DNA of 64,000 nucleotides, taken from Streptomyces sp. LaPpAH-108 (GTDB lineage: Bacteria > Actinomycetota > Actinomycetes > Streptomycetales > Streptomycetaceae). How positions within the stretch are numbered: position 1 is the first letter of the stretch; the number at the start of each line of letters is the position of its first letter. Positions 1 through 64,000 of the stretch are shown here, in pieces. Made by a program: the position numbers and the translations under genes. The stretch spans positions 248,001 to 312,000 of the forward strand of contig NZ_KB891987.1 in the NCBI RefSeq assembly GCF_000373625.1, read 5' to 3'. The notes below the pieces were generated by a model, which was given only the letters and a program-made list of their open reading frames with translations, did no database searches and was not told the origin of the DNA.

Positions 1-555
1 GGGGGCGGTGACCTCGTCCTTGCCCGCCTTGATGTCGGCGACGAAGCGGGTGAGGGCGCGGCGGTCGTACGACTCCGGGAAGCCCTTCCTGGACATCAGG
101 CCGCGCGCCTGGAGCTCCTTGGTCGGCAGCAGGAAGCCGTCCGTCGTGACCAGCTCGACGCGGGGGTGCTCGGGCCAGCGGGACAGCAGGGCCTGGAGGA
201 GACGGGCCACGGTGGACTTGCCGACCGCGACGGAGCCCGCGACGCCTATCACGAAGGGCGTGCCCGACTGGGAGCCCTTCTCGCCGAGGAAGGTGTTCAG
301 CGCGCTTCTGAGGCCGTCGGTGGCGCCGACGTAGAGATTCAGCAGGCGCGAGAGCGGCAGATAGATGTCCCGCACCTCGTCGAGATCGATCACATCGCCC
401 AGCCCCCGCAGCTTCTCCACCTCCTCGGCGGTGAGCGGCAACGGCGTCTTGTGACGCAGCGCGCTCCATTCGGCACGGGTGAGATCGACATAGGGAGTCG
501 CCTCCGGCCGGTGCCGGTGGGCGCTCCTCGGGAACTCGGAGACCGGTGAGATCAC
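1..555 (-). CDS. coaA: Type I pantothenate kinase, 3' part beyond window
   Basis: This is the N-terminal 185 residues of a CoaA-type pantothenate kinase, which phosphorylates pantothenate with ATP in the first committed step of coenzyme A synthesis in the cytosol. The Walker A loop reads [18 protein letters not shown], and it is followed by the family segment [19 protein letters not shown] and the [13 protein letters not shown] stretch. The start is a GTG at 553-555, giving [22 protein letters not shown]; an in-frame TAA lies four codons upstream, so no longer start is possible. The bacterial enzyme is usually about 315-330 residues, so roughly 40% is missing past base 1. A possible small ORF lies just upstream on the same strand. 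Confidence 0.93.
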
Positions 556-601
556 ATTCCATTGTTAACGGAGTTTGAACGGGCGCGTGAGGTGGGGTAC
601 G

Positions 602-769
602 TCACGCCGGGCGCCGGGCCTCGGCGTGCTTCGGCGCGGGCGGCGGCCCGATCAGGGCCGCCGCCAGGGCTTCTCCTGTCAGCTCGACCACCACGGCGTC
701 GTTCCGCACGGTCGCGGGCAGCCGGGCGTACGTCCCCCCGTCGCACAGGAACGCCCCGCTGCGCGGCAC
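602..769 (-). CDS. Possible small protein upstream of coaA
   Basis: A 55-codon reading frame from a GTG at 767-769 to a TGA at 602-604, ending 46 bp before coaA on the same strand. The peptide contains VRNDAVVVELTGEALAAALI and ends in a Pro/Ala/Arg-rich tail. Nearly all third positions are G or C and the composition is protein-like. No convincing ribosome binding site precedes the GTG and no family is recognised. The frame stays open far upstream without a good start, so the 5' end is uncertain. It could be chance in GC-rich DNA. Confidence 0.3.
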   Translation of the reverse strand: MPRSGAFLCDGGTYARLPATVRNDAVVVELTGEALAAALIGPPPAPKHAEARRPA

Positions 770-995
770 CGAGCGGACGGTGTCCAGGTCCAGGGGGACG
801 GGCGTGTCACGCGGCGGGGGCGGGGTGATTCTGGGGGGTTTCTGAGCTGGGCTCAAGTGTGTCCGGTTTGGGGGAACTTGGGTGGGGGGTGGTCGGTCAA
901 GTGCCCCGCACAGGGGTGCGTACCGCCGTGGGAATTTCCGAAATCGGGCACGCGGCGGCTCTTTTGGGGGCGGGAATGATCGTAGGCTGCCGCGC

Positions 996-2843
996 ATGTG
1001 CGGAATCGTGGGATACGTGGGAGCGCGGTCGGCGCTCGAAGTCGTGATGGCGGGGCTGAAGCGGCTGGAGTACCGGGGGTACGACTCCGCCGGGGTCGCG
1101 GTGCTCGCGGACGGGGGGCTGGCGTCGGCCAAGCGGGCCGGGAAGCTGGTCAACCTGGAGAAGGAGCTGGCCGAGCGGCCGTTGCCCGCCGGGACGACCG
1201 GGATCGGGCACACCCGGTGGGCCACGCACGGCGGCCCGACGGACGCCAACGCCCACCCGCACCTGGACAACGCGGGCCGGGTCGCCGTCGTGCACAACGG
1301 CATCATCGAGAACTTCGCGGTGCTGCGCGCCGAACTCGCCGAGCGCGGGCACGCCCTGGCCTCCGAGACCGACACCGAGGTCGTCGCGCACCTGCTGGCC
1401 GAGGAGTACTCCGCGACGGCCGACCTCGCGGAGGCGATGCGGCTGGTGTGCCGCCGTCTGGAGGGCGCCTTCACCCTGGTCGCCGTGCACGCGGACGCCC
1501 CGGACGTGGTCGTCGGCGCCCGCCGCAACTCCCCGCTGGTGGTGGGCGTGGGCGAGGGCGAGTCGTTCCTCGCCTCCGACGTCGCCGCCTTCATCGCGCA
1601 CACCCGCGACGCGCTCGAACTGGGCCAGGACCAGGTCGTCGAGCTGCGCCGCGAGGGCGTGACCGTGACGGACTTCGACGGCTCCCCGGCCGAGGTCCGC
1701 GCCTTCCACGTCGACTGGGACGTCTCGGCCGCCGAGAAGGGCGGCTACGACTACTTCATGCTCAAGGAGATCGCCGAGCAGCCCAAGGCCGTCGCCGACA
1801 CCCTGCTGGGCCGCGTCGACCCCTCCGGCTCGCTCACCCTGGACGAGGTGCGCATCGGCGCGGCCGAGCTGCGCGAGGTGGACAAGGTCGTCATCGTCGC
1901 CTGCGGTACGGCCTTCCACGCGGGCCTGATCGCCAAGTACGCCATCGAGCACTGGACCCGCATCCCCTGCGAGGTCGAGCTGGCGAGCGAGTTCCGCTAC
2001 CGCGACCCGATCCTGGACGGCCGCTCCCTGGTCATCGCGATCTCCCAGTCCGGCGAGACCATGGACACGCTGATGGCGCTCCGGCACGCCCGCGAGCAGG
2101 GCTCCAAGGTGCTGGCCATCTGCAACACCAACGGCTCCACCATCCCGCGCGAGTCGGACGCGGTGCTCTACACGCACGCAGGACCCGAGGTCGCCGTCGC
2201 CTCCACCAAGGCGTTCCTGACCCAGCTGGTCGCCTGCTACCTCGTCGCCCTCTATCTGGGCCAGGTGCGCGGCACCCAGTGGGGCGACGAGATCCGCGCC
2301 GTCGTGCGCGACCTGTCCCGGATCTCCGGCGAGGTCGAACGCGTCCTGGAGACCATGGAGCCGGTGCGCGAGCTGGCCCGCTCCCTGGCCGGGCACGACA
2401 CCGTGCTCTTCCTCGGCCGCCACGTGGGCTACCCGGTCGCCCTCGAAGGCGCCCTCAAGCTCAAGGAACTCGCCTACATGCACGCCGAGGGCTTCGCGGC
2501 GGGCGAGCTGAAGCACGGCCCGATCGCGCTGATCGAGAAGGACCTCCCGGTCGTCGTGGTCGTGCCCTCGCCGCGCGGCCGGTCCGTCCTGCACGACAAG
2601 ATCGTCTCCAACATCCAGGAGATCCGCGCCCGGGGCGCCCGCACGATCGTCATCGCCGACGAGGACGACGACGCGGTGATCCCGTACGCCGACCACCTGA
2701 TCCGCGTCCCGGCCACGCCCACCCTGCTCCAGCCCCTGGTCGCCACGGTCCCGCTCCAGGTCTTCGCCTGCGAACTGGCCGCCGCCCGCGGCAACGAGGT
2801 CGACCAGCCGCGCAACCTCGCCAAGTCGGTGACGGTGGAATAG
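996..2843 (+). CDS. glmS: Glutamine--fructose-6-phosphate aminotransferase
   Basis: A 615-residue isomerizing GlmS that makes glucosamine-6-phosphate from fructose-6-phosphate and glutamine, the entry step to peptidoglycan precursors. The protein begins MCGIVGYVG, so after Met removal Cys is the N-terminal glutaminase nucleophile; this fixes the start at 996. The glutaminase domain (about 1-230) shows GIGHTRWATHG. Two SIS domains follow, with VIVACGTAFHAGL and AISQSGETMDTLMALR in the first and HAEGFAAGELKHGPIALI in the second. The C-terminus DQPRNLAKSVTVE is the usual GlmS ending. There is no obvious Shine-Dalgarno sequence; a TAGGCT hexamer ends 7 nt before the ATG, which suggests a leaderless transcript. 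acpS follows after 30 bp. Confidence 0.98.
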   Translation: MCGIVGYVGARSALEVVMAGLKRLEYRGYDSAGVAVLADGGLASAKRAGKLVNLEKELAERPLPAGTTGIGHTRWATHGGPTDANAHPHLDNAGRVAVVHNGIIENFAVLRAELAERGHALASETDTEVVAHLLAEEYSATADLAEAMRLVCRRLEGAFTLVAVHADAPDVVVGARRNSPLVVGVGEGESFLASDVAAFIAHTRDALELGQDQVVELRREGVTVTDFDGSPAEVRAFHVDWDVSAAEKGGYDYFMLKEIAEQPKAVADTLLGRVDPSGSLTLDEVRIGAAELREVDKVVIVACGTAFHAGLIAKYAIEHWTRIPCEVELASEFRYRDPILDGRSLVIAISQSGETMDTLMALRHAREQGSKVLAICNTNGSTIPRESDAVLYTHAGPEVAVASTKAFLTQLVACYLVALYLGQVRGTQWGDEIRAVVRDLSRISGEVERVLETMEPVRELARSLAGHDTVLFLGRHVGYPVALEGALKLKELAYMHAEGFAAGELKHGPIALIEKDLPVVVVVPSPRGRSVLHDKIVSNIQEIRARGARTIVIADEDDDAVIPYADHLIRVPATPTLLQPLVATVPLQVFACELAAARGNEVDQPRNLAKSVTVE

Positions 2844-2873
2844 CCCGGCGCCGACGCCCCTTAGGCTCCTCGC

Positions 2874-3245
2874 ATGGGCATTGTCGGGGTCGGGATCGAT
2901 GTGGCGGAGATCGAGCGGTTCCGGGCGGCTCTGGAGCGCACGCCCGGACTTGCCGACCGGCTGTTCGTGGCGGGGGAACTGCTGCTGCCGGGCGGTGAGC
3001 GGCGCGGGATCGCCTCGCTGGCGGCGCGGTTCGCGGCCAAGGAGGCGCTGGCCAAGGCGCTCGGGGCGCCGTCCGGACTGCTCTGGGTGGACGCCGAGGT
3101 GTACGTCGAGGACAGCGGGCAGCCCCGGCTGCGGGTCAAGGGCACGGTGGCCGCCCGCGCGGCCGAGCTGGGCGTGCGGTCCTGGCACGTCTCCCTCAGC
3201 CATGACGCGGGCGTCGCCTCGGCCGTGGTGATCGCCGAGAACTGA
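2874..3245 (+). CDS. acpS: Holo-[acyl-carrier-protein] synthase
   Basis: A 123-residue AcpS-type phosphopantetheinyl transferase. It transfers 4'-phosphopantetheine from CoA to the serine of acyl carrier proteins. The start [15 protein letters not shown] carries the first metal-binding Asp, and [13 protein letters not shown] carries the conserved Glu and Lys of the active site. The end [16 protein letters not shown] is the standard beta strand of the family. Length is normal. TAGGCT at 2862-2867 lies 6 nt before the ATG, so the message may be leaderless even though the gene follows glmS closely. The next gene starts 46 bp downstream, and the AcpS-NnrE neighbourhood is common in actinomycetes. 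Confidence 0.96.
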
Positions 3246-3291
3246 TCCACCCGGGTGCGCGAGTCCGCGCTCGCGGGGCAGACTCGAAGAC

Positions 3292-4740
3292 ATGCGTACG
3301 GCGTACAGCGTGGAGACGGTACGGGCGGCCGAGCGGGCCCTGATGGCACGGCTGCCGGAGGGCACGCTCATGCAGCGGGCGGCGGCCGGGCTCGCCGCGG
3401 CCTCGGCGGAGTTCCTGGGACGGCTGCACGGCAGCCGCGTGGTGCTGCTCGTCGGCAGCGGCGACAACGGCGGCGACGCGCTGTACGCCGGGGCCCGGCT
3501 GGCCCGGCGCGGCGCGGGCGTCACCGCCGTGCTCCTCTCACCCGACCGGGCGCACGCGGGCGGACTCCGGGCGCTGCGTCACGCGGGCGGCCGGGTCGTC
3601 ACGGACCCCGAGGACGCGCTCAGGGCCGTCGGGCGGGCCGCGCTCGTCCTGGACGGCATCGTCGGCATCGGCGGCAAGGGCGGGCTTCGCCCAGGCGCCC
3701 AGCGGCTGGTGGAGGCCGCCGAGCGGGCACGGGCCGGGATCGTCGCCGTCGACCTGCCCAGCGGGGTGGACGCGGACACCGGCGAGGTGCGCGGCGCGGC
3801 CGTACGCGCGGATCTGACGGTCACCTTCGGGGCGTACAAGCCGGGCCTGCTGATCGATCCCGGGCACGAGTACGCCGGGGCGGTCCGCCTCGTCGAGATC
3901 GGGCTCGAACTGCCGCCGGACCCCGCCGTGGAGGCGCTGCAGCACGCGGATGTGGCCCGGCTGCTGCCGGTGCCCTCGGCGGAGAGCGACAAGTACCGGC
4001 GCGGGGTGCTCGGCGTCGCCGCCGGGTCCGCGCGCTACCCCGGCGCGGCGGTGCTGGCCGTCTCGGGCGCGCTGCGCGGGGGCGCGGGCGCGGTGCGGTA
4101 CGTCGGTCCTGCCGGGGACGCGGTGATCGCCCGGTTCCCGGAGACGCTGGTCTCCGACCAGGGCCCCGACCACGCGGGCCGCGTCCAGGCGTGGGTGGTC
4201 GGACCCGGCGCCGGGGACGACGCCGCCACCGTCGCCAAGGTCCTCGGCGCGGACGTACCGGTCCTGCTCGACGCCGACGGGCTCCGGCTCGCGGACCGGG
4301 ACACCGTACGCGGGCGCACGGCACCGACCCTGATGACCCCTCACGCGGGCGAGGCCGCCGCGCTGCTGGGCGTGCGCCGCGAGGAGGTGGAGGCGACCCG
4401 GCTCGCCTCGGTGCGCGAGCTGGCGGCCGTCTACCGGGCGACGGTCCTGCTCAAGGGCTCCACCACGCTGATCGCCGCCCCCGACGGCGGCCCGGTCCGG
4501 GTCAACCCCACCGGCACCGCCTGGCTCGCCACCGCGGGCAGCGGCGACGTGCTCTCCGGACTCACCGGCTCGCTGCTCGCCTCCGGGCTCTCCCCGCTGG
4601 ACGCGGGCAGCGTGGGCGCCTATCTGCACGGCCTGGCCGGGCGGTTCGCCTCCCGGGGCGCCCCGATCGTGGCGATGGACATCTCCGAACGGCTGCCGGA
4701 CGCGTGGCGGGACGTACGGCGGGAGCTGGACTGGGACTGA
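3292..4740 (+). CDS. nnrD: Bifunctional NAD(P)H-hydrate epimerase / ADP-dependent dehydratase
   Basis: A 482-residue fusion that repairs hydrated NADH and NADPH. The N-terminal YjeF domain (about 1-205) epimerises R- and S-NAD(P)HX and shows LLVGSGDNGGDALYAGARLA and VAVDLPSGVDADTG. The C-terminal ribokinase-like domain (about 220-475) dehydrates S-NAD(P)HX using ADP and shows TLMTPHAGEAAALLG, LLKGSTTLIA and the catalytic loop ATAGSGDVLSGLTGSLLASG. Domain order and length match other bacterial fused NnrDE enzymes. The ATG at 3292 gives MRTAYSVETVRAAERALM, the usual start of the domain. It is co-directional with acpS and alr. Confidence 0.95.
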   Translation: MRTAYSVETVRAAERALMARLPEGTLMQRAAAGLAAASAEFLGRLHGSRVVLLVGSGDNGGDALYAGARLARRGAGVTAVLLSPDRAHAGGLRALRHAGGRVVTDPEDALRAVGRAALVLDGIVGIGGKGGLRPGAQRLVEAAERARAGIVAVDLPSGVDADTGEVRGAAVRADLTVTFGAYKPGLLIDPGHEYAGAVRLVEIGLELPPDPAVEALQHADVARLLPVPSAESDKYRRGVLGVAAGSARYPGAAVLAVSGALRGGAGAVRYVGPAGDAVIARFPETLVSDQGPDHAGRVQAWVVGPGAGDDAATVAKVLGADVPVLLDADGLRLADRDTVRGRTAPTLMTPHAGEAAALLGVRREEVEATRLASVRELAAVYRATVLLKGSTTLIAAPDGGPVRVNPTGTAWLATAGSGDVLSGLTGSLLASGLSPLDAGSVGAYLHGLAGRFASRGAPIVAMDISERLPDAWRDVRRELDWD

Positions 4741-4859
4741 GGCCGGACTGAGCCCGCCCGGCGGGTCGTACGGACACCCGGCGGACCGGGTACCCGGTAC
4801 GGGGCCGCCGCGGAGTGCTTCCGGGGGCCGGGCGGGGCCTCTGAGAGACTGGGGGCGCC

Positions 4860-6026
4860 ATGAACGAGACAGCAGCTGTGCCGACGGCGCCCCTGCGCGC
4901 CCGCGCCGAGATCGATCTGGGTGCCCTGCGCGCCAACGTACGGGCGTTGCGCGCCCGGTTGAAGGGCGCGGCCCTGATGGCCGTCGTCAAGTCGGACGCC
5001 TACGGCCACGGCGCGTTGCCCTGCGCCCGCGCGGCCCGCGCGGCCGGGGCGACCTGGCTGGGCACCGCCACGCCCGAGGAGGCCCTGGCGCTGCGCGCGG
5101 CCGGGCTGCCGGGCCGGATCATGTGCTGGCTCTGGGTGCCCGGCGGCCCCTGGCGCCAGGCGATCGAGGCCGACCTCGACGTGTCGGTCAGCGGGATGTG
5201 GGCGCTGCGCGAGGTCACCGAGGCCGCCCGCGCGGCGGGCCGCACGGCCCGTGTGCAGCTCAAGGCCGACACCGGCCTGGGCCGCAACGGCTGCCAGCCC
5301 GGCGACTGGCCCGAGCTGGTCGCCGAGGCGCTGAAGGCCGAGTCGGAGGGGCTGATCCGGGTCACCGGACTGTGGTCCCACTTCGCCTGCGCCGACGAGC
5401 CGGGCCACCCCTCCATCACCGCCCAGCTCGACCGCTTCCGCGAGATGACCGCGTACGCCGAGGAGCAGGGCGTGCGCCCGGAGGTGCGGCACATCGCCAA
5501 CTCCCCGGCCACGCTGACCCTTCCGGAGACCCACTTCGACCTGGTGCGCACCGGCATCGCGATGTACGGCGTCTCGCCGAGCCCGGAGATCGGCACCCCG
5601 GCCGACTTCGGACTGCGCCCGGTGATGACGCTGCGCGCCTCGCTCGCCCTGGTCAAGCGGGTGCCCGGCGGCCACGGCATCAGCTACGGCCACCACTACC
5701 TCACCCCCGGCGAGACCACCCTCGGTCTCGTCCCGGTCGGCTACGCGGACGGCATCCCCCGGCACGCCTCGGGCACCGGACCCGTGCTGGTGGACGGCAA
5801 GTGGCGCACCGTCGCGGGGCGGGTCGCGATGGACCAGTTCGTGGTCGACCTCGGCGGCGACGAGCCCGAGGCGGGCACGGACGCGGTGCTGTTCGGCCCC
5901 GGCGACGCGGGCGAGCCCACCGCCGAGGACTGGGCACAGGCGTGCGGCACGATCGCGTACGAGATCGTCACCCGCATCGGCACCCGGGTGCCCCGCGTGC
6001 ACCTGAACGGGGAAGAAGAGGGGTAA
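4860..6026 (+). CDS. alr: Alanine racemase
   Basis: A 388-residue PLP enzyme that interconverts L- and D-alanine for peptidoglycan. The PLP lysine is Lys44 in MAVVKSDAYGHGALP. The second catalytic residue, a tyrosine, is in HGISYGHHYLTPG. Other family landmarks are LWSHFACADEP, RHIANSPATL, and VPVGYADGIPR near the C-terminal beta domain. The ATG at 4860 is placed by alignment of RAEIDLGALRANV to the family N-terminus; a GAGACT hexamer lies 9 nt upstream. Length is slightly above the usual 370-380 because of a short N-terminal extension. The next gene is 132 bp downstream after a palindrome. Confidence 0.97.
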   Translation: MNETAAVPTAPLRARAEIDLGALRANVRALRARLKGAALMAVVKSDAYGHGALPCARAARAAGATWLGTATPEEALALRAAGLPGRIMCWLWVPGGPWRQAIEADLDVSVSGMWALREVTEAARAAGRTARVQLKADTGLGRNGCQPGDWPELVAEALKAESEGLIRVTGLWSHFACADEPGHPSITAQLDRFREMTAYAEEQGVRPEVRHIANSPATLTLPETHFDLVRTGIAMYGVSPSPEIGTPADFGLRPVMTLRASLALVKRVPGGHGISYGHHYLTPGETTLGLVPVGYADGIPRHASGTGPVLVDGKWRTVAGRVAMDQFVVDLGGDEPEAGTDAVLFGPGDAGEPTAEDWAQACGTIAYEIVTRIGTRVPRVHLNGEEEG

Positions 6027-6031
6027 CCGCC

Positions 6032-6047
6032 CTGCCGGGCCCGGCAG
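6032..6047. terminator. 16-bp palindrome after alr
   Basis: CTGCCGGGCCCGGCAG is a perfect palindrome 5 bp after the alr stop codon. As RNA it could fold into a short GC hairpin and act as a weak terminator. A T8 and a T5 run follow at 6086-6093 and 6097-6101, about 40-55 bp further on and so too far to serve as its U-tract. The T runs are unusual in such GC-rich DNA. Confidence 0.35.
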
Positions 6048-6158
6048 TTGAGCCCCGGAGCCCCCTGGGTGAGTCATGTCCCCCCTTTTTTTTGCGTTTT
6101 TACGAACATGAGTACGGCGAAGATCTGAGCACGGCGGTACGGCGAGGAGGAGCGGTAC

Positions 6159-7412
6159 GTGAGCGAGAGCAGTGCGGAGGGCGTGGCCGAGGCCGTCGCC
6201 GCGGTCGCCGCCGCCGGGGAGGCGGCGGGGAGCTGGCGCCGGGCGACCGGCCTCGCCGGGGCCGCGATAGGCGTCCTCGCCGCGGGCGCCGCCGCCGGGG
6301 TGGCCATCGAGCGCATGACGGTCGGGCGCGGAATACGCCGCAAGGCCCAGCTCGCCCTGGACTCGGCCGGCCCCTACGGCACCCTGCGCGGCACCCCCGG
6401 CAAGGCCGTCGCGGACGACGGCACCGAGCTGTACTACGAGGTCGACGACATCGAGCCCGACCCCGGCCCGAACGTCTCCCCGCGCCGCCGCAGGCTCTTC
6501 GGCCGCAAGGCGCCCGCCCCCGTGACCGTCGTCTTCTGCCACGGCTACTGCCTCGGCCAGGACTCCTGGCACTTCCAGCGGGCCGCCCTGCGCGGGGTCG
6601 TGCGCACCGTGCACTGGGACCAGCGCAGCCACGGCCGCTCCGGGCGCGGGGTGGCCCAGACCCGCGACGGGGTGCCGGTCACCATCGACCAGCTCGGCCG
6701 CGATCTGAAGGCGGTGCTCGACGCGGCCGTGCCGGAGGGCCCGATCGTGCTGGTCGGCCACTCCATGGGCGGCATGACGGTGATGGCACTGGCCGCCCAG
6801 TTCCCCGAGCTGATCCGGGACCGCGTCGTCGCCACCGCGTTCGTCGGCACCTCCTCCGGGCGGCTCGGCGAGGTCAACTTCGGCCTCCCGCTGGCCGGGG
6901 TCAACGCCGTGCGCCGCATCCTGCCGGGCGTGCTGAAGGCGCTCGGGCAGCAGGCGGAGCTGGTGGAGAAGGGGCGCCGGGCCACCGCCGAGCTGTTCGC
7001 CGGGGTGATCAAGCGGTACTCGTTCGCGGGACGGGACATCGACCCGGCGGTCGCGCGGTTCGCGGAGCGGATGATCGAGTCCACCCCGATCGACGTGGTC
7101 GCGGAGTTCTACCCGGCCTTCACCGACCACGACAAGACCGAGGCGCTGGCCGCCTTCCGTGACATGCCGGTGCTCGTGCTCGCCGGGGTACGGGACCTGG
7201 TGACGCCGAGCGAGCACAGCGAGGCGATAGCGGACCTGCTGCCCGACGGCGAACTGGTGCTCGTACCGGAGGCGGGACACCTCGTCATGCTGGAGCATCC
7301 GGAGGTCGTCACCGACCGGCTCGCGGACCTGCTCACCCGCGCGGGAGCGGTCCCCGCAGGGGCTACCGTAAGCGGTTATGGAAGAGGCAGCAGCACCGCA
7401 CAGCCCGGCTGA
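6159..7412 (+). CDS. Alpha/beta-fold hydrolase with N-terminal membrane segment
   Basis: A 417-residue hydrolase. Residues 22-50 form a hydrophobic Ala/Gly-rich segment (ATGLAGAAIGVLAAGAAAGVAI) that probably anchors it in the membrane. The catalytic domain shows the oxyanion strand VFCHGYCLGQDSW, the nucleophile elbow LVGHSMGGMTVM, and the acid and histidine in LAGVRDLVTPSEHS and VPEAGHLVMLEHPE. All triad residues are present; the substrate cannot be predicted, though a lipase or esterase role is likely. GTG at 6159 has GGAGGAG about 8 nt upstream. Its 3' end overlaps tsaE by 35 bp, so the two are probably translated from one message. Confidence 0.9.
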   Translation: MSESSAEGVAEAVAAVAAAGEAAGSWRRATGLAGAAIGVLAAGAAAGVAIERMTVGRGIRRKAQLALDSAGPYGTLRGTPGKAVADDGTELYYEVDDIEPDPGPNVSPRRRRLFGRKAPAPVTVVFCHGYCLGQDSWHFQRAALRGVVRTVHWDQRSHGRSGRGVAQTRDGVPVTIDQLGRDLKAVLDAAVPEGPIVLVGHSMGGMTVMALAAQFPELIRDRVVATAFVGTSSGRLGEVNFGLPLAGVNAVRRILPGVLKALGQQAELVEKGRRATAELFAGVIKRYSFAGRDIDPAVARFAERMIESTPIDVVAEFYPAFTDHDKTEALAAFRDMPVLVLAGVRDLVTPSEHSEAIADLLPDGELVLVPEAGHLVMLEHPEVVTDRLADLLTRAGAVPAGATVSGYGRGSSTAQPG

Positions 7413-7899
7413 GATCCGGCTCACCGTCACCTCCCCCGAGCAGATGCGCCGGCTCGGCCTCCGCCTGGCCGGGCTGCTGCGCGCGGGCGACCTCGTGATG
7501 CTCAGCGGGGAGCTGGGCGCGGGCAAGACGACGCTGACCCGGGGGCTCGGTGAAGGACTCGGGGTGCGCGGCGCGGTCACCTCGCCGACCTTCGTCATCG
7601 CACGGGTCCACCCCTCGCTGGTGGACGGCCCGCCGCTGGTCCATGTCGACGCCTACCGGCTCTCCGGCGGTCTCGACGAGATGGAAGACCTGGACCTCGA
7701 CGTGTCGCTGCCCGAGTCGGTGATCGTCGTGGAGTGGGGCGAGGGCAAGGTCGAGGAGCTGACCGACGACCGCCTGGAGGTCCTGATCGACCGCGCGACC
7801 GGGGACACCACCGACGAGGTACGGCACGTGACGGTGCGCGGGCTCGGCAAGCGGTGGGCGGAGACGGACCTGGAGGCGCTGGAGGCGCTGGAGGGCTGA
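7378..7899 (+). CDS. tsaE: tRNA threonylcarbamoyladenosine biosynthesis ATPase TsaE
   Basis: A 173-residue P-loop ATPase that works with TsaB and TsaD to put threonylcarbamoyl on A37 of ANN-decoding tRNAs. The Walker A motif is SGELGAGKTTLTRG, followed by VTSPTFVIA and HVDAYRLSGGLDEMEDLDLD, which are typical of TsaE (YjeE). VIVVEWGEGKVEEL is the Walker B region. The ATG at 7378 lies inside the end of the hydrolase gene. tsaB, rimI and tsaD follow after two small genes. A strong hairpin sits 39 bp after the stop. Confidence 0.95.
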   Translation: MEEAAAPHSPAEIRLTVTSPEQMRRLGLRLAGLLRAGDLVMLSGELGAGKTTLTRGLGEGLGVRGAVTSPTFVIARVHPSLVDGPPLVHVDAYRLSGGLDEMEDLDLDVSLPESVIVVEWGEGKVEELTDDRLEVLIDRATGDTTDEVRHVTVRGLGKRWAETDLEALEALEG

Positions 7900-7938
7900 G
7901 GTGCCGGGGGTGCGGAAGCGACAGGCCCGCGCCCCGAT

Positions 7939-7959
7939 ATCCCGACATGCTGTCGGGAT
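7939..7959 (+). terminator. Hairpin after tsaE
   Basis: Arms ATCCCGACA and TGTCGGGAT pair perfectly over 9 bp with a TGC loop, 39 bp after the tsaE stop. No T-run follows, which is common for Streptomyces terminators. It could equally be an operator for the gene at 8055, since that gene's promoter must lie in this gap. Confidence 0.5.
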
Positions 7960-8005
7960 CGTATTGCGCGGGACGTACCGGGCGTGGTCACATGGTATCC
8001 AGCCC

Positions 8006-8027
8006 GTGGTTAGGCATACCTAACCAC
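8006..8027. promoter_or_regulatory. DtxR/IdeR-like palindrome (possible iron box)
   Basis: A perfect inverted repeat with arms GTGGTTAGG and CCTAACCAC around CATA. Aligned to the actinobacterial iron-box consensus TTAGGTTAGGCTAACCTAA, 14 of 19 positions agree by hand count. Streptomyces DmdR1, an IdeR homologue, binds such boxes. It lies 27 bp before the ATG of the small protein at 8055, where it would overlap promoter elements. Binding by DmdR1 is inferred from sequence only. Confidence 0.5.
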
Positions 8028-8054
8028 ACCCGCCCCCGCAGCTCAGGAGGCGCC

Positions 8055-8234
8055 ATGTCCGCTCCACGTCCCACGCCCACGGCCCGGCCCGAGCGGGCCG
8101 GACGCGTCCCGGTGACCCCGCAGGTGTCGATGCGCGACCTGCTGGCCTCGTGCGCGGCGGCGAAAGCGGTCTCCACCCCGCCTCCCGCCCCGGACCCGGC
8201 CGAACACACCCCGGACCACCGCGAGGCGGCGTAA
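8055..8234 (+). CDS. Small hypothetical protein
   Basis: A 59-residue protein, MSAPRPTPTARPERAGRVPV at the start, with a central helix-like segment SMRDLLASCAAAKAVSTPP and a Pro-rich acidic tail. The start is well supported: CAGGAGG lies 6 nt before the ATG. No family is recognised. The DtxR-like palindrome just upstream suggests metal-responsive expression. It converges with the gene at 8263-8844, leaving only 28 bp between the stops. Confidence 0.7.
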   Translation: MSAPRPTPTARPERAGRVPVTPQVSMRDLLASCAAAKAVSTPPPAPDPAEHTPDHREAA

Positions 8235-8262
8235 CCGCCCCACCGCTCCAGGATCAGCAGGG

Positions 8263-8844
8263 TCAGCGGATCACCATCACCGGGACGCCGATCGTGGCGA
8301 ACTGCCACATGGCGTTTCCGTCCGCCCGGGTCTCGCGGATGCCGCCGGTCTTCACCGAGCCGGAGCCGGTGTCCCCGGGTTCGTCCTCGGTCGCGGCGCT
8401 GAAGCCGATCGTCACGCCGTTGCGGGTGGCGAAGCGGACCACGTGCTCGACGAGTACCCCGTCGGTGCCGGTGACCTGCTTGGAGCGCGAGGTCACCCAG
8501 TAGGCGCCGAGACGCGGGTCGACCTGTCCGGGGCGCACCTTGAAGGTGCGCCGTACCTGGCCCCGGTCGTCCACCAGCCAGACCCGGTCGTCGTCCACCG
8601 AGTACACGACCCGCTCGCCCTTGCCCGAGTTCCGGGGCAGCGCGGTCGGGTGGCGGCTGTCGCGCGGGGCCTTGGCGGCGGGGGAGGGGGAAGCGCTCGC
8701 CTTGGCGCGGCCCATGCCCGGCGGCACGGTGGCCTGCGCCTGCCAGGCGAGGAGGGCGACGGTGCCGAGGACGGTCGCGGTGAGACCGGCCACGATTCCC
8801 GAGCTGGTGCCTGCCACGTGGGACCGCCTTCGCCTCGTGCCCAT
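8263..8844 (-). CDS. Hypothetical membrane-anchored or secreted protein
   Basis: A 193-residue protein with a basic N-terminus (MGTRRRRSH) and a hydrophobic helix at about 15-40 (GIVAGLTATVLGTVALLAWQ). This is either a signal anchor or a signal peptide. A Pro/Ser/Ala linker follows, then a compact domain of about 115 residues with VVYSVDDDRVWLVDDRGQV, RLGAYWVTSRS and VVRFATRNGVTIGFS, which looks beta-rich. No catalytic motif is seen and the family is not recognised. It is divergent from tsaB across an 87 bp gap. Confidence 0.8.
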   Translation of the reverse strand: MGTRRRRSHVAGTSSGIVAGLTATVLGTVALLAWQAQATVPPGMGRAKASASPSPAAKAPRDSRHPTALPRNSGKGERVVYSVDDDRVWLVDDRGQVRRTFKVRPGQVDPRLGAYWVTSRSKQVTGTDGVLVEHVVRFATRNGVTIGFSAATEDEPGDTGSGSVKTGGIRETRADGNAMWQFATIGVPVMVIR

Positions 8845-8931
8845 ATGTCGTACTTCGTACAGACCGTAGCAGCCGGTGACCGTCCGTCCCGGGCGGGCGT
8901 GCGCGAGCCGCGGGCGCCGTAGGCTGTTCGC

Positions 8932-9588
8932 GTGCTCTTGCTCGCTCTGGATACCGCCACCCCCGCCGTCACCGTCGCGCTGCACGACGGCACGGACGTC
9001 GTCGCCTCGTCCGGCCAGGTGGACGCGCGCCGCCACGGGGAGCTGCTGCTGCCCGCCGTCGACCGTGTGCTCGCCGCCGCCGGGGTCAAGCTCGACGCCG
9101 TCACCGGCATCGTCGTCGGCACCGGGCCCGGCCCCTACACGGGCCTGCGCGTCGGTCTGATGACCGCCGACACCTTCGGCCTCGCGCTCGGCGTCCCGGT
9201 GCACGGCGTGTGCACCCTGGACGGCCTCGCCTACGCCGCCGACATCGAGAAGGGCCCCTTCGTGGTGGCCACCGACGCCCGGCGCAAGGAGGTCTACTGG
9301 GCGACGTACGCCGACTCGCGCACCCGGCTCACCGGGCCCGCCGTGGACCGCCCGGCCGACATCGCCGAGCGGGTCGCGGGGCTGCCCGCCGTCGGTGCGG
9401 GCGCGCTGCTCTACCCGGACACCTTCCCGCAGGCCCACGAGCCGGAGCACGTCTCCGCCGCCGCGCTGGCCTCCCTGGCCGCCGAGAAGCTGGCCAAGGG
9501 TGAGGAGCTGGCGGAGCCCCGGCCGCTGTATCTGCGCCGCCCCGACGCGCAGGTGCCGAAGAACTACAAGGTGGTCACGCCGAAGTGA
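8932..9588 (+). CDS. tsaB: tRNA threonylcarbamoyladenosine biosynthesis protein TsaB
   Basis: A 218-residue inactive ASKHA-fold partner of TsaD needed for t6A37 formation. It begins LLALDTATPAVTVAL, then shows the family segments GIVVGTGPGPYTGLRVGLMTA and ATDARRKEVYWATY. It lacks the TsaD metal-binding histidines, as expected for TsaB. The GTG at 8932 is favoured because TAGGCT (8920-8925) is 6 nt upstream with no Shine-Dalgarno sequence, implying a leaderless message. Its stop overlaps the GTG of rimI by 4 bp, so translation is coupled. Confidence 0.95.
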   Translation: MLLLALDTATPAVTVALHDGTDVVASSGQVDARRHGELLLPAVDRVLAAAGVKLDAVTGIVVGTGPGPYTGLRVGLMTADTFGLALGVPVHGVCTLDGLAYAADIEKGPFVVATDARRKEVYWATYADSRTRLTGPAVDRPADIAERVAGLPAVGAGALLYPDTFPQAHEPEHVSAAALASLAAEKLAKGEELAEPRPLYLRRPDAQVPKNYKVVTPK

Positions 9589-10091
9589 CCGCTGAGCTGC
9601 GCGAGATGCGCTGGTGGGACATCGACCGGGTCCTGGAGCTTGAGAAGGACCTGTTCCCCGAGGACGCCTGGTCGCGGGGCATGTTCTGGTCCGAGCTGGC
9701 CCACTCCCGGGGTCCGGAGGCGACCCGGCGCTATCTGGTCGCCGCCGCGCCGGACGGCCGGATCGTCGGGTACGCGGGCCTCGCCGCCTCCGGTGACCTC
9801 GGCGACGTGCAGACCATCGCCGTCGCCCGCGACCAGCAGGGCACCGGCCTCGGCGCCCGGCTGCTGACCGAGCTGCTGCGGGCCGCGACCACCTTCGAGT
9901 GCGCCGAGGTGATGCTGGAGTGCCGGGTGGACAACACCCGCGCCCAGAAGCTCTACGAGCGCTTCGGCTTCGCCCCGATCGGCTTCCGGCGCGGCTACTA
10001 CCAGCCGGGCAACGTGGACGCCCTGGTGATGCGCCTGACCGACCCCTCTTCCTCCCTGGAAGACGTACAAGGAACCGAGATCAATGGCTGA
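9585..10091 (+). CDS. rimI: Ribosomal protein S18-alanine N-acetyltransferase
   Basis: A 168-residue GNAT acetyltransferase. The RimI family acetylates the N-terminal alanine of ribosomal protein S18 and is often linked to tsaB and tsaD, as here. The acetyl-CoA binding segment is [22 protein letters not shown] (R-x-x-G-x-G), followed by [20 protein letters not shown], which is highly characteristic of RimI. The GTG start overlaps the tsaB stop (GTGA) and the 3' end overlaps the tsaD start by 8 bp. This is one tightly coupled operon. Confidence 0.94.
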
Positions 10092-11196
10092 CTCACGCGA
10101 CGAGCCTCTCGTACTAGGCATCGAGACCTCCTGCGACGAGACCGGCGTCGGCATCGTCCGTGGCACGACCCTGCTGGCGGACGCCGTCGCCTCCAGCGTC
10201 GACGAGCACGCCCGCTTCGGCGGGGTCGTCCCCGAGGTCGCCTCCCGCGCCCATCTGGAGGCGATGGTCCCTACCATCGACCGCGCCCTGAAGGAGGCGG
10301 GCATCACCGCCCGCGACCTCGACGGCATCGCGGTGACCGCGGGCCCCGGCCTCGCGGGCGCCCTCCTGGTCGGCGTCTCGGCCGCCAAGGCGTACGCCTA
10401 CGCCCTCGGCAAGCCCCTCTACGGCGTCAATCACCTCGCCTCGCACATCTGCGTGGACCAGCTGGAGCACGGCCCGCTGCCCGAGCCGACCATGGCCCTG
10501 CTGGTCTCCGGCGGCCACTCCTCGCTGCTGCTGTCCTCGGACATCACCTCCGACGTCCGCCCGATGGGCGCGACCATCGACGACGCGGCGGGCGAGGCGT
10601 TCGACAAGATCGCCCGCGTGCTCAACCTGGGCTTCCCCGGCGGCCCGGTCATCGACCGCTACGCCCGCGAGGGCGACCCCACCGCCATCGCCTTCCCGCG
10701 CGGCCTGACCGGTCCCCGCGACCCCGCCTACGACTTCTCCTTCTCCGGCCTGAAGACCGCCGTGGCCCGCTGGATCGAGGCCAAGCGCGCGGCGGGCGAG
10801 GAGGTGCCGGTGCGTGACGTGGCCGCCTCCTTCCAGGAGGCCGTGGTGGACGTGCTCACCCGCAAGGCCGTGCGCGCCTGCAAGGACGAGGGCGTCGACC
10901 ACCTCATGATCGGCGGCGGCGTCGCGGCCAACTCCCGGCTGCGGGCGCTCGCCCAGGAACGCTGCGAGGCGGCCGGCATCCGGCTGCGCGTGCCGCGCCC
11001 CAAGCTGTGCACGGACAACGGCGCGATGGTCGCCGCGCTCGGCGCCGAGATGGTCGCCCGCAACCGGGCCGCCTCCGACTGGGACCTGTCCGCCGACTCC
11101 TCCCTGCCGGTGACCGACCCGCACGTGCCGGGCAACGGACACAGCCACGATCACGACCACGTCCACGAGGTCAGCAAGGAGAACCTGTACTCGTGA
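10084..11196 (+). CDS. tsaD: tRNA N6-adenosine threonylcarbamoyltransferase TsaD
   Basis: A 370-residue ASKHA enzyme that transfers the threonylcarbamoyl group to A37 of tRNA. It opens with [17 protein letters not shown]. The metal site is in [12 protein letters not shown] (H-x3-H), and the ATP site shows [12 protein letters not shown] and [30 protein letters not shown] holds the conserved Asp. The C-terminal tail is His-rich ([13 protein letters not shown]), a lineage extension that might bind metal. The start overlaps rimI and the stop overlaps the next GTG, so four genes (tsaB to 11447) appear to be translated together. Confidence 0.97.
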
Positions 11197-11447
11197 GCGT
11201 CACCCTGATGTGGGAGGCGCGGGCCGCCGAGGGCCGGGGCGCCGACCTGCTCGCCTGGGCCCGCGCCCAGGAGCTGTCCGCCGCCCCGCTGCGCCGGGAG
11301 ACCTTCCGGGCACCGGGGGAGCGGGTGCTGGTCCTGACCTGGTGGGACGCGGCGTACGACGCGGACGTGCCGGAACTTCCCGATCCGGAGCCGGGGTTGG
11401 TGTCACGGCCGGTGCACCGGTGGCGGTTCGAGCCGGTGGAGAACTGA
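11193..11447 (+). CDS. Small hypothetical protein at the end of the tsaB-rimI-tsaD operon
   Basis: An 84-residue protein whose GTG overlaps the tsaD TGA (GTGA), so it is translationally coupled to tsaD. It contains [20 protein letters not shown] and [11 protein letters not shown], then an acidic Pro-rich stretch and [11 protein letters not shown]. The pattern resembles small ferredoxin-like or antibiotic-monooxygenase-like folds, but I cannot assign a family. Operon position hints at a role linked to tRNA or ribosome modification; this is inference. Confidence 0.8.
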
Positions 11448-11507
11448 TCTCGCCCGCTGTGCGATCAGGGCTGGCGCTTCGCGGCGATCTTTGGCTATGA
11501 TCATCAC

Positions 11508-11657
11508 AGAGCGAACGGGCCGGAACAACTCCGGTCAGAACGCCAGGCGTTGGTGGTCCAAGGAAAGACGCCCCGCTTCCTGCGGGGAAATGCAGGTGCA
11601 AGGCCTGCCCGGCGCTCAGATCAGAAGGCGCCCCGGTTTCGACCGGGGCGCCTTCGC
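11508..11657 (+). ncRNA. Candidate structured small RNA
   Basis: The 220 bp gap between convergent genes can fold into a closed, multi-branched structure. GAGCG (11509-11513) pairs with CGCTC (11613-11617) and CGG (11516-11518) with CCG (11609-11611). Inside lie four hairpins: CCGGA/TCCGG (11520-11534), AACGC/GCGTT (11539-11551), CCCCGC/GCGGGG (11571-11587) and GCAGG/CCTGC with a 7-nt TGCAAGG loop (11592-11608). A TATGAT -10 hexamer at 11496-11501 would start transcription near 11508, although no good -35 is visible. A 14-bp terminator follows. The last hairpin has the size of a tRNA T-arm, and GGTGCAAGGCC resembles a segment of cobalamin riboswitches, but no B12 box or downstream gene fits. 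Class unknown; it was not matched to any family. Confidence 0.55.
11624..11655. terminator. Bidirectional intrinsic terminator
   Basis: A perfect 14-bp stem: GAAGGCGCCCCGGT and ACCGGGGCGCCTTC around a TTCG loop. It ends 12 bp before the stop codon of the GH3 gene (minus strand) and directly follows the candidate RNA (plus strand), so it can serve both. No long T-run is present on either side. Confidence 0.85.
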
Positions 11658-11667
11658 CGTTCCCGGC

Positions 11668-13980
11668 TCACTCGGGCGGCGCCACCCGCGTCGCCGCCGA
11701 CTCGCAGCGCAGCACCCGGTCGGTGCCCACCGTCCGCACCGGCCCGGTCAGCGTCACCTGGGCGGTGTGCCGCACCTCGGCGCTCGACGGGCCCAACCGC
11801 AGCTCCAGTGCCCCCGGTTCGACGATCCTGGTGCCCGAACGCCCGGTGAAGGACGCCAGGTCGGCGTGGAACCGGAAGCTCACCCGGGCCGCCTCGCCCG
11901 GCGCCAACTCCAGCCGCTGGTAACCGATCAGCCGCACCTCGGGGCGTGTCACCGAGGCCACCGGGTCGTGCAGATAGAGCTGCACCACCTCCGCGCCCGC
12001 CCGCTCCCCGGTGTTGCGCACGGTCAGCGCGAGGTCGTACACCCCGTCCGTGCCGATCTCGACGGGTTCCGCGCCGCTGAACTCCCCCCAGGCGAACGAG
12101 GTGTACGACAGTCCGTGCCCGAACGGGAAGAGGGGTGTCGGGTCCAGGGCGCTGACCTCGCTGGGGAGGCCCAGCGGTGGCTGGAGGTAGGTCCAGGGCT
12201 GGCCGCCGGGGTCGCGGGGCACGCTCAGCGGGAGGTGTCCGGAGGGGTTGACCCGGCCCGAGAGCACTCCGGCCACCGCCGGGCCGCCCTCCTCGCCGGG
12301 GAAGAACGCCTGGACGACCGCGCCGAGTCGGCCGTCCCAGCGGCCCAGGGCGTAGGGGCGGCCGGTGAGCAGGACCAGGACGACCGGGGTGCCGGTGGCC
12401 ACCAGTGCGTCCAGCAACCCGGCCTGGACGCCCGGGAGTTCCAGGTCCGCCACATCGCAGCCCTCGCCGGAGGTGCCCCGCCCGAACAGGCCCGCCCGGT
12501 CGCCGAGCACCGCCACGCACACGTCGGCGTCCGCGGCCAGGGCCACCGCTTCCGCGAAGCCGGAGGTGTCCGGGTCCGCGACACCGCAGCCTTCGGCGAA
12601 CTTGACCTCCGCGTCCGGGAGTTCGGTGCGCAGGGACTCCAGGACCGTCGGGATCTCGATGCCCGGCGGCACGTCCGGGTGGTGGGGGAGGACGTGGGAG
12701 GGGAAGGAGTAGCAGCCGAGCATCGCGAGCGGGTCGGCGGCGCGCGGGCCCACCACCGCGATGCGGGCGGCGGGGGAGAGGGGCAGCAGTCCGGCCGGGT
12801 TGGCGAGCAGGATCACCGACTCCTCCGCCAGACGGCGGGCCAGGGCACGGTTCCCCGGTGGGTCCAGGTCGGCCGGGCTCTCGGTCTCGGGGGTGAAGTC
12901 CTCGTCCAGCAGGCCCAGTTCGCACTTCTGGAGCAGGACGCGGCGGGCCGCGCGGTCCACCAGGGACTCGGGCACGTCCCCGGCCCGTACCGCCGCGACC
13001 AGGTCCGTGCCGTAGCAGTCCACGGTGGGCAGCTCGACGTCGATCCCGGCGGCCAGGGCCAGTTGGGCGGCCTCGGTCTTCGTGGCGGCCACCTTGTGCA
13101 GGGTGCGCAGGAAGCCGACGGCGAAGTAGTCCGCGACCACCGTGCCGGTGAAGCCCCACTCCTCGCGCAGCAGGCCGGTCAGCAGCTCCGGGTCGGCCGA
13201 GGCCGGGACGCCGTCCGTCTCGGTGTAGGCGGCCATCACCGACCGTGCGCCGCCCTCGCGCAGCGCCAGCTCGAAGGGCGGCAGCACGACGTCCGCCAGC
13301 TCACGGACGCCCGCCCGCACCGGCGCCAGATTGCGGGCGCCCGCCGAGCCCGCGTACCCGGCGAAGTGCTTCAGGGTGGCGACCACCCCGGCCGACTCCA
13401 GGCCCCGTACATAGGCGGCGCCGACCGTGCCGACCAGGTACGGGTCCTCCCCGATGGTCTCCTCCACCCGGCCCCAGCGCAGATCGCGCGCCACGTCCAG
13501 GACCGGGGCGAGGCCCTGGTGGACGCCGGCCGCGCGCAGGTCGGCGCCGATCCTGCGGCCCATCTCCGCCACCAGCTCCGGGTCGAAGGAGGCACCCCAG
13601 GCGGGCGGGACCGGATAGGCGGTCGCACCCCAGGCGGTGAAACCGGCCAGGCACTCCTCGTGGGCGAGCGCGGGGATGCCGAAGCGGCCCGCGGCGGTGA
13701 TACGGCGCTGGGCGGCGGCGAGCGCACGGGCACCCGCCGCCGCGTCCACGGGGGTGGTGCCGAAGGAGCGGGTCAGCTGGCCCAGGCCGTGCGCGATCAG
13801 CCCGTCCCAGTCCGGCACCTCGCTCATCTCGCCCTGCAGCGGCGCGACTTCGCCGCCTTCCGCGCCCACCCACACGCCGTACAGCTGGGCCGTCTTCTCC
13901 TCCAGGGTCATCCGGGCCAGCAGGTCGGCGACGCGGTCGGCGGCGGGCAGGGCGGGGTCGCGCCAGGGGGCGGTGGTCAT
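11668..13980 (-). CDS. Glycoside hydrolase family 3 (beta-xylosidase/beta-glucosidase type)
   Basis: A 770-residue GH3 enzyme that releases sugars from the non-reducing end of beta-linked oligosaccharides. The N-terminal barrel shows LARMTLEEKTAQLYG, PALAHEECLAG, RVEETIGEDPYLVG and TLKHFAGYAG. The nucleophile Asp is in WGFTGTVVADYFAV. The second domain shows VILLANPAGLLPL and the LLTGRPYALG/FPGEEGGPAVAGVLSG motif, and a fibronectin-III-like domain closes the protein. There is no signal peptide, so it should act in the cytoplasm on imported oligosaccharides. Downstream of two permeases and a binding protein, and divergent from a LacI-type gene, the locus matches the bxlEFGA/bxlR arrangement for xylobiose in Streptomyces; the sugar itself is inferred. 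Confidence 0.93.
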   Translation of the reverse strand: MTTAPWRDPALPAADRVADLLARMTLEEKTAQLYGVWVGAEGGEVAPLQGEMSEVPDWDGLIAHGLGQLTRSFGTTPVDAAAGARALAAAQRRITAAGRFGIPALAHEECLAGFTAWGATAYPVPPAWGASFDPELVAEMGRRIGADLRAAGVHQGLAPVLDVARDLRWGRVEETIGEDPYLVGTVGAAYVRGLESAGVVATLKHFAGYAGSAGARNLAPVRAGVRELADVVLPPFELALREGGARSVMAAYTETDGVPASADPELLTGLLREEWGFTGTVVADYFAVGFLRTLHKVAATKTEAAQLALAAGIDVELPTVDCYGTDLVAAVRAGDVPESLVDRAARRVLLQKCELGLLDEDFTPETESPADLDPPGNRALARRLAEESVILLANPAGLLPLSPAARIAVVGPRAADPLAMLGCYSFPSHVLPHHPDVPPGIEIPTVLESLRTELPDAEVKFAEGCGVADPDTSGFAEAVALAADADVCVAVLGDRAGLFGRGTSGEGCDVADLELPGVQAGLLDALVATGTPVVLVLLTGRPYALGRWDGRLGAVVQAFFPGEEGGPAVAGVLSGRVNPSGHLPLSVPRDPGGQPWTYLQPPLGLPSEVSALDPTPLFPFGHGLSYTSFAWGEFSGAEPVEIGTDGVYDLALTVRNTGERAGAEVVQLYLHDPVASVTRPEVRLIGYQRLELAPGEAARVSFRFHADLASFTGRSGTRIVEPGALELRLGPSSAEVRHTAQVTLTGPVRTVGTDRVLRCESAATRVAPPE

Positions 13981-14039
13981 GGAACTCCTGTCGGGGGTGG
14001 CGTACGAGAGCGGACGCGGGACGCGCGAGACGGGCGGGA

Positions 14040-14933
14040 TCACTTGCCGCCCACGCCCATCAGGCCGCCGACCAGGGCCCGCCGGGCCACCAGGTAGACG
14101 GCGAACACCGGGATGCCGGAGAGGACGACCGAGGCGAGCAGGGCGGGGATGTCCACGCCGAACTGGCTGACGTAGGTGAACAGGCCCAGGGTGAGGACGC
14201 GGGGCCCGTCGGACTGGGTGAAGATCAGAGGGAAGAGGAAGCCGTTCCACGCCTGGAGCGCGGCGTAGACGACGACGGTGCCGATGCCGCCCTTGGCCAG
14301 CGGGATCACCAGCTGGAAGAGCATCCGCGCCGGGGAGGCGCCGTCCAGGGCCATCGCCTCGTACAGCTCCTCGGAGATGTCCCGCAGGGTGCCGGTGAGG
14401 ACCAGGACCGACACCGGCATCGCGAAGGCGGCGGTGGGCAGGATCACCGCGAGCAGGCTGTCGTACAGGTTCAGCTTGGCGATCATCAGATAGAGCGGGA
14501 CCACCACGGCCTGCGCGGGGATGGCCACGCCGAGCAGGAACAGCCGGAAGGCCGCGCCCGACCAGAAGCCCCGGGTGCGGACGGCGACGTACGCCAGCGG
14601 CACGCACAGGACCAGGACGAGGGCCATGACGGCCGCCGCGACCAGCACGGTGTTGGCGAGGAAGTGGCCGAAGCCGCTGTGCAGGACGGTGTCGTAGTTG
14701 GCCAGGGTGGGGTGGCGCGGCGGGCGCAGGGCGTTGTGGCCCAGGGCCTCGTCCTGGCCGGTCAGCGACAGCGAGATCATCGCGTAGACCGGGACGATGA
14801 CGACGGCCAGCCAGATCACCGAGCCAAGTCCGGCGAGCGGGTCGGCGCGCCGGGTCCAGAGGCGGCGCGGCGGCCGATCCGGGTTTGGGAGCGCGGGGGA
14901 CTTGACCGGCTGAGTGAGGGTGTCGGGGGCCAC
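14040..14933 (-). CDS. CUT1 sugar ABC transporter permease (MalG type)
   Basis: A 297-residue inner-membrane permease with six predicted membrane helices, beginning around WLAVVIVPVYAMISLSLTG. The EAA loop that contacts the ATPase reads EELYEAMALDGASPARMLFQLVIPLAKGG in the C-terminal half. It belongs to the MalG subfamily by order and by the C-terminal location of the loop. No ATPase is encoded nearby; Streptomyces CUT1 importers usually share MsiK from another locus. It starts 4 bp after the end of the partner permease gene and lies 59 bp before the GH3 start. Confidence 0.94.
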   Translation of the reverse strand: MAPDTLTQPVKSPALPNPDRPPRRLWTRRADPLAGLGSVIWLAVVIVPVYAMISLSLTGQDEALGHNALRPPRHPTLANYDTVLHSGFGHFLANTVLVAAAVMALVLVLCVPLAYVAVRTRGFWSGAAFRLFLLGVAIPAQAVVVPLYLMIAKLNLYDSLLAVILPTAAFAMPVSVLVLTGTLRDISEELYEAMALDGASPARMLFQLVIPLAKGGIGTVVVYAALQAWNGFLFPLIFTQSDGPRVLTLGLFTYVSQFGVDIPALLASVVLSGIPVFAVYLVARRALVGGLMGVGGK

Positions 14934-14937
14934 GGCG

Positions 14938-15813
14938 TCACATTCCTTCGCGGGTACTGCGCATGGCGCCGAAGCCGGACAGCCGGATCAGCAGCAGGGA
15001 CAGCGCGGTGGCGGCCACGACCAGGAAGGTCGCGACGGCGCTGGCGTAGCCGAAGTCGTAGCTCTTGAAGCCCGCTTCGTACATCAGGTACGGCAGGATC
15101 GCGGTGTCCGTGCCGGGGCCGCCCTGGGTGAGGATCAGGACGGTCTCGAAGTAGGTCAGCGAGCCGACGATCATCAGCACGCCCGATGTCGTCGCCGTGT
15201 TGCGCAGCTGGGGCAGCGTGATGGAGACGAACCGGCGCAGACGGCCCGCGCCGTCGATCGCGGCGGCCTGGTAGAGCACGTCGGGGATCTGCCGTGCCCC
15301 GCCCTGGTAGATCATCGTGTGGAAGGGGATGAACTGCCAGCCGCCGACGAAGACCAGCGCGAGGAACGCGCCCGAGGTGGAGCCGAGCGTGTCGCCGCGC
15401 ACGATGCCGAAGTTGGGGTCGAGCAGCGCGTAGAAGAGCAGCGAGATCGCCGTCGAGGACAGCAGGAACGGCACGAAGAAGACCGCCGACAGGATCGCCC
15501 GGTTGCGCTGCCGTCCCGCCGCCCACACCCCGAGCAGCAGGGAGGCGACCGTCTGGAAGGCCCAACTGGCCACCGTCAGCAGGGCGGTGGCGGTCAGGGA
15601 CTGGGTCAGCCGGTCGTCCTCGATCAGCTTGTGCCAGTTGGTCAGCCCGGCCGGGCGGGGGTCGCCCAGGCCGTTCCAGGTGGTGAAGGACAGGCAGAAC
15701 GCGAGGACCATGGGGAGGAGGGCGAAGAAGCCGAAGAAGAGCACGGCGGGCAGCGCCCAGGAGGGGTGGGGGCGCCCGGCTCGCGCGGCCAACCCGCTGG
15801 TCCCACCGCTCAC
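14938..15813 (-). CDS. CUT1 sugar ABC transporter permease (MalF type)
   Basis: A 291-residue permease beginning at GTG 15813 ([19 protein letters not shown]). Six helices are visible, the first at [20 protein letters not shown]. The EAA loop reads [27 protein letters not shown]. The GTG overlaps the stop of the solute-binding protein gene by 4 bp (GTGA), which supports this start and implies coupled translation. Together with the next permease it forms the channel of a carbohydrate importer. Confidence 0.94.
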
Positions 15814-17111
15814 TTCAGCTCCTTGACCGCCGACACGAACCGCTCCGGCGAGGACTTGCCGACGAACAGTTTGTTGACCTCGGTGAGCATCGGGGTGGCC
15901 GCGTTCGGGTCGACCGCCTGGTCCCAACTCAGGGTGAAGGCGGGGGCGTTCTGGACCATGCGGTACTGGAAGCGGGCGAACTCCGGGTTGGGGGAGGCGT
16001 CCAGGAGGTCGGCCGCGTTGGAGGTGGCCGGGATGTCGCCGTTGGCGATCAGGGCCTTGGCGTAGCGCTCGGAGGCGCAGTCGCGCAGGAAGGCGAGGGC
16101 GGCGTCCTTGTTGCTCGTCCGGGCGTTCACCGACCAGTAGTTGGTGGGGTTGCCGACCACGTTGCGGATGTCGCCCGCGCCGCCCTCGAACTCCGGGAAG
16201 GGACACCAGCCCAGGTCCTTCTTGGCGAAGTCCGGGAACTTGCCGAGCTGGGTGGAGTACTCCCACGAGCCCATCAGATGCATCGCCGCCTTGCCCTTGG
16301 CGAAGGCCGCGGGCGCACCGCCGTTGGTGTAGGCGACCGAGCTGAAGCCCTTGCCGAAGGCGCCGTCGTCGATGAGTTCGCGCACGGTCCGGGCGGCCTT
16401 GAGGACGGCCGGGTCGCCCCAGGCGGCCGAGTCGCCGTTCTTGATCCGGTCGAAGACCTCGGGGCCGCCGATGCGGTCCACCAGATACTCCAGCCACATG
16501 AGTTCGGGCCAGATGTCCGCGCCGCCGAGGGCGAAGGGGGTGATCCCGGCCTTCTTCAACTTGGCGTTGTTGTCCAGGAGTTGGTCCCAGGTGGTGGGCG
16601 GCTTCAGCTTGTGCTCGGTGAACAGGCGCTTGTTGTAGAAGAGGATCACCGGCTGCATGCCGCGCATCGGGATGCCGTACTCGCGCCCGCCGAGCGCGCC
16701 CGCGGCGAGGACGGAGGGCAGGAAGCCGTTCTTGAGCACCGGGTCGGAGGCGATGGTGCCGGTGAGGTCGAGGAGCTGGTGGGCCTCCTCGTACGCCTTG
16801 ATGGAGCCGCCGCCCCAGTTGAAGAACACGTCGGGGGCGTTCGGCGAGCCCATCGCGGTGCGCAGCTTGGCGGGGTACTCCGCGCCGGGCACCTTCTCCA
16901 GGCGCACCCGGCCCTTGGTCGTGCGGGCCGCGGCCGAGGAGTTGAACCGCGCGACCGCCGCGGCCTGCACCTTGGCCGCGTCGTCGCCGTACACGAACGC
17001 CGTGAGCGTGCCGTCCGCGCCGGAGCCGCCGCCGGAACCGCAGGCGGTGAGCCCGGCGGCCAGGGTAGTGGCGCCGGCACCGAGCAACCAGCGTCTGCTG
17101 TAGGTCTCCAT
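15810..17111 (-). CDS. Sugar-binding lipoprotein (extracellular solute-binding protein family 1)
   Basis: A 433-residue binding protein that captures sugar outside the membrane and delivers it to the permeases. The N-terminus [20 protein letters not shown] has a twin-arginine (SRRWLL) signal, followed by a lipobox, LTACGSGGG, so it is probably a Tat-exported lipoprotein anchored at Cys24. The rest is typical of family 1: [36 protein letters not shown] and LIGSWEY-type segments (here [10 protein letters not shown]). First gene of the four-gene transport/GH3 operon; the region upstream holds repeated TCGAATGTT operator-like sites. Confidence 0.94.
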
Positions 17112-17157
17112 GAACGGGCACCCCTCACGGATCGTTCGCGGATGACTCCGCGCATCT

Positions 17158-17197
17158 CTTCGAATGTTTCGAAAGACAACTCGAATGTTCCGGGAAC
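17158..17197. promoter_or_regulatory. Probable LacI-type operators in the divergent spacer
   Basis: Between the binding-protein gene and the LacI-type gene, two similar sites are seen: TTCGAATGTTTCGAA at 17159-17173, in which two TTCGAA hexamers flank TGT, and CTCGAATGTTCCGGG at 17180-17194. They share TCGAATGTT and start 21 bp apart, about two helical turns. This fits binding by the adjacent LacI-family protein on the same face of the DNA. Assignment to that regulator is inferred. Confidence 0.6.
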
Positions 17198-17251
17198 GTA
17201 AGACGCCCGAGGAAGCCCGTCAAGAGGTCGCGCAGAGATACGATCGCGGCC

Positions 17252-18274
17252 ATGAAGCCGACGAAGAACGGAACGGCGCAGAGCGCCACGCTCGCCGAGA
17301 TCGCCCGGGAGGCCGGGGTGTCGGCTCCGACTGTTTCGAAGGTGCTCAACGGGCGCGCCGACGTCGCCGCGGCCACCCGGGCCCGGGTCGAGGAGCTGCT
17401 GCGCGCCCACGGCTACCGCCGCAGACGGGCCGAGGCGACGCGCTCGCCGCTGATCGACCTGGTCTTCCACGAGCTGGAGAGCGCCTGGGCGATGGAGGTC
17501 ATCCGGGGCGTGGAGAACGTGGCCCGGGAGGCGGGCCTGAGCGTGGTGCTCTCCGAGAGCGCCGGGCGGCTCACCCCCGGCCGCACCTGGGCCGACCAGG
17601 TCGCGGGCCGCCGCCCGCACGGCGTGATCCTCGTCCTGTCGGACCTGGACGACGCCCAGCGCGCCCTGCTGACCAGCCGCTGCATCCCCTTCGTGGTCCT
17701 CGATCCGGCGGGCGACCCGGGGGCCGACGTGCCCTCCATCGGCGCCACCAACTGGCAGGGCGGCCTCGCCGCGACCCGGCACCTCATCGACCTCGGCCAC
17801 ACCCGGATCGGCGCGATCAGCGGGCCCTCCCGCATGATGTGCAGCCGCGCCCGCCTCGACGGCTACCGGGCCGCGCTGGAGACGGCAGGTCTGCCCGTCG
17901 ACCCGGCCCTGATCAAGGCGGGCGACTTCCACCACGACTCCGGCCGCCGCCTCGGCCTGGACCTCCTGCGCGCCCCCGACCGCCCCACCGCCGTCTTCGC
18001 GGGCAACGACCTCCAGGCCCTCGGCCTCTACGAAGCCGCCCGCGAACTCGGCCTCCGCGTCCCCGACGACCTCAGCGTCGTCGGCTTCGACGACCTCCCC
18101 GTCGCCCGCTGGGTCGGCCCCCCACTGACCACCGTCCGCCAGCCCCTGACCGAAATGGCCGAAGCCGCCGCCCGCCTGGTCCTCGACCTCGGCCGCGCCG
18201 AGCCCACCTCCACCCGCGTGGAACTGGCGACGAGCCTGGTGGTGCGGTCGAGCACGGGGGCGCCGCCTGCGTGA
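17252..18274 (+). CDS. LacI-family transcriptional regulator
   Basis: A 340-residue repressor. The helix-turn-helix and hinge region is TLAEIAREAGVSAPTVSKVLNGRADVAAATRARVEELLRAHGYRR. The sugar-binding domain (about 60-335) shows GVILVLSDLDDAQ, FVVLDPAG, ATRHLIDLGHTRIGAISG, AVFAGNDLQALGLYEAAREL and LSVVGFDDLPVARWVGPPLTTVRQPL. It is divergent from the transporter operon and very probably represses it until an imported sugar is bound. TACGAT at 17239-17244 ends 7 nt before the ATG, suggesting a leaderless transcript. Confidence 0.95.
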   Translation: MKPTKNGTAQSATLAEIAREAGVSAPTVSKVLNGRADVAAATRARVEELLRAHGYRRRRAEATRSPLIDLVFHELESAWAMEVIRGVENVAREAGLSVVLSESAGRLTPGRTWADQVAGRRPHGVILVLSDLDDAQRALLTSRCIPFVVLDPAGDPGADVPSIGATNWQGGLAATRHLIDLGHTRIGAISGPSRMMCSRARLDGYRAALETAGLPVDPALIKAGDFHHDSGRRLGLDLLRAPDRPTAVFAGNDLQALGLYEAARELGLRVPDDLSVVGFDDLPVARWVGPPLTTVRQPLTEMAEAAARLVLDLGRAEPTSTRVELATSLVVRSSTGAPPA

Positions 18275-18397
18275 TCACCCGTTTGGATGATCGGCAGAGG
18301 TTACGGAGCGTCAGGTGCAGGGGCTTCCCTAGCGTTTCCTTGTCGCTTGTGCCGCAGCGGCGCACATGCCCACACTTGAAGGAGGAGGTGCTTCACG

Positions 18398-19036
18398 ATG
18401 ACCGCTCTCGCAGAAGAGGTGGTGGCCCCGGTGGTGACGGATCAGCCGGTTCCCGAGCCGGTTTCCGATCTGGACGAGGTCCTGTGGCAGGCGTGGAAGG
18501 CCATGGATCTCCCCGAGGGCTACCGCGCCGAGATCATCGAGGGGGCCATCGAGGTGTCGCCTACCGGTCGCCGTCGTCACGGCGTGCTGTGCAACCGGCT
18601 TCGCCGGGCGCTGGACACGCACTTGGCGCGCGGTGGTTACGCGCCCTATCAAGACATCAACGTCATTCACCGCCAGAAGGTCTGGGTGCCCGGCCTTTTC
18701 GTCGCGCCCGTCGACCTCGACGAGATCCCCGATGAAGAGGGCCTCGGCGTCGACGCCGCCGGAGTCAAGATGGTCATCGAAGTGACCTCCCCCGGCCACC
18801 GCAACCTCCAGCGCGACCGCGCCCGCAAGCGCCGCGAGTACGCCCGGGCAGGCATTCCGGTCTACGTGATCGTCGACGACTACGACGACGAGGGAGCCGT
18901 GCTGGTGCTGACGTCCCCCGATGCGAAGAAGGGCAAGTACGCCGACGAGCACCGGGTTCCGTACGGGACGGACGCGGTGATCCCGGAGGGCCCGGCGAAG
19001 GGTTTCGCGGTGGGCAAGTCGATCGTTACGGCCTGA
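18398..19036 (+). CDS. Uma2 family (DUF820) endonuclease-like protein
   Basis: A 212-residue protein of the Uma2 family, whose members have a PD-(D/E)xK nuclease-like fold but mostly unknown roles. Characteristic pieces are LPEGYRAEIIEGAIEVSPTG, HGVLCNRLRRALDTHL, PGLFVAPVDLDEIPDE, VKMVIEVTSPGHRNLQRDRARKRREYARAGIPVYVIVDD. The putative catalytic D/E-x-K lies in the MVIEVTSP...RKR region. Uma2 genes are numerous in Streptomyces. The ribosome binding site AAGGAGGAGG is unusually strong, 9 nt before the ATG. It converges with the methyltransferase gene, with 10 bp between stops. Confidence 0.92.
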   Translation: MTALAEEVVAPVVTDQPVPEPVSDLDEVLWQAWKAMDLPEGYRAEIIEGAIEVSPTGRRRHGVLCNRLRRALDTHLARGGYAPYQDINVIHRQKVWVPGLFVAPVDLDEIPDEEGLGVDAAGVKMVIEVTSPGHRNLQRDRARKRREYARAGIPVYVIVDDYDDEGAVLVLTSPDAKKGKYADEHRVPYGTDAVIPEGPAKGFAVGKSIVTA

Positions 19037-19046
19037 GCCGGGCGCC

Positions 19047-20234
19047 CTACGTTGCCGGATGTCCGATCAGCATCGTCGGGGCGCCTGCCACCCGGGTCAG
19101 GAACACCGTCGCGGAGTTCGGGCCCTGGGGCTTCACCTTGCGGCGGAGTTCTTCCGGTTCGACCGCTGAGCCGCGCTTTTTGACGGTGAGGGTGCCGACC
19201 TGGCGTTCGCGGAGGAGGGACTTCAACTTCTTGAGGTTGAAGGGGAGTTGGTCGGTGATCTCGTAGGCGGTGGCGTAGGGGGTGGGGCGCAGGGTGTCGG
19301 CGGTGATGTAGGCGATGGTCTCGTCCAGGAGGCCGCCGTCCAGGTCCTCGGCGACCTCGGCGACCAGATGGGCGCGGATGACGGCGCCGTCGGGCTCGTA
19401 GAGGTAGCGGCCGACCGGGCGGACCGCCGGGTCGGGCAGGCCGCGGCCCAGCAGGGTGCGGGGGCCCGGGAGCAGGGTGGCGCGGACGCCGCCCGGGGCG
19501 CCGGTGCCGAACCACAGCACCGCCTCCTTCACGTCCCCGCCGTCCGAGATCCACTCGGCCTCGGCCTCGGCGGGCACCGCCTCGTGCGGGACGCCGGGGG
19601 CGATCTTCAGCGCGGCGCGCGGGGCCGTACGGGCCGCCGCGACCGCCCAGGACAGCGGCGGTGAGTACGCCTCCGGGTCGAAGATCCGGCCCCGGCCGCC
19701 GCGTCGCGCCGGGTCCACGAACACCGCGTCGTACCCGGCCGTGTCCACCTCGGTGACGTCCGCCTCGCGCACCTCGATCAGACCGTCCAGGCCCAGCGCC
19801 TCCGCGTTCGCCCGCGCCACCGCCGCCGTCAGCGGGTCGCGGTCCACGGCGAGCACCCGGATGCCCGCGCGGGCCAGCGCGATCGCGTCGCCGCCGATCC
19901 CGCAGCACAGATCAGCCACCGAGGTCACCCCGAGCGCCCGCATCCGCTCCGCGCGGTACGCCGCCACGCTGGTCCGGGTCGACTGCTCGACCCCGTTCGG
20001 CGTGAAGAACATCCGCTCCGCGTCCTCGGTCCCGAACTTGGCCGCCGCCCGCTGCCGCAGCCGGGCCTGCCCCAGCGCGGCCGACACCAGGCCGACCGGG
20101 TGGGTGCGGCGCAGCCGGGTGGCGACGGCGAGTTCGTCGGCCGGGGCGGTGCCGCGCACCTCGTCGAGCAGGGCCCGGCCCTCGTCGGTGCGCAGGGCGT
20201 GGAACGCGGGGAGGGGAGAGAGCTGGTCGTTCAC
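19047..20234 (-). CDS. SAM-dependent methyltransferase with THUMP-like domain
   Basis: A 395-residue class I methyltransferase. The SAM-binding motif is VADLCCGIGGDAIALARAG followed by VLAVDRDPLTAAVARANAEAL, and the catalytic-loop region reads AVFVDPARRGGRGRIFDPEAYSPPLSW. The C-terminal 120 residues (DQLPFNLKKLKSLLRERQVG and after) match the THUMP-like domain found with this family in actinobacteria, which suggests an RNA substrate. The exact target is unknown. The gene stands alone, divergent from the polysaccharide deacetylase gene. Confidence 0.88.
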   Translation of the reverse strand: MNDQLSPLPAFHALRTDEGRALLDEVRGTAPADELAVATRLRRTHPVGLVSAALGQARLRQRAAAKFGTEDAERMFFTPNGVEQSTRTSVAAYRAERMRALGVTSVADLCCGIGGDAIALARAGIRVLAVDRDPLTAAVARANAEALGLDGLIEVREADVTEVDTAGYDAVFVDPARRGGRGRIFDPEAYSPPLSWAVAAARTAPRAALKIAPGVPHEAVPAEAEAEWISDGGDVKEAVLWFGTGAPGGVRATLLPGPRTLLGRGLPDPAVRPVGRYLYEPDGAVIRAHLVAEVAEDLDGGLLDETIAYITADTLRPTPYATAYEITDQLPFNLKKLKSLLRERQVGTLTVKKRGSAVEPEELRRKVKPQGPNSATVFLTRVAGAPTMLIGHPAT

Positions 20235-20324
20235 CGGCTCATTGTGGGCCAGTCGGTGGACCGTACGCCTCCGGCGGCGGTGTCGGGCCGGTCACGGGGC
20301 TCCGGCCTGCCAAGATCCGGCACC

Positions 20325-21248
20325 ATGCGAGCCGTCGTACAAAACGATAAAATTCGGGCGCGTTGGCGCTCGACCGCCCTGCGGTGCGGCGCCGCCGCAC
20401 TGACCACCGCCGCCGTCCTCACCGGCTGCGCGGGCCCCGGCGACAGCGCCGCCCCGCACAAGGCCCCCGCCGGACAGGGCGGCCCCGCCAAGCCCCAGGA
20501 CGCTGCCGCCGCCCGCGCCGCCGAACAGCAGCGCATGGCCGCCGCCGCCCGCAAGTGGGGGCTCACCCAGGTCCCGCTCACCCCGCCCGCGCCGCCCACC
20601 ACCAAGCCGAAGATCACCGCCCGCGCCGGTTTCGAGGTCGACCACCAGGACGACTGGGACCTCCCCCCGGTCTTCACCACCGTCCCCACCCGGCAGAAGG
20701 TCGTCTTCCTCACCATCGACGACGGCGCCGAGAAGGACCCCCGGTTCCTGGAGATGATGCGGGAGCTGAAGATCCCGTACACCGCCTTCCTCAGCAACTA
20801 CCTCGTCAAGGACGACTACGGCTACTTCCGCACGATGCAGTCGTACGGCAACACCCTGAACAACCACACCCTCACTCACCCCTATCTCCCCGGCCTCTCC
20901 TACGAGGAGCAGCGCCGCGAGATCTGCGGGATGCAGGACATCATGGAGAAGCAGTTCGGCAAGCGCCCCACCGTCCTGCGCCCGCCCTACGGCGACTACA
21001 ACCAGGACACCCTGCGCGCCGCCAAGTCCTGCGGCATCAAGTACGCCCCGATCTGGAACGAAGAGGTCTTCGTCGACCACTGGGAGTTCCGCGAGGACGA
21101 CCAGCAACTGCGCCGTGGCGACATCGTCCTCACCCACTTCCGGGGCCCCGACGAGTGGAACGGCACCATGGTCGACGACATGCGCCGCTTCCTGAACAAG
21201 GTCACAGCCGAGGGCTACGCGGTGGCCCGCCTGGAGGACTACCTGTGA
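20325..21248 (+). CDS. Polysaccharide deacetylase lipoprotein (NodB fold)
   Basis: A 307-residue lipoprotein with signal ALTTAAVLTGCAG (lipidated Cys35). The NodB domain (about 120-305) has motif 1 VFLTIDDGAEKD, the metal-binding H-x3-H in NNHTLTHPYL, motif 3 RPPYGDYN, and the C-terminal histidine motif in GDIVLTHFRGP. All catalytic and zinc residues are present, so it should deacetylate an N-acetylated cell-wall or extracellular glycan. CAAGAT at 20311-20316 lies 8 nt before the ATG. Its TGA overlaps a GTG that could start the degenerate paralogue downstream. Confidence 0.92.
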   Translation: MRAVVQNDKIRARWRSTALRCGAAALTTAAVLTGCAGPGDSAAPHKAPAGQGGPAKPQDAAAARAAEQQRMAAAARKWGLTQVPLTPPAPPTTKPKITARAGFEVDHQDDWDLPPVFTTVPTRQKVVFLTIDDGAEKDPRFLEMMRELKIPYTAFLSNYLVKDDYGYFRTMQSYGNTLNNHTLTHPYLPGLSYEEQRREICGMQDIMEKQFGKRPTVLRPPYGDYNQDTLRAAKSCGIKYAPIWNEEVFVDHWEFREDDQQLRRGDIVLTHFRGPDEWNGTMVDDMRRFLNKVTAEGYAVARLEDYL

Positions 21249-22804
21249 GGGGTGGGGGGCGGAGGCCGATTCGGCTGGGACGGGTTCGGCGGGAGCCGGG
21301 GCGTTCGGTGAGGGGTGGAGGCGCGGGCGGGACCGGGGGTGGGGCTGAGGCCGGGACCGGTCCTGGAAGAGGGGCCGGGATCGGAGTCGGGATCGGGACT
21401 GGTGCTGGGGCCGAGGTCGGGATCAGGACTCAGGCTGAGGCCGGGACCGGTACTGGAGCCGGGATCGGGATCGGAGTCGAGGCCGCCGCAATCGAGGCTG
21501 GGGCTGGGATCGGTACTGGAGCTGGGATCGGGACTGAGGTCGGGGTCCGGACCAGGGCTGGGGTCGGGGCCGGGGCCGAGATCGGAGGCGAGCCTGGGAC
21601 CGGAGTTGGGATCGGGATTGAGGCTGAAGCCGGGACCGGGACTGGGGCTGGCATCGGGACTGGAGTCGGGATCGGAGGCGGGGCGGGGGCTGGGGCTGAG
21701 GTCGGGATCGGGGCTCAGGCTGAGGCCGGGACCGGTCCTGGAGCTGGTATCGGAGTCGGGGCCGCAGTCGGGGTCGGGACTGGGGCTGGCATCGGGACTG
21801 GAGTCGGATTCGGGGCCGGGATCGAGGCTGGGACTGGGACCGTGGCTGGGGCCGGAGTCGTGACTGGGGTCGAGGTCGGGACTGCGTCCGGGACCAGAGC
21901 TAGGGCTGGTGTCGGGACCGGTGCTGGAGCCGGGACCGGGGTCGGGGCCAGAGCTGGGATCGGAACTGGGACTGGTGCCGGGATCGGAGGCGGGGCCGCG
22001 ATCGGGGCTGGGGCTGGGATCGGGACTGAGGTCGGGGCCCGGACCAGGGCTGGGGTCGGAGGCACGCGGGCCGCGCTGTGTGCCGTGCTCGCCACCGTCA
22101 CCCTCCTGACCGGCTGCGCCCAGTCCGTCGACCCCATCGAACGCCTCGGCAAGAAGGCCGCCGAGGGAGTGCACCGCCCCGTCGTACGTGCCGACCGCGC
22201 CTACCGCCACTGGGGCCTGCCCGCCCCCCTCGCCACCGCCCCCCACCACGCGGCGACCACCCGCACGACCCCCCTCCCGCCGGTCGTGGACCGCGTCCCC
22301 ACCACCGACAAGGTCGTCTTCCTGACCTACGACGACGGCGCGGGCCAGGACCCCCGCCTGGCCACCCTGATCCGCGAACTCCGCCTGCCGGTAACCGTCT
22401 TCGCCACCGCCCCCCAACCCGCCCTGCACAAGGCGGGCGCGACGGTCGAACGCCGGGCCCCCCGCCACGGCACCCTCCCCGGCCTCCCCTACCCCCGCCA
22501 GCACACCGCCCTCTGCACCCACCCCACCCCCCACCTCCTCCGCCCCCGCCAACGCGCCTACGACCACACCACCCTCCGCGCCGCCGCCCACTGCGGCATC
22601 ACCGCGCTGGTCCTCTGGCGCGCGACCGTCACCTCAACAGGCGTGGCCTACACCAGAGGCACCCACACACTCCTCCCCGGCGACATCGTCCGAGTGGGCC
22701 CGGCCCGAGGCTCGGCGACAGCACTGGGCGAGCGAACGGCCCGCCTGCTGCGACGGGTCCAGGAACGGGGCCTGACGGTGGGCCACCTGGAGGACTACCT
22801 GTAG
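21245..22804 (+). CDS. Degenerate polysaccharide deacetylase paralogue with repeat-expanded N-terminus
   Basis: From about 22064 this frame encodes a second deacetylase-like lipoprotein: ALCAVLATVTLLTGCAQSVD, then VVFLTYDDGAGQDPRLATLIREL and the ending RVQERGLTVGHLEDYL, which matches the ending of the upstream enzyme (GYAVARLEDYL). The catalytic parts are lost. NHTLTHPYLPGL is replaced by RRAPRHGTLPGL, RPPYGDYN by RPRQRAYD, and GDIVLTHF by GDIVRVGP. The lipobox has no nearby start codon. The only in-frame option found is GTG 21245, which would place about 270 residues of (Gly-X) repeat before the signal. It is therefore probably a decayed duplicate or pseudogene. Translation from 21245 is unproven. 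Confidence 0.45.
   Translation: MRGGGRRPIRLGRVRREPGRSVRGGGAGGTGGGAEAGTGPGRGAGIGVGIGTGAGAEVGIRTQAEAGTGTGAGIGIGVEAAAIEAGAGIGTGAGIGTEVGVRTRAGVGAGAEIGGEPGTGVGIGIEAEAGTGTGAGIGTGVGIGGGAGAGAEVGIGAQAEAGTGPGAGIGVGAAVGVGTGAGIGTGVGFGAGIEAGTGTVAGAGVVTGVEVGTASGTRARAGVGTGAGAGTGVGARAGIGTGTGAGIGGGAAIGAGAGIGTEVGARTRAGVGGTRAALCAVLATVTLLTGCAQSVDPIERLGKKAAEGVHRPVVRADRAYRHWGLPAPLATAPHHAATTRTTPLPPVVDRVPTTDKVVFLTYDDGAGQDPRLATLIRELRLPVTVFATAPQPALHKAGATVERRAPRHGTLPGLPYPRQHTALCTHPTPHLLRPRQRAYDHTTLRAAAHCGITALVLWRATVTSTGVAYTRGTHTLLPGDIVRVGPARGSATALGERTARLLRRVQERGLTVGHLEDYL
21320..22062. repeat. Degenerate hexanucleotide tract (GGN-RNY)n
   Basis: About 740 bp consist almost wholly of six-base units of the form GG-N then a purine-any-pyrimidine triplet, such as GGGATC, GGAGTC, GGGACT, GGGGCC, with longer blocks recurring (GAGGCCGGGACCGG). 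In one plus frame it would encode Gly-Ile/Val/Thr/Ala repeats, and on the minus strand Pro-Val/Ile/Ala/Thr repeats. Most frames stay open because the unit is a multiple of three. Third-position GC is lower than in neighbouring genes, so simple-sequence expansion is more likely than selected protein. Confidence 0.85.
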
Positions 22805-22857
22805 ACGACCCGGCCCAGGCGACCGACGAACCCCGAGGCTCGTAGCGCGGCCACTCT

Positions 22858-23371
22858 CAGCCGCCCGGCGGATGCCAAGGCCCTTAAAGACGGCCACTCC
22901 CAGCCGGTCCGGCGAACGCCAAGGCCACAACGGCCGCAACTCTCAGCCGGTCCGGCGGATACGAAGGCCCGTAGCGCCGACCACCGCCAGCCTCCCCGAC
23001 ACAGACCAAGACCCGTAACCCCGGCCACCACCAGCCCGCCCGGAGCAGGCTAAGGCCCCGTAACAGCAGCCACTATCGGCCGGTCCGGCGGATGTTAAAG
23101 CCCCATAACCGCAGCCACCATCAGCCCGCCCGGAGCAGACGAAGACCCCATAGCAGCAGCCACCACCAGTCCGCCCGAAGCAGGCCAAGGCCCGTAACGG
23201 CAGCCACCATCAGCCCGCACCCAGCAGACCAAGACCCCGTAGCAGCAGCCACCACCAGCCCGTCCGGCGCAGACCAAGGCCCCATAACAGCGGCCACCAT
23301 CAGCCCGTCCGGCGTTTGAGGACGAGGCCCCTTGAGGGCCGAAAGCGGGGGCGTGGGGGTGCAACCCCCAC
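22858..23371. repeat. Eleven-copy tandem array of a 43-45 bp unit plus terminal hairpin
   Basis: Units beginning CAGCC-CGTCCGGCG recur at 22858, 22901, 22944, 22988, 23032, 23077, 23122, 23167, 23211, 23256 and 23301. Spacing is 43-45 bp and becomes exactly 45 in most of the later copies. Each has AAGGCCC and GCAGCCACCA-like parts. The last copy continues into GCGTTTGAGGACGAGGCCC, which I recognise as a dispersed intergenic element common in Streptomyces. It ends in a hairpin, GTGGGGG/CCCCCAC at 23353-23371, that could terminate transcription. No gene is supported in this stretch; the reading frames through it are repeat artefacts. Confidence 0.88.
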
Positions 23372-23423
23372 ACAGGCCGAGCCACCTCCCCGCACCCCCG
23401 ATCGCCGACGCGCCGCACGGCAA

Positions 23424-25653
<2,230 letters not shown>

Positions 25654-25682
25654 CCTGAACCGGTAGCACCGGACCCGTCACC

Positions 25683-25711
25683 TCGCCCCGCCGCGCCCTG
25701 CGGCGGGGCGA
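25683..25711. terminator. Terminator between groEL and the SDR gene
   Basis: CGCCCCGCCGC and GCGGCGGGGCG pair over 11 bp (12 with the flanking T-A) around a GCCCT loop, 30 bp after the groEL stop and 51 bp before the end of the convergent SDR gene. It can serve both directions. Confidence 0.8.
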
Positions 25712-25761
25712 CGTGCTGTTCCCCGGAGACCGGCCCCCGTCCCCACCGGCCGTCAGCGGGT

Positions 25762-26535
25762 TCACTGCGGCCCGTACTTCCGCCCCGTCCGTGCGCTGAG
25801 CGTCCCCAGCAGCCCCCGCGGGGCGACCTTCGCCAGGCCCATCAGGGTCTTGTAGCGAGGGTCGGGGATGGAGAGGGTCTTGCCGCGGGAGAGGTCTTCG
25901 AGGGCTTCGGCGACGACCTTGTCGGCGTCGAGCCACATCCAGCCGGGGATGTTGTCGGTGCCCATCCCGGCGCGCTGATGGAACTCGGTGCGGACGAAGC
26001 CGGGGCACAGGGCCATGAGGCGGACGCCGGTGCCCGCGAGGTCCTTCGCCGCGCCCTGGGTGAACTGCACGACCCACGCCTTCGAGGCGCCGTACGTGCC
26101 ACGCGGGACGAAGGCCGCCACCGAGGCGACGTTCACCACGCCACCGCGCCCCCGCTCGCGCATCGCCTCCGTCGCGGCCGAGGTCAGCCGCAGCACCGCC
26201 TCGCAGTGCACCTTGAGCATCCGCAGCTCGTCGGCCATGGAGACGTCGAGATAGCGGCCCTTGTTGCCGAAACCGGCGTTGTTGACCAGCAGGTCGACGG
26301 GGTTGCGGCGGTCACCGAGGCGCTCGGCGACGGTCTCGATGCCCTTGTCGTCCGCCAGGTCGGCGGTGAGCACCTCCGCCTCGATGCCGTGCCGGTCGTG
26401 CAACTCGGTCGCCTGTTCCCGCAGCCGCCCGGTGTCGCGCGCGACCAGGACGAGGTCATGCCCGTCAGCCGCCAGCCGCCGCGCGAACGCGGCGCCGATC
26501 CCCGCGGTCGATCCCGTAATCAGAGCCGTTGTCAT
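25762..26535 (-). CDS. Short-chain dehydrogenase/reductase
   Basis: A 257-residue classical SDR. The NAD(P)-binding motif is ALITGSTAGIGAAFARRLA, the structural motif is LLVNNAGFGNKG, and the catalytic Ser, Tyr and Lys are in VVNVASVAAFVPRGTYGASKAW (YxxxK). The C-terminal part, MALCPGFVRTEFHQRAGM, is usual. VLVARDTGRLREQATEL after strand 2 suggests NADP(H) preference through the Arg. The substrate cannot be predicted. The gene is monocistronic, 52 bp downstream of the MOSC gene on the same strand. Confidence 0.93.
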   Translation of the reverse strand: MTTALITGSTAGIGAAFARRLAADGHDLVLVARDTGRLREQATELHDRHGIEAEVLTADLADDKGIETVAERLGDRRNPVDLLVNNAGFGNKGRYLDVSMADELRMLKVHCEAVLRLTSAATEAMRERGRGGVVNVASVAAFVPRGTYGASKAWVVQFTQGAAKDLAGTGVRLMALCPGFVRTEFHQRAGMGTDNIPGWMWLDADKVVAEALEDLSRGKTLSIPDPRYKTLMGLAKVAPRGLLGTLSARTGRKYGPQ

Positions 26536-26587
26536 GGCCCAAGGGTAGTGACCCCGGGCAGGGTCGTACGTCCTCGGTGACGCGCCC

Positions 26588-27256
26588 TCAGCCCGCCTGT
26601 TCCGCCACGTACTTGCGCACCTTCGCCCGCATCTCGGAATGCAGCGCGTCGATCGCCGGAAGCAGCAGCGGCAGCAGCTCCCGCTCCGTGGTGGCCGCGC
26701 GGAACTGCATCGCCGCCGTCACCCCGTGCTCCGGTCGGTGCACGATCTCCACCGCGTCGCCCGCCCGGATCTCGCCCGGCTCGATCACCCGGAGGTAGGC
26801 ACCCGTGACGGCCTTCCGGGTGAACCTCTTCACCCAGCCCCGTTCGTCCAGATGGCCCTGGAACGTACGGCACGGGATCCGCCCCGAGGTGACCTCCAGA
26901 ACCAGCTCCGGACCGATCCGCCACCGCTCCCCGATGAGGGCCCCGGACACCTCGACGCCGTCCATGGTCAAGTTTTCCCCGAAGCAGCCATTGGCCAAAG
27001 GTCGGCCCAGCTCTCGCTCCCACTCGTCCAGGTCCTCGCGCGCGAAGGCGTACACCGCCTGATCGTCCCCGCCGTGATGGCGCAGGTCGCACACCGTGTC
27101 CCCGGCGAGGCCGCTCCCGCCGACCCCCTTCGGCCCCGGGGCCGACACCCGCACCGGCCCGTCGACGGGCCGCTTGTCGATGCCCGTCAGGCCCTGCGCC
27201 TGATCCGTGTACGGCACCGCCTTGGGGTGCCCGAGATTGACGGAAAGAAGCTTCAT
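26588..27256 (-). CDS. MOSC domain protein (YiiM-like)
   Basis: A 222-residue MOSC protein. Such proteins are linked to molybdenum cofactor sulfuration or to detoxification with molybdo-enzymes of the YiiM/YcbX type. Landmarks are MKLLSVNLGHPKAV, LAGDTVCDLRHHGGDDQAVYAF, GENLTMDGVEVSGALIGERWRIG and the conserved Cys in VTSGRIPCRTFQGHL. The ATG at 27256 is chosen because the family begins at this point; a longer frame to 27316 adds 20 residues without family support. It is divergent from the LysR gene, with an 80 bp spacer. Confidence 0.92.
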   Translation of the reverse strand: MKLLSVNLGHPKAVPYTDQAQGLTGIDKRPVDGPVRVSAPGPKGVGGSGLAGDTVCDLRHHGGDDQAVYAFAREDLDEWERELGRPLANGCFGENLTMDGVEVSGALIGERWRIGPELVLEVTSGRIPCRTFQGHLDERGWVKRFTRKAVTGAYLRVIEPGEIRAGDAVEIVHRPEHGVTAAMQFRAATTERELLPLLLPAIDALHSEMRAKVRKYVAEQAG

Positions 27257-27336
27257 GAGCGCACGGTACGTGACCGTCTCCCAAAGCGTCGACGCGATAT
27301 TGGGCACCTCTCCCAAGCGCGGCTTATGCTCGAAGG

Positions 27337-28242
27337 GTGATCGAGGCCCGTCATCTCCGCGTCCTGCGCGCCGTCGCCACGACCGGCTCCTTCTCGGCCG
27401 CCGGCCGCGAACTGGGCTGCACCCAGCCCGCCGTGAGCCAGCAGATGAAGGCGCTCGAAGCCTCGGTCGGCACCCCGCTGCTGGTGCGCGGAGGCCGCGA
27501 AATGCGACTGACCCAGGCCGGAGAAGCCCTGGTCAGGCATGCTTCCGGCATCCTCGCCGGGCTCACCGCCGCCGAGGAGGAGGTCGCCGCCATCGCGGGC
27601 CTGAGGGCAGGCCGGGTCCGGCTCGTCTCCTTCCCGAGCGGCAGCTCCGCCCTGGTCCCGACCGCCCTGGCCGCCCTGCGCGCCGCCCACCCCGGCACCC
27701 GCGTCTCCCTGGAGGAGGCCGAGCCGCCGAAGTCCGTCGAGCTGCTGCGCGAGGGCGACTGCGACCTGGCCCTCGCCTTCCGCTACGCGGGCGCCGCCGC
27801 CGAGGAGTGGGACGACCTGGTCGTACGGCGGCTGCTGACGGACCGTCTGGTCGCCCTCGTCCCCGAGCGCCACCGGCTCGCCCGCGCCGACTCCGTCGCC
27901 ATCGGGGAACTGGCCGACGAGCCCTGGATCGCGGGCTGCCCCCGCTGCCGGGGCCAGCTGGTGCAGGTCTGCGAGGGCGCGGGCTTCACCCCGCGCATCG
28001 ACTTCGCCACCGACGACTACCCCGCGGTGATCGGCCTGGTCGGCGCCGGTCTCGGGGTCGCGGTGCTGCCACAGCTCGCGGTGGACTCGGTACGGCCCCG
28101 GGGCGTGCGCGTGGTCCGCCTCGAACCGGCGGTACGACGCGAGATCGTCGCCCTCACCCTCCCCGACCTGGCCCAGGTCCCGGCGGTGGCGGCGACACTG
28201 GAGCAACTGGCGAGGGCGGCCGAGGGGCTGGGGCGGCGGTAG
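27337..28242 (+). CDS. LysR-family transcriptional regulator
   Basis: A 301-residue regulator. The N-terminal winged helix reads HLRVLRAVATTGSFSAAGRELGCTQPAVSQQMKALEASVG and the C-terminal effector domain is about 90-295. There, GDCDLALAFRY, LTDRLVALVPERHRLA and GLVGAGLGVAVLPQLA are typical. TATGCT at 27325-27330 ends 6 nt before the GTG, so the message is probably leaderless. As is usual for LysR proteins, it may control the divergent gene (MOSC). It is convergent with whiD. Confidence 0.94.
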   Translation: MIEARHLRVLRAVATTGSFSAAGRELGCTQPAVSQQMKALEASVGTPLLVRGGREMRLTQAGEALVRHASGILAGLTAAEEEVAAIAGLRAGRVRLVSFPSGSSALVPTALAALRAAHPGTRVSLEEAEPPKSVELLREGDCDLALAFRYAGAAAEEWDDLVVRRLLTDRLVALVPERHRLARADSVAIGELADEPWIAGCPRCRGQLVQVCEGAGFTPRIDFATDDYPAVIGLVGAGLGVAVLPQLAVDSVRPRGVRVVRLEPAVRREIVALTLPDLAQVPAVAATLEQLARAAEGLGRR

Positions 28243-28390
28243 ACGCGCGGGGGCGCGCAGAGGGCACAGAGGGCTACGAGGAAGCGCGCGGGGCCGCTGG
28301 TCATGGGTGGTCCCACGGCTGGTCCACGGCACCAAGAGTCCGGGGCACGTCTGCTCGTGCCCCTCGGGAAGCGTATGGAGAAACGTTCCT

Positions 28391-28720
28391 TCATGTATGG
28401 GGGGTGGCGCTCCCACCGGTGGTCGTCGCCGACACCAGACGGTTGCGCGCCCGTCCCATCAGCTCCTCGCGCTCGTCCTCGGTGAGGCCGCCCCACACGC
28501 CGTACGGCTCCCGTACCGCCAGGGCGTGTGCCGCACATTCGGCCCGGACCGGGCACCTCATGCAGACCTCCTTGGCCGAGTTCTCACGAGCGCTCCGAGC
28601 CGCCCCGCGCTCGCCCTCCGGGTGGAAGAAGAGCGAGCTGTCCACCCCGCGGCAGGCTGCCAGCAGCTGCCAGTCCCACAGGTCCGCGTTCGGTCCGGGA
28701 AGGCGGGAGAAATCTGCCAT
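28391..28720 (-). CDS. whiD: WhiB-like iron-sulfur developmental regulator WhiD
   Basis: A 109-residue Wbl protein. Four cysteines that bind a [4Fe-4S] cluster are at 23, 53, 56 and 62 (AACRG; CMRCPVRAEC), followed by the GVWGG turn at 74-78 and a basic C-terminal helix, REELMGRARNRL. The start MADFSRLPGPNADLWDWQLL and position next to bldM identify WhiD, which is needed for late sporulation and septation in Streptomyces. Wbl proteins act with the primary sigma factor region 4. AAGGGG precedes the ATG by about 8 nt. It converges with the LysR gene. Confidence 0.95.
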   Translation of the reverse strand: MADFSRLPGPNADLWDWQLLAACRGVDSSLFFHPEGERGAARSARENSAKEVCMRCPVRAECAAHALAVREPYGVWGGLTEDEREELMGRARNRLVSATTTGGSATPHT

Positions 28721-29101
28721 TACGTGACCCCTTGTAGCCGTTCTGGGCGGATACGGTGCCTTCGACCGTACATCTCCGGTCTAAGGAGATGAAAATATGA
28801 CTCATTGCGAATCTAGCTCTAGACACCGTGAAATGGGAGCAAAAAGGTCTAAATGGGGCATGGGTTGTGATGAAACGGCGAGAGTCCGTCGGCCATGTCT
28901 CCACCGTGTCGGCCCCCTCACGTAGAGTGCCGAAGACAGCGTGTGGCCCCGTAACTCTTTCGAGTGACCGTCGTTGAGAGTGCGGAGGCGGTTGAAAACA
29001 CAAGTGCTCGGGCAGGCGTCCGAGACGGTCGACCGCACAGGTGACGATTCCGTACCAGCCTGGAGGCTCAAGGTGACGCGCATCAGCTGCGGAGGGCGGT
29101 C
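28721..29101. other. Divergent whiD-bldM regulatory region
   Basis: 381 bp without a gene, more AT-rich than its surroundings. It must hold promoters for both developmental genes. On the bldM side there is an exact sigma-BldN-type promoter. On the whiD side a 7-bp inverted repeat, CATCTCC/GGAGATG, flanks GGTCTAA (28771-28791), and GGTCTAA recurs at 28846-28852; these could be activator sites. I see no additional ORF that looks coding. Confidence 0.7.
28950..28977 (+). promoter_or_regulatory. Sigma-BldN-type promoter of bldM
   Basis: CGTAAC (28950-28955) and CGTTGA (28972-28977) are separated by exactly 16 bp. This is the published sigma-BldN consensus CGTAAC-N16-CGTTGA, and bldM is a known sigma-BldN target. 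The expected transcription start is near 28984, leaving a leader of about 118 nt before the ATG of bldM. Confidence 0.9.
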
Positions 29102-29713
29102 ATGACATCCGTCCTCGTCTGCGACGACTCCCCGCTTGCCCGAGAGGCGCTCCGCCGCGCGGTCGCGACCGTGCCCGGCGTCGAGCGCGTGACGACGGCT
29201 GCCAACGGCGAGGAAGTCCTCCGCCGCTGGGGTGCCGACCGCTCCGACCTCATTCTCATGGATGTCCGCATGCCCGGCCTGGGCGGTGTCGAGACCGTGC
29301 GTCGGCTGCTGTCCGCCGACCCGGGCGCGCGGATCATCATGCTCACCGTCGCCGAGGACCTGGACGGCGTGGCGCTCGCCGTCGCCGCCGGGGCGCGGGG
29401 CTATCTGCACAAGGACGCCTCGCGCGCCGAACTGCGGGCCACCGTGACGCAGGCCCTCGCCGACCCGACCTGGCGGCTGGCCCCGCGCCGGCTGCGCTCG
29501 GCCGAGATGGGGGCCGCCCCCACGCTCACCGCGCGGGAGATCCAGGTCCTCGAGGGCATGAGTCACGGCCGCTCCAACGCCGAGATCGGCCGCGAGCTGT
29601 TCCTCTCCGAGGACACCGTCAAGACCCACGCCCGGCGCCTGTTCAAGAAGCTCGGCGCCTCCGACCGCGCCCACGCGGTGGCGCTCGGCTTCCGCTGGGG
29701 TCTGGTCCGCTAG
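29102..29713 (+). CDS. bldM: Atypical response regulator BldM
   Basis: A 203-residue NarL/FixJ-type regulator needed for aerial hyphae and, with WhiI, for sporulation genes. The receiver domain (1-120) has the acidic pair D8-D9, the would-be phosphoacceptor D54 in LILMDVRMPG and K104 in YLHKDA. BldM is known to work without phosphorylation of this Asp. The LuxR-type helix-turn-helix (about 140-200) reads LTAREIQVLEGMSHGRSNAEIGRELFLSEDTVKTHARRLFKKLGASDR. No partner kinase gene is adjacent. Transcription is from the sigma-BldN promoter upstream. Confidence 0.96.
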   Translation: MTSVLVCDDSPLAREALRRAVATVPGVERVTTAANGEEVLRRWGADRSDLILMDVRMPGLGGVETVRRLLSADPGARIIMLTVAEDLDGVALAVAAGARGYLHKDASRAELRATVTQALADPTWRLAPRRLRSAEMGAAPTLTAREIQVLEGMSHGRSNAEIGRELFLSEDTVKTHARRLFKKLGASDRAHAVALGFRWGLVR

Positions 29714-31200
29714 GACATGCGCGGCGGCGGTGCCCCGGGCCGCCACCCGTCGCTCCCCGCCTGCCGGTCGGCGGGCGGGGCGGAGCGGGTGGACGGGGGC
29801 TCGCGCCCCCAGCTGTCTTCGCGTTCTTCCCGCCTTCCCCTGCGGCGCGGTGCTGTCGGCCGCGTGACGGTGGTGGCGTACGGGGGCTGTCCGAGGGGCT
29901 TTCGCTGTGGGCTCGGTCCTGCGATCGGCGTCCGGAGGTGGGCTGTGATGCGGTCACCTGGCGGTGGGCTGGGGCGGTTGGCTGCCGGTGCCGGTGTCGT
30001 GGGGTGGGGGCGGTCACGTGACGGTGAGCGTTCGTGCCGGGGGGCGGCGGTGCGGGGGTCGGCGGTGCCGGGTGGGGCGGGGCGACGTGGTGGGTCGGCA
30101 CGTGGTGCGTCGATACATGGCGGGTCGTCACGTGGTGGGTTGCCACAGGGTGTGAGGCCACGTGGTGGGGTGGCACATGGTGGGTCCGCACATGGGGCGA
30201 GGTCATGTGGTGTGGTGCCGCGGAGTGGGTCGGCACCTGGGACGACGCTATGTGTTGGGGCGCCACAGGGTAGGCAGCCACAGGGCGCGGCGCCACGTAG
30301 TGGGGCGGCACACGGTGGACCCGCGCATGGGGCTAGGTCATGTGGTGGGGTGCCACGGGGTGGGCAGCCACAGGGCGCGGCGCCACGTAGTGGGGCGGCA
30401 CACGGTGGACCCGCGCATGGGGCTAGGTCATGTGGTGGGGTGCCACGGGGTGGGCAGCCACAGGGCGCGACGCCACGTAGTGGGGTGGCACATGGTGCGA
30501 CGACACATGGCGGGTCGGCCCGCGGCACGTCGGCACATGGGGCGTTGCTACATGGACATGGGGCGTTGCTACATGGCGCGTCCGCACATGGAGGTCGGCT
30601 CCACGGCGGGTCTGGTGCGTCGGCACATGAGGGTCGGCTCCATGGTGCTTGGCCACGCGGGGTCGGCGGTGCTTGGCCACGCGGGGTTGATACGCCGGGC
30701 GTGTGCCCCCGGGCTCGGGCGCAGGGTGTCCGGTGGCGCTGTGTGTGGCTGGACGGTGCTTCGTCGCAGAGGGTGCGAGGTGTTTCGCCGCGAGCCGGTC
30801 GGTCGGGTGGTCGCCGGGCAGCGGGCGGGAGGCCCGTGCGGGTTCGGCCGTATGACGTCCCGCCGCACAGCGGTGCGCCGCAGAATGTGCGGCCACATGG
30901 TGCGTACCCCCACGGCGATGGCCACGGCCACAGCCTCGGGGCACACGCCGCCCGAGCACACAGCTCGTACCCCCACGGTGAAGGCCACTGCCACAGCCTC
31001 GGATCACACCTAGCTCGAACACACAGGCCGTACCCCCACACCCCCCAGCCGTGCTGTATTCCGCCACCACATACCTGCCGCCCCCGCCCCACTCCGTCCA
31101 CCCCGGAGGGTGCCCGCTCCGTGTTTTCCTGGGGATGCCGCATCCTTGAGGTGTGGAGTCTCTCGGGGAGTCGGTCAAGCGGAAGGGGAGGGTGCGGCGG
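29714..31200. other. Repeat-filled 1.5 kb spacer between bldM and shbA
   Basis: Long frames run through this stretch on both strands (29717-31204 plus and 29710-31608 minus). They would encode low-complexity Gly/Arg/Ser/His or Pro/Cys/Ala peptides with no fold, and they follow from 15-bp repeats. I do not call a gene here. The core 30080-30690 is a minisatellite; the flanks are diverged versions of the same motifs, with two near-identical CACGGCGATGGCCAC / CACGGTGAAGGCCAC blocks near 30910 and 30975. The shbA promoter must lie near 31100-31190. Confidence 0.7.
30080..30690. repeat. 15-bp minisatellite with 90-bp higher-order copies
   Basis: Units of about 15 bp of the form CAC-GTG-GTG-GGT-CGG recur about 40 times with drift (CACATGG and CACGTGG cores). 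Within it, 30273-30362 and 30363-30452 are identical 90-bp tandem copies, followed by a third copy from 30453 that diverges after about 25 bp. Identity of the 90-mers points to recent duplication. It lies between two developmental regulator genes that are usually close neighbours. Confidence 0.88.
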
Positions 31201-31881
31201 ATGACTGCTGCGGGCGCACCTGCTCATAACGCTTCGGTGCACAACCACGAACGCGATGCGACGGACCGGACGGCCGCAAGGCACCATGGACCGATGCGCG
31301 ACGAGGAGGCGAGCACGGCTCACGGGGCGATCGGCGCCCTGGTGCACCGTGCCGTCGACGGGGACGAGCAGGCCACGCACGATCTGCTCGCGCACGTCCA
31401 CCCCCTCGCCCTGCGCTATTGCCGTACGCGCCTGTCCCGGCTGCCCGGCGACGCGCGCCACTTCGTCGAGGACCTCGCGCAAGAGGTCTGCGTCGCGGTG
31501 CTGCTCGCCCTGCCGCGCTACCGCGACACCGGCCGCCCCTTCGAGGCGTTCGTCTTCGCCATCGCCTCGCACAAGGTCGCCGACCTCCAGCGCGCCGCGA
31601 TGCGGCACCCGGGGTCCACGGCCGTCCCCTCGGACGAGATGCCCGAGCGCCCCGACGACTCCCTCGGCCCCGAGGAGCGCGCCCTGCTCAGCAGCGACGC
31701 GGCCTGGGCCAAGAAGCTGCTGGCCAACCTGCCCGAGAACCAGCGCGAACTGTTGCTGCTGCGTATCGCCGTCGGCTTGACCGCGGAGGAGACGGGGCAG
31801 ATGTTGGGAATGTCACCAGGAGCGGTACGGGTGGCGCAGCACCGCGCGCTGAGCAGGCTGCGCGCGCTGGCCGAGCAGTAG
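31201..31881 (+). CDS. shbA: ECF sigma factor ShbA
   Basis: A sigma-70 family protein of 226 residues from ATG 31201, or 195 from ATG 31294. Region 2 is [41 protein letters not shown] with [18 protein letters not shown]. Region 4 is [45 protein letters not shown]. Position beside bldM and guaB and the [11 protein letters not shown] region identify ShbA, the ECF sigma factor that transcribes hrdB, the gene for the principal sigma factor, in Streptomyces. GGGGAGGG about 9 nt upstream favours 31201. No anti-sigma gene is adjacent, as expected for this group. Confidence 0.9.
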
Positions 31882-32089
31882 CCCGTACACCGCCCCGGGA
31901 CGGTCCGCCGGTGCCGGGGCACGACCGGCCGGTGCGGAGCGAAAAGCGGTGGTGGGGCGGCCGGAGAGGCCGCCCGAGCAGACCGGGTGCGAGCCCGTGC
32001 GTGAACGCCCGCGCCACCGTTTCCGTACGAAAATACGAAGCCCGCGGTGCCCCCGTAGCGTGGAATTTGCTGGCGACACTTCCCGTTAG

Positions 32090-33640
<1,551 letters not shown>

Positions 33641-33662
33641 CCCGCACCCACGCGGAGCACCT

Positions 33663-33701
33663 GACGAGGGCGGTCCCGGTTCCACCGGGGCCGCCCTCGT
33701 C
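33663..33701 (+). terminator. Terminator after guaB
   Basis: GACGAGGGCGG and CCGCCCTCGTC pair outside, and CCCGGT/ACCGGG inside, with one T-G wobble and a TCC loop, giving an 18-bp stem 22 bp after the guaB stop. It separates guaB from guaB3, which has its own -10-like GATACT at 33715-33720. Confidence 0.85.
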
Positions 33702-33752
33702 ATGGGTGTCGGGGATACTGGAAGAGCCGAAACGCAAGAGGAAAGGCATGAC

Positions 33753-34877
33753 GTGACTGAGATCGAGATCGGGCGCGGCAAGCGCGGCCGCCGGGCGTAC
33801 GCCTTCGACGACATCGCCGTCGTCCCCAGCCGCCGCACGCGAGACCCGAAGGAGGTCTCGATCGCCTGGCAGATCGACGCCTACCGTTTCGAGCTGCCGT
33901 TCCTGGCCGCTCCCATGGACTCGGTGGTCTCCCCGGCCACCGCGATCCGCATCGGTGAGCTGGGCGGGCTCGGCGTCCTCAATCTGGAGGGTCTGTGGAC
34001 CCGCCACGAGGACCCGCAGGCGCTGCTCGACGAGATCACCGAGCTGCCGGACGAGCTGGCCACCCGCCGCCTCCAGGAGATCTACGCGGCTCCCATCAAG
34101 GAGGAGCTGATCGGCCAGCGCATCAAGGAGGTGCGCGACTCCGGCGTGGTCACGGCGGCGGCGCTCTCCCCGCAGCGCACGGCGCAGTTCTCCAAGGCGG
34201 TCGTCGACGCGGGTGTGGACATCTTCGTCATCCGGGGTACGACCGTCTCCGCGGAGCACGTGTCGTCCTCGCACGAGCCGCTGAACCTGAAGCAGTTCAT
34301 CTACGAGCTGGACGTCCCGGTGATCGTGGGCGGCTGCGCCACGTACACCGCCGCGCTGCACCTGATGCGCACCGGTGCGGCCGGTGTGCTGGTGGGCTTC
34401 GGCGGCGGCGCCGCGCACACCACGCGCAACGTGCTCGGCATCCAGGTGCCGATGGCGACGGCGGTCGCCGACGTGGCGGCGGCCCGCCGTGACTACATGG
34501 ACGAGTCCGGCGGCCGGTACGTGCACGTGATCGCGGACGGCGGTGTCGGCTGGTCCGGCGACCTGCCGAAGGCGATCGCCTGCGGTGCCGACGCGGTCAT
34601 GATGGGCTCCCCGCTGGCCCGCGCCACCGACGCGCCCGGCCGTGGTCACCACTGGGGCATGGAGGCGGTGAACGAGGAACTGCCGCGCGGCAAGAAGGTC
34701 GACCTCGGCACCGTCGGCACCCTGGAGGAAGTCCTCACCGGCCCCTCCCACACCCCCGACGGCTCGATGAACTTCTTCGGCGCCCTGCGCCGCGCCATGG
34801 CCACCACCGGCTACAGCGAACTGAAGGAGTTCCAGCGCGTCGAGGTCACGGTGGCGGACAGCCAGCACCGCCGCTGA
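33753..34877 (+). CDS. guaB3: GuaB3 family IMP dehydrogenase-related protein
   Basis: A 374-residue IMPDH/GMPR-fold protein without CBS domains, found beside guaB throughout actinobacteria. It starts EIEIGRGKRGRRAYAFDDIAVVPSRRTRDP and shows PFLAAPMDSVVSPATA, GGCATYTAALHLMRTGAAGVLVGFGGGAAHTTRNVLG and VIADGGVGWSGDLPKAIACGADAVMMG. The IMPDH catalytic Cys loop (GSIC) is replaced by GGGAAHTT, so the reaction is not standard IMP oxidation; the role is not settled. GTG 33753 has GAGGAAAG upstream. A strong terminator follows the stop. Confidence 0.93.
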   Translation: MTEIEIGRGKRGRRAYAFDDIAVVPSRRTRDPKEVSIAWQIDAYRFELPFLAAPMDSVVSPATAIRIGELGGLGVLNLEGLWTRHEDPQALLDEITELPDELATRRLQEIYAAPIKEELIGQRIKEVRDSGVVTAAALSPQRTAQFSKAVVDAGVDIFVIRGTTVSAEHVSSSHEPLNLKQFIYELDVPVIVGGCATYTAALHLMRTGAAGVLVGFGGGAAHTTRNVLGIQVPMATAVADVAAARRDYMDESGGRYVHVIADGGVGWSGDLPKAIACGADAVMMGSPLARATDAPGRGHHWGMEAVNEELPRGKKVDLGTVGTLEEVLTGPSHTPDGSMNFFGALRRAMATTGYSELKEFQRVEVTVADSQHRR

Positions 34878-34895
34878 CACGCTCCCTGACCTGCG

Positions 34896-34929
34896 AAAAG
34901 GGCCCGGCCTGCGAAGGCCGGGCCCTTTT
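34896..34929 (+). terminator. Intrinsic terminator after guaB3
   Basis: A 15-bp perfect stem, AAAAGGGCCCGGCCT and AGGCCGGGCCCTTTT, with a GCGA loop and the T-run built into the 3' arm. It ends 93 bp before the stop of the convergent dehydrogenase gene and has an A-run on the other side, so it may work in both directions. Confidence 0.95.
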
Positions 34930-35021
34930 GCGTACCCAGTGGTCGGTACGTCACCGCAAGCCCACTCGCTGGGAACGGACCCGTCTGTGGATGGTGAACC
35001 TCCGCTCCCGCGCGCCCCCCT

Positions 35022-36230
35022 TCACAACCGGTGCGCCGCCCCCGTCGGAGTGACGCCCCTCGTGTCCAGCAGGAGCTGGGCCTTCACCGAGAGGCCCTGG
35101 AGGTCGTAGGTGCGGTGGGGCTGGAGGAGGATCGTGAGGTCGGCGTCGGCCGCCGCTTCGTAGAGGGAGTCGGCGCGGGGGACCGGGTGGTTCAGGACGC
35201 TCCAGGAGGGGACCAGCGGGTCGTGGTAGCTGACGGAGGCGCCCAGTTCCATCAGGTGGAGGGCGATCTCGCGCGCGGGGGAGCCCTGCTGGTCGGCGAG
35301 GTCGGCCTTGTAGGTGACGCCGAGCAGGAGCACGCGCGCGCCCCGGGCGGACTTGCCGTGCTCGTTGAGGAGGGCGGCGGCGCGCTGGACGACGTAGCCG
35401 GGCATCCGGCTGTTGACCTGCTGGGCCAGCTCCACCATGCGCAGACCCCGGCTCGTGTGGCCGGTGAGGTCCTGCGGGACGGAGTGGCCGCCGACACCGG
35501 GGCCCGGCCGGAACGCCTGGAAGCCGAACGGCTTGGTCTCCGCGCAGCGCACGACGTCCCACAGGTCGATGCCCAGCTCGTGGCAGAGGACGGCCATCTC
35601 GTTGACGAGCGCGATGTTGACGTGCCGGAAGTTGGTCTCCAGGAGCTGGACGGTCTCGGCCTCGCGCAGCCCGCGCGCGCGGACGACCTTGTCGGTGAGC
35701 CGTCCGTAGAAGGCGGCGGCCGATTCGGTGCAGGCGGGGGTGAGGCCGCCGATGACCCGGGGGGTGCCCGCGGGGGTGCGGTCGCGGTTGCCCGGGTCCA
35801 CCCGGCTGGGTGAATAGGCGAGGTGGAAGTCGCGTCCGGCGCGCAGCCCGGAGCCGCGTTCCAGCAGGGGGCGCAGGAAGTCCTCGGTGGTCCCGGGCAG
35901 GACGGGCGACTCCAGGACGACCGTGGTGTGCGGGCGCAGCTGTCCGGCCAGGGCGCGGGCGGCGGCCTCGACCTGGCTGAGGTCGGGGGAGCCGTCGGCG
36001 CCGCGCGGGGTCGGCGCGCAGATGACGGCGGTGCGGACGCGGCAGAGCTGGGCGGGGTCGGTGCCGGGACGGAAGCCCGTGGAGCGCATCCGGCGCAGCT
36101 CGGCGGGGCTGAGCGAGCCCGCCTCGGGTCCGGTGGAGTAGCCGATGGTCGGGATGCCTGCGGCGACGGCGGCCTGGGCCAGCGGCAGGCCGTAGGGACC
36201 GAGTCCGATGACGGCGAGGTCTGCGGGCAT
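35022..36230 (-). CDS. Nucleotide-sugar dehydrogenase family protein lacking catalytic residues
   Basis: A 402-residue protein of the UDP-glucose/UDP-ManNAc dehydrogenase family. The Rossmann motif is DLAVIGLGPYGLPLAQAAV, the middle domain shows ETNFRHVNIALVNEMAVLC and ETKPFGFQAFRPGPGVGGHS, and the C-terminal domain shows VLLLGVTYKADLADQQGSPA. In working enzymes the last loop reads GGHC or GGSC with the nucleophilic Cys; here it is Ser250. The active-site Lys of E-x-x-K-L is Gln195, and the Asn of E-N-x-F-R is Thr199. Two-step oxidation to a uronic acid is therefore unlikely. It may be a pseudoenzyme or perform another reaction. It stands alone, convergent with guaB3. Confidence 0.85.
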   Translation of the reverse strand: MPADLAVIGLGPYGLPLAQAAVAAGIPTIGYSTGPEAGSLSPAELRRMRSTGFRPGTDPAQLCRVRTAVICAPTPRGADGSPDLSQVEAAARALAGQLRPHTTVVLESPVLPGTTEDFLRPLLERGSGLRAGRDFHLAYSPSRVDPGNRDRTPAGTPRVIGGLTPACTESAAAFYGRLTDKVVRARGLREAETVQLLETNFRHVNIALVNEMAVLCHELGIDLWDVVRCAETKPFGFQAFRPGPGVGGHSVPQDLTGHTSRGLRMVELAQQVNSRMPGYVVQRAAALLNEHGKSARGARVLLLGVTYKADLADQQGSPAREIALHLMELGASVSYHDPLVPSWSVLNHPVPRADSLYEAAADADLTILLQPHRTYDLQGLSVKAQLLLDTRGVTPTGAAHRL

Positions 36231-36531
36231 GGCGTGGGCCGTCCTTCCCGTTAGCCGAAGTGGGACAGGTGCGCAAGCGGTGTGGACCGGCTGAGCGAGC
36301 GCACTGTCAGACTAGGTACAAATATGACCGTTATGTGTGATTGTGTTCGTGTGTCTTCCGTGTCATGCGTGTCATGCGAGGGATACGGGGGAGTTGTCCA
36401 CAGGGCGAAAGTCCGTGGTGGCTGAAGCCGCGCGGGGCGGTCAGAATTTGGGCATGAGGAGGGGGTGAACCGGGCTTCGCCCACCGGGTGCGGCCGACGC
36501 GAGCGGGTTCTGCGAGGAGCGGGAGGCAGCG
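36231..36531. other. Divergent spacer with tandem 9-mer and DnaA-box match
   Basis: 301 bp without a gene between the dehydrogenase and glpD. It is AT-rich around 36310-36350 (GTACAAATATGACCGTTATG). CGTGTCATG occurs twice in tandem at 36359-36376. TTGTCCACA at 36394-36402 equals the preferred Streptomyces DnaA box. It must contain the promoters for both flanking genes. Confidence 0.6.
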
Positions 36532-38238
36532 GTGAGGACAGCGAGTCTTGATCCGGCGCAGCGCGCCGAGGCACTGGCGGAGATGGCGGAGCGCGAGCTG
36601 GACGTGCTGGTCGTCGGCGGCGGCATCGTGGGTGCCGGAACCGCACTGGACGCGGCCACACGCGGGCTGTCCACGGGCATAGTCGAGGCCCGGGACTGGG
36701 CCTCCGGCACCTCCAGCCGCTCCAGCAAGCTGATACACGGCGGACTGCGCTATCTGGAGATGCTCGACTTCCCCCTCGTCCGCGAGGCCCTGAAGGAACG
36801 CGGCCTGCTGCTGGAACGGCTCGCCCCGCACCTGGTCAAGCCGGTGCCGTTCCTCTACCCGCTCCAGCACCGGGGCTGGGAGCGGCTGTACGCGGGCACG
36901 GGCGTCGCGCTCTACGACGTGATGTCGATGGCCCGAGGACACGGCCGGGGCCTGCCCCTGCACCGCCACCTCAGCCGCAGCCACGCCCTGCGCGTCGCCC
37001 CCTGTCTGCGCAAGGACGCCCTGGTGGGCGCGCTCCAGTACTACGACGCCGAGGTGGACGACGCCCGCTTCGTGGCCACCCTGGTGCGCACGGCGGTGTC
37101 CTACGGCGCGAAGGCGGCCAACCGTGCGCGGGTGACCGGGTTCCTGCGCGAGGGCGAGCGGGTCGTCGGCGTCACGGTGGAGGACGTGGAGGGCGGCGGG
37201 GAGTACGAGATCCGCGCCCGCCAGGTCGTCAACGCCACCGGGGTGTGGACCGACGACACCCAGGCGCTGGTGGGGGAGCGCGGCCAGTTCCACGTCAAGG
37301 CGTCCAAGGGCATCCACCTGGTCGTGCCCCGCGACCGCATCCACTCCAGCACCGGGCTGATCCTGCGCACCGAGAAGTCCGTCCTGTTCGTCATCCCCTG
37401 GGGCAGGCACTGGATCGTCGGCACCACCGACACCGCGTGGGACCTAGACAAGGCGCACCCGGCCGCCTCCAGCGCCGACATCGACTACGTCCTGGAGCAC
37501 GTCAACTCGGTGCTCGCGGTGCCGCTCACCCGGGACGACGTCGAGGGTGTCTACGCCGGGCTCAGGCCGCTGCTGGCCGGCGAGTCCGAGGCCACCAGCA
37601 AGCTGTCGCGCGAGCACACCGTGGCGCATCCGGTGCCGGGGCTCGTGGTCGTCGCGGGCGGCAAGTACACGACGTACCGGGTGATGGCCGAGGACGCCGT
37701 CGACGCCGCCGTGCACGGGCTGGACCGGCGGGTGGCCGAGTCGGTGACCGAGGAGATCCCGCTGCTCGGCGCCGAGGGCTACCCGGCGATGTGGAACGCC
37801 CGCGAACGCATAGCCGCCCGCTCCGGACTGCACGTGGCCCGCGTCGAGCACCTGCTCAACCGGTACGGCTCCCTGACCGACCAGCTGCTCGACCTCATCG
37901 CCGCCGACCCGAGCCTCGGCGAGCCGCTGCGGCACGCGGACGACTATCTGCGCGCCGAGATCGTCTACGCCGCCTCGCACGAGGGGGCCCGGCACCTGGA
38001 CGACGTGCTCACCCGCCGCACCCGCATCTCCATCGAGACCTTCGACCGGGGCACCCGCAGTGCCCGCGAGGCCGCCGAGCTGATGGCGCCGGTGCTCGGC
38101 TGGGACCAGGACCAGATCGACCGCGAGGTCGAGCACTACGAGAAGCGGGTCGAGGCCGAGCGCGAGTCCCAGCGCCAGCCGGACGACCTGACGGCGGACG
38201 CGGCGCGGCTGGGGGCGCCTGACATCGTGCCGCTGTAG
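36532..38238 (+). CDS. glpD: Aerobic glycerol-3-phosphate dehydrogenase
   Basis: A 568-residue FAD flavoprotein that oxidises glycerol-3-phosphate to dihydroxyacetone phosphate at the membrane and feeds electrons to quinone. The FAD motif is DVLVVGGGIVGAGTALDAATRG, followed by SSRSSKLIHGGLRYLEMLDFPLVREALKER, typical of GlpD. GRHWIVGTTDTAWD and VVVAGGKYTTYRVMAEDAVD complete the FAD site, and the C-terminal helical domain runs from about 410. GTG 36532 has GGGAGGC 5-6 nt upstream. No glpF or glpK is adjacent, so this is a stand-alone copy. Confidence 0.96.
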   Translation: MRTASLDPAQRAEALAEMAERELDVLVVGGGIVGAGTALDAATRGLSTGIVEARDWASGTSSRSSKLIHGGLRYLEMLDFPLVREALKERGLLLERLAPHLVKPVPFLYPLQHRGWERLYAGTGVALYDVMSMARGHGRGLPLHRHLSRSHALRVAPCLRKDALVGALQYYDAEVDDARFVATLVRTAVSYGAKAANRARVTGFLREGERVVGVTVEDVEGGGEYEIRARQVVNATGVWTDDTQALVGERGQFHVKASKGIHLVVPRDRIHSSTGLILRTEKSVLFVIPWGRHWIVGTTDTAWDLDKAHPAASSADIDYVLEHVNSVLAVPLTRDDVEGVYAGLRPLLAGESEATSKLSREHTVAHPVPGLVVVAGGKYTTYRVMAEDAVDAAVHGLDRRVAESVTEEIPLLGAEGYPAMWNARERIAARSGLHVARVEHLLNRYGSLTDQLLDLIAADPSLGEPLRHADDYLRAEIVYAASHEGARHLDDVLTRRTRISIETFDRGTRSAREAAELMAPVLGWDQDQIDREVEHYEKRVEAERESQRQPDDLTADAARLGAPDIVPL

Positions 38239-38344
38239 GAGCGTGCCGTGGGGGCCCGGCGCCGGAGCCGGGTTCCCACGCCGGGTTCCGGGTTCACTCG
38301 AACGAGTGGCCGAATTCGGGATCTCGGGCCGGAACTCGCGCGTT

Positions 38345-39442
38345 CTACCAGGTGCGGGGGCAGAACTCGGCGGCGAGCAAGGCCGGTTCGAGCCGGGTGT
38401 CTGTCATCGCGTCCGTGTTCACGCGGAAGGTGAGCACATGGCCGCCGTCGGCCGTGGCGGCCGTGCGCACATAGCTTCCGCTGATCCGGCCGTTGTGTCC
38501 CCAGACGACGACCCCGCACGGAAGCCGGAACGGATACAGCCCCATGCCGTACTCCCCACGTGCGGCACGGGTGTCCTTCATCTCGCGCAGCCAGTGCGGG
38601 GTGAGCAGTTCGCCGCCCAGCAGGGCCGCGTAGAAGCGGTCCAGGTCGTCGAGCGTGGTCACCAGCTCGCCCGCCGCACCGGCCACGCGCGGGTCCAGCG
38701 CGGTGACGTCGGTGCCGTCGGCCGCGAAGGCGTGGCCGTGCGGCGCAGGGAGCGAGCGGCGCGAGCCGGGGAAGGAGGTGCCCACGAGACCCAGTGGGGC
38801 GATGATCCTGCGCTGTGCCTCGGCGGCGTAGGAGTGGCCGGTGACCTGACGGATCACCATGCCGAGCAGGACGTAGTTGGTGCTGGAGTAGGCGTAGTGG
38901 CCCCGGCGGGCCGGAGGGAGGGTGAGCGCGAGGCCGACGGCCTGAGAAGGCGTCAAAGGCACGGTGCCAGCGGTGGCCTGGGTGAAATCGGGCAGTCCGC
39001 TGGTGTGGGTGAGCAGCTGACGCAGGGTGATGCGGCGGCCGTCCGGAAGGGAGCCGGAGTGGGGCCCGGAAGCCCGGGTCGGCCGCAGCAGGCCCGGCAG
39101 ATGCCGGTCCACCGTGTCGGACAGCGACAGCCGGTGCTCGGCGGCCAGTTGCAGCACGACCACCGCGACGAACGTCTTGGTGATGCTTCCGGCCCGGAAG
39201 TGGTCGGTGCGGGCGATGCCCCGTCCGGCCTCGGCGTAGCGGGAGACACGCCCGGGCCCGGTGCGGATCTGGTTCAGCAGCGCGGCGGCCGGGGCCCCGC
39301 CCTCGGTGACCAGGCGGGGCAGCGCCGCGTCGGTGGACCCGGCTGTGGGCGCGGTGCCGGAGGTGTCGGGTGACAAGGTGGGAGAAAGGAGCAGTGCCGC
39401 CACGAGAACCGGTATGGACAGGACTGTCCGAAGCGTCGGCAT
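38345..39442 (-). CDS. Secreted serine hydrolase (beta-lactamase / D,D-peptidase fold)
   Basis: A 365-residue protein of the class C beta-lactamase-like family (Streptomyces R61 D,D-carboxypeptidase group). A signal peptide is evident (MPTLRTVLSIPVLVAALLLSP). The active-site Ser and Lys are in RAGSITKTFVAVVVLQL (S-x-x-K), the second motif is YAYSSTNYVLLG (Y-S-S, in place of Y-S-N), and the third is VVWGHNGRISG (H-x-G). So all three elements are present in usable form. It may be a D,D-carboxypeptidase, esterase or amidohydrolase. ATG 39442 is chosen because GGAGGAG lies 7 nt upstream; an ATG 30 bp earlier is less likely. Confidence 0.9.
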   Translation of the reverse strand: MPTLRTVLSIPVLVAALLLSPTLSPDTSGTAPTAGSTDAALPRLVTEGGAPAAALLNQIRTGPGRVSRYAEAGRGIARTDHFRAGSITKTFVAVVVLQLAAEHRLSLSDTVDRHLPGLLRPTRASGPHSGSLPDGRRITLRQLLTHTSGLPDFTQATAGTVPLTPSQAVGLALTLPPARRGHYAYSSTNYVLLGMVIRQVTGHSYAAEAQRRIIAPLGLVGTSFPGSRRSLPAPHGHAFAADGTDVTALDPRVAGAAGELVTTLDDLDRFYAALLGGELLTPHWLREMKDTRAARGEYGMGLYPFRLPCGVVVWGHNGRISGSYVRTAATADGGHVLTFRVNTDAMTDTRLEPALLAAEFCPRTW

Positions 39443-39612
39443 GTGCGTCTCCTCCCTCGCCGGGGACATCATCCCGGCAACTGGAACATCTGGTTCAGGC
39501 GGCCTCCGGATACGGGGGACCGGGGGTGAGAACAGGGGCCCCCAGGGCGACGGCCACTTGTCGGGTGAGGGACAATGGAGGCTCTGTCAGGGCGGGTTGC
39601 ATGAGGGGACGC

Positions 39613-41568
39613 ATGTCGGAGGCGGAGCGGGCGGGGTCATCCCGTCAGGAGACTCGTCAGGGCAAGAACGAGCGTCGTCTTCTCGCCGGGCGGTACCGGC
39701 TGGGGGACGTGCTCGGCCGGGGCGGCATGGGCACGGTGTGGCGTGCCGAGGACGAGACCCTGGGCAGGACGGTCGCCGTCAAGGAGCTGCGGTTCCCGTC
39801 GAACATCGACGAGGACGAGAAGCGGCGTCTGATCACGCGGACCCTGCGCGAGGCCAAGGCGATCGCCCGGATCCGCAACAACAGCGCGGTGACGGTCTTC
39901 GACGTGGTCGACGAGGACGACCGGCCGTGGATCGTCATGGAGCTGGTCGAGGGCAAGTCCCTGGCCGAGGTCATCCGCGAGGACGGACTGCTGGAGCCCC
40001 GGCGGGCCGCCGAGGTCGGCCTCGCCGTCCTGGACGTGCTGCGCTCGGCGCACCGCGAGGGCATCCTGCACCGTGACGTGAAGCCGTCCAACGTGCTGAT
40101 CGCCGACGACGGCCGGGTGGTGCTCACCGACTTCGGCATCGCGCAGGTCGAGGGCGACCCGTCCATCACCTCCACCGGCATGCTCGTCGGCGCCCCCTCC
40201 TACATCTCGCCCGAGCGCGCCCGGGGTCACAAGCCCGGCCCGGCGGCGGACCTCTGGTCGCTGGGCGGCCTGCTGTACGCGGCGGTCGAGGGCACCCCGC
40301 CGTACGACAAGGGTTCGGCCATCGCCACCCTCACCGCCGTGATGACCGAGCCCCTGGACGAGCCCAAGAACGCGGGCCCGCTCAGGGACGTCATCTACGG
40401 CCTGCTCACCAAGGACCCGGCGCAGCGGCTCGACGACGCCGGTGCCCGCGCGCTGCTCAACGACGTGATCCGCGCGCCGGAGCCGCAGGTCCTGGAGCCC
40501 ACGCGGGTCGTACCGCTCCCGGTGCAGCCCGGACCGGAGAGCAAGCGGGGCGAGGAGGCGGCGGAGAAGCTGCGCGGGGCGCTGCGGTCGGTCCGCAAGG
40601 CGGGCGGCGCGGGCGCGGCCGGTGCTTCGGGTGCCAAGGCCGCTGGTCCGGGCGGTGCGTCCGGTGCGGGTGCGCCGAAGACCACGACGGCCTCCGGACC
40701 GGCGTCCCCGGGCGCGTCCCAGGGGCCCGACTCCGTCGGCAACAAGCCAAGTTCGGGCTGGCCGGTCATGCCGCCGCCGGACCTCGACCTGCCGCCGCGC
40801 CCGGTGCCGAAGGCGTCGTTGACCGACGTGGTGCCCCGGCGCACGCTGGTGATCATCGCGGTGGTGGTGGCCCTCGCGGTGATCGGGGTCGTCGTCGCCG
40901 TCGCCCTCAGCGGTGACGACGGGGGAGACGACGGCGGTGGCTCCAAGGCGGCCCCCTCGTCGTCCGCCTCCGTCAAGTCGGACGACCGCGACGGCAAGGG
41001 CAAGGGCGGCGGCGCTGCGCCCGACGGCGGTTCCTCGGAGAGCGCGAACGGCTCTTCGGCGAGCGCGGAGACGGCCTCGTCGGACTCCGGGTCCGGCTCG
41101 GACGACTCCTCGGGTTCCGGGAAGGGCGGCGCCGCGCCGGTCGTCTCGACCCACAAGGCCGCCCAGGGCTACTCCATCGGCCTGCCCAAGGGCTGGTCGT
41201 ACGAGTCGTCCTCCGCCGCGGGCGACCGCTACACCGGCCCGGACGGCCAGAAGCTGCTCGTCGGCTGGACCAGCACGCCCAAGGACGACCCGGTGGCGGA
41301 CTGGCAGAGCCAGGAGCGGTACATGGTCCGCTCCCAGTACAAGCGCATCGGCATAGACAAGGTGCGCTACCGGGGCTGGAACACGGCCGACTGGGAGTTC
41401 ACCTACGTCGACGGCGGCACCAAGTACCGTTCGATCGACCGGGGTTTCGTGGTCAACGACCACCTCGGGCAGGCGCTGATGTACACCGCGAAGGCCGACC
41501 ACTGGGACAGCGCGCTGCGCAAGGACACCTGGAAGACCCTCACGGAGTCCTTCGAGCCCAACTCGTGA
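39613..41568 (+). CDS. Receptor Ser/Thr protein kinase (PknB type), first of cluster
   Basis: A 651-residue kinase. The intracellular domain (about 28-290) has the Gly loop VLGRGGMGTVWRA, Lys in VAVKELR, HRDVKPSNVLI, DFGIAQVEG and SYISPERARG; all catalytic residues are present. A Pro/Gly/Ala linker leads to one membrane helix at about 409-433 (TLVIIAVVVALAVIGVVVAV). A Ser/Gly/Asp linker follows, then an extracellular domain (about 515-651) starting AAQGYSIGLPKGW. No PASTA repeats. The cluster corresponds in position to the S. coelicolor kinase cluster near pkaI, reported to affect cell-wall synthesis and sporulation. GAGGGG precedes ATG 39613. Confidence 0.93.
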   Translation: MSEAERAGSSRQETRQGKNERRLLAGRYRLGDVLGRGGMGTVWRAEDETLGRTVAVKELRFPSNIDEDEKRRLITRTLREAKAIARIRNNSAVTVFDVVDEDDRPWIVMELVEGKSLAEVIREDGLLEPRRAAEVGLAVLDVLRSAHREGILHRDVKPSNVLIADDGRVVLTDFGIAQVEGDPSITSTGMLVGAPSYISPERARGHKPGPAADLWSLGGLLYAAVEGTPPYDKGSAIATLTAVMTEPLDEPKNAGPLRDVIYGLLTKDPAQRLDDAGARALLNDVIRAPEPQVLEPTRVVPLPVQPGPESKRGEEAAEKLRGALRSVRKAGGAGAAGASGAKAAGPGGASGAGAPKTTTASGPASPGASQGPDSVGNKPSSGWPVMPPPDLDLPPRPVPKASLTDVVPRRTLVIIAVVVALAVIGVVVAVALSGDDGGDDGGGSKAAPSSSASVKSDDRDGKGKGGGAAPDGGSSESANGSSASAETASSDSGSGSDDSSGSGKGGAAPVVSTHKAAQGYSIGLPKGWSYESSSAAGDRYTGPDGQKLLVGWTSTPKDDPVADWQSQERYMVRSQYKRIGIDKVRYRGWNTADWEFTYVDGGTKYRSIDRGFVVNDHLGQALMYTAKADHWDSALRKDTWKTLTESFEPNS

Positions 41569-41733
41569 CCTGAACGAGCCCGGTTCGGGAGCGCGAGAAT
41601 CCGTCATCCCCTCAATGCGGCTTGCCTCCGGCACGTATCGTGAGGGGTCGCGGACCGTACGCAGCGGGGTGTACGCGCGGAACGGACCGTCAGGGGAACG
41701 AGCCTGGGCGACCGTACGGCAGGGGGTGGCGAC

Positions 41734-44472
41734 GTGGACGAATACGCGGGCCGAGTGCTCGCCGACCGCTACCGTCTGCCGCTGCCGCCCTCCGACGCGT
41801 ACGAACTGACGGAGACGCGGGCCTTCGACACCTACAGTGGCCAGGAGGTGATGGTCCGCCAGGTGCCGTTGCCCGAGGTCGTCGAGGCCGAGGTGCTGGA
41901 CGCGGAGGGGCTGCCCGACGGGTTCACCGCGCGGGAGCGCGGGCGGCGTCCCTCGGCGGCCCGGGGTGCCACCCGCAGGCCCGCCGACCCCGCCGTGCGC
42001 CGCGCCCTCGAAGCCGCGCAGGCCGCTGCCCGGATACCCGACCACCCCCGCCTTGACCAGGTCTTCGACGTGTTCGCGGAGGGCGGTTCGCTCTGGATCG
42101 TCAGCGAACTGGTGTCCGCACAGCCCCTGTCGGCCCTCCTCGCCGAGCAGCCGCTCAACCCGTACCGCGCGGCCGAGGTCGCCTCCGACGTGCTGATGGC
42201 GCTGCGCGTCCTGCACGCCCACGGCTGGACCCACCGCAACATCACCGCCCGCACGGTCCTCGTCTGCGACGACGGCCGGGTCCTGCTGACCGGGCTCGCG
42301 TCCGGGGCGGCGGAGGAGGCGCTGTGCGGGTACGACCCGGTGCCGGTGGAGCCCGGGGAGACTTCGCCGGGGCAGCCGCGTCAGGTCGGCGCGCCGCCCG
42401 GTCCGAGTGGGCCGGGGAAGCCCGGTGGCGGTGGCGCGGGTGTGCCGCTCGGTGCCGGTGCGGCCGACGCGGGCGCGTTGCCCGTCCGCCCAGGACCAGG
42501 CCCGGCCCCCGGCCCCGGCTCCGGCCCCGGCCCAGGTCCCAGCCCCGACGCCGCTGCCGACACCGACCCCGAGGCCGCACGCCGCGCCGCGATCCAGGCG
42601 CGGGCCGCCGCGGCGGGCAAGGAGCCCGGGGCGTCCGGGGCATCCGGTGCGTCCGGACAGCGGGCGCTGGAGAGCGGCGAGGACATCCGCGCGGCCCGCG
42701 CCGGTGCCATCGCCGCCTACCGCGCCGGAGCGCGTGCCGCCGCCCGGGTGCAGGAGTCCCAGGAGGGTCACCGCGCCGCCCTGCCCGGTGCCCGTACGCC
42801 CGAGCCGGGCGAGACGGACGCCACCGCCGAGGGCGGGGCCCGGTCCCCGTACCCCGAACCACGCCCCGCCGAGCCGTACCCGGCGGAGCCACGCCGTACC
42901 GAGCTGCCCGCCGCCGGAGCCCACGCCGAGCGGTCGTACGCCAACGGGCGGGAGACCGGCTCGCCCGGCACCATCGCCGACCCCTACGGGGTGGCGGGCA
43001 GGCCCTGGCACGGAGCGGCGCCCCGGACCGGTGCCGTACCGGCGCCGTCCGCCGCGCCGAGGGCGCTCGGCGGGGACACCCGTAACGGGGCGTCCGCGCA
43101 CGGCGGCGAGCACGTCCACCCCGAGCACGTCCACCCCCAGCCCGCCGTCCCCGCGCAGACCGGCGGAGTCTCCCGCTGGGACGAGACCGTCCCGGTCGGA
43201 ACGCTCTCGCGCGGACCCGGCAACGCCATCGCCGCCGAGCGGTCCCGGCAGATGCGGATGAGCGTCGTCGGAGCCGTCACCGAGCGGTGGGCGCCGGAGC
43301 AGGCCGGGCCGGTGCACGAGAACTGGCAGCTGGCCGCGCCGATCGGGCCCGCCACCGATCTGTGGGCGCTCGGGGCGCTGCTGTTCCGGGCCGTGCAGGG
43401 GCACGCGCCGTACCCCGAGGAGGCCACGGCCGAGCTGGTGCAGCTGGTGTGCGCCGAGCCGCCCGCCTTCGCGGAGGAGTGCGGGGCGCTGCGCCCGGTC
43501 GTGGAGTCGCTGCTGCGGCAGGACCCCACCGAGCGGCCGGACGTGGAGGAACTCGCCGGGTGGCTGCGCTCGTTGGTGCGCTCCGCGCCCGAGCCGGACG
43601 CCGGGGCGCATGTGGTGCCCGTGCCGCCCGCCGACCCGCGCAGGCTGCCGATCGTGCGGCGGCGCGGCGAGCTGGTGCGACGGCGCCGCAACCGAGCGCC
43701 CGCCCGGAACCCGCACGGCAAGCACAAGCGGGACCGGTCCGGGCCGCAGCGTTCACCGCGCAGCCTCGGCCGCCTCCTGGTACTCCTCGTGCTGCTCCTG
43801 CTGGCCGGGGCGATCGCCTACGCGATGCTGTTCCTGCCCAAGCGCGGCGAGGACGGCGCGGCGGGCCGCGACCACGCCGGTACGGCCGGACAGGCGAGCC
43901 CCGCACCCTCCCACGAGCAGCGCCCAAGTCCCGCTGACAGCAAGGGAGATGACAAGGCAGGCGGCAAGCCGAGCGCGTCCGCGCCCGCCGCCGAGACCCA
44001 GACCGGCGGCACCTCGGTGGCCGACGGCTTCACCCTGCGCACCGACCCGGACGGTTTCCGGGTCGCCGTCGCCAAGGGCTGGGACCGCACCCCGCGCAAC
44101 AACAGCGGTCAAGTCGTCTACGGCCACGGCGACTTCGAGCTGATCGTGGTGCCAGGCCGGGACGGTACGGGCTCGTACGGCACCGACCCGATGGCGTACC
44201 AGCGGGACAAGGAACGCGAACTCCAGCCGTACCGCTCCTCCAGCTGGGCCACCGCGACCGGCCTCAGGACCATCGAGGTGGGCGGACGCACCATGGCCGA
44301 GGGGCAGTTCACCTGGACCGATGCCAGCGGACGCGACCTGTACGTGCGCAACATGGCGATGCTGCTGAACGGCCGCTACCACGTCGTCCAGGTCCGGGGC
44401 CCGGAGGCGGAGCGGGACGAGGTGACACGGCTGTACGACCAGGCCACGTCGACGTACCGCTACACCGGCTGA
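41734..44472 (+). CDS. Receptor pseudokinase with split kinase domain
   Basis: A 912-residue protein with a kinase-like N-lobe but no catalytic residues. There is no Gly-rich loop, the ATP-binding Lys is Arg42 (VMVRQV), HRD is HRN (residues 167-169, GWTHRNITARTVLV), and DFG is TGL at 186-188. A low-complexity Pro/Gly/Ala/Glu insert of about 320 residues (190-510) splits the fold before the C-lobe (ATDLWALGALLFRAVQGHAP; RQDPTERPDVEELAGWLR). A membrane helix lies at about 679-700 (LLVLLVLLLLAGAIAYAML), and an extracellular domain from about 763 resembles those of the flanking kinases (DGFRVAVAKGWDR; EGQFTW). It probably acts as a scaffold or regulator of the neighbours. Confidence 0.88.
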   Translation: MDEYAGRVLADRYRLPLPPSDAYELTETRAFDTYSGQEVMVRQVPLPEVVEAEVLDAEGLPDGFTARERGRRPSAARGATRRPADPAVRRALEAAQAAARIPDHPRLDQVFDVFAEGGSLWIVSELVSAQPLSALLAEQPLNPYRAAEVASDVLMALRVLHAHGWTHRNITARTVLVCDDGRVLLTGLASGAAEEALCGYDPVPVEPGETSPGQPRQVGAPPGPSGPGKPGGGGAGVPLGAGAADAGALPVRPGPGPAPGPGSGPGPGPSPDAAADTDPEAARRAAIQARAAAAGKEPGASGASGASGQRALESGEDIRAARAGAIAAYRAGARAAARVQESQEGHRAALPGARTPEPGETDATAEGGARSPYPEPRPAEPYPAEPRRTELPAAGAHAERSYANGRETGSPGTIADPYGVAGRPWHGAAPRTGAVPAPSAAPRALGGDTRNGASAHGGEHVHPEHVHPQPAVPAQTGGVSRWDETVPVGTLSRGPGNAIAAERSRQMRMSVVGAVTERWAPEQAGPVHENWQLAAPIGPATDLWALGALLFRAVQGHAPYPEEATAELVQLVCAEPPAFAEECGALRPVVESLLRQDPTERPDVEELAGWLRSLVRSAPEPDAGAHVVPVPPADPRRLPIVRRRGELVRRRRNRAPARNPHGKHKRDRSGPQRSPRSLGRLLVLLVLLLLAGAIAYAMLFLPKRGEDGAAGRDHAGTAGQASPAPSHEQRPSPADSKGDDKAGGKPSASAPAAETQTGGTSVADGFTLRTDPDGFRVAVAKGWDRTPRNNSGQVVYGHGDFELIVVPGRDGTGSYGTDPMAYQRDKERELQPYRSSSWATATGLRTIEVGGRTMAEGQFTWTDASGRDLYVRNMAMLLNGRYHVVQVRGPEAERDEVTRLYDQATSTYRYTG

Positions 44473-44539
44473 GAGGCGTACCGACCCGGCAGTCCGCCGG
44501 GTCATCGTCACGAGTCGCACAAAGCGCGTAAACACCATG

Positions 44540-44562
44540 GGGGAGCCGGACTTCGGTTCCCC
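44540..44562 (+). terminator. Hairpin after the pseudokinase gene
   Basis: GGGGAGCCG and CGGTTCCCC pair over 9 bp with one G-T wobble and a GACTT loop, 68 bp after the stop codon. It may separate the first two kinase genes from the next one. Confidence 0.55.
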
Positions 44563-44673
44563 GTGCGGCGGGGAAGCGACAACCGTCACAGTGGTGTCTC
44601 CGTAGGACCCCGCCGGTTCCCTGCGGGGCGGCCGGTCCTTAGTCTGACCCTGTCAAGAGCATTGCGGGGCAAC

Positions 44674-46287
44674 GTGAATCAGATGCAGGGTCTGCTCATA
44701 GCGGGCCGCTACCGGCTGGCCGATTCCATCGGCAGCGGCGGCATGGGCCGGGTGTGGCGCGCCCACGATGAGGTGCTGCACCGGAAGGTCGCCATCAAGG
44801 AGCTGACCGCCGCGCTCTACGTCTCCGACAGCGAGCAGAGCGTCCTGCTGGCCCGTACCCGGGCCGAGGCCCGTGCCGCCGCGCGCATCAACCACTCCGC
44901 CGTCGTCACCGTGCACGACGTGCTCGAACACGACGGCCGCCCCTGGATCGTGATGGAGCTGGTCGAGGGCGAGTCGCTGGCCGACGCGGTCAAGGAGCGC
45001 GGTCGCATCGAGCCGCGCGAGGCCGCGCGCATCGGCCTGTGGGTGCTGCGGGCGCTGCGCGCCGCGCACGCGGCGGGGGTGCTGCACCGCGACATCAAGC
45101 CCGGCAACGTCCTGCTCGGCCGCGACCGCCGGGTGCTGCTCACCGACTTCGGCATCGCCCAGATCGAGGGCGACGCCACCATCACCCGCACCGGAGAGGT
45201 CGTCGGCTCGGTCGACTACCTCGCCCCCGAGCGGGTGCGCGGCCACGACCCGGGCCCGGCGTCCGACCTGTGGGCGCTCGGCGCCACGCTGTACACGGCG
45301 GTCGAGGGCCGTTCGCCCTTCCGCCGCACCTCGCCGCTCACCACCATGCAGGCGGTCGTCGAGGAGCGCGAGGCGCCCCCGGAGCACGCGGGCCCGCTCG
45401 GCCCCGTCATCTCCGCCCTGCTCCAGAAGGAACCGGCACTGCGCCCGAGCGCCGAGGACACGGAGCGGATGCTCGCCGAGGTCGCCGAGGGCCGCGCGCC
45501 CCGCCCCGCCTGGGTACCGGCCCAGCAGGGCGGCTCGCCCACCGTGCCCACCGGCCTCCCCGGGGTTCCGGCGGCGTCGAGCACGACGACGGCGGCGGTG
45601 GCCGCCCCGGCCCGCACGGGCCTGGTGCGGCGCAGACACCGCAACCGCACGGTCGCGCTCGTCGTCGTCCTCGCGGTCGTGCTCGGCGCGGGCGCGGCCG
45701 TCGGCTACCAGAAGTGGGGCGCGTCGAGGCACGAGGCGAGCACGGGGGGCGCCCCTCACGCGCCGGAGCCGACCGGCACGGCCACGCAGGGCACCAAGGG
45801 AACCGGGGGCATCCCGGCGGGCTGGGAGCGCTACGACGACCCGCTGGGCTTCAGCCTCTCGCTGCCCAAGGGCTGGAAGCGCAGAGGGGAGGACGTCCAG
45901 GGCGACCTCAAGCAGGTCGACTACAGCCCCGACGACGGCGTCCACTTCGTCCGCATCGGCATCGACAGCTCCCCGGACTTCCCCGACGCGTACAGCCACC
46001 AGGTGCATCTGGAAGGGAAGTTGCAGGGGCTGGTCGACTACCGGCAGGTGCGGATGGACCGGAACACCTACCGCGACCACCAGGGCTCGGTGTGGGAGTA
46101 CACCTGGAACGCCCTGGCGAAGGACCCGCCCTATGTCGCGGGCCCGCGGCACGCCATCGAGGAGACGTACATCTCGAGCGGGGACGTGGAATACGCCATC
46201 TACCTCTCGACGCCCGAGGCGGACTGGCCGGAGACGAACCGGCGGTTCAAGTGGGTGCTCCAGAGCTGGCAGCCGCACGAGGGCTGA
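44674..46287 (+). CDS. Receptor Ser/Thr protein kinase (PknB type)
   Basis: A 537-residue kinase. The domain (about 10-275) shows SIGSGGMGRVWRAHDE, VAIKEL, HRDIKPGNVLLG, DFGIAQIEGDATITRTG and SVDYLAPERVRG; the activation loop has Thr residues where PknB kinases autophosphorylate. The membrane helix is about 325-345 (TVALVVVLAVVLGAGAAVGY). The outer domain, from about 388 to the end, begins LGFSLSLPKGWKR and includes SVWEYTWNAL. GTG 44674, with GCGGGG upstream, is chosen; ATG 44683 is possible. It may correspond to PkaI of S. coelicolor by position and N-terminus, but this is not certain. Confidence 0.93.
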   Translation: MNQMQGLLIAGRYRLADSIGSGGMGRVWRAHDEVLHRKVAIKELTAALYVSDSEQSVLLARTRAEARAAARINHSAVVTVHDVLEHDGRPWIVMELVEGESLADAVKERGRIEPREAARIGLWVLRALRAAHAAGVLHRDIKPGNVLLGRDRRVLLTDFGIAQIEGDATITRTGEVVGSVDYLAPERVRGHDPGPASDLWALGATLYTAVEGRSPFRRTSPLTTMQAVVEEREAPPEHAGPLGPVISALLQKEPALRPSAEDTERMLAEVAEGRAPRPAWVPAQQGGSPTVPTGLPGVPAASSTTTAAVAAPARTGLVRRRHRNRTVALVVVLAVVLGAGAAVGYQKWGASRHEASTGGAPHAPEPTGTATQGTKGTGGIPAGWERYDDPLGFSLSLPKGWKRRGEDVQGDLKQVDYSPDDGVHFVRIGIDSSPDFPDAYSHQVHLEGKLQGLVDYRQVRMDRNTYRDHQGSVWEYTWNALAKDPPYVAGPRHAIEETYISSGDVEYAIYLSTPEADWPETNRRFKWVLQSWQPHEG

Positions 46288-46359
46288 TGCCGTAGGGCCT
46301 TCCGTCTTGGCCGGTCACCGTCACGGAGGGTGTGCGTCCGGTACGGCATGATGGGGTTC

Positions 46360-48027
46360 ATGGGGACCGAGGGGCACGACTTCCGTGTGGTCGCGGGCCG
46401 TTACCGCCTCCGGGCGCGCATCGGACGCGGTGGGATGGGCGTCGTCTGGCGGGCCGAGGACGAGGTGCTGGGCCGGCTGGTGGCGGTCAAGGAGATCGTC
46501 CAGGACGACTCCGCGCCGGACGGCGACGACGCCCGGCTGCGGCGCGAGCGGACCTTCCGCGAGGCGCGGGCGGTGGCGCAGCTGCACCATCCGCACATCA
46601 TCGTCGTGCACGACGTGGTCGAGCAGGACGAACGCCCGTACATCGTCATGGAGTTGATCGACGGCGGCTCGCTCGCCGACCGGATCGCCGCGTCCGGGCC
46701 GCTCAGCCCGGAGGAGGCCGCGCGGATCGGCGCCGATCTGCTGAGCGCGCTCAGCACCGCGCACGACGCGGGGGTGCTGCACCGGGACATCAAGCCCGCC
46801 AACGTCCTCGTCGAGTCCGGCACCGACCGTGCCGTGCTCACCGACTTCGGCATCGCCCGGGTCGCGGGCGCCACCACGCTCACCGAGACCGGCGCCTTCG
46901 TCGGCTCGCCCGAATACACCGCGCCCGAGCGGATGTCGGGGCTGCGCAGCGGCCCGGCGGCCGACCTGTGGTCACTGGGCGCGCTGCTGTGCACGGCGCT
47001 CAGCGGCGAGTCGCCGTTCCGCCGGGACTCGCTCGGCGGCATCCTGCACGCCGTCGTCAGCGACGAGATCCGGCCGCCCGCCGAGGCCGAGCCCCTGCTG
47101 CCGGTCATCCGGGGCCTCCTTGAGCGCGACCCCGAGCGGCGGCTCGGCGCGGCGGACGCCGAACGCATGCTGCGCGCCTATCTGGAGACGGGCCGCACCC
47201 CCGCCCCGCCCGGCACCCCGGCCCGTAGTCCCCGGCTGCTGAACGCGGCCCGCGCCGTCAGATCCGCCGCCCACCCGGACCGCACCGCCGACACCCCGCA
47301 CCCGCCGACCGAGCACGCCGCGCCCCCGGCCGCCGCTCCCGCCCCCGCCGAGGCCGCACCGGCCTCCCGGTGGCCGAGCCGGGGCGCCCTGGTGGCCGCG
47401 CTGCTGGTGGCGGCGGTGGCCGGAGCGGCGGCGTCGGCGGCGGTCCTGCTGGCGCACCAGAGCGGCGGCGAACGCGGCGGTACCCCCGGCACCACAGTGA
47501 CCCGCCCGCCGACCGGCAGCCCCAGCCCCACGGCCACCCCGAGCACCCCCGTGACACCCACCACCCCGGCCCGTCCCGTCGCGCCCTCCGGCTACCGCAC
47601 CGCCCGCGACCCGGCCGGGTTCTCCCTCGCCGTGCCCCTGGCCTTCACCCGCGAACGGCAGGGCGAGCGGGTCTTCTACTTCTCCACCGGGGACACCTTC
47701 CGGCTCGGTGTGAAGGTCGCCCGGCCCGAGACCGGCGGCCCCGCGGCCGTGCTCGACCGGGCCGCCGCGGACGGCGCCGACACCAACCCCGGCTACCGGG
47801 ACGGCCGCGTCACCGAGACCACCCGCGCCGGACACCCCGCCGCGCTCTGGGAGTTCACCTGGAACGGCTTCAGCGCCGCCGAGGGCGCCCGGCACACCTA
47901 CGACCTGTGCTGGGAGGAGGACGGCCGGATGTACGACGTGTGGGTGTCGGCGCCGGTCGGCAAGGTGCGCGAGGCGCGGGAGTACTTCGACGTGGCGGTC
48001 GGCACGTTCACGGTGACGGCGCGCTGA
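46360..48027 (+). CDS. Receptor Ser/Thr protein kinase (PknB type)
   Basis: A 555-residue kinase. Motifs are RIGRGGMGVVWRAEDE, VAVKEI, HRDIKPANVLVE, DFGIARVAGATTLTETG and SPEYTAPERMSG. The membrane helix is about 342-366 (GALVAALLVAAVAGAAASAAVLLA). After a Pro/Thr-rich linker, the outer domain (about 417-555) shows AGFSLAVPLAFTRE and AALWEFTWNGF, related to those of the other receptor kinases. The start at 46360 is preferred because CATGAT (46347-46352) lies 7 nt before the ATG, as expected for a leaderless message; starts at 46348, 46351 or GTG 46330 cannot be excluded. Confidence 0.92.
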   Translation: MGTEGHDFRVVAGRYRLRARIGRGGMGVVWRAEDEVLGRLVAVKEIVQDDSAPDGDDARLRRERTFREARAVAQLHHPHIIVVHDVVEQDERPYIVMELIDGGSLADRIAASGPLSPEEAARIGADLLSALSTAHDAGVLHRDIKPANVLVESGTDRAVLTDFGIARVAGATTLTETGAFVGSPEYTAPERMSGLRSGPAADLWSLGALLCTALSGESPFRRDSLGGILHAVVSDEIRPPAEAEPLLPVIRGLLERDPERRLGAADAERMLRAYLETGRTPAPPGTPARSPRLLNAARAVRSAAHPDRTADTPHPPTEHAAPPAAAPAPAEAAPASRWPSRGALVAALLVAAVAGAAASAAVLLAHQSGGERGGTPGTTVTRPPTGSPSPTATPSTPVTPTTPARPVAPSGYRTARDPAGFSLAVPLAFTRERQGERVFYFSTGDTFRLGVKVARPETGGPAAVLDRAAADGADTNPGYRDGRVTETTRAGHPAALWEFTWNGFSAAEGARHTYDLCWEEDGRMYDVWVSAPVGKVREAREYFDVAVGTFTVTAR

Positions 48028-48045
48028 GTCCGGGGCTCCGCGGGC

Positions 48046-48945
48046 TCACGCCGCCCGCGCCGCGTCCCGGTACTTCCCCGGCGTCACCCCGAACTCCCGG
48101 CTGAACGCGTGCGAGAGGGCGTACGGGCTGCCGTACCCCGTCGCGCGGGCCACCGTCGCCAGGGGTGCGTCCGAGGCGCGCAGGGCGGTGGCGGCCAGGG
48201 TCAGCCGCCACCAGGTGAGGTACGCCATCGGCGGCCTGCCGACCAGCGCGGTGAAGCGGCGGGCCAGGGTCGCGCGGGAGACGCCCGCCTCGGCGGCCAG
48301 CCGCTCCATGGTCCAGGGCGCGGCGGGGTCGGAGTGCAGGGCCCGCAGCGCGGCCGTCGTCACCGGGTCGTCCAGCACCGCAGGCCACAGCCCAGGCCCA
48401 GCGCCGTCCAGGCAGGCGCGGACCATGTAGACGAGGAGCAGGTCGAGCAGGCTCGGCAGGGCGAGGCCGGAACCGGGACGGCTCGCGTCCAGCTCCCGGG
48501 CCAACAGGTCCACGGCGGACCGCAGTTCGGGATGCGCGCCGACCCGGTGGGGGAGGTGCACCACCTGGGGCAGCTCGGCCAGCAGCGGATGCGTACGGCT
48601 GCGGTCGAGCCGGTACTTGCCGCACAGCAGCTCCACCTCGGGCCCCGGCCCACCGGTGTCCCGCGCCTCCGCCAGCGGCACCGCGCGCCGCGCCGCGTCC
48701 GGCCCCGCCGTACGGTCCGCGAGCACATGCCCCGCGCCGTGCGGGAGCAGCACCACGTCCCCGGTGCCCAGCGTGACGGGCTCGCCGTCGTCCGGCAGCA
48801 GACGGCAGCTGCCGCTCAGTACGACATGGAAGCCCGCGCCCTCGTACGACGGCAGCCGCACGCTCCAGCTGCCGCCGACCCGGAGCCGGTTCGACGAGGG
48901 GCGGCCCACCCGCACCGCCGCGATCGCGTCACTCACCACGTCCAT
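48046..48945 (-). CDS. AraC-family regulator with cupin domain
   Basis: A 299-residue regulator. The N-terminal half is a cupin-like ligand domain (SYEGAGFHVVLSGSCRLLPDD; LGTGDVVLLPHGAGHVL), as in the AraC subgroup with a CupinAB-type sensor domain. The C-terminal half holds two helix-turn-helix motifs, MERLAAEAGVSRATLARRFTALVGRPPMAYL and PLATVARATGYGSPYALSHAFSREFGVTPGKYR. It is divergent from the metallo-hydrolase gene (103 bp apart) and probably controls it. The pair interrupts the kinase cluster. Confidence 0.92.
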   Translation of the reverse strand: MDVVSDAIAAVRVGRPSSNRLRVGGSWSVRLPSYEGAGFHVVLSGSCRLLPDDGEPVTLGTGDVVLLPHGAGHVLADRTAGPDAARRAVPLAEARDTGGPGPEVELLCGKYRLDRSRTHPLLAELPQVVHLPHRVGAHPELRSAVDLLARELDASRPGSGLALPSLLDLLLVYMVRACLDGAGPGLWPAVLDDPVTTAALRALHSDPAAPWTMERLAAEAGVSRATLARRFTALVGRPPMAYLTWWRLTLAATALRASDAPLATVARATGYGSPYALSHAFSREFGVTPGKYRDAARAA

Positions 48946-49048
48946 GGGGGCGAGTCTAGCGAGACAGTCGCTCAGGTGAGACGTTCGCGCATCGAATCGA
49001 GTCTTTCGAGCATGGGGAGGATCATTCGTGCTCCCTATCGTGGGAGAC

Positions 49049-49963
49049 ATGGCTGATGACATGGCTGAAGAGAGCGCTGAGGGCCGCGTGCCGGGATTCG
49101 TGATCGGGGACATCGAGGTGTTCCCTGTCGTCGAGTGGGCGGGCCCGTACGTGCCCCTCGACACCCTCGTGCCGGACCTGCCCCCGCAGGCGTGGCGTCA
49201 GGACGAGGACCAGCTCGTCCCGGACCACCTTCAGGGCGGCCGGGCCGTGGTGGCGCTCCAGACCTGGGTGCTGCGCGGCGGCGGCCGTACGGTCCTGGTG
49301 GACACCGGCGTCGGCAACGGGCGCGAGCGGCCCGGCAACCAGCTCTTCCACCAGCGCCAGGGTGACTTCCTGGAGCGGCTGGAGCGGGCCGGGGTGCGTC
49401 CCGAGGACGTGGACCTCGTCGTCAACACCCACATCCACGGCGACCACGTCGGCTGGAACACCCATGAGGTGGGCGGCGGTTGGGTGCCGACCTTTCCCGA
49501 CGCCCGCTATCTGATCCCCGGCGCCGACGACCGTCACTTCGGCCCCGAGGGCGGTTACGCGGGCGGGGCGCGCCCCGACGACCGGCTGATGTACGAGGAC
49601 AGCATCGCGCCCGTGCACCGGTCCGGGCAGGCCGTGTTGTGGGACGGCACCCACCGCATCGACGACCACCTCCTCCTGGAGGCCGCACCCGGCCACACCC
49701 CCGGCTCCTCCGTCCTGCGCCTCCGATCCCGGGGCGAGCGCGCGGTGTTCGTCGGCGACCTGCTGCACAGCCCGGTCCAGATCCCGCACCCCGAGTGCGG
49801 CAGCCGCTTCTGCCTGGACCCCCGGCAGGCGGAGCTGAGCCGCGAGCGGGTGCTCGAACGAGCCGCCGACGAACGGGAGTTGGTGATTCCGGCGCACTTC
49901 GGGGGAAGTGGCGCGGTGCGGGTCGCCAAGAAGGACGGCGCGTTCGTCTTCCGGAACGCCTGA
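49049..49963 (+). CDS. Metallo-beta-lactamase fold hydrolase
   Basis: A 304-residue MBL-fold protein. The zinc motif is VVNTHIHGDHVGWNTH (HxHxDH), preceded by TVLVDTGVGN, with the downstream ligands in LEAAPGHTPGSSVLRL (His), RAVFVGDLLHSP (Asp) and VIPAHFGG (His). The ligand set and the HIHGDHVGWN segment resemble quorum-quenching lactonase or alkylsulfatase-like branches, but the substrate is unknown. ATG 49049 has GGGAG 4-5 nt upstream. An upstream AraC-type regulator is divergent. Confidence 0.91.
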   Translation: MADDMAEESAEGRVPGFVIGDIEVFPVVEWAGPYVPLDTLVPDLPPQAWRQDEDQLVPDHLQGGRAVVALQTWVLRGGGRTVLVDTGVGNGRERPGNQLFHQRQGDFLERLERAGVRPEDVDLVVNTHIHGDHVGWNTHEVGGGWVPTFPDARYLIPGADDRHFGPEGGYAGGARPDDRLMYEDSIAPVHRSGQAVLWDGTHRIDDHLLLEAAPGHTPGSSVLRLRSRGERAVFVGDLLHSPVQIPHPECGSRFCLDPRQAELSRERVLERAADERELVIPAHFGGSGAVRVAKKDGAFVFRNA

Positions 49964-50003
49964 CCCTTCGACAAGGGCGGGGTGCGCACGGTACTCATGG
50001 GGC

Positions 50004-50927
50004 ATGAGTGGAGACGGTGAACTCGCCCCCGACGGAGGGCTGATCGGCGGGCGGCTGATCGGCGGACGCTACCGGCTCGTCGCCCGTATCGGCTCCGGTC
50101 CGACCGGCACCGTCTGGCGCGCGCGGGACGAGCGGGACGGCGGCGAGGTCGCCGTCAAGGAGCCCTCGCTGCCCGGGAGTCCGTCCGACGACGAGGAGAG
50201 CGCCCGGATCGCGCACCGGCTCCACCGCGAGGCGCGCGCCGCCGCCCGGGTGCGGCACCCCGGCGCGCTGACGCCCCGCGAGGTGGTCACCGAGGACGGA
50301 CTGCCCTGGATCGTCATGGAGTTGGTCCGGGGCGAGTCGCTGAGCGAGGTCGTACGGCGCGGTCCGCTGCCGCCCGCCGAGGCCGCCCGGGTCGGGCTCG
50401 CCGTGCTCGCCGCGCTGCGGGCCGCGCACGCGGTCGGCATCGTGCACCGGGACATCAAGCCCGCCAACGTGCTCGTCGAGTCCGGCACCGGACGCGTCCT
50501 CGTCACCGACTTCGGCATCGGGGACAGGCACGCCGAGGCGGCCCCGGCCGGTTTCGTCGCCCCGGAACACGCCTCGGGGCCCGGCGCGGGCCCCGCCTCC
50601 GACCTGTGGTCCCTCGGCGCCCTGCTCGCCCTCGCGGTCGAGGGCGGCGGCCCGGGGCCGCTCGGCCCGCTCCTGGACCGCCTGCGCGCCGCGTCTCCGG
50701 CGGCGCGTCCGACGCCGGACGAGGTGGCGGCGGCGCTGGAGGCGTGCCGGGGCGCCGGAGCCGACGGGGCTCCCGGGGCCGCCGGGGCCGCCGGGGCCGC
50801 CGGGGCCGCCGGGGCCGCCGGGGCCGTGGTGCCGGAGCAGGCCGCCGGTGCCGTGGTGCAGGACCGTGCCCCCGCCCCCGCCCCGACCGAATCCGCCCCC
50901 GCTCTCGTTTCCGACGCGGCCCGCTGA
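50004..50927 (+). CDS. Soluble Ser/Thr protein kinase with shortened activation segment
   Basis: A 307-residue kinase without a membrane helix. The Gly loop is RIGSGPTGTVWRARDE, the Lys is in VAVKEPSLPG, the catalytic loop HRDIKPANVLVE and the Mg loop DFGIGD. The activation segment is very short: DFGIGDRHAEAAPAGFVAPEHASG has no Thr, unlike the other kinases in the cluster. The C-lobe is also compact and ends in an AAGAAGAAG low-complexity tail. Catalysis is possible, but control by activation-loop phosphorylation is not. It may sense nothing itself and serve as an effector for the receptor kinases nearby. Confidence 0.88.
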   Translation: MSGDGELAPDGGLIGGRLIGGRYRLVARIGSGPTGTVWRARDERDGGEVAVKEPSLPGSPSDDEESARIAHRLHREARAAARVRHPGALTPREVVTEDGLPWIVMELVRGESLSEVVRRGPLPPAEAARVGLAVLAALRAAHAVGIVHRDIKPANVLVESGTGRVLVTDFGIGDRHAEAAPAGFVAPEHASGPGAGPASDLWSLGALLALAVEGGGPGPLGPLLDRLRAASPAARPTPDEVAAALEACRGAGADGAPGAAGAAGAAGAAGAAGAVVPEQAAGAVVQDRAPAPAPTESAPALVSDAAR

Positions 50928-50960
50928 TCGGGCCGACAACGCCCTGATCAGCGCGTTTGT

Positions 50961-50978
50961 CGCCAGTGATCACTGGCG
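50961..50978. promoter_or_regulatory. 18-bp perfect palindrome upstream of the aldehyde dehydrogenase gene
   Basis: CGCCAGTGATCACTGGCG is a perfect palindrome 73 bp before the ATG at 51052, in the 124 bp gap after the kinase gene. Its size and symmetry suit a dimeric repressor such as a GntR- or TetR-type protein. No such regulator is encoded next to it. Confidence 0.55.
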
Positions 50979-51051
50979 CGATGTGTGCGGCTGGTGAAAG
51001 GGCATTACCGACGGGTACACAAAGCGTCCGGCCCGGCATACCCTGCCGCTC

Positions 51052-52665
51052 ATGACGGACTCGCAGGCCCCGGAAACCACCGGTACCAACCCGCTCGCCC
51101 CGGCCCCCGAAGGCGTCCGCACCGCCGCCGACGTGGTCACCCCGGAGCTGGTGGCCCAGCTGACCAAGGGCGTGACCGGCTCGGGCCGTACCGCCAACCA
51201 CACCCCCTTCACCGGCGAGAAGCTGGCCGACCTGCCCGAGTCCACGCCCGAGGACGTGCTCAAGGCGTTCCAGGCGGCCCGCGCGGCCCAGGCCGTCTGG
51301 GAGCGGACCCCGGTGCGCGAGCGCGCGGCCGTCCTGCTCCGCTTCCACGATCTGCTCCTGGAGCGCCAGTCGGAAGTGCTCGACCTCGTCCAGCTGGAGA
51401 CCGGCAAGGCCCGGCTGCACGCGCACGAGGAGGTGCAGGCCGTCGCCGTCGCGGCCCGCCACTACGGCCGCAGGGCACCCGCGTACCTGCGCCCCAAGCG
51501 GCACACCGGTGCCGTCCCCGTGCTGACCAAGGTCACCGAACTCCGCCAGCCGCGCGGGGTGGTGGGGCAGATCGCGCCCTGGAACTACCCCCTGGAGCTG
51601 TCGGTCGGCGACGCGCTGCCCGCCTTCGTCGCGGGCAACGCGGTCGTGATGAAGCCGGACACCGAGACCTGTCTGACCGCCCTGTGGGCCCGGGACCTGC
51701 TCATCGAGGCCGGGCTGCCCGCCGAGGTCTTCCAGGTCGTGCTGGGTGAAGGCCCGGTCGTGGGGCCCGAGTTGGTCAAGCACGCCGACTACGTCTCCTT
51801 CACCGGCTCCACCCGCACCGGCCGCGAGGTCGCCCAGGGCGCCGCCGCCCGCCTGGTCGGTGTCTCCCTCGAACTCGGCGGCAAGAACGCCATGTTGGTC
51901 CTGGAGGACGCCGACATCGAGAAGGCCGCCGCCGGAGCGGTCCGCGCCTGCTTCTCCTCCGCGGGCCAACTCTGCATCTCCATCGAGCGGTTGTACGTCC
52001 ACGAGGCCGTCGCCGACGCCTTCCTGGACCGCTTCGCCGCCCGCACCCGCGCCCTGCGCCTCGGCAACTCCCTCGCCTACGGCGCCGACATGGGCTCGCT
52101 CGCCGGGGAACGCCAGCTCAAGGCCGTCGAACGCCATGTCCAGGACGCCGTCGCCAAGGGCGCGAAGGTGCTCGCGGGCGGGGTCGCGCGCCCCGACGCC
52201 GGGCCGTACTTCTTCGAGCCCACCGTGCTCGACGGGGTCGAGGACACCATGGCCGTCTGCGAGGAGGAGACCTTCGGTCCGGTCGTCTCCGTCTACCGCT
52301 TCCGCACCGACGACGAGGCGGTCGAGCGTGCCAACGCCACGCCGTACGGCCTCAACGCCTCGGTGTGGACCGAGAGTGCCCGCCGGGGCCGCGACGTCGC
52401 CGCCCGGCTGCGCACCGGCACCGTCAACGTCAACGAGGGGTACGCCCCCGCCTACGGCAGCGCCCAGTCCCCGATGGGCGGCATGAAGGACTCCGGGCTC
52501 GGCCGCCGCCACGGCTCCGAGGGCATCCTCAAGTACACCGAGGCCCAGACGGTCGCCCAGCAGCGCCTGCTCCCCATGGCCCCCTCCCTCGGCATGGACG
52601 ACGCCGCCTACGCCGCCTTCATGAGCCGCAGCCTCAAGCTGATGAAGGCGTTCCGCTTCCGCTGA
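51052..52665 (+). CDS. gabD2: Succinate-semialdehyde dehydrogenase (NADP+), GabD2-like
   Basis: A 537-residue aldehyde dehydrogenase. It shows VVGQIAPWNYPLELSVGDALPAFVAGNAVVMKPD, the coenzyme loop FTGSTRTGREVAQ, the general base Glu in VSLELGGKNAMLVLEDAD, and the nucleophilic Cys in CFSSAGQLCISIERLYV. CEEETFGPVVSVYRF closes the site. The sequence fits the actinobacterial GabD2 group, which oxidises succinic semialdehyde to succinate in GABA or 2-oxoglutarate breakdown. The GMC oxidoreductase gene follows by 47 bp and is probably co-transcribed. Confidence 0.9.
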   Translation: MTDSQAPETTGTNPLAPAPEGVRTAADVVTPELVAQLTKGVTGSGRTANHTPFTGEKLADLPESTPEDVLKAFQAARAAQAVWERTPVRERAAVLLRFHDLLLERQSEVLDLVQLETGKARLHAHEEVQAVAVAARHYGRRAPAYLRPKRHTGAVPVLTKVTELRQPRGVVGQIAPWNYPLELSVGDALPAFVAGNAVVMKPDTETCLTALWARDLLIEAGLPAEVFQVVLGEGPVVGPELVKHADYVSFTGSTRTGREVAQGAAARLVGVSLELGGKNAMLVLEDADIEKAAAGAVRACFSSAGQLCISIERLYVHEAVADAFLDRFAARTRALRLGNSLAYGADMGSLAGERQLKAVERHVQDAVAKGAKVLAGGVARPDAGPYFFEPTVLDGVEDTMAVCEEETFGPVVSVYRFRTDDEAVERANATPYGLNASVWTESARRGRDVAARLRTGTVNVNEGYAPAYGSAQSPMGGMKDSGLGRRHGSEGILKYTEAQTVAQQRLLPMAPSLGMDDAAYAAFMSRSLKLMKAFRFR

Positions 52666-52712
52666 CCCCACCCGCCCCGCCGTACCACCACCGTTCTCGA
52701 CGAGGAGAGCAC

Positions 52713-54548
52713 GTGTCGCAGGAGAAGACTGTCCAGACCCGGAACGAGGAAGGGCACGACGACGGGGAGGGGCGCGACGACGGTTACGACTACGACGTGC
52801 TCGTGGTCGGCTCCGGCTTCGGCGGTTCGGTGACCGCCCTGCGCCTGACCGAGAAGGGCTACCGCGTCGGCGTCCTCGAAGCGGGCCGCCGCTTCACCCG
52901 CGACACCCTCCCGAAGAACTCCTGGGACCTGCGCAACTACCTCTGGGCCCCGAGGCTCGGCCTCTACGGCATCCAGCGCATCCATCTGCTCGGCAACGTC
53001 ATGGTCCTGGCCGGCGCGGGCGTCGGCGGCGGCTCGCTGAACTACGCCAACACCCTCTACGTGCCGCCGAAGGCGTTCTTCGACGACCCCCAGTGGCGCG
53101 GCATCACCGACTGGCAGGCGGAGTTGAAGCCGTACTACGACCAGGCGAAACGCATGCTCGGCGTCCGGCTGAACCCGACCGTGACCCCCTCCGACACGCA
53201 TCTGCGGGCCGCCGCCGCGCGGATGGGCGTGGACGACACCTTCCACATGGCACCGGTCGGCGTGTTCTTCGGCGACGGCGAGGACGCCGACGGCAGCGCG
53301 AAGGCACGGCCGGGGGAGAAGGCCGCCGACCCGTACTTCGGCGGCGCGGGCCCCGAGCGGCGGGCCTGTACCGAGTGCGGCGAGTGCATGACCGGCTGCC
53401 GTCACGGCGCCAAGAACACCCTCAACGAGAACTATCTGTACCTCGCCGAGAAGGCGGGCGCGGTCGTCCACCCGCTCACCACCGTCGTCTCCGTCACGGA
53501 CGACTCGCGCGGCGGCTACGCCGTCGCCACCCTGCCCACCGACCGCAAACGCACCGGCGAGGGGCGCCTGTTCACCGCCCGCCGCGTCGTCCTCGCGGCC
53601 GGGACCTACGGCACCCAGACCCTGCTGCACCGCATGAAAGCCGGGCGCCAACTGCCGTACCTCTCCCAGCGGTTGGGCGACCTCACCCGCACCAACTCCG
53701 AGGCGCTGGTCGGCGCCCAGACCGACGACCGCCGCTACCGCAAGGCGCACGGCGCGGACAAGGTCGACTTCACGCGCGGGGTGGCCATCACGTCCTCCGT
53801 CCACCCGGACGACAACACCCACATCGAGCCGGTCCGCTACGGCAAGGGCTCCAACTCGATGGGCGGCCTCACCATCCTCCAGGTGCCCTACGCCGAGGGC
53901 TCCTCACGCGTCCTCGGCTGGCTCGCGCACGCGGTCCGGCACCCGGTGCAGCTGGCCCGCTCGGTCTCCAACCGGCGCTGGTCGGAGCGGACCATCATCG
54001 GCCTGGTCATGCAGTCCCTGGACAACTCGCTCACCACCTATCTGAAACCCGGCGGCGTCGGCAAGGGCCTGCTCACCGCCCGGCAGGGCCACGGCGCCCC
54101 GAACCCGACCCAGATCAAGGCCGCCACCGAGGCCGCCTCCGCGCTCGCCGCCGAGATCAACGGCTTCCCCGGCAGCAACGTGGGCGAGCTGATGGGCACC
54201 CCGCTCACCGCGCACTTCCTCGGCGGCTGCCCCATCGGGGACTCCCCGCAGACCGGCGTGATCGACCCGTACCACCGGCTCTACGGCCACCCCGGCATCT
54301 CGGTGGTCGACGGCGCCGCCGTCTCCGCGAACCTGGGCGTCAACCCGTCGCTGACGATCACCGCGCAGGCCGAGCGGGCCATGGCGTACTGGCCGAACAA
54401 GGGGGAGGCGGACCCGCGCCCGGCGCAGGGGGCGGTCTACGAGCGGCTGGAGCCGGTGGCGCCGCGCAGTCCGGCGGTCCCGGCGGAGGCGTTCGGGGCG
54501 CTGAGGCTGCCGCTGCTGAAGGTGCCGACGGTGCCGAAGCGGGACTGA
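52713..54548 (+). CDS. GMC-family FAD oxidoreductase (cholesterol-oxidase-like)
   Basis: A 611-residue flavoprotein. The FAD motif is YDVLVVGSGFGGSVTALRLTEKGYRVGVLEAG, then LAGAGVGGGSLNYANTLY, a Cys-rich element CTECGECMTGCRHGAKNTL, the C-terminal GMC region GTPLTAHFLGGCPIGDSP and the FAD-binding segment VVDGAAVSANLGVNPSLTITAQAERAM. The His in TAHFLGG is the likely catalytic base. Related proteins include cholesterol oxidases and similar sterol or alcohol oxidases; the substrate is not evident. There is no signal peptide. GTG 52713 has GAGGAG about 8 nt upstream. It is probably in an operon with the preceding aldehyde dehydrogenase gene, which could take an aldehyde product. Confidence 0.91.
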   Translation: MSQEKTVQTRNEEGHDDGEGRDDGYDYDVLVVGSGFGGSVTALRLTEKGYRVGVLEAGRRFTRDTLPKNSWDLRNYLWAPRLGLYGIQRIHLLGNVMVLAGAGVGGGSLNYANTLYVPPKAFFDDPQWRGITDWQAELKPYYDQAKRMLGVRLNPTVTPSDTHLRAAAARMGVDDTFHMAPVGVFFGDGEDADGSAKARPGEKAADPYFGGAGPERRACTECGECMTGCRHGAKNTLNENYLYLAEKAGAVVHPLTTVVSVTDDSRGGYAVATLPTDRKRTGEGRLFTARRVVLAAGTYGTQTLLHRMKAGRQLPYLSQRLGDLTRTNSEALVGAQTDDRRYRKAHGADKVDFTRGVAITSSVHPDDNTHIEPVRYGKGSNSMGGLTILQVPYAEGSSRVLGWLAHAVRHPVQLARSVSNRRWSERTIIGLVMQSLDNSLTTYLKPGGVGKGLLTARQGHGAPNPTQIKAATEAASALAAEINGFPGSNVGELMGTPLTAHFLGGCPIGDSPQTGVIDPYHRLYGHPGISVVDGAAVSANLGVNPSLTITAQAERAMAYWPNKGEADPRPAQGAVYERLEPVAPRSPAVPAEAFGALRLPLLKVPTVPKRD

Positions 54549-55076
54549 GGCTTTTCTGGAGCGGGACACCAGGGCCGGGTCCGGACATGCCACGAGGGAC
54601 CTGTGTCCCCCTCCGAACGCAGGTCCCTCGACGCTTACCGTTTTCTTGATCCGGCAGCTGGTTCGATCGGTGAGGGCCCGGAAGGGTTGCGCCGCCGCAC
54701 GGGTATTTCCCGTGTGGCGTCGGTCACAGCGTGAGAGCGCAGTGCTGTATGTACGGTTTTCCGCCGGACGGCCCCGGGCGTCCCCGGAGCCGACCGTTCT
54801 CTTGGGTGACCGGGCTGCTGTCCCCTGCCGTCCGATCACTTTCCTGGAGCGAGGTCCCACGGCGCACGGCACGACCCGTACGCCTCATCGCTCCAGCGAG
54901 CCACGCGTGGTTCTGTCGGGCCCGCCCCTGGCTGGCACGGACACCGGGAACAACGAAGCGGCGCGCGCGGCGGTCACGCGCCGTACGGGTGAGAGCGGCA
55001 CCGAACTCAGATACGGCCCTTGACCCGCGCGGCGCGGGGGCTCGGACGCGGCCCTCGACCCGCGCGGCGCCCGCGC
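54549..55076. other. Non-coding spacer with hairpin and a 35-bp duplication
   Basis: 528 bp between the convergent GMC and chorismate mutase genes. A hairpin, CGAGGGACCTG (54593-54603) with CAGGTCCCTCG (54620-54630), is an 11-bp stem that probably terminates the GMC transcript. At the other end, 55022-55056 and 55057-55091 are imperfect tandem copies, and the second spans the chorismate mutase stop codon. The frames through 54646-55023 look non-coding, and I see no other gene. Confidence 0.65.
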
Positions 55077-55355
55077 TCAGACGCGGCCCCGGCACAGCTC
55101 GAGCAGGGTCATCGCGAGCGCGGTGCCGGGCTTGCCGAGGGCGTCGCGGTAGCGGCCCAGGATCTCCATCTCGCGCGACAGGCTCACCCGGCGCCCGCCG
55201 GAGGCGATGCGCGCCTCCTGGATGACGGCGGAGACGGCCATGCGCTCCTGGACGAGGCCGAGGATGCGGTCGTCCAGCGCGTCGATGCACTCACGGGCGT
55301 CGGCGATGGTCTCCTCCGCGGTGACGGTGGTCTCTTCGGTGGTGACGGTGGTCAT
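55077..55355 (-). CDS. Chorismate mutase (AroQ class)
   Basis: A 92-residue helical chorismate mutase that turns chorismate into prephenate, the branch point to phenylalanine and tyrosine. IADARECIDALDDRILGLVQERMAVSAVIQEARIASGG carries the AroQ pattern (D-x-x-I-L-x-L-x-x-R-M), and RVSLSREMEILGRYRDALGKPG holds the remaining active-site region, including the Arg. The N-terminus is Thr/Glu-rich. A leader peptide and terminator upstream on the same strand indicate transcription attenuation by Phe supply. The gene is divergent from guaA and convergent with the GMC gene. Confidence 0.92.
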   Translation of the reverse strand: MTTVTTEETTVTAEETIADARECIDALDDRILGLVQERMAVSAVIQEARIASGGRRVSLSREMEILGRYRDALGKPGTALAMTLLELCRGRV

Positions 55356-55412
55356 GTTCGGGGCTCCTCCGAGAAGGGGTGCGGCCCGGCGGTGACAGAA
55401 CCCGGAAAACGA

Positions 55413-55447
55413 CAGGCGCCCCGGGCCTTGTCGGCCCGGGGCGCCTG
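55413..55447 (-). terminator. Attenuator terminator upstream of chorismate mutase
   Basis: Read on the minus strand, CAGGCGCCCCGGGCC and GGCCCGGGGCGCCTG form a perfect 15-bp stem with a GACAA loop, and TCGTTTTC follows directly. It lies between the leader peptide stop (55467) and the chorismate mutase start (55355). A terminator here, ahead of the gene it would silence, is the mark of attenuation. GGCCCG in the leader peptide codons could pair with CGGGCC of the 5' arm as an antiterminator; that pairing is inferred. Confidence 0.85.
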
Positions 55448-55466
55448 GTAAGTGCTTGGCGTTGGC

Positions 55467-55538
55467 TCAAGCAGCACGACCATGGCGACCGGCGGGCCGG
55501 TTGCCATAGGTAAAGAAGAAGGTCGTCTGCGTGAACAT
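55467..55538 (-). CDS. Phe-rich leader peptide
   Basis: A 23-codon ORF, starting [15 protein letters not shown] and ending with TGA at 55467-55469. It has four Phe and one Tyr in its first 11 codons, with TTC TTC TTT in a row. It ends 20 bp before the attenuator stem. A CATACT hexamer sits close upstream. When Phe-tRNA is short the ribosome would stall on the Phe codons, disrupt the terminator and allow chorismate mutase expression. This is the same layout as the known trp leader peptides of Streptomyces. Confidence 0.85.
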
Positions 55539-55673
55539 GCGGTCAGTATGCCACGGCCGCTCCGGGCCCGGTCCCGGTTTCGCCCGGGCCGCCCGGCGCA
55601 CGGGGAGGGTGCCCCGGCCCGCCCCGTTAGAATCGGTCATACAGACCCCCGCCCCACCGCCGGAAGGCACCCC

Positions 55674-57254
55674 GTGTCATCAGCGACCCAGTCTGCCGCC
55701 GCCCCCGACACCGTCCTGGTCGTCGACTTCGGCGCGCAGTACGCCCAGCTCATCGCCCGTCGCGTCCGCGAGGCGCGGGTCTACAGCGAGATCGTGCCCA
55801 GCACCATGCCGGTCGCCGAGATGCTCGCCAAGAACCCCGCGGCGATCATCCTCTCCGGAGGCCCCTCCTCGGTCTACGAGGAGAACGCCCCGCAGCTCGA
55901 CCGCGCCCTGTTCGAGGCCGGTGTCCCGGTCTTCGGCATGTGCTACGGCTTCCAGCTGATGGCGCAGACCCTCGGCGGCACCGTCGACAACACCGGCGCC
56001 CGCGAGTACGGCCGTACCGACCTGCACGTCTCCAAGTCCGGCTCCACCCTCTTCGAGGGCACCCCGGACGAGCAGCACGTGTGGATGTCGCACGGCGACG
56101 CCTGCTCCGCCGCCCCGGAGGGCTTCTCCGTCACCGCCTCCACCGACGTGGTCCCGGTCGCCGCCTTCGAGAACGACGAGAAGCGGCTCTACGGCGTCCA
56201 GTACCACCCCGAGGTCATGCACTCCACGCACGGCCAGCAGGTCCTGGAGCACTTCCTGTACCGGGGCGCGGGCCTGACCCCGTCCTGGACCACGGGCAAC
56301 GTGATCGAGGAGCAGGTCGCCGCGATCCGCGAGCAGGTCGGCGACAAGCGCGCCATCTGCGGTCTGTCCGGCGGCGTGGACTCCGCCGTCGCCGCCGCCC
56401 TCGTCCAGAAGGCCATCGGCTCCCAGCTGACCTGCGTCTACGTCGACCACGGCCTGATGCGCAAGGGCGAGACCGAGCAGGTCGAGAAGGACTTCGTCGC
56501 GGCCACCGGCGTCCAGCTGAAGGTCGTCGACGCCGAGGAGCGCTTCCTGAAGGCGCTGGCCGGGGTCTCCGACCCCGAGGAGAAGCGGAAGATCATCGGG
56601 CGCGAGTTCATCCGCGTCTTCGAGCAGGCCCAGGCCGAGATCATCGCCGACGCGGGCCCGGCCGTGGAGTTCCTGGTCCAGGGCACCCTCTACCCGGACG
56701 TGGTCGAGTCCGGCGGCGGCACCGGCACCGCCAACATCAAGTCGCACCACAACGTCGGCGGCCTCCCCGAGGACCTCGAGTTCCAGCTCATCGAGCCGCT
56801 GCGCAAGCTGTTCAAGGACGAGGTCCGCATGGTCGGCCAGGAGCTGGGCCTGCCGGAGGAGATCGTCCAGCGCCAGCCCTTCCCCGGCCCCGGCCTCGGC
56901 ATCCGCATCGTCGGCGAGGTCACCAAGGAGCGCCTGGACCTGCTGCGCGAGGCCGACGCCATCGCCCGCGAGGAGCTGACCGCGGCCGGTCTGGACCGCG
57001 AGATCTGGCAGTGCCCGGTCGTGCTGCTCGCGGACGTCCGCTCGGTCGGCGTCCAGGGCGACGGCCGCACCTACGGCCACCCGATCGTGCTGCGCCCGGT
57101 CTCCTCCGAGGACGCCATGACCGCCGACTGGTCGCGGCTGCCGTACGACGTGCTGGCGAAGATCTCCACCCGGATCACCAACGAGGTCCGCGACGTCAAC
57201 CGTGTCGTCGTCGACGTGACCTCCAAGCCGCCGGGCACCATCGAGTGGGAGTGA
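55674..57254 (+). CDS. guaA: GMP synthase (glutamine-hydrolysing)
   Basis: A 526-residue enzyme that aminates XMP to GMP using glutamine and ATP. The class I glutamine amidotransferase domain (about 15-205) has [20 protein letters not shown], Cys in [16 protein letters not shown] and His-Glu in [11 protein letters not shown]. The ATP-pyrophosphatase P-loop is [18 protein letters not shown]. The dimerisation domain at the C-terminus shows [17 protein letters not shown] and ends [12 protein letters not shown] 55674 has GGAAGG upstream, and TAGAAT is a likely -10. It complements guaB at 32 kb in GTP synthesis. Confidence 0.98.
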
Positions 57255-57286
57255 CCCCGGCGCGGGTCCTCTGACCAGCTCCACCG

Positions 57287-57320
57287 GAGGTGGAACGGCT
57301 CCGGCCGTTCCACCTCTTTT
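57287..57320 (+). terminator. Intrinsic terminator after guaA
   Basis: GAGGTGGAACGGC pairs with GCCGTTCCACCTC (13 bp) around a TCCG loop, followed by TTTT, 32 bp after the guaA stop. Confidence 0.93.
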
Positions 57321-57379
57321 GGTACGCGCCGCACGACGGTACGTTCCGGTCCGTAAAGCACCCCAGCGCTGGAGGACCC

Positions 57380-58174
57380 ATGCAGCGGCCCACCCCTCCC
57401 TCGCCCATGCCCACCGACCGGCTGCGGTTCGCGATGCCGCCCATGCACGAGTCGGTCGAGGACGAACGCCGCCACCGCAAGGAACGGCTCGCGGGCGCCC
57501 TGCGGCTCTTCGGGCGGGCGGGCTTCGAGGACGGGGTGTCCGGGCACATCACCGCGCGCGATCCCGAATACAGCGACTGCTTCTGGGTCAACCCGTTCGG
57601 GATGCCCTTCAAGCACGTCACGGTGAGCGACCTCGTCCTGGCGAACCAGGACGGCCAGGTCGTCGAGGGCCGCTACCACGTGAACCAGGCCGCCTTCACC
57701 GTCCACGCCCAGGTGCACGCCGCCCGGCCCGACGTGGTCGCCGTCGCCCACTGCCACTCCGTGCACGGCCGCGCCCTCGCCGCCCTCGGCGACGTCCTCG
57801 ACCCCCTCACCCAGGAGAGCTGCGCCTTCTACGAGGACATCGCGCTCTACGACGCCTACACCGGTGTCACCGTCGACGCCGAGGAGGGCCGCCGGATAGC
57901 GACCGCGCTCGGCTCCCGCAAGGCGCTGGTCCTGCGCAACCACGGGCTGCTCACCGTCGGGGACTCCGTCGACGCCGCCGCCTGGTGGTTCATGTCCCTG
58001 GAGCGCTCCTGCCAGGTCCAGCTCACCGCCCGCGCGGCCGGACGCCCCGTCCTCATCGACCACCGGCAGGCCGTCGCCACCCGGGAACAGCTCGGCGGCG
58101 ACCTGGTGGCCTGGATCAACTACCAGCCGCTGTGGCAGGACATCAGCCGGAGCGAGCCGGATCTGCTGAGCTGA
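57380..58174 (+). CDS. Class II aldolase/adducin-like protein
   Basis: A 264-residue member of the fuculose/ribulose-phosphate aldolase fold. Zinc-binding histidines are in VVAVAHCHSVHGRALAAL and ALVLRNHGLLTVGDSVDAAAW; the N-terminal landmark is LFGRAGFEDGVSGHITARDPEYSDCFWVNPFG. Proteins with this longer form occur widely in actinobacteria and are annotated only as class II aldolase/adducin family; the natural substrate is unknown. GGAGG lies 4-5 nt before ATG 57380. It stands alone after the guaA terminator. Confidence 0.9.
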   Translation: MQRPTPPSPMPTDRLRFAMPPMHESVEDERRHRKERLAGALRLFGRAGFEDGVSGHITARDPEYSDCFWVNPFGMPFKHVTVSDLVLANQDGQVVEGRYHVNQAAFTVHAQVHAARPDVVAVAHCHSVHGRALAALGDVLDPLTQESCAFYEDIALYDAYTGVTVDAEEGRRIATALGSRKALVLRNHGLLTVGDSVDAAAWWFMSLERSCQVQLTARAAGRPVLIDHRQAVATREQLGGDLVAWINYQPLWQDISRSEPDLLS

Positions 58175-58389
58175 GGGGGGTCGTGCGGCGGCGTGCGGGG
58201 GCGTGCGGGGGCGTGCGACGTCAACACGGCGACACGCGCTTCACCCGCCACGACCCGGACCGGCTGCGACCGGTGGCCCGAGGTAGGGCACAATTCGCTT
58301 TGATCACAGGGGAGTTGTGTTGGGGCCGAAGTGCGCGCTGTGGGCGACTTCGGCCGGGTCCAGACGCGCGGGGAAGGCGGTCGGGGGTT

Positions 58390-59676
58390 GTGGCGGTACA
58401 GGAGGCGAGACGGGGCGCGTCGGTGGACGCCGACGGCGCCCACACGGGCGGCTGCACGTGCGGCGACTGCCCGCATGGCGCGCGCGAGGGACACCGGCGC
58501 GCGGTCGCCGCGTTCCTGCGCCGCCGTGACGAGTTCGCGGCCGGTCACGGCCTGCCCCAGGCGGTGGCCCACTCGGCCTCGGCGTCCCGGCAGTGGGTGT
58601 CCGCCGAGCTGACCCAGCGCGCGGAGACCATCGCCGAGCGCGGCCGGGCGGAGGGCGAGGCATGGCTGGCCGGGCTGTGGACGCGGACCGTGTGCGTGGC
58701 GTGGAGCGCGGTCGTCGCCCTGCTCCTCGCACAGGCGCTCACCGCGGTGGGCGCGGGCTGGAGCGACGCCCGCACCGCGGGTCTGCTCGCCGCCGTGGTC
58801 GTCGCGGGCGCGCTGACCACCGCCTCCTGGTTCCACCGGAGGCGCGGTGGGGTGCTCGCCCCGGTGATCGGCGAGGACAACCGCATGTCCACCTCCCGTA
58901 CCGTCGCCGCCTCCTGGGTGCTCTTCGTCGCCTACGCCGTCCTGCTGCTTGCCGGGCGGCTGGCCGCTGCCTCCGACCCCGCCGAGCGCGACGCCCTGAT
59001 CGACGGCCTCGACCTCGCGCGCGGCGCGGGGGTGGTGACGGTGCTCGCCGTGGTCTGCGCCATCGCCGTCCTGGTCCGCCGGGTCGTCGGACTGCGCGTC
59101 CTCGGCCAGCGGCTCCAGAAGGTCTCCGCGCACCGGCCGCGCGCCGCCGACCTGCTGACCGACGACGCGGGACGGGGTGCCTTCGCCGACATCCAGTACG
59201 TCGTCATCAGCGCCGTCGCCCTCCTCTTCGCCGCCGTCCGCCTTGGCCGCCGTCCCGACCAGCTGCCCGATCTGCCCTGGGGCCTCGCGGTCGTGGTGCT
59301 GATCTCCGCCGCCACCTACCTCGCGGGCAAGTACGCCGAGGGCGGGCGCCCCGTCGTCCTCTCCGTCGTCCGTGCCCGTGAGCCCGGTGACCTGGACGGC
59401 CCGATCCGCACCGGGGACGACATCGAGATCCGCGGCAGCGGCTTCGTCCCGCCCGGCGCCCAGGGCGCCGACCGGCTCGCCCGTCTGGTCGTGCGCATCG
59501 GTGTGGTCGATGTCCACGTCCCGCTGATCCCGGTCCCCGGTGGTTTCCGCAACCCGACGGACAGCGTCCTCACCGTCCCCGTACCGGCCGAGGTGGAGCC
59601 CGGCCCGGTGGAGGTGCAGGTGGTGACGGCGGCTGGGGTGGGGACGAACCGGTACCTGGTCGAGATCGCCGACTGA
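58390..59676 (+). CDS. Multi-pass membrane protein with C-terminal IPT/TIG-like domain
   Basis: A 428-residue protein. A cytosolic N-terminus with a CTCGDC motif that may bind zinc is followed by a charged helical segment. Six hydrophobic segments run from about 98 (TVCVAWSAVVALLLAQALTA) to 315 (GLAVVVLISAATYLAGKYAE). The C-terminal 100 residues resemble an immunoglobulin-like TIG/IPT domain: IRTGDDIEIRGSGFVPPGAQ and TVPVPAEVEPGPVEVQVVTA. The function is unknown; the layout suggests a sensor or envelope-associated role. GTG 58390 is chosen; GTG 58423 is an alternative. Confidence 0.78.
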   Translation: MAVQEARRGASVDADGAHTGGCTCGDCPHGAREGHRRAVAAFLRRRDEFAAGHGLPQAVAHSASASRQWVSAELTQRAETIAERGRAEGEAWLAGLWTRTVCVAWSAVVALLLAQALTAVGAGWSDARTAGLLAAVVVAGALTTASWFHRRRGGVLAPVIGEDNRMSTSRTVAASWVLFVAYAVLLLAGRLAAASDPAERDALIDGLDLARGAGVVTVLAVVCAIAVLVRRVVGLRVLGQRLQKVSAHRPRAADLLTDDAGRGAFADIQYVVISAVALLFAAVRLGRRPDQLPDLPWGLAVVVLISAATYLAGKYAEGGRPVVLSVVRAREPGDLDGPIRTGDDIEIRGSGFVPPGAQGADRLARLVVRIGVVDVHVPLIPVPGGFRNPTDSVLTVPVPAEVEPGPVEVQVVTAAGVGTNRYLVEIAD

Positions 59677-59837
59677 GCGGGCCTCCGCCGCCCGCCGGTC
59701 TTTGGGTCGCCCGTGCGGTGTGCCGGTGCCCCCGAAAACCGGAAAAACCGCCGGGGGAGGATTGAACCGGCCCCGTTCGTCATACGTATCGTCCTGTTGA
59801 GGGGTCCGGCACGGCGAGCGAGAGGCGGCTGGCAGTG

Positions 59838-60368
59838 ATGACTCACGGTATGCGTATGGAAACGCACACCTCCCGACTGGACGGCGGCCACACCTGGCGG
59901 GAGACCGCCGTCCGCTACTCACTCCTCCCGCTCCGGGTCTTCCTCGGCGTCACCTTTCTCTACGCCGGGCTGGACAAGCTCACCGACAGCGCCTTCCTGA
60001 AGTCCGGCGGCGCGGGCTCCATCGGGGACACGATGCGCTCGGCCCGCGACTCCGCCGCCGTCCCCGCCCTCATCGACCTGGCCCTGCACAACCCCGTCGG
60101 CTTCGGCTACGCCATCGCCTTCGGTGAACTGGCCGTCGGCATCGGCATCCTCCTCGGCCTTTTCGGCCGCCTGGCCGCCCTCGGCGGCGCCCTCATCTCC
60201 CTCAGCCTCTGGCTCACCGTCAGCTGGGCCTCCACCCCGTACTACTACGGCAACGACCTCCCCTACCTGATGGCCTGGCTGCCCCTGATCCTGGCGGGGA
60301 CGCCGTATCTGTCCCTGGACGCGGTGTGGCACGGGCGGCGGCGCCGGGGGATGGGCGGGTACCGGTAG
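59838..60368 (+). CDS. DoxX family membrane protein
   Basis: A 176-residue protein with four membrane helices. Family features are LPLRVFLGVTFLYAGLDKLTDS at the first helix, GYAIAFGELAVGIGILLGLFGRLAALGGALISLSLWL in the middle and LMAWLPLILAGTPYLSLDAVW at the end. DoxX-type proteins include the quinol oxidase subunit of Acidianus and MSMEG-type redox membrane complexes in actinobacteria; the role here is not known. ATG 59838 overlaps a GTG at 59835. Confidence 0.9.
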   Translation: MTHGMRMETHTSRLDGGHTWRETAVRYSLLPLRVFLGVTFLYAGLDKLTDSAFLKSGGAGSIGDTMRSARDSAAVPALIDLALHNPVGFGYAIAFGELAVGIGILLGLFGRLAALGGALISLSLWLTVSWASTPYYYGNDLPYLMAWLPLILAGTPYLSLDAVWHGRRRRGMGGYR

Positions 60369-60457
60369 GGGAGGAAGCGGCACCCCTGCGATCTCGCAGA
60401 CTTCGCCGAGGCTGAGCGCCCTGGCGGAGTCCGGGGGGCTGACGACCGTCCGACGCC

Positions 60458-60907
60458 TCAGGGGCCTCGCAGGACCTTCCGCATCTCCGCGATCAACGCT
60501 GCCCGAGTCTGGCGGGTGGTTCGCCAGGCAGCGACGTACTCGGGGGAGTCCGACGCGTGGCCGGCGACCACCGCGTCATGAAGGTCGAGCACGGCGAGCG
60601 TGGCGCGACCGGCCTTGTCGACGAGCGGCCGTTGCGCCACCAGCTCCAGTTGATGCTGCGCCGCGTAGACCCCGTGTTCGCTGATCGCGACATGCCCTTC
60701 ACCGACGGCTTCCGGGGAAGGCCCGGCCCGGGCGAACGCGTCCCTCGCCGCCGAAAGGGCCGTGAGGTATGCGGCGAAGGCGGCGCGCAGCGTGTCACGA
60801 TCCCGCTCCGAGCGGTCTCGCCGCCAGCGGACATGATCGGCGACGAGCGTGGCGAGTACACCGAGCACCGCGCCCACGACTGCCGCCACGAGTGTCGACC
60901 ACGGCAT
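60458..60907 (-). CDS. Hypothetical protein with one N-terminal membrane helix
   Basis: A 149-residue protein with a membrane helix at about 4-24 (STLVAAVVGAVLGVLATLVADHV), followed by an Arg/Asp-rich segment and a helical cytosolic domain (TLRAAFAAYLTALSAARDAFARA; GVYAAQHQLELVAQRPLVDKA). No family motif is recognised. Similar short membrane-tethered helical proteins are common in Streptomyces. The gene lies alone on the minus strand. Confidence 0.75.
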   Translation of the reverse strand: MPWSTLVAAVVGAVLGVLATLVADHVRWRRDRSERDRDTLRAAFAAYLTALSAARDAFARAGPSPEAVGEGHVAISEHGVYAAQHQLELVAQRPLVDKAGRATLAVLDLHDAVVAGHASDSPEYVAAWRTTRQTRAALIAEMRKVLRGP

Positions 60908-60975
60908 GCGCCCCCCTGGAGTTCCTGCGCGACGGGTTCTTCTTCCTGGCCGCCGGGTCGTCGGTGGTCGCGGCC

Positions 60976-61188
60976 TCAGCCGTCTTCCGGCACCCTGCGT
61001 CGGCCGCGTATCGCTCGGGTGGCCGCTCCCGTCACGCCCGCCAGGAACAGGGCGCCCGCGGTGATCGGGAGGGCGGTGAACCAGGGGATGTGCCAGAGGT
61101 GCTGGGCGTTGCCCAGGTAGAGGGCGGCCGTGGCGGCAAAAGCGAGGCCCGTGATGAGGCGGCCGGGTTGGAACTCACGGTGCGGCAT
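60976..61188 (-). CDS. Small two-helix membrane protein
   Basis: A 70-residue protein with two hydrophobic helices, GLAFAATAALYLGN and ALPITAGALFLAGVTGAA, and a basic C-terminus (RAIRGRRRVPEDG). Its ATG overlaps the 3' end of the PspC gene by 14 bp, so it is translated in the same operon. The context suggests a partner of the PspC membrane protein. The family is not recognised by name. Confidence 0.82.
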   Translation of the reverse strand: MPHREFQPGRLITGLAFAATAALYLGNAQHLWHIPWFTALPITAGALFLAGVTGAATRAIRGRRRVPEDG

Positions 61189-62785
61189 GGATGACCACCA
61201 CCTGTCCTACGCCTACTTGGAGGCCGATCGTCAGCGTTCCGGTGTTCTTCGCGTTCGTGGTCGGGGCCAACGTCAGCTCCTTGTGCCTGCTCGGCTCCAC
61301 GTCGATGTCCTTTCCGTTGTCGTAGGGCAACCGGATGTCGCCGACGCCGAGGTCGATCTTGATGGCGGCGGCCGTGTCCGCCGGGACGATCACTCTGAGC
61401 CTGCCCGCGCCGACCTGGGCGTGGGTGGTCACCGTATGGCCCTTGGCCGGATGGACGCGGCTCAGGTCGAGGGTGGCGGCGCCGGTGCCGAGGTCGTAGG
61501 CGGGGCGGACGTCCGCCACGGTGGCCGGTTGCCAGGTGGTCTGGGTCCACCGGGACGTGATGTCCCGGGGGAGGGCGGCGGCCCCGGCGAGCAGGGCCGC
61601 CGTGAGGATGGCCAGGAAGGTCGTGCCCGCTCCGGTGCGCCCGAGGAACGAGCTGAGGGCGATGCCCAGGCCGAACACCGCGAGCGCGCAGGCCAGACCG
61701 AGCTGGAGGCTCGTGCCCGGTGTCCGGGTGTGCCAGGTCAGGCCGGTGGCGAGACCGCCCGTCAGCAGGGCCAGGAGGAACACCCAGCCACCGATCCGGC
61801 GCGGGCCGCGCGGTCTCGGGGGACGCGGACCGGTGCCGGTGGGGGCGCCCGGGCCGGGGTCCGGCGGGCGCGTGGCGGTGCCGTGCGGCCAGGGGTCGGC
61901 CATTCGCACGTCCAGGACCGAGGTCACGTCCCGCTGCCGGGCGTCGCCGGGCCCCCACAGATAGCCGGTGCCGCCGACATGGGTGCCGTCCTTGACGATC
62001 GGGTCGCGCCACCAGGAGGGGTAGTACGTCGAGATCGGCGGTGCCTGTGCCTCCGGCGGCGCGTCGGCGGCGGCCTGCGCGGCTATGGGGCTGGAGCGCG
62101 GGCGCGCACTCGGGGAGCTGGGGGAGGGGTCGGGGGCCGGGGTGCCCCGGTGCCGGGACCAGTACCCGGCACCGGCGAGCAGCAGGGAGAGGACCACCGC
62201 GAAGGTCAGCGCCCCCGCGTTCCGCAGCGTGGTCAGCACCACCCCGCAGCCGACCAGGGCGAACAGCACGGCGGCCAGCGCCTGGCCTTCGACCCGGCCG
62301 GTGAGCAGCTTGCGGACCTCGTTCTCCTCCTCGTCGTCCTGCGGGACGAGGAGCCAGGCGAAGCCGTAGAAGATCAGGCCGATGCCGCCGGTCGCGGCCA
62401 GCACGGCGAGGGTGATGCGGTAGATCACCGGGTCCATGTCCGTCCGCCGGCCCAGCCCCGCGCACACGCCCGCGATCATCTTGTGTCTGCGGTCGCGCCG
62501 GAGGGGGCGGGAGTCCGGGGAGGCGGCAGGCGTCCCGTCCGTACCGGGAGCGCCAGGGCCACTCGGAGTGCCAGGGGTACCGGGGGTGCCGGGACCACCC
62601 GACGCGTCGGATGCCCCGGCCGTGCCCGTGGCCCCGGGAGTCCCCGCACCGCCGGTCCCGCCGCCCCCGCCGACTCCGCTCGTCCCGCCGACTCCTCCGC
62701 CCGTGTCCGTCGTACCGGTGCCCGAGCCCGGGCGCGGGCCGGAGCCAGGTCCCGGACCCGTCGCTGCGTGCTCGTGATCCGTCAT
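61175..62785 (-). CDS. PspC-domain membrane protein
   Basis: A 536-residue protein. The first 90 residues are Gly/Pro/Thr-rich and disordered. The PspC domain follows at about 90-155: RPLRRDRRHKMIAGVCAGLGRRTDMDPVIYRITLAVLAATGG then GLIFYGFAWLLVPQ. Five or so further membrane helices are present, and the C-terminal 130 residues look like a beta-helical DUF1707/LiaF-type outer domain (AKGHTVTTHAQVGAGRLRVIVP; KIDLGVGDIRLPYDN). Such proteins report envelope stress to adjacent histidine kinases. It is divergent from a PspC histidine kinase gene. ATG 62785 is used because the family N-terminus and operon spacing fit better than ATG 62830. Confidence 0.88.
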   Translation of the reverse strand: MTDHEHAATGPGPGSGPRPGSGTGTTDTGGGVGGTSGVGGGGGTGGAGTPGATGTAGASDASGGPGTPGTPGTPSGPGAPGTDGTPAASPDSRPLRRDRRHKMIAGVCAGLGRRTDMDPVIYRITLAVLAATGGIGLIFYGFAWLLVPQDDEEENEVRKLLTGRVEGQALAAVLFALVGCGVVLTTLRNAGALTFAVVLSLLLAGAGYWSRHRGTPAPDPSPSSPSARPRSSPIAAQAAADAPPEAQAPPISTYYPSWWRDPIVKDGTHVGGTGYLWGPGDARQRDVTSVLDVRMADPWPHGTATRPPDPGPGAPTGTGPRPPRPRGPRRIGGWVFLLALLTGGLATGLTWHTRTPGTSLQLGLACALAVFGLGIALSSFLGRTGAGTTFLAILTAALLAGAAALPRDITSRWTQTTWQPATVADVRPAYDLGTGAATLDLSRVHPAKGHTVTTHAQVGAGRLRVIVPADTAAAIKIDLGVGDIRLPYDNGKDIDVEPSRHKELTLAPTTNAKNTGTLTIGLQVGVGQVVVIHAAP

Positions 62786-62841
62786 GCGTCCATCGTGACG
62801 GTTCGGCCGCCCGACCGGCAGTCGGATCAACCCTGGCCGAA

Positions 62842-62972
62842 CCCTGAAATCGGCCCTGAGACGAAATCGGGGGTATGTTCGAATCGCGGGTTCCGCCGCC
62901 GCTCGGGGCGGCCGGACCCGGGTCGGGGGTACCCCGGGCGAAGATCAGGGGAGTCTCGGGGGCCGACCCTGA
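62842..62972. promoter_or_regulatory. Repeated CCCTGA sites in the divergent PspC spacer
   Basis: CCCTGA occurs at 62842-62847, 62854-62859 and 62967-62972, and its complement TCAGGG at 62945-62950. The first two are 12 bp apart in direct orientation; the last two form an inverted pair. They lie between the two divergent PspC genes, where a response regulator controlling both could bind. Confidence 0.4.
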
Positions 62973-63007
62973 TGACCCGCTGCCACCGCCGTGTGACCAT
63001 CGATGTC

Positions 63008-64000
63008 ATGCCGGAAGCCGCAGCACTGCCCCTCGACGACCCGCGGCCGCCGCGCAAGCTCTACCGCAGCGGCGACGGCCGCTGGCTCGGCGGAGTGGCG
63101 CGGGGCCTCGCCGGGCACCTCGGGCTGCCCGTGGTGTGGGTGCGGCTCGCCTTCGTCGGCCTGTTCATGGCCAACGGTCTGGGCGCGCTGCTGTACGCCG
63201 CGTTCTGGTTCTTCGTGCCGCTCGGCGTCGGCGGCGTGGGCGACCACAAGCCGCACTCGCTCGTCGGCACCGAGACCTCGCCGGACGGCCGCCGCAGACT
63301 CGTGGCCCGCAAGCCGGACAAGGGCCAGATGGTCGCCCTGCTGCTCATGGTCATCGTGTCGATGGTCTTCGTGGGCAGCGTCAACGTGACCAACACGGCG
63401 AAGGCGTACCTCCTGCCGACCGTCCTGGTCGCCGCCGGTGTCGCCCTGGTCTGGCGGCAGGCGGACAACGCCCGCCGGGCCCGCTGGGTCGAGGTCGGCA
63501 GCAGGCGCCGCCCCCTCACCCTGCTCCGCGCGGGCGTGGGCGTGCTGCTGGTCACGGCCGGAGTGTCCGCCATCTTCGTCATGCAGGGCTCGGCGGCCCA
63601 CCTCGGCGCGGTGCTCCAGGCGGCGCTCGCCGTCCTCGTCGGCATCACGCTGCTGGCCGGTCCCTATCTCGTCCGCGTGACCCAGGACCTCTCCGAGGAG
63701 CGCCTGATGCGCATCAGGGCCCAGGAGCGCGCCGAGGTCGCCGCCCATGTCCACGACTCCGTGCTGCACACCCTGACCCTGATCCAGCGCAACGCCGACA
63801 ACGCGAGCGAGGTGCGCCGCCTGGCCCGCGCCCAGGAGCGCGACCTGCGCACCTGGCTGTACAAACCCGAGGGCACCGGCCAGGACGAGGCCGACGAGCC
63901 GGACACGGTCGCGGAGGCGGTCCGGCGCAGCGCGGCCGAGGTGGAGGACAAGCACGGCGTGCCCATAGAGGTGGTCGTGGTGGGCGACTGCCCGCTGGAC
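63008..64000 (+). CDS. PspC-domain sensor histidine kinase, 3' part beyond window
   Basis: The first 331 residues of a sensor kinase. The PspC domain (about 16-75) shows KLYRSGDGRWLGGVARGLAGHLGLPVVWVRLAFVGLFMANGLGALLYAAFWFFVPLG. Four more membrane helices follow (about 104-220). The HisKA_3 phosphoacceptor region is ERAEVAAHVHDSVLHTLTLIQR, where the His of HVHDS is the phosphorylation site. The ATPase domain begins near 290 and runs past the window end. A response-regulator gene is expected directly downstream. ATG 63008 is chosen; GTG 62993 is in frame. It should sense envelope state with the divergent PspC protein. Confidence 0.92.
   Translation, partial: MPEAAALPLDDPRPPRKLYRSGDGRWLGGVARGLAGHLGLPVVWVRLAFVGLFMANGLGALLYAAFWFFVPLGVGGVGDHKPHSLVGTETSPDGRRRLVARKPDKGQMVALLLMVIVSMVFVGSVNVTNTAKAYLLPTVLVAAGVALVWRQADNARRARWVEVGSRRRPLTLLRAGVGVLLVTAGVSAIFVMQGSAAHLGAVLQAALAVLVGITLLAGPYLVRVTQDLSEERLMRIRAQERAEVAAHVHDSVLHTLTLIQRNADNASEVRRLARAQERDLRTWLYKPEGTGQDEADEPDTVAEAVRRSAAEVEDKHGVPIEVVVVGDCPLD

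Follow-up and report, generated by a model that had tools for sequence, protein, structure and literature searches.

A dispersed family of noncanonical tRNA-Gly genes in Streptomyces with a possible role as glycyl donors outside the ribosome

Results and discussion

The RNA encoded between two convergent genes of Streptomyces sp. LaPpAH-108, within the window analysed here (the whole stretch of 64,000 nucleotides, on which positions are counted), belongs to a genuine family of tRNA-Gly-type genes in Streptomyces, supported by covariation. We propose, with about even confidence, that the gene specifies a free-standing noncanonical tRNA-Gly that acts as a dedicated, probably non-ribosomal glycyl donor. 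The support computed here consists of a covarying fold, glycine identity, a conserved gene layout, dispersed multi-copy spread and the presence of ordinary Gly tRNAs alongside. A preliminary description had assigned the RNA to no known class; ARAGORN, covariation and the identity bases instead reveal a tRNA cloverleaf with glycine identity. Passages of PMC8007984 and PMC4052509 describe staphylococcal tRNAs that are reserved for tasks outside the ribosome; the kind (non-ribosomal tRNA-Gly) is already known, and the dispersed Streptomyces family is probably a new variant of it. A search of the open-access PMC literature, with subscription papers outside its reach, found no prior description of this RNA.

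Organisation of the locus and of the gene family

The gene lies on the plus strand between an 84-aa ORF of the same strand, which ends at 11447 downstream of tsaD, and a 979-aa ORF that runs from 11668 on the minus strand and looks by eye like a GH3 glycosidase. This convergent arrangement had been described beforehand, as had the TATGAT −10 hexamer and a 14-bp terminator, and all three were recovered: the hexamer at 11496-11501 (plus strand), supported by the sequence and by the consensus over 94 non-redundant copies, and the terminator as a GC-rich intrinsic hairpin at 11624-11655 (plus strand). With the start site placed from the −10 hexamer, the 5' leader would span 11508-11546 and is predicted to fold a hairpin (11519-11524 with 11530-11535). 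ARAGORN called 11547-11617 as tRNA-Gly with anticodon TCC, the sole tRNA called in the whole window, and the bounds of conservation and the covariation support the same tRNA-Gly(UCC)-like core on the plus strand. Within it, the 5' strand of the acceptor stem (GCGTTGG, 11547-11553) pairs with 11609-11615, and the 3' strand with discriminator U73 (11609-11616) is supported by covariation. The D arm (GTCC-AAGGAA-AGAC, 11556-11569) has three pairs plus C-A, and the anticodon arm (11571-11587) presents the loop CTTCCTG at 11576-11582 with anticodon TCC at 11578-11580, U37 and C32/G38. The T arm (GCAGG-TGCAAGG-CCTGC, 11592-11608) carries G55 and A51-U63, and corresponds to the last hairpin, for which T-arm dimensions had been noted. 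At the 3' end of the core U73 is 11616 and C74 is 11617, and CCA is absent from the gene.

An Rfam scan had been suggested as a check and gave no match anywhere in the window at gathering scores. Up to E 10 there were only 15 sub-threshold matches around the RNA, the best of them on the terminator hairpin, and these were deemed chance. The tRNA family RF00005 (cut-off 29) left the window copy unmatched and matched the copy on contig C10 of the same genome at 37.3 bits; the copy on C2 was not listed. The likeness to cobalamin riboswitches that had been pointed out reduces to a shared T-loop-type motif (GGUGnAAnnCC). Unlike that riboswitch, the RNA has a tRNA architecture and no regulated gene, and no riboswitch stands among its 15 Rfam matches up to E 10.

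The 94 non-redundant copies lie at many unrelated intergenic sites and follow one order: promoter, leader hairpin, tRNA, terminator. Their promoter consensus reads TGnGnTATgaT, then gatct.gagc, from which the window copy differs in lacking the G of TG. The leader hairpin had a z below −1.5 in 75 of the 94 copies; 93 had a terminator stem of 9 or more base pairs, a median of 4 nt after the core, and 69 had at least four T within 12 nt at the end of that stem. The sequences of leader and terminator vary between copies. In 82 of 94 copies, GATC stood between the −10 hexamer and the core, often by eye as GATC(A/T)T (GATCAT at 11499-11504 in the window), a form given in part of PMC9239103 as the consensus to which the nucleoid protein Gbn binds.

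Of the neighbours within 1.5 kb, those upstream ran in the same direction in 54 of 72 cases and those downstream were convergent in 46 of 71. When the ORFs near 72 copies were clustered, the tsaD locus formed the largest shared set (11/72), with other families at no more than 4; Pfam, run on 96 of 101 distinct neighbours (five long ones omitted), found no family in more than two, and five annotated plasmid neighbourhoods showed no likeness by eye. One layout over 94 copies, together with the lack of a common neighbour gene, is the basis for regarding the RNA as free-standing.

Fold, covariation and precursor

The stretch had been described as structured, and its 162 nt (11496-11657) indeed fold 6.25 sd below dinucleotide shuffles, but the score of the whole stretch is strong largely because it includes the terminator: without it, z was −2.93 with 1 of 200 shuffles equally good, and for the core alone z was −2.08 with 7 of 200 equally good. 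Covariance analysis across species, also suggested in the preliminary description, strongly supported the cloverleaf. The alignment comprised 52 sequences, of which 31 rows (classes A-D) were distinct, and it is CM-fitted and therefore leans toward the model. In it, 99.5% of cells were paired in the cloverleaf tested (7-bp acceptor, D, 5-bp anticodon and 5-bp T stem), and 11 of its 20 pairs showed two-sided changes. None of 500 shuffles matched this pairing, and sliding the alignment cut it to 39-50%. As in the window copy, the D stem of most rows consists of three pairs plus C-A.

An outer helix joining 11509-11519 to 11609-11617 does appear in the predicted fold of the window precursor, though not as a feature of the family, and the fold has five hairpins where four had been drawn inside the helix. 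In the window precursor, the pairing of leader and core 3' end had a mean probability of 0.82 against 0.04 for the acceptor stem. Leader pairing of this kind passed 0.5 in 18 of the 94 precursors, including that of the window; the acceptor stem passed it in 61 of them and, when the cores were folded in isolation, in all 94. GAGC, the leader partner in this helix, is present in 49 of 94 copies, and covariation cannot support the helix because its core side is invariant. As predicted by folding, the outer helix is an alternative fold of the precursor. Pairing of the leader with the tRNA 3' end (precursor 11508-11617; 18/94 copies) would cost the acceptor stem, and this may constitute a processing switch.

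Glycine identity

G1-C72, C2-G71, G3-C70, U73, C35 and C36 were present in all 31 distinct rows of classes A-D. In the relevant passages of PMC9976931, bacterial glycine identity is given as G1-C72, C2-G71, U73, C35 and C36, to which Thermus adds C50-G64, G10 and U16. Among the 26 distinct core rows, C50 was found in 24 and G10 in 26, whereas the Thermus determinant U16 is not found in the cores, whose D loop AAGGAA contains no U. Judged from these bases, the cores carry the bacterial glycine identity set, Thermus U16 excepted. The tRNA architecture is likewise kept: U8, A14, A15-U48, U54-A58 and G53-C61 occurred in 26/26 core rows and the G19-C56 tertiary pair was retained (G19 in 25/26). G45 was kept in only 15/26.

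These invariant positions bear on the proposal, made in the preliminary description, of a trans-acting small RNA. What survives of that proposal is a structured RNA that stands free, has promoter-like and terminator elements of its own and presumably acts in trans; the class and the outer helix as a family structure do not survive. We consider it unlikely that the gene encodes a trans-acting regulatory RNA in a tRNA-like fold that donates no glycine and either uses its C-rich loop to pair with ribosome-binding sites rich in G or binds GlyRS or another tRNA-binding protein. The promoter-like and terminator elements and the dispersed copies would suit such an RNA, as would the CC in the loop of 31/31 distinct rows, C-rich loops being common in small RNAs. 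However, the invariant G1-C72, C2-G71, G3-C70 and U73 would be needless for loop pairing, AGCC and TGCC loops mismatch the Shine-Dalgarno complement, and conservation stops at the tRNA positions.

Decoding traits

Elongator tRNAs that decode normally have a 7-nt anticodon loop, U33, a purine at position 37 and U55 in the T loop, a set of features that the cores do not show in full. G55 was present in 26/26 cores (in staphylococci, GUGC replaces GTψC), and position 37 was a purine in 2/26 and a pyrimidine in 21/26. The anticodon loop had 7 nt in 21/26 cores, and in the remaining five it was shortened to 6 nt (4 if C32/G38 pair) with CC retained; U33 was found in 23/26.

The U33 and 7-nt loop of most cores would be compatible with an additional tRNA that reads GGA/GGG codons to the benefit of plasmid or arm genes. 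ARAGORN moreover assigns most main-type copies, and also the one in the window, to tRNA-Gly TCC, and four TCC genes are tabulated for S. ghanaensis in part of PMC4932002, candidate class members only. Even so, we hold a decoding role to be rather improbable: the source genome (G000) has ordinary tRNA-Gly genes with TCC, CCC and GCC, the pyrimidine at 37 prevails, and the five cores with shortened loops conserve the rest of the RNA. Canonical Streptomyces tRNA-Gly shares with the core its cloverleaf, G1-C72, C2-G71, U73 and NCC, but by eye it differs in T55, G51-C63, A37 and 7-nt loops, the canonical TCC gene having G49-U65 and G51-C63. Core and canonical genes are 50-54% identical.

Distribution in Streptomyces and beyond

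A covariance model built on the core (R1) and run on 121 genomes of the genus matched 63 of them, and 62 carry the core class. A model of all classes (R2) also matches class D, a related type described below, and was for this reason left out of core-copy counting. By manual count of 112 rows, the core class comprises 105 copies in 62/121 genomes, with 1-6 per genome, a core length of 71 nt and the same bounds across copies. A DNA search of the 121 genomes showed that conservation of many copies ends at the tRNA ends, where the flanks differ. Most main-type cores share 97-100% identity between species despite these different flanks. Decayed core copies, missed by ARAGORN, were seen at three loci (L163, L164 and L165).

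In a class sample of 296 genomes, strong R1 matches were confined to Streptomyces. Eight weak matches fell outside the genus; six of them, read by eye, were ordinary tRNAs, and the other two were uninspected. The order sample held no match in the core score range among 16 genomes of other genera. A 27-nt pattern scan of named genomes gave at least 120 stretches, and among the 80 matches listed 79 were from Streptomyces and one from Actinacidiphila. Plasmids contributed 70 records with the core (68 Streptomyces and 2 Streptantibioticus); the core was not found in phages by blastn or in viral contigs by exact pattern. Half of the 40 copies on 23 large contigs lay within the terminal 10% on one side or the other, a figure inflated by mirrored end copies, and carrier genomes were larger than those of non-carriers (9.13 Mb vs 7.96 Mb). 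In three genomes (G091, G068 and G064), seven core copies were located within 0.5% of the chromosome ends; six of these occupy mirrored positions and look like terminal-repeat duplicates.

Residence on plasmids, the outer-end positions and the larger carrier genomes would be in keeping with a tRNA that spreads on accessory DNA and acts as a decoy or spare where toxins, phages or defence systems attack tRNAs, and one plasmid copy adjoins DUF2397/2398/2399 and SbcC/MukB-like genes. We nevertheless give this idea the same small chance as a decoding role, since no defence or toxin neighbour recurs and since bait for an anticodon nuclease should keep its loop, whereas loop length and sequence vary. 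A decayed tRNA pseudogene or passive repeat is very improbable, for although a few decayed copies exist, main-type cores are mostly near-identical across species against different flanks, compensatory changes occur, and promoter and terminator are conserved.

Proposed function and comparison with staphylococci

The marks for glycine loading are kept and several marks for codon reading are missing, so the glycine is probably handed to a non-ribosomal user; likewise, both the anticodon loop and the T arm seem poorly suited to decoding and to tight EF-Tu binding, which argues for use of the Gly-tRNA outside the ribosome. As a free-standing noncanonical tRNA-Gly, the gene would be expressed as a transcript of ~150 nt comprising leader hairpin, tRNA and terminator, which would be trimmed to the cloverleaf and given its CCA. 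Glycyl-tRNA synthetase would then charge the tRNA with glycine, EF-Tu would bind it weakly, and the Gly-tRNA would serve outside the ribosome as the glycyl donor of a putative enzyme and acceptor.

A precedent is found in S. aureus, whose tRNA-Gly(UCC), according to passages of PMC8007984, has altered D and T loops, is charged by GlyRS, is poor for EF-Tu and feeds the pentaglycine bridges of the cell wall; in part of PMC4052509, A51-U63 and A49-U65 are named as weak EF-Tu pairs of the non-proteinogenic tRNA-Gly. As far as these passages go, the Streptomyces cores share with it the UCC anticodon, the altered T loop, glycine identity, the occurrence as extra copies beside ordinary Gly tRNAs, and A51-U63 (A51 in 26/26 and U63 in 25/26 cores). 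In contrast, A49-U65 of S. aureus is G49-C65 in the cores (G49 25/26, C65 26/26), and where the S. aureus D loop has UU or CU, the cores have GG18-19 (G18 26/26). The Streptomyces genes are also unlike those of S. aureus in being dispersed single genes with a leader hairpin and a terminator, in their patchy occurrence, in their presence on plasmids and in the shortened anticodon loops of some cores.

Candidate users of Gly-tRNA did not set carriers apart among the 121 genomes. FemAB (PF02388) was present in 121/121, with 3.90 pieces per genome in carriers vs 3.46 in non-carriers (p 0.27), and Lant_dehydr_N (PF04738, LanB-type), present in 88/121, was found in 43/62 carriers vs 45/59 non-carriers (p 0.42). 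The GNAT-phage-like domain (PF22559) occurred in 7/121 genomes and not in the source genome. Oddly, the patchy, plasmid and chromosome-end distribution ill fits a housekeeping role in the cell wall. If the proposed donor role is true, the family, together with the near-universal and phage types described below, would mean that private supplies of aminoacyl-tRNA are widespread among antibiotic producers and the phages that infect them, and would point to unrecognised glycyl-transfer chemistry. Such genes may be mistaken for ordinary tRNA-Gly(UCC) in annotation and in studies of codon usage.

Related tRNA-Gly genes of chromosomes and phages

Class D is a tRNA-Gly(UCC) with G55, a bulged T stem, no D-loop GG and the T loop TGCAATT or TGCGATT. 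In the order sample it matched 181/181 genomes of the genus and 186/197 overall, a handful of these matches being read as sequence and the weaker ones unlisted. Examples are L335 1501-1573 (G000:C8:58322-58394, plus strand) and L332 324-396. In each of the nine loci examined, a tRNA-Gly(GCC) gene lay just downstream of class D, which ARAGORN called in L159-L161 but not in these nine. We regard class D as a candidate cell-wall tRNA-Gly.

Classes B, C and E were found at four prophage-like Streptomyces loci, directly upstream of a gene with the GNAT-phage-like domain, which was fused to DAM-like-phage1 in both proteins scanned; ParB-like and terminase genes lay near the prophage-type loci (by resemblance in L330 and L158). 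In the Streptomyces prophage-like loci and in Mycobacterium and Gordonia phages, the tRNA-Gly(-like) sequence together with the DAM-like/GNAT-like gene spans L156 7057-8517, L330 5204-6765, L157 5427-7026 and L158 5443-7023, and likewise L345 2893-4335, L346 2823-4326 and L344 2821-4326. In phages the DAM-like/GNAT-like gene occurred in 13 records, three of them unopened duplicates: six of six Mycobacterium phages opened had an annotated tRNA-Gly at its start, and in four of four Gordonia phages opened a tRNA-Gly-like match that is not annotated lay just ahead of it. No such RNA lay near four other copies of the gene, which come from three Streptomyces genomes. The phage and prophage tRNA-Gly (L156, L330, L157, L158, Mycobacterium phage Jeon and Gordonia phage Clawz) share the glycine identity bases with the window type but differ from it in having a fixed gene partner and, in L330, L157 and L158, a TTC-type T loop. 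This coupling suggests, as a hypothesis drawn from gene order and domain content, that the GNAT-like domain may transfer glycyl groups to DNA.

The core is 72% identical to class B and 65% to class D, closer to both than to the canonical tRNA-Gly genes (50-54%), and of the relatives compared from outside the class, L156 (72% identity, T loop TGCAAG) is the nearest. On a broader view, which we think possible but doubtful, Streptomyces and some actinophages would keep private glycine tRNAs off translation that feed aminoacyl-tRNA-dependent transferases: a near-universal chromosomal type, a phage type with the DAM-like/GNAT-like fusion, for which a glycyl-type DNA base modification from Gly-tRNA is predicted, and the dispersed accessory type of the window, related to that of phages. 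Two apparently orthologous phage-type tRNA-Gly genes, L156 7057-7127 and L330 6694-6765, differ in their T loops, TGCAAGT vs TTCAAAT; with a compensated T-stem pair accompanying this difference, the G55 trait seems to switch.
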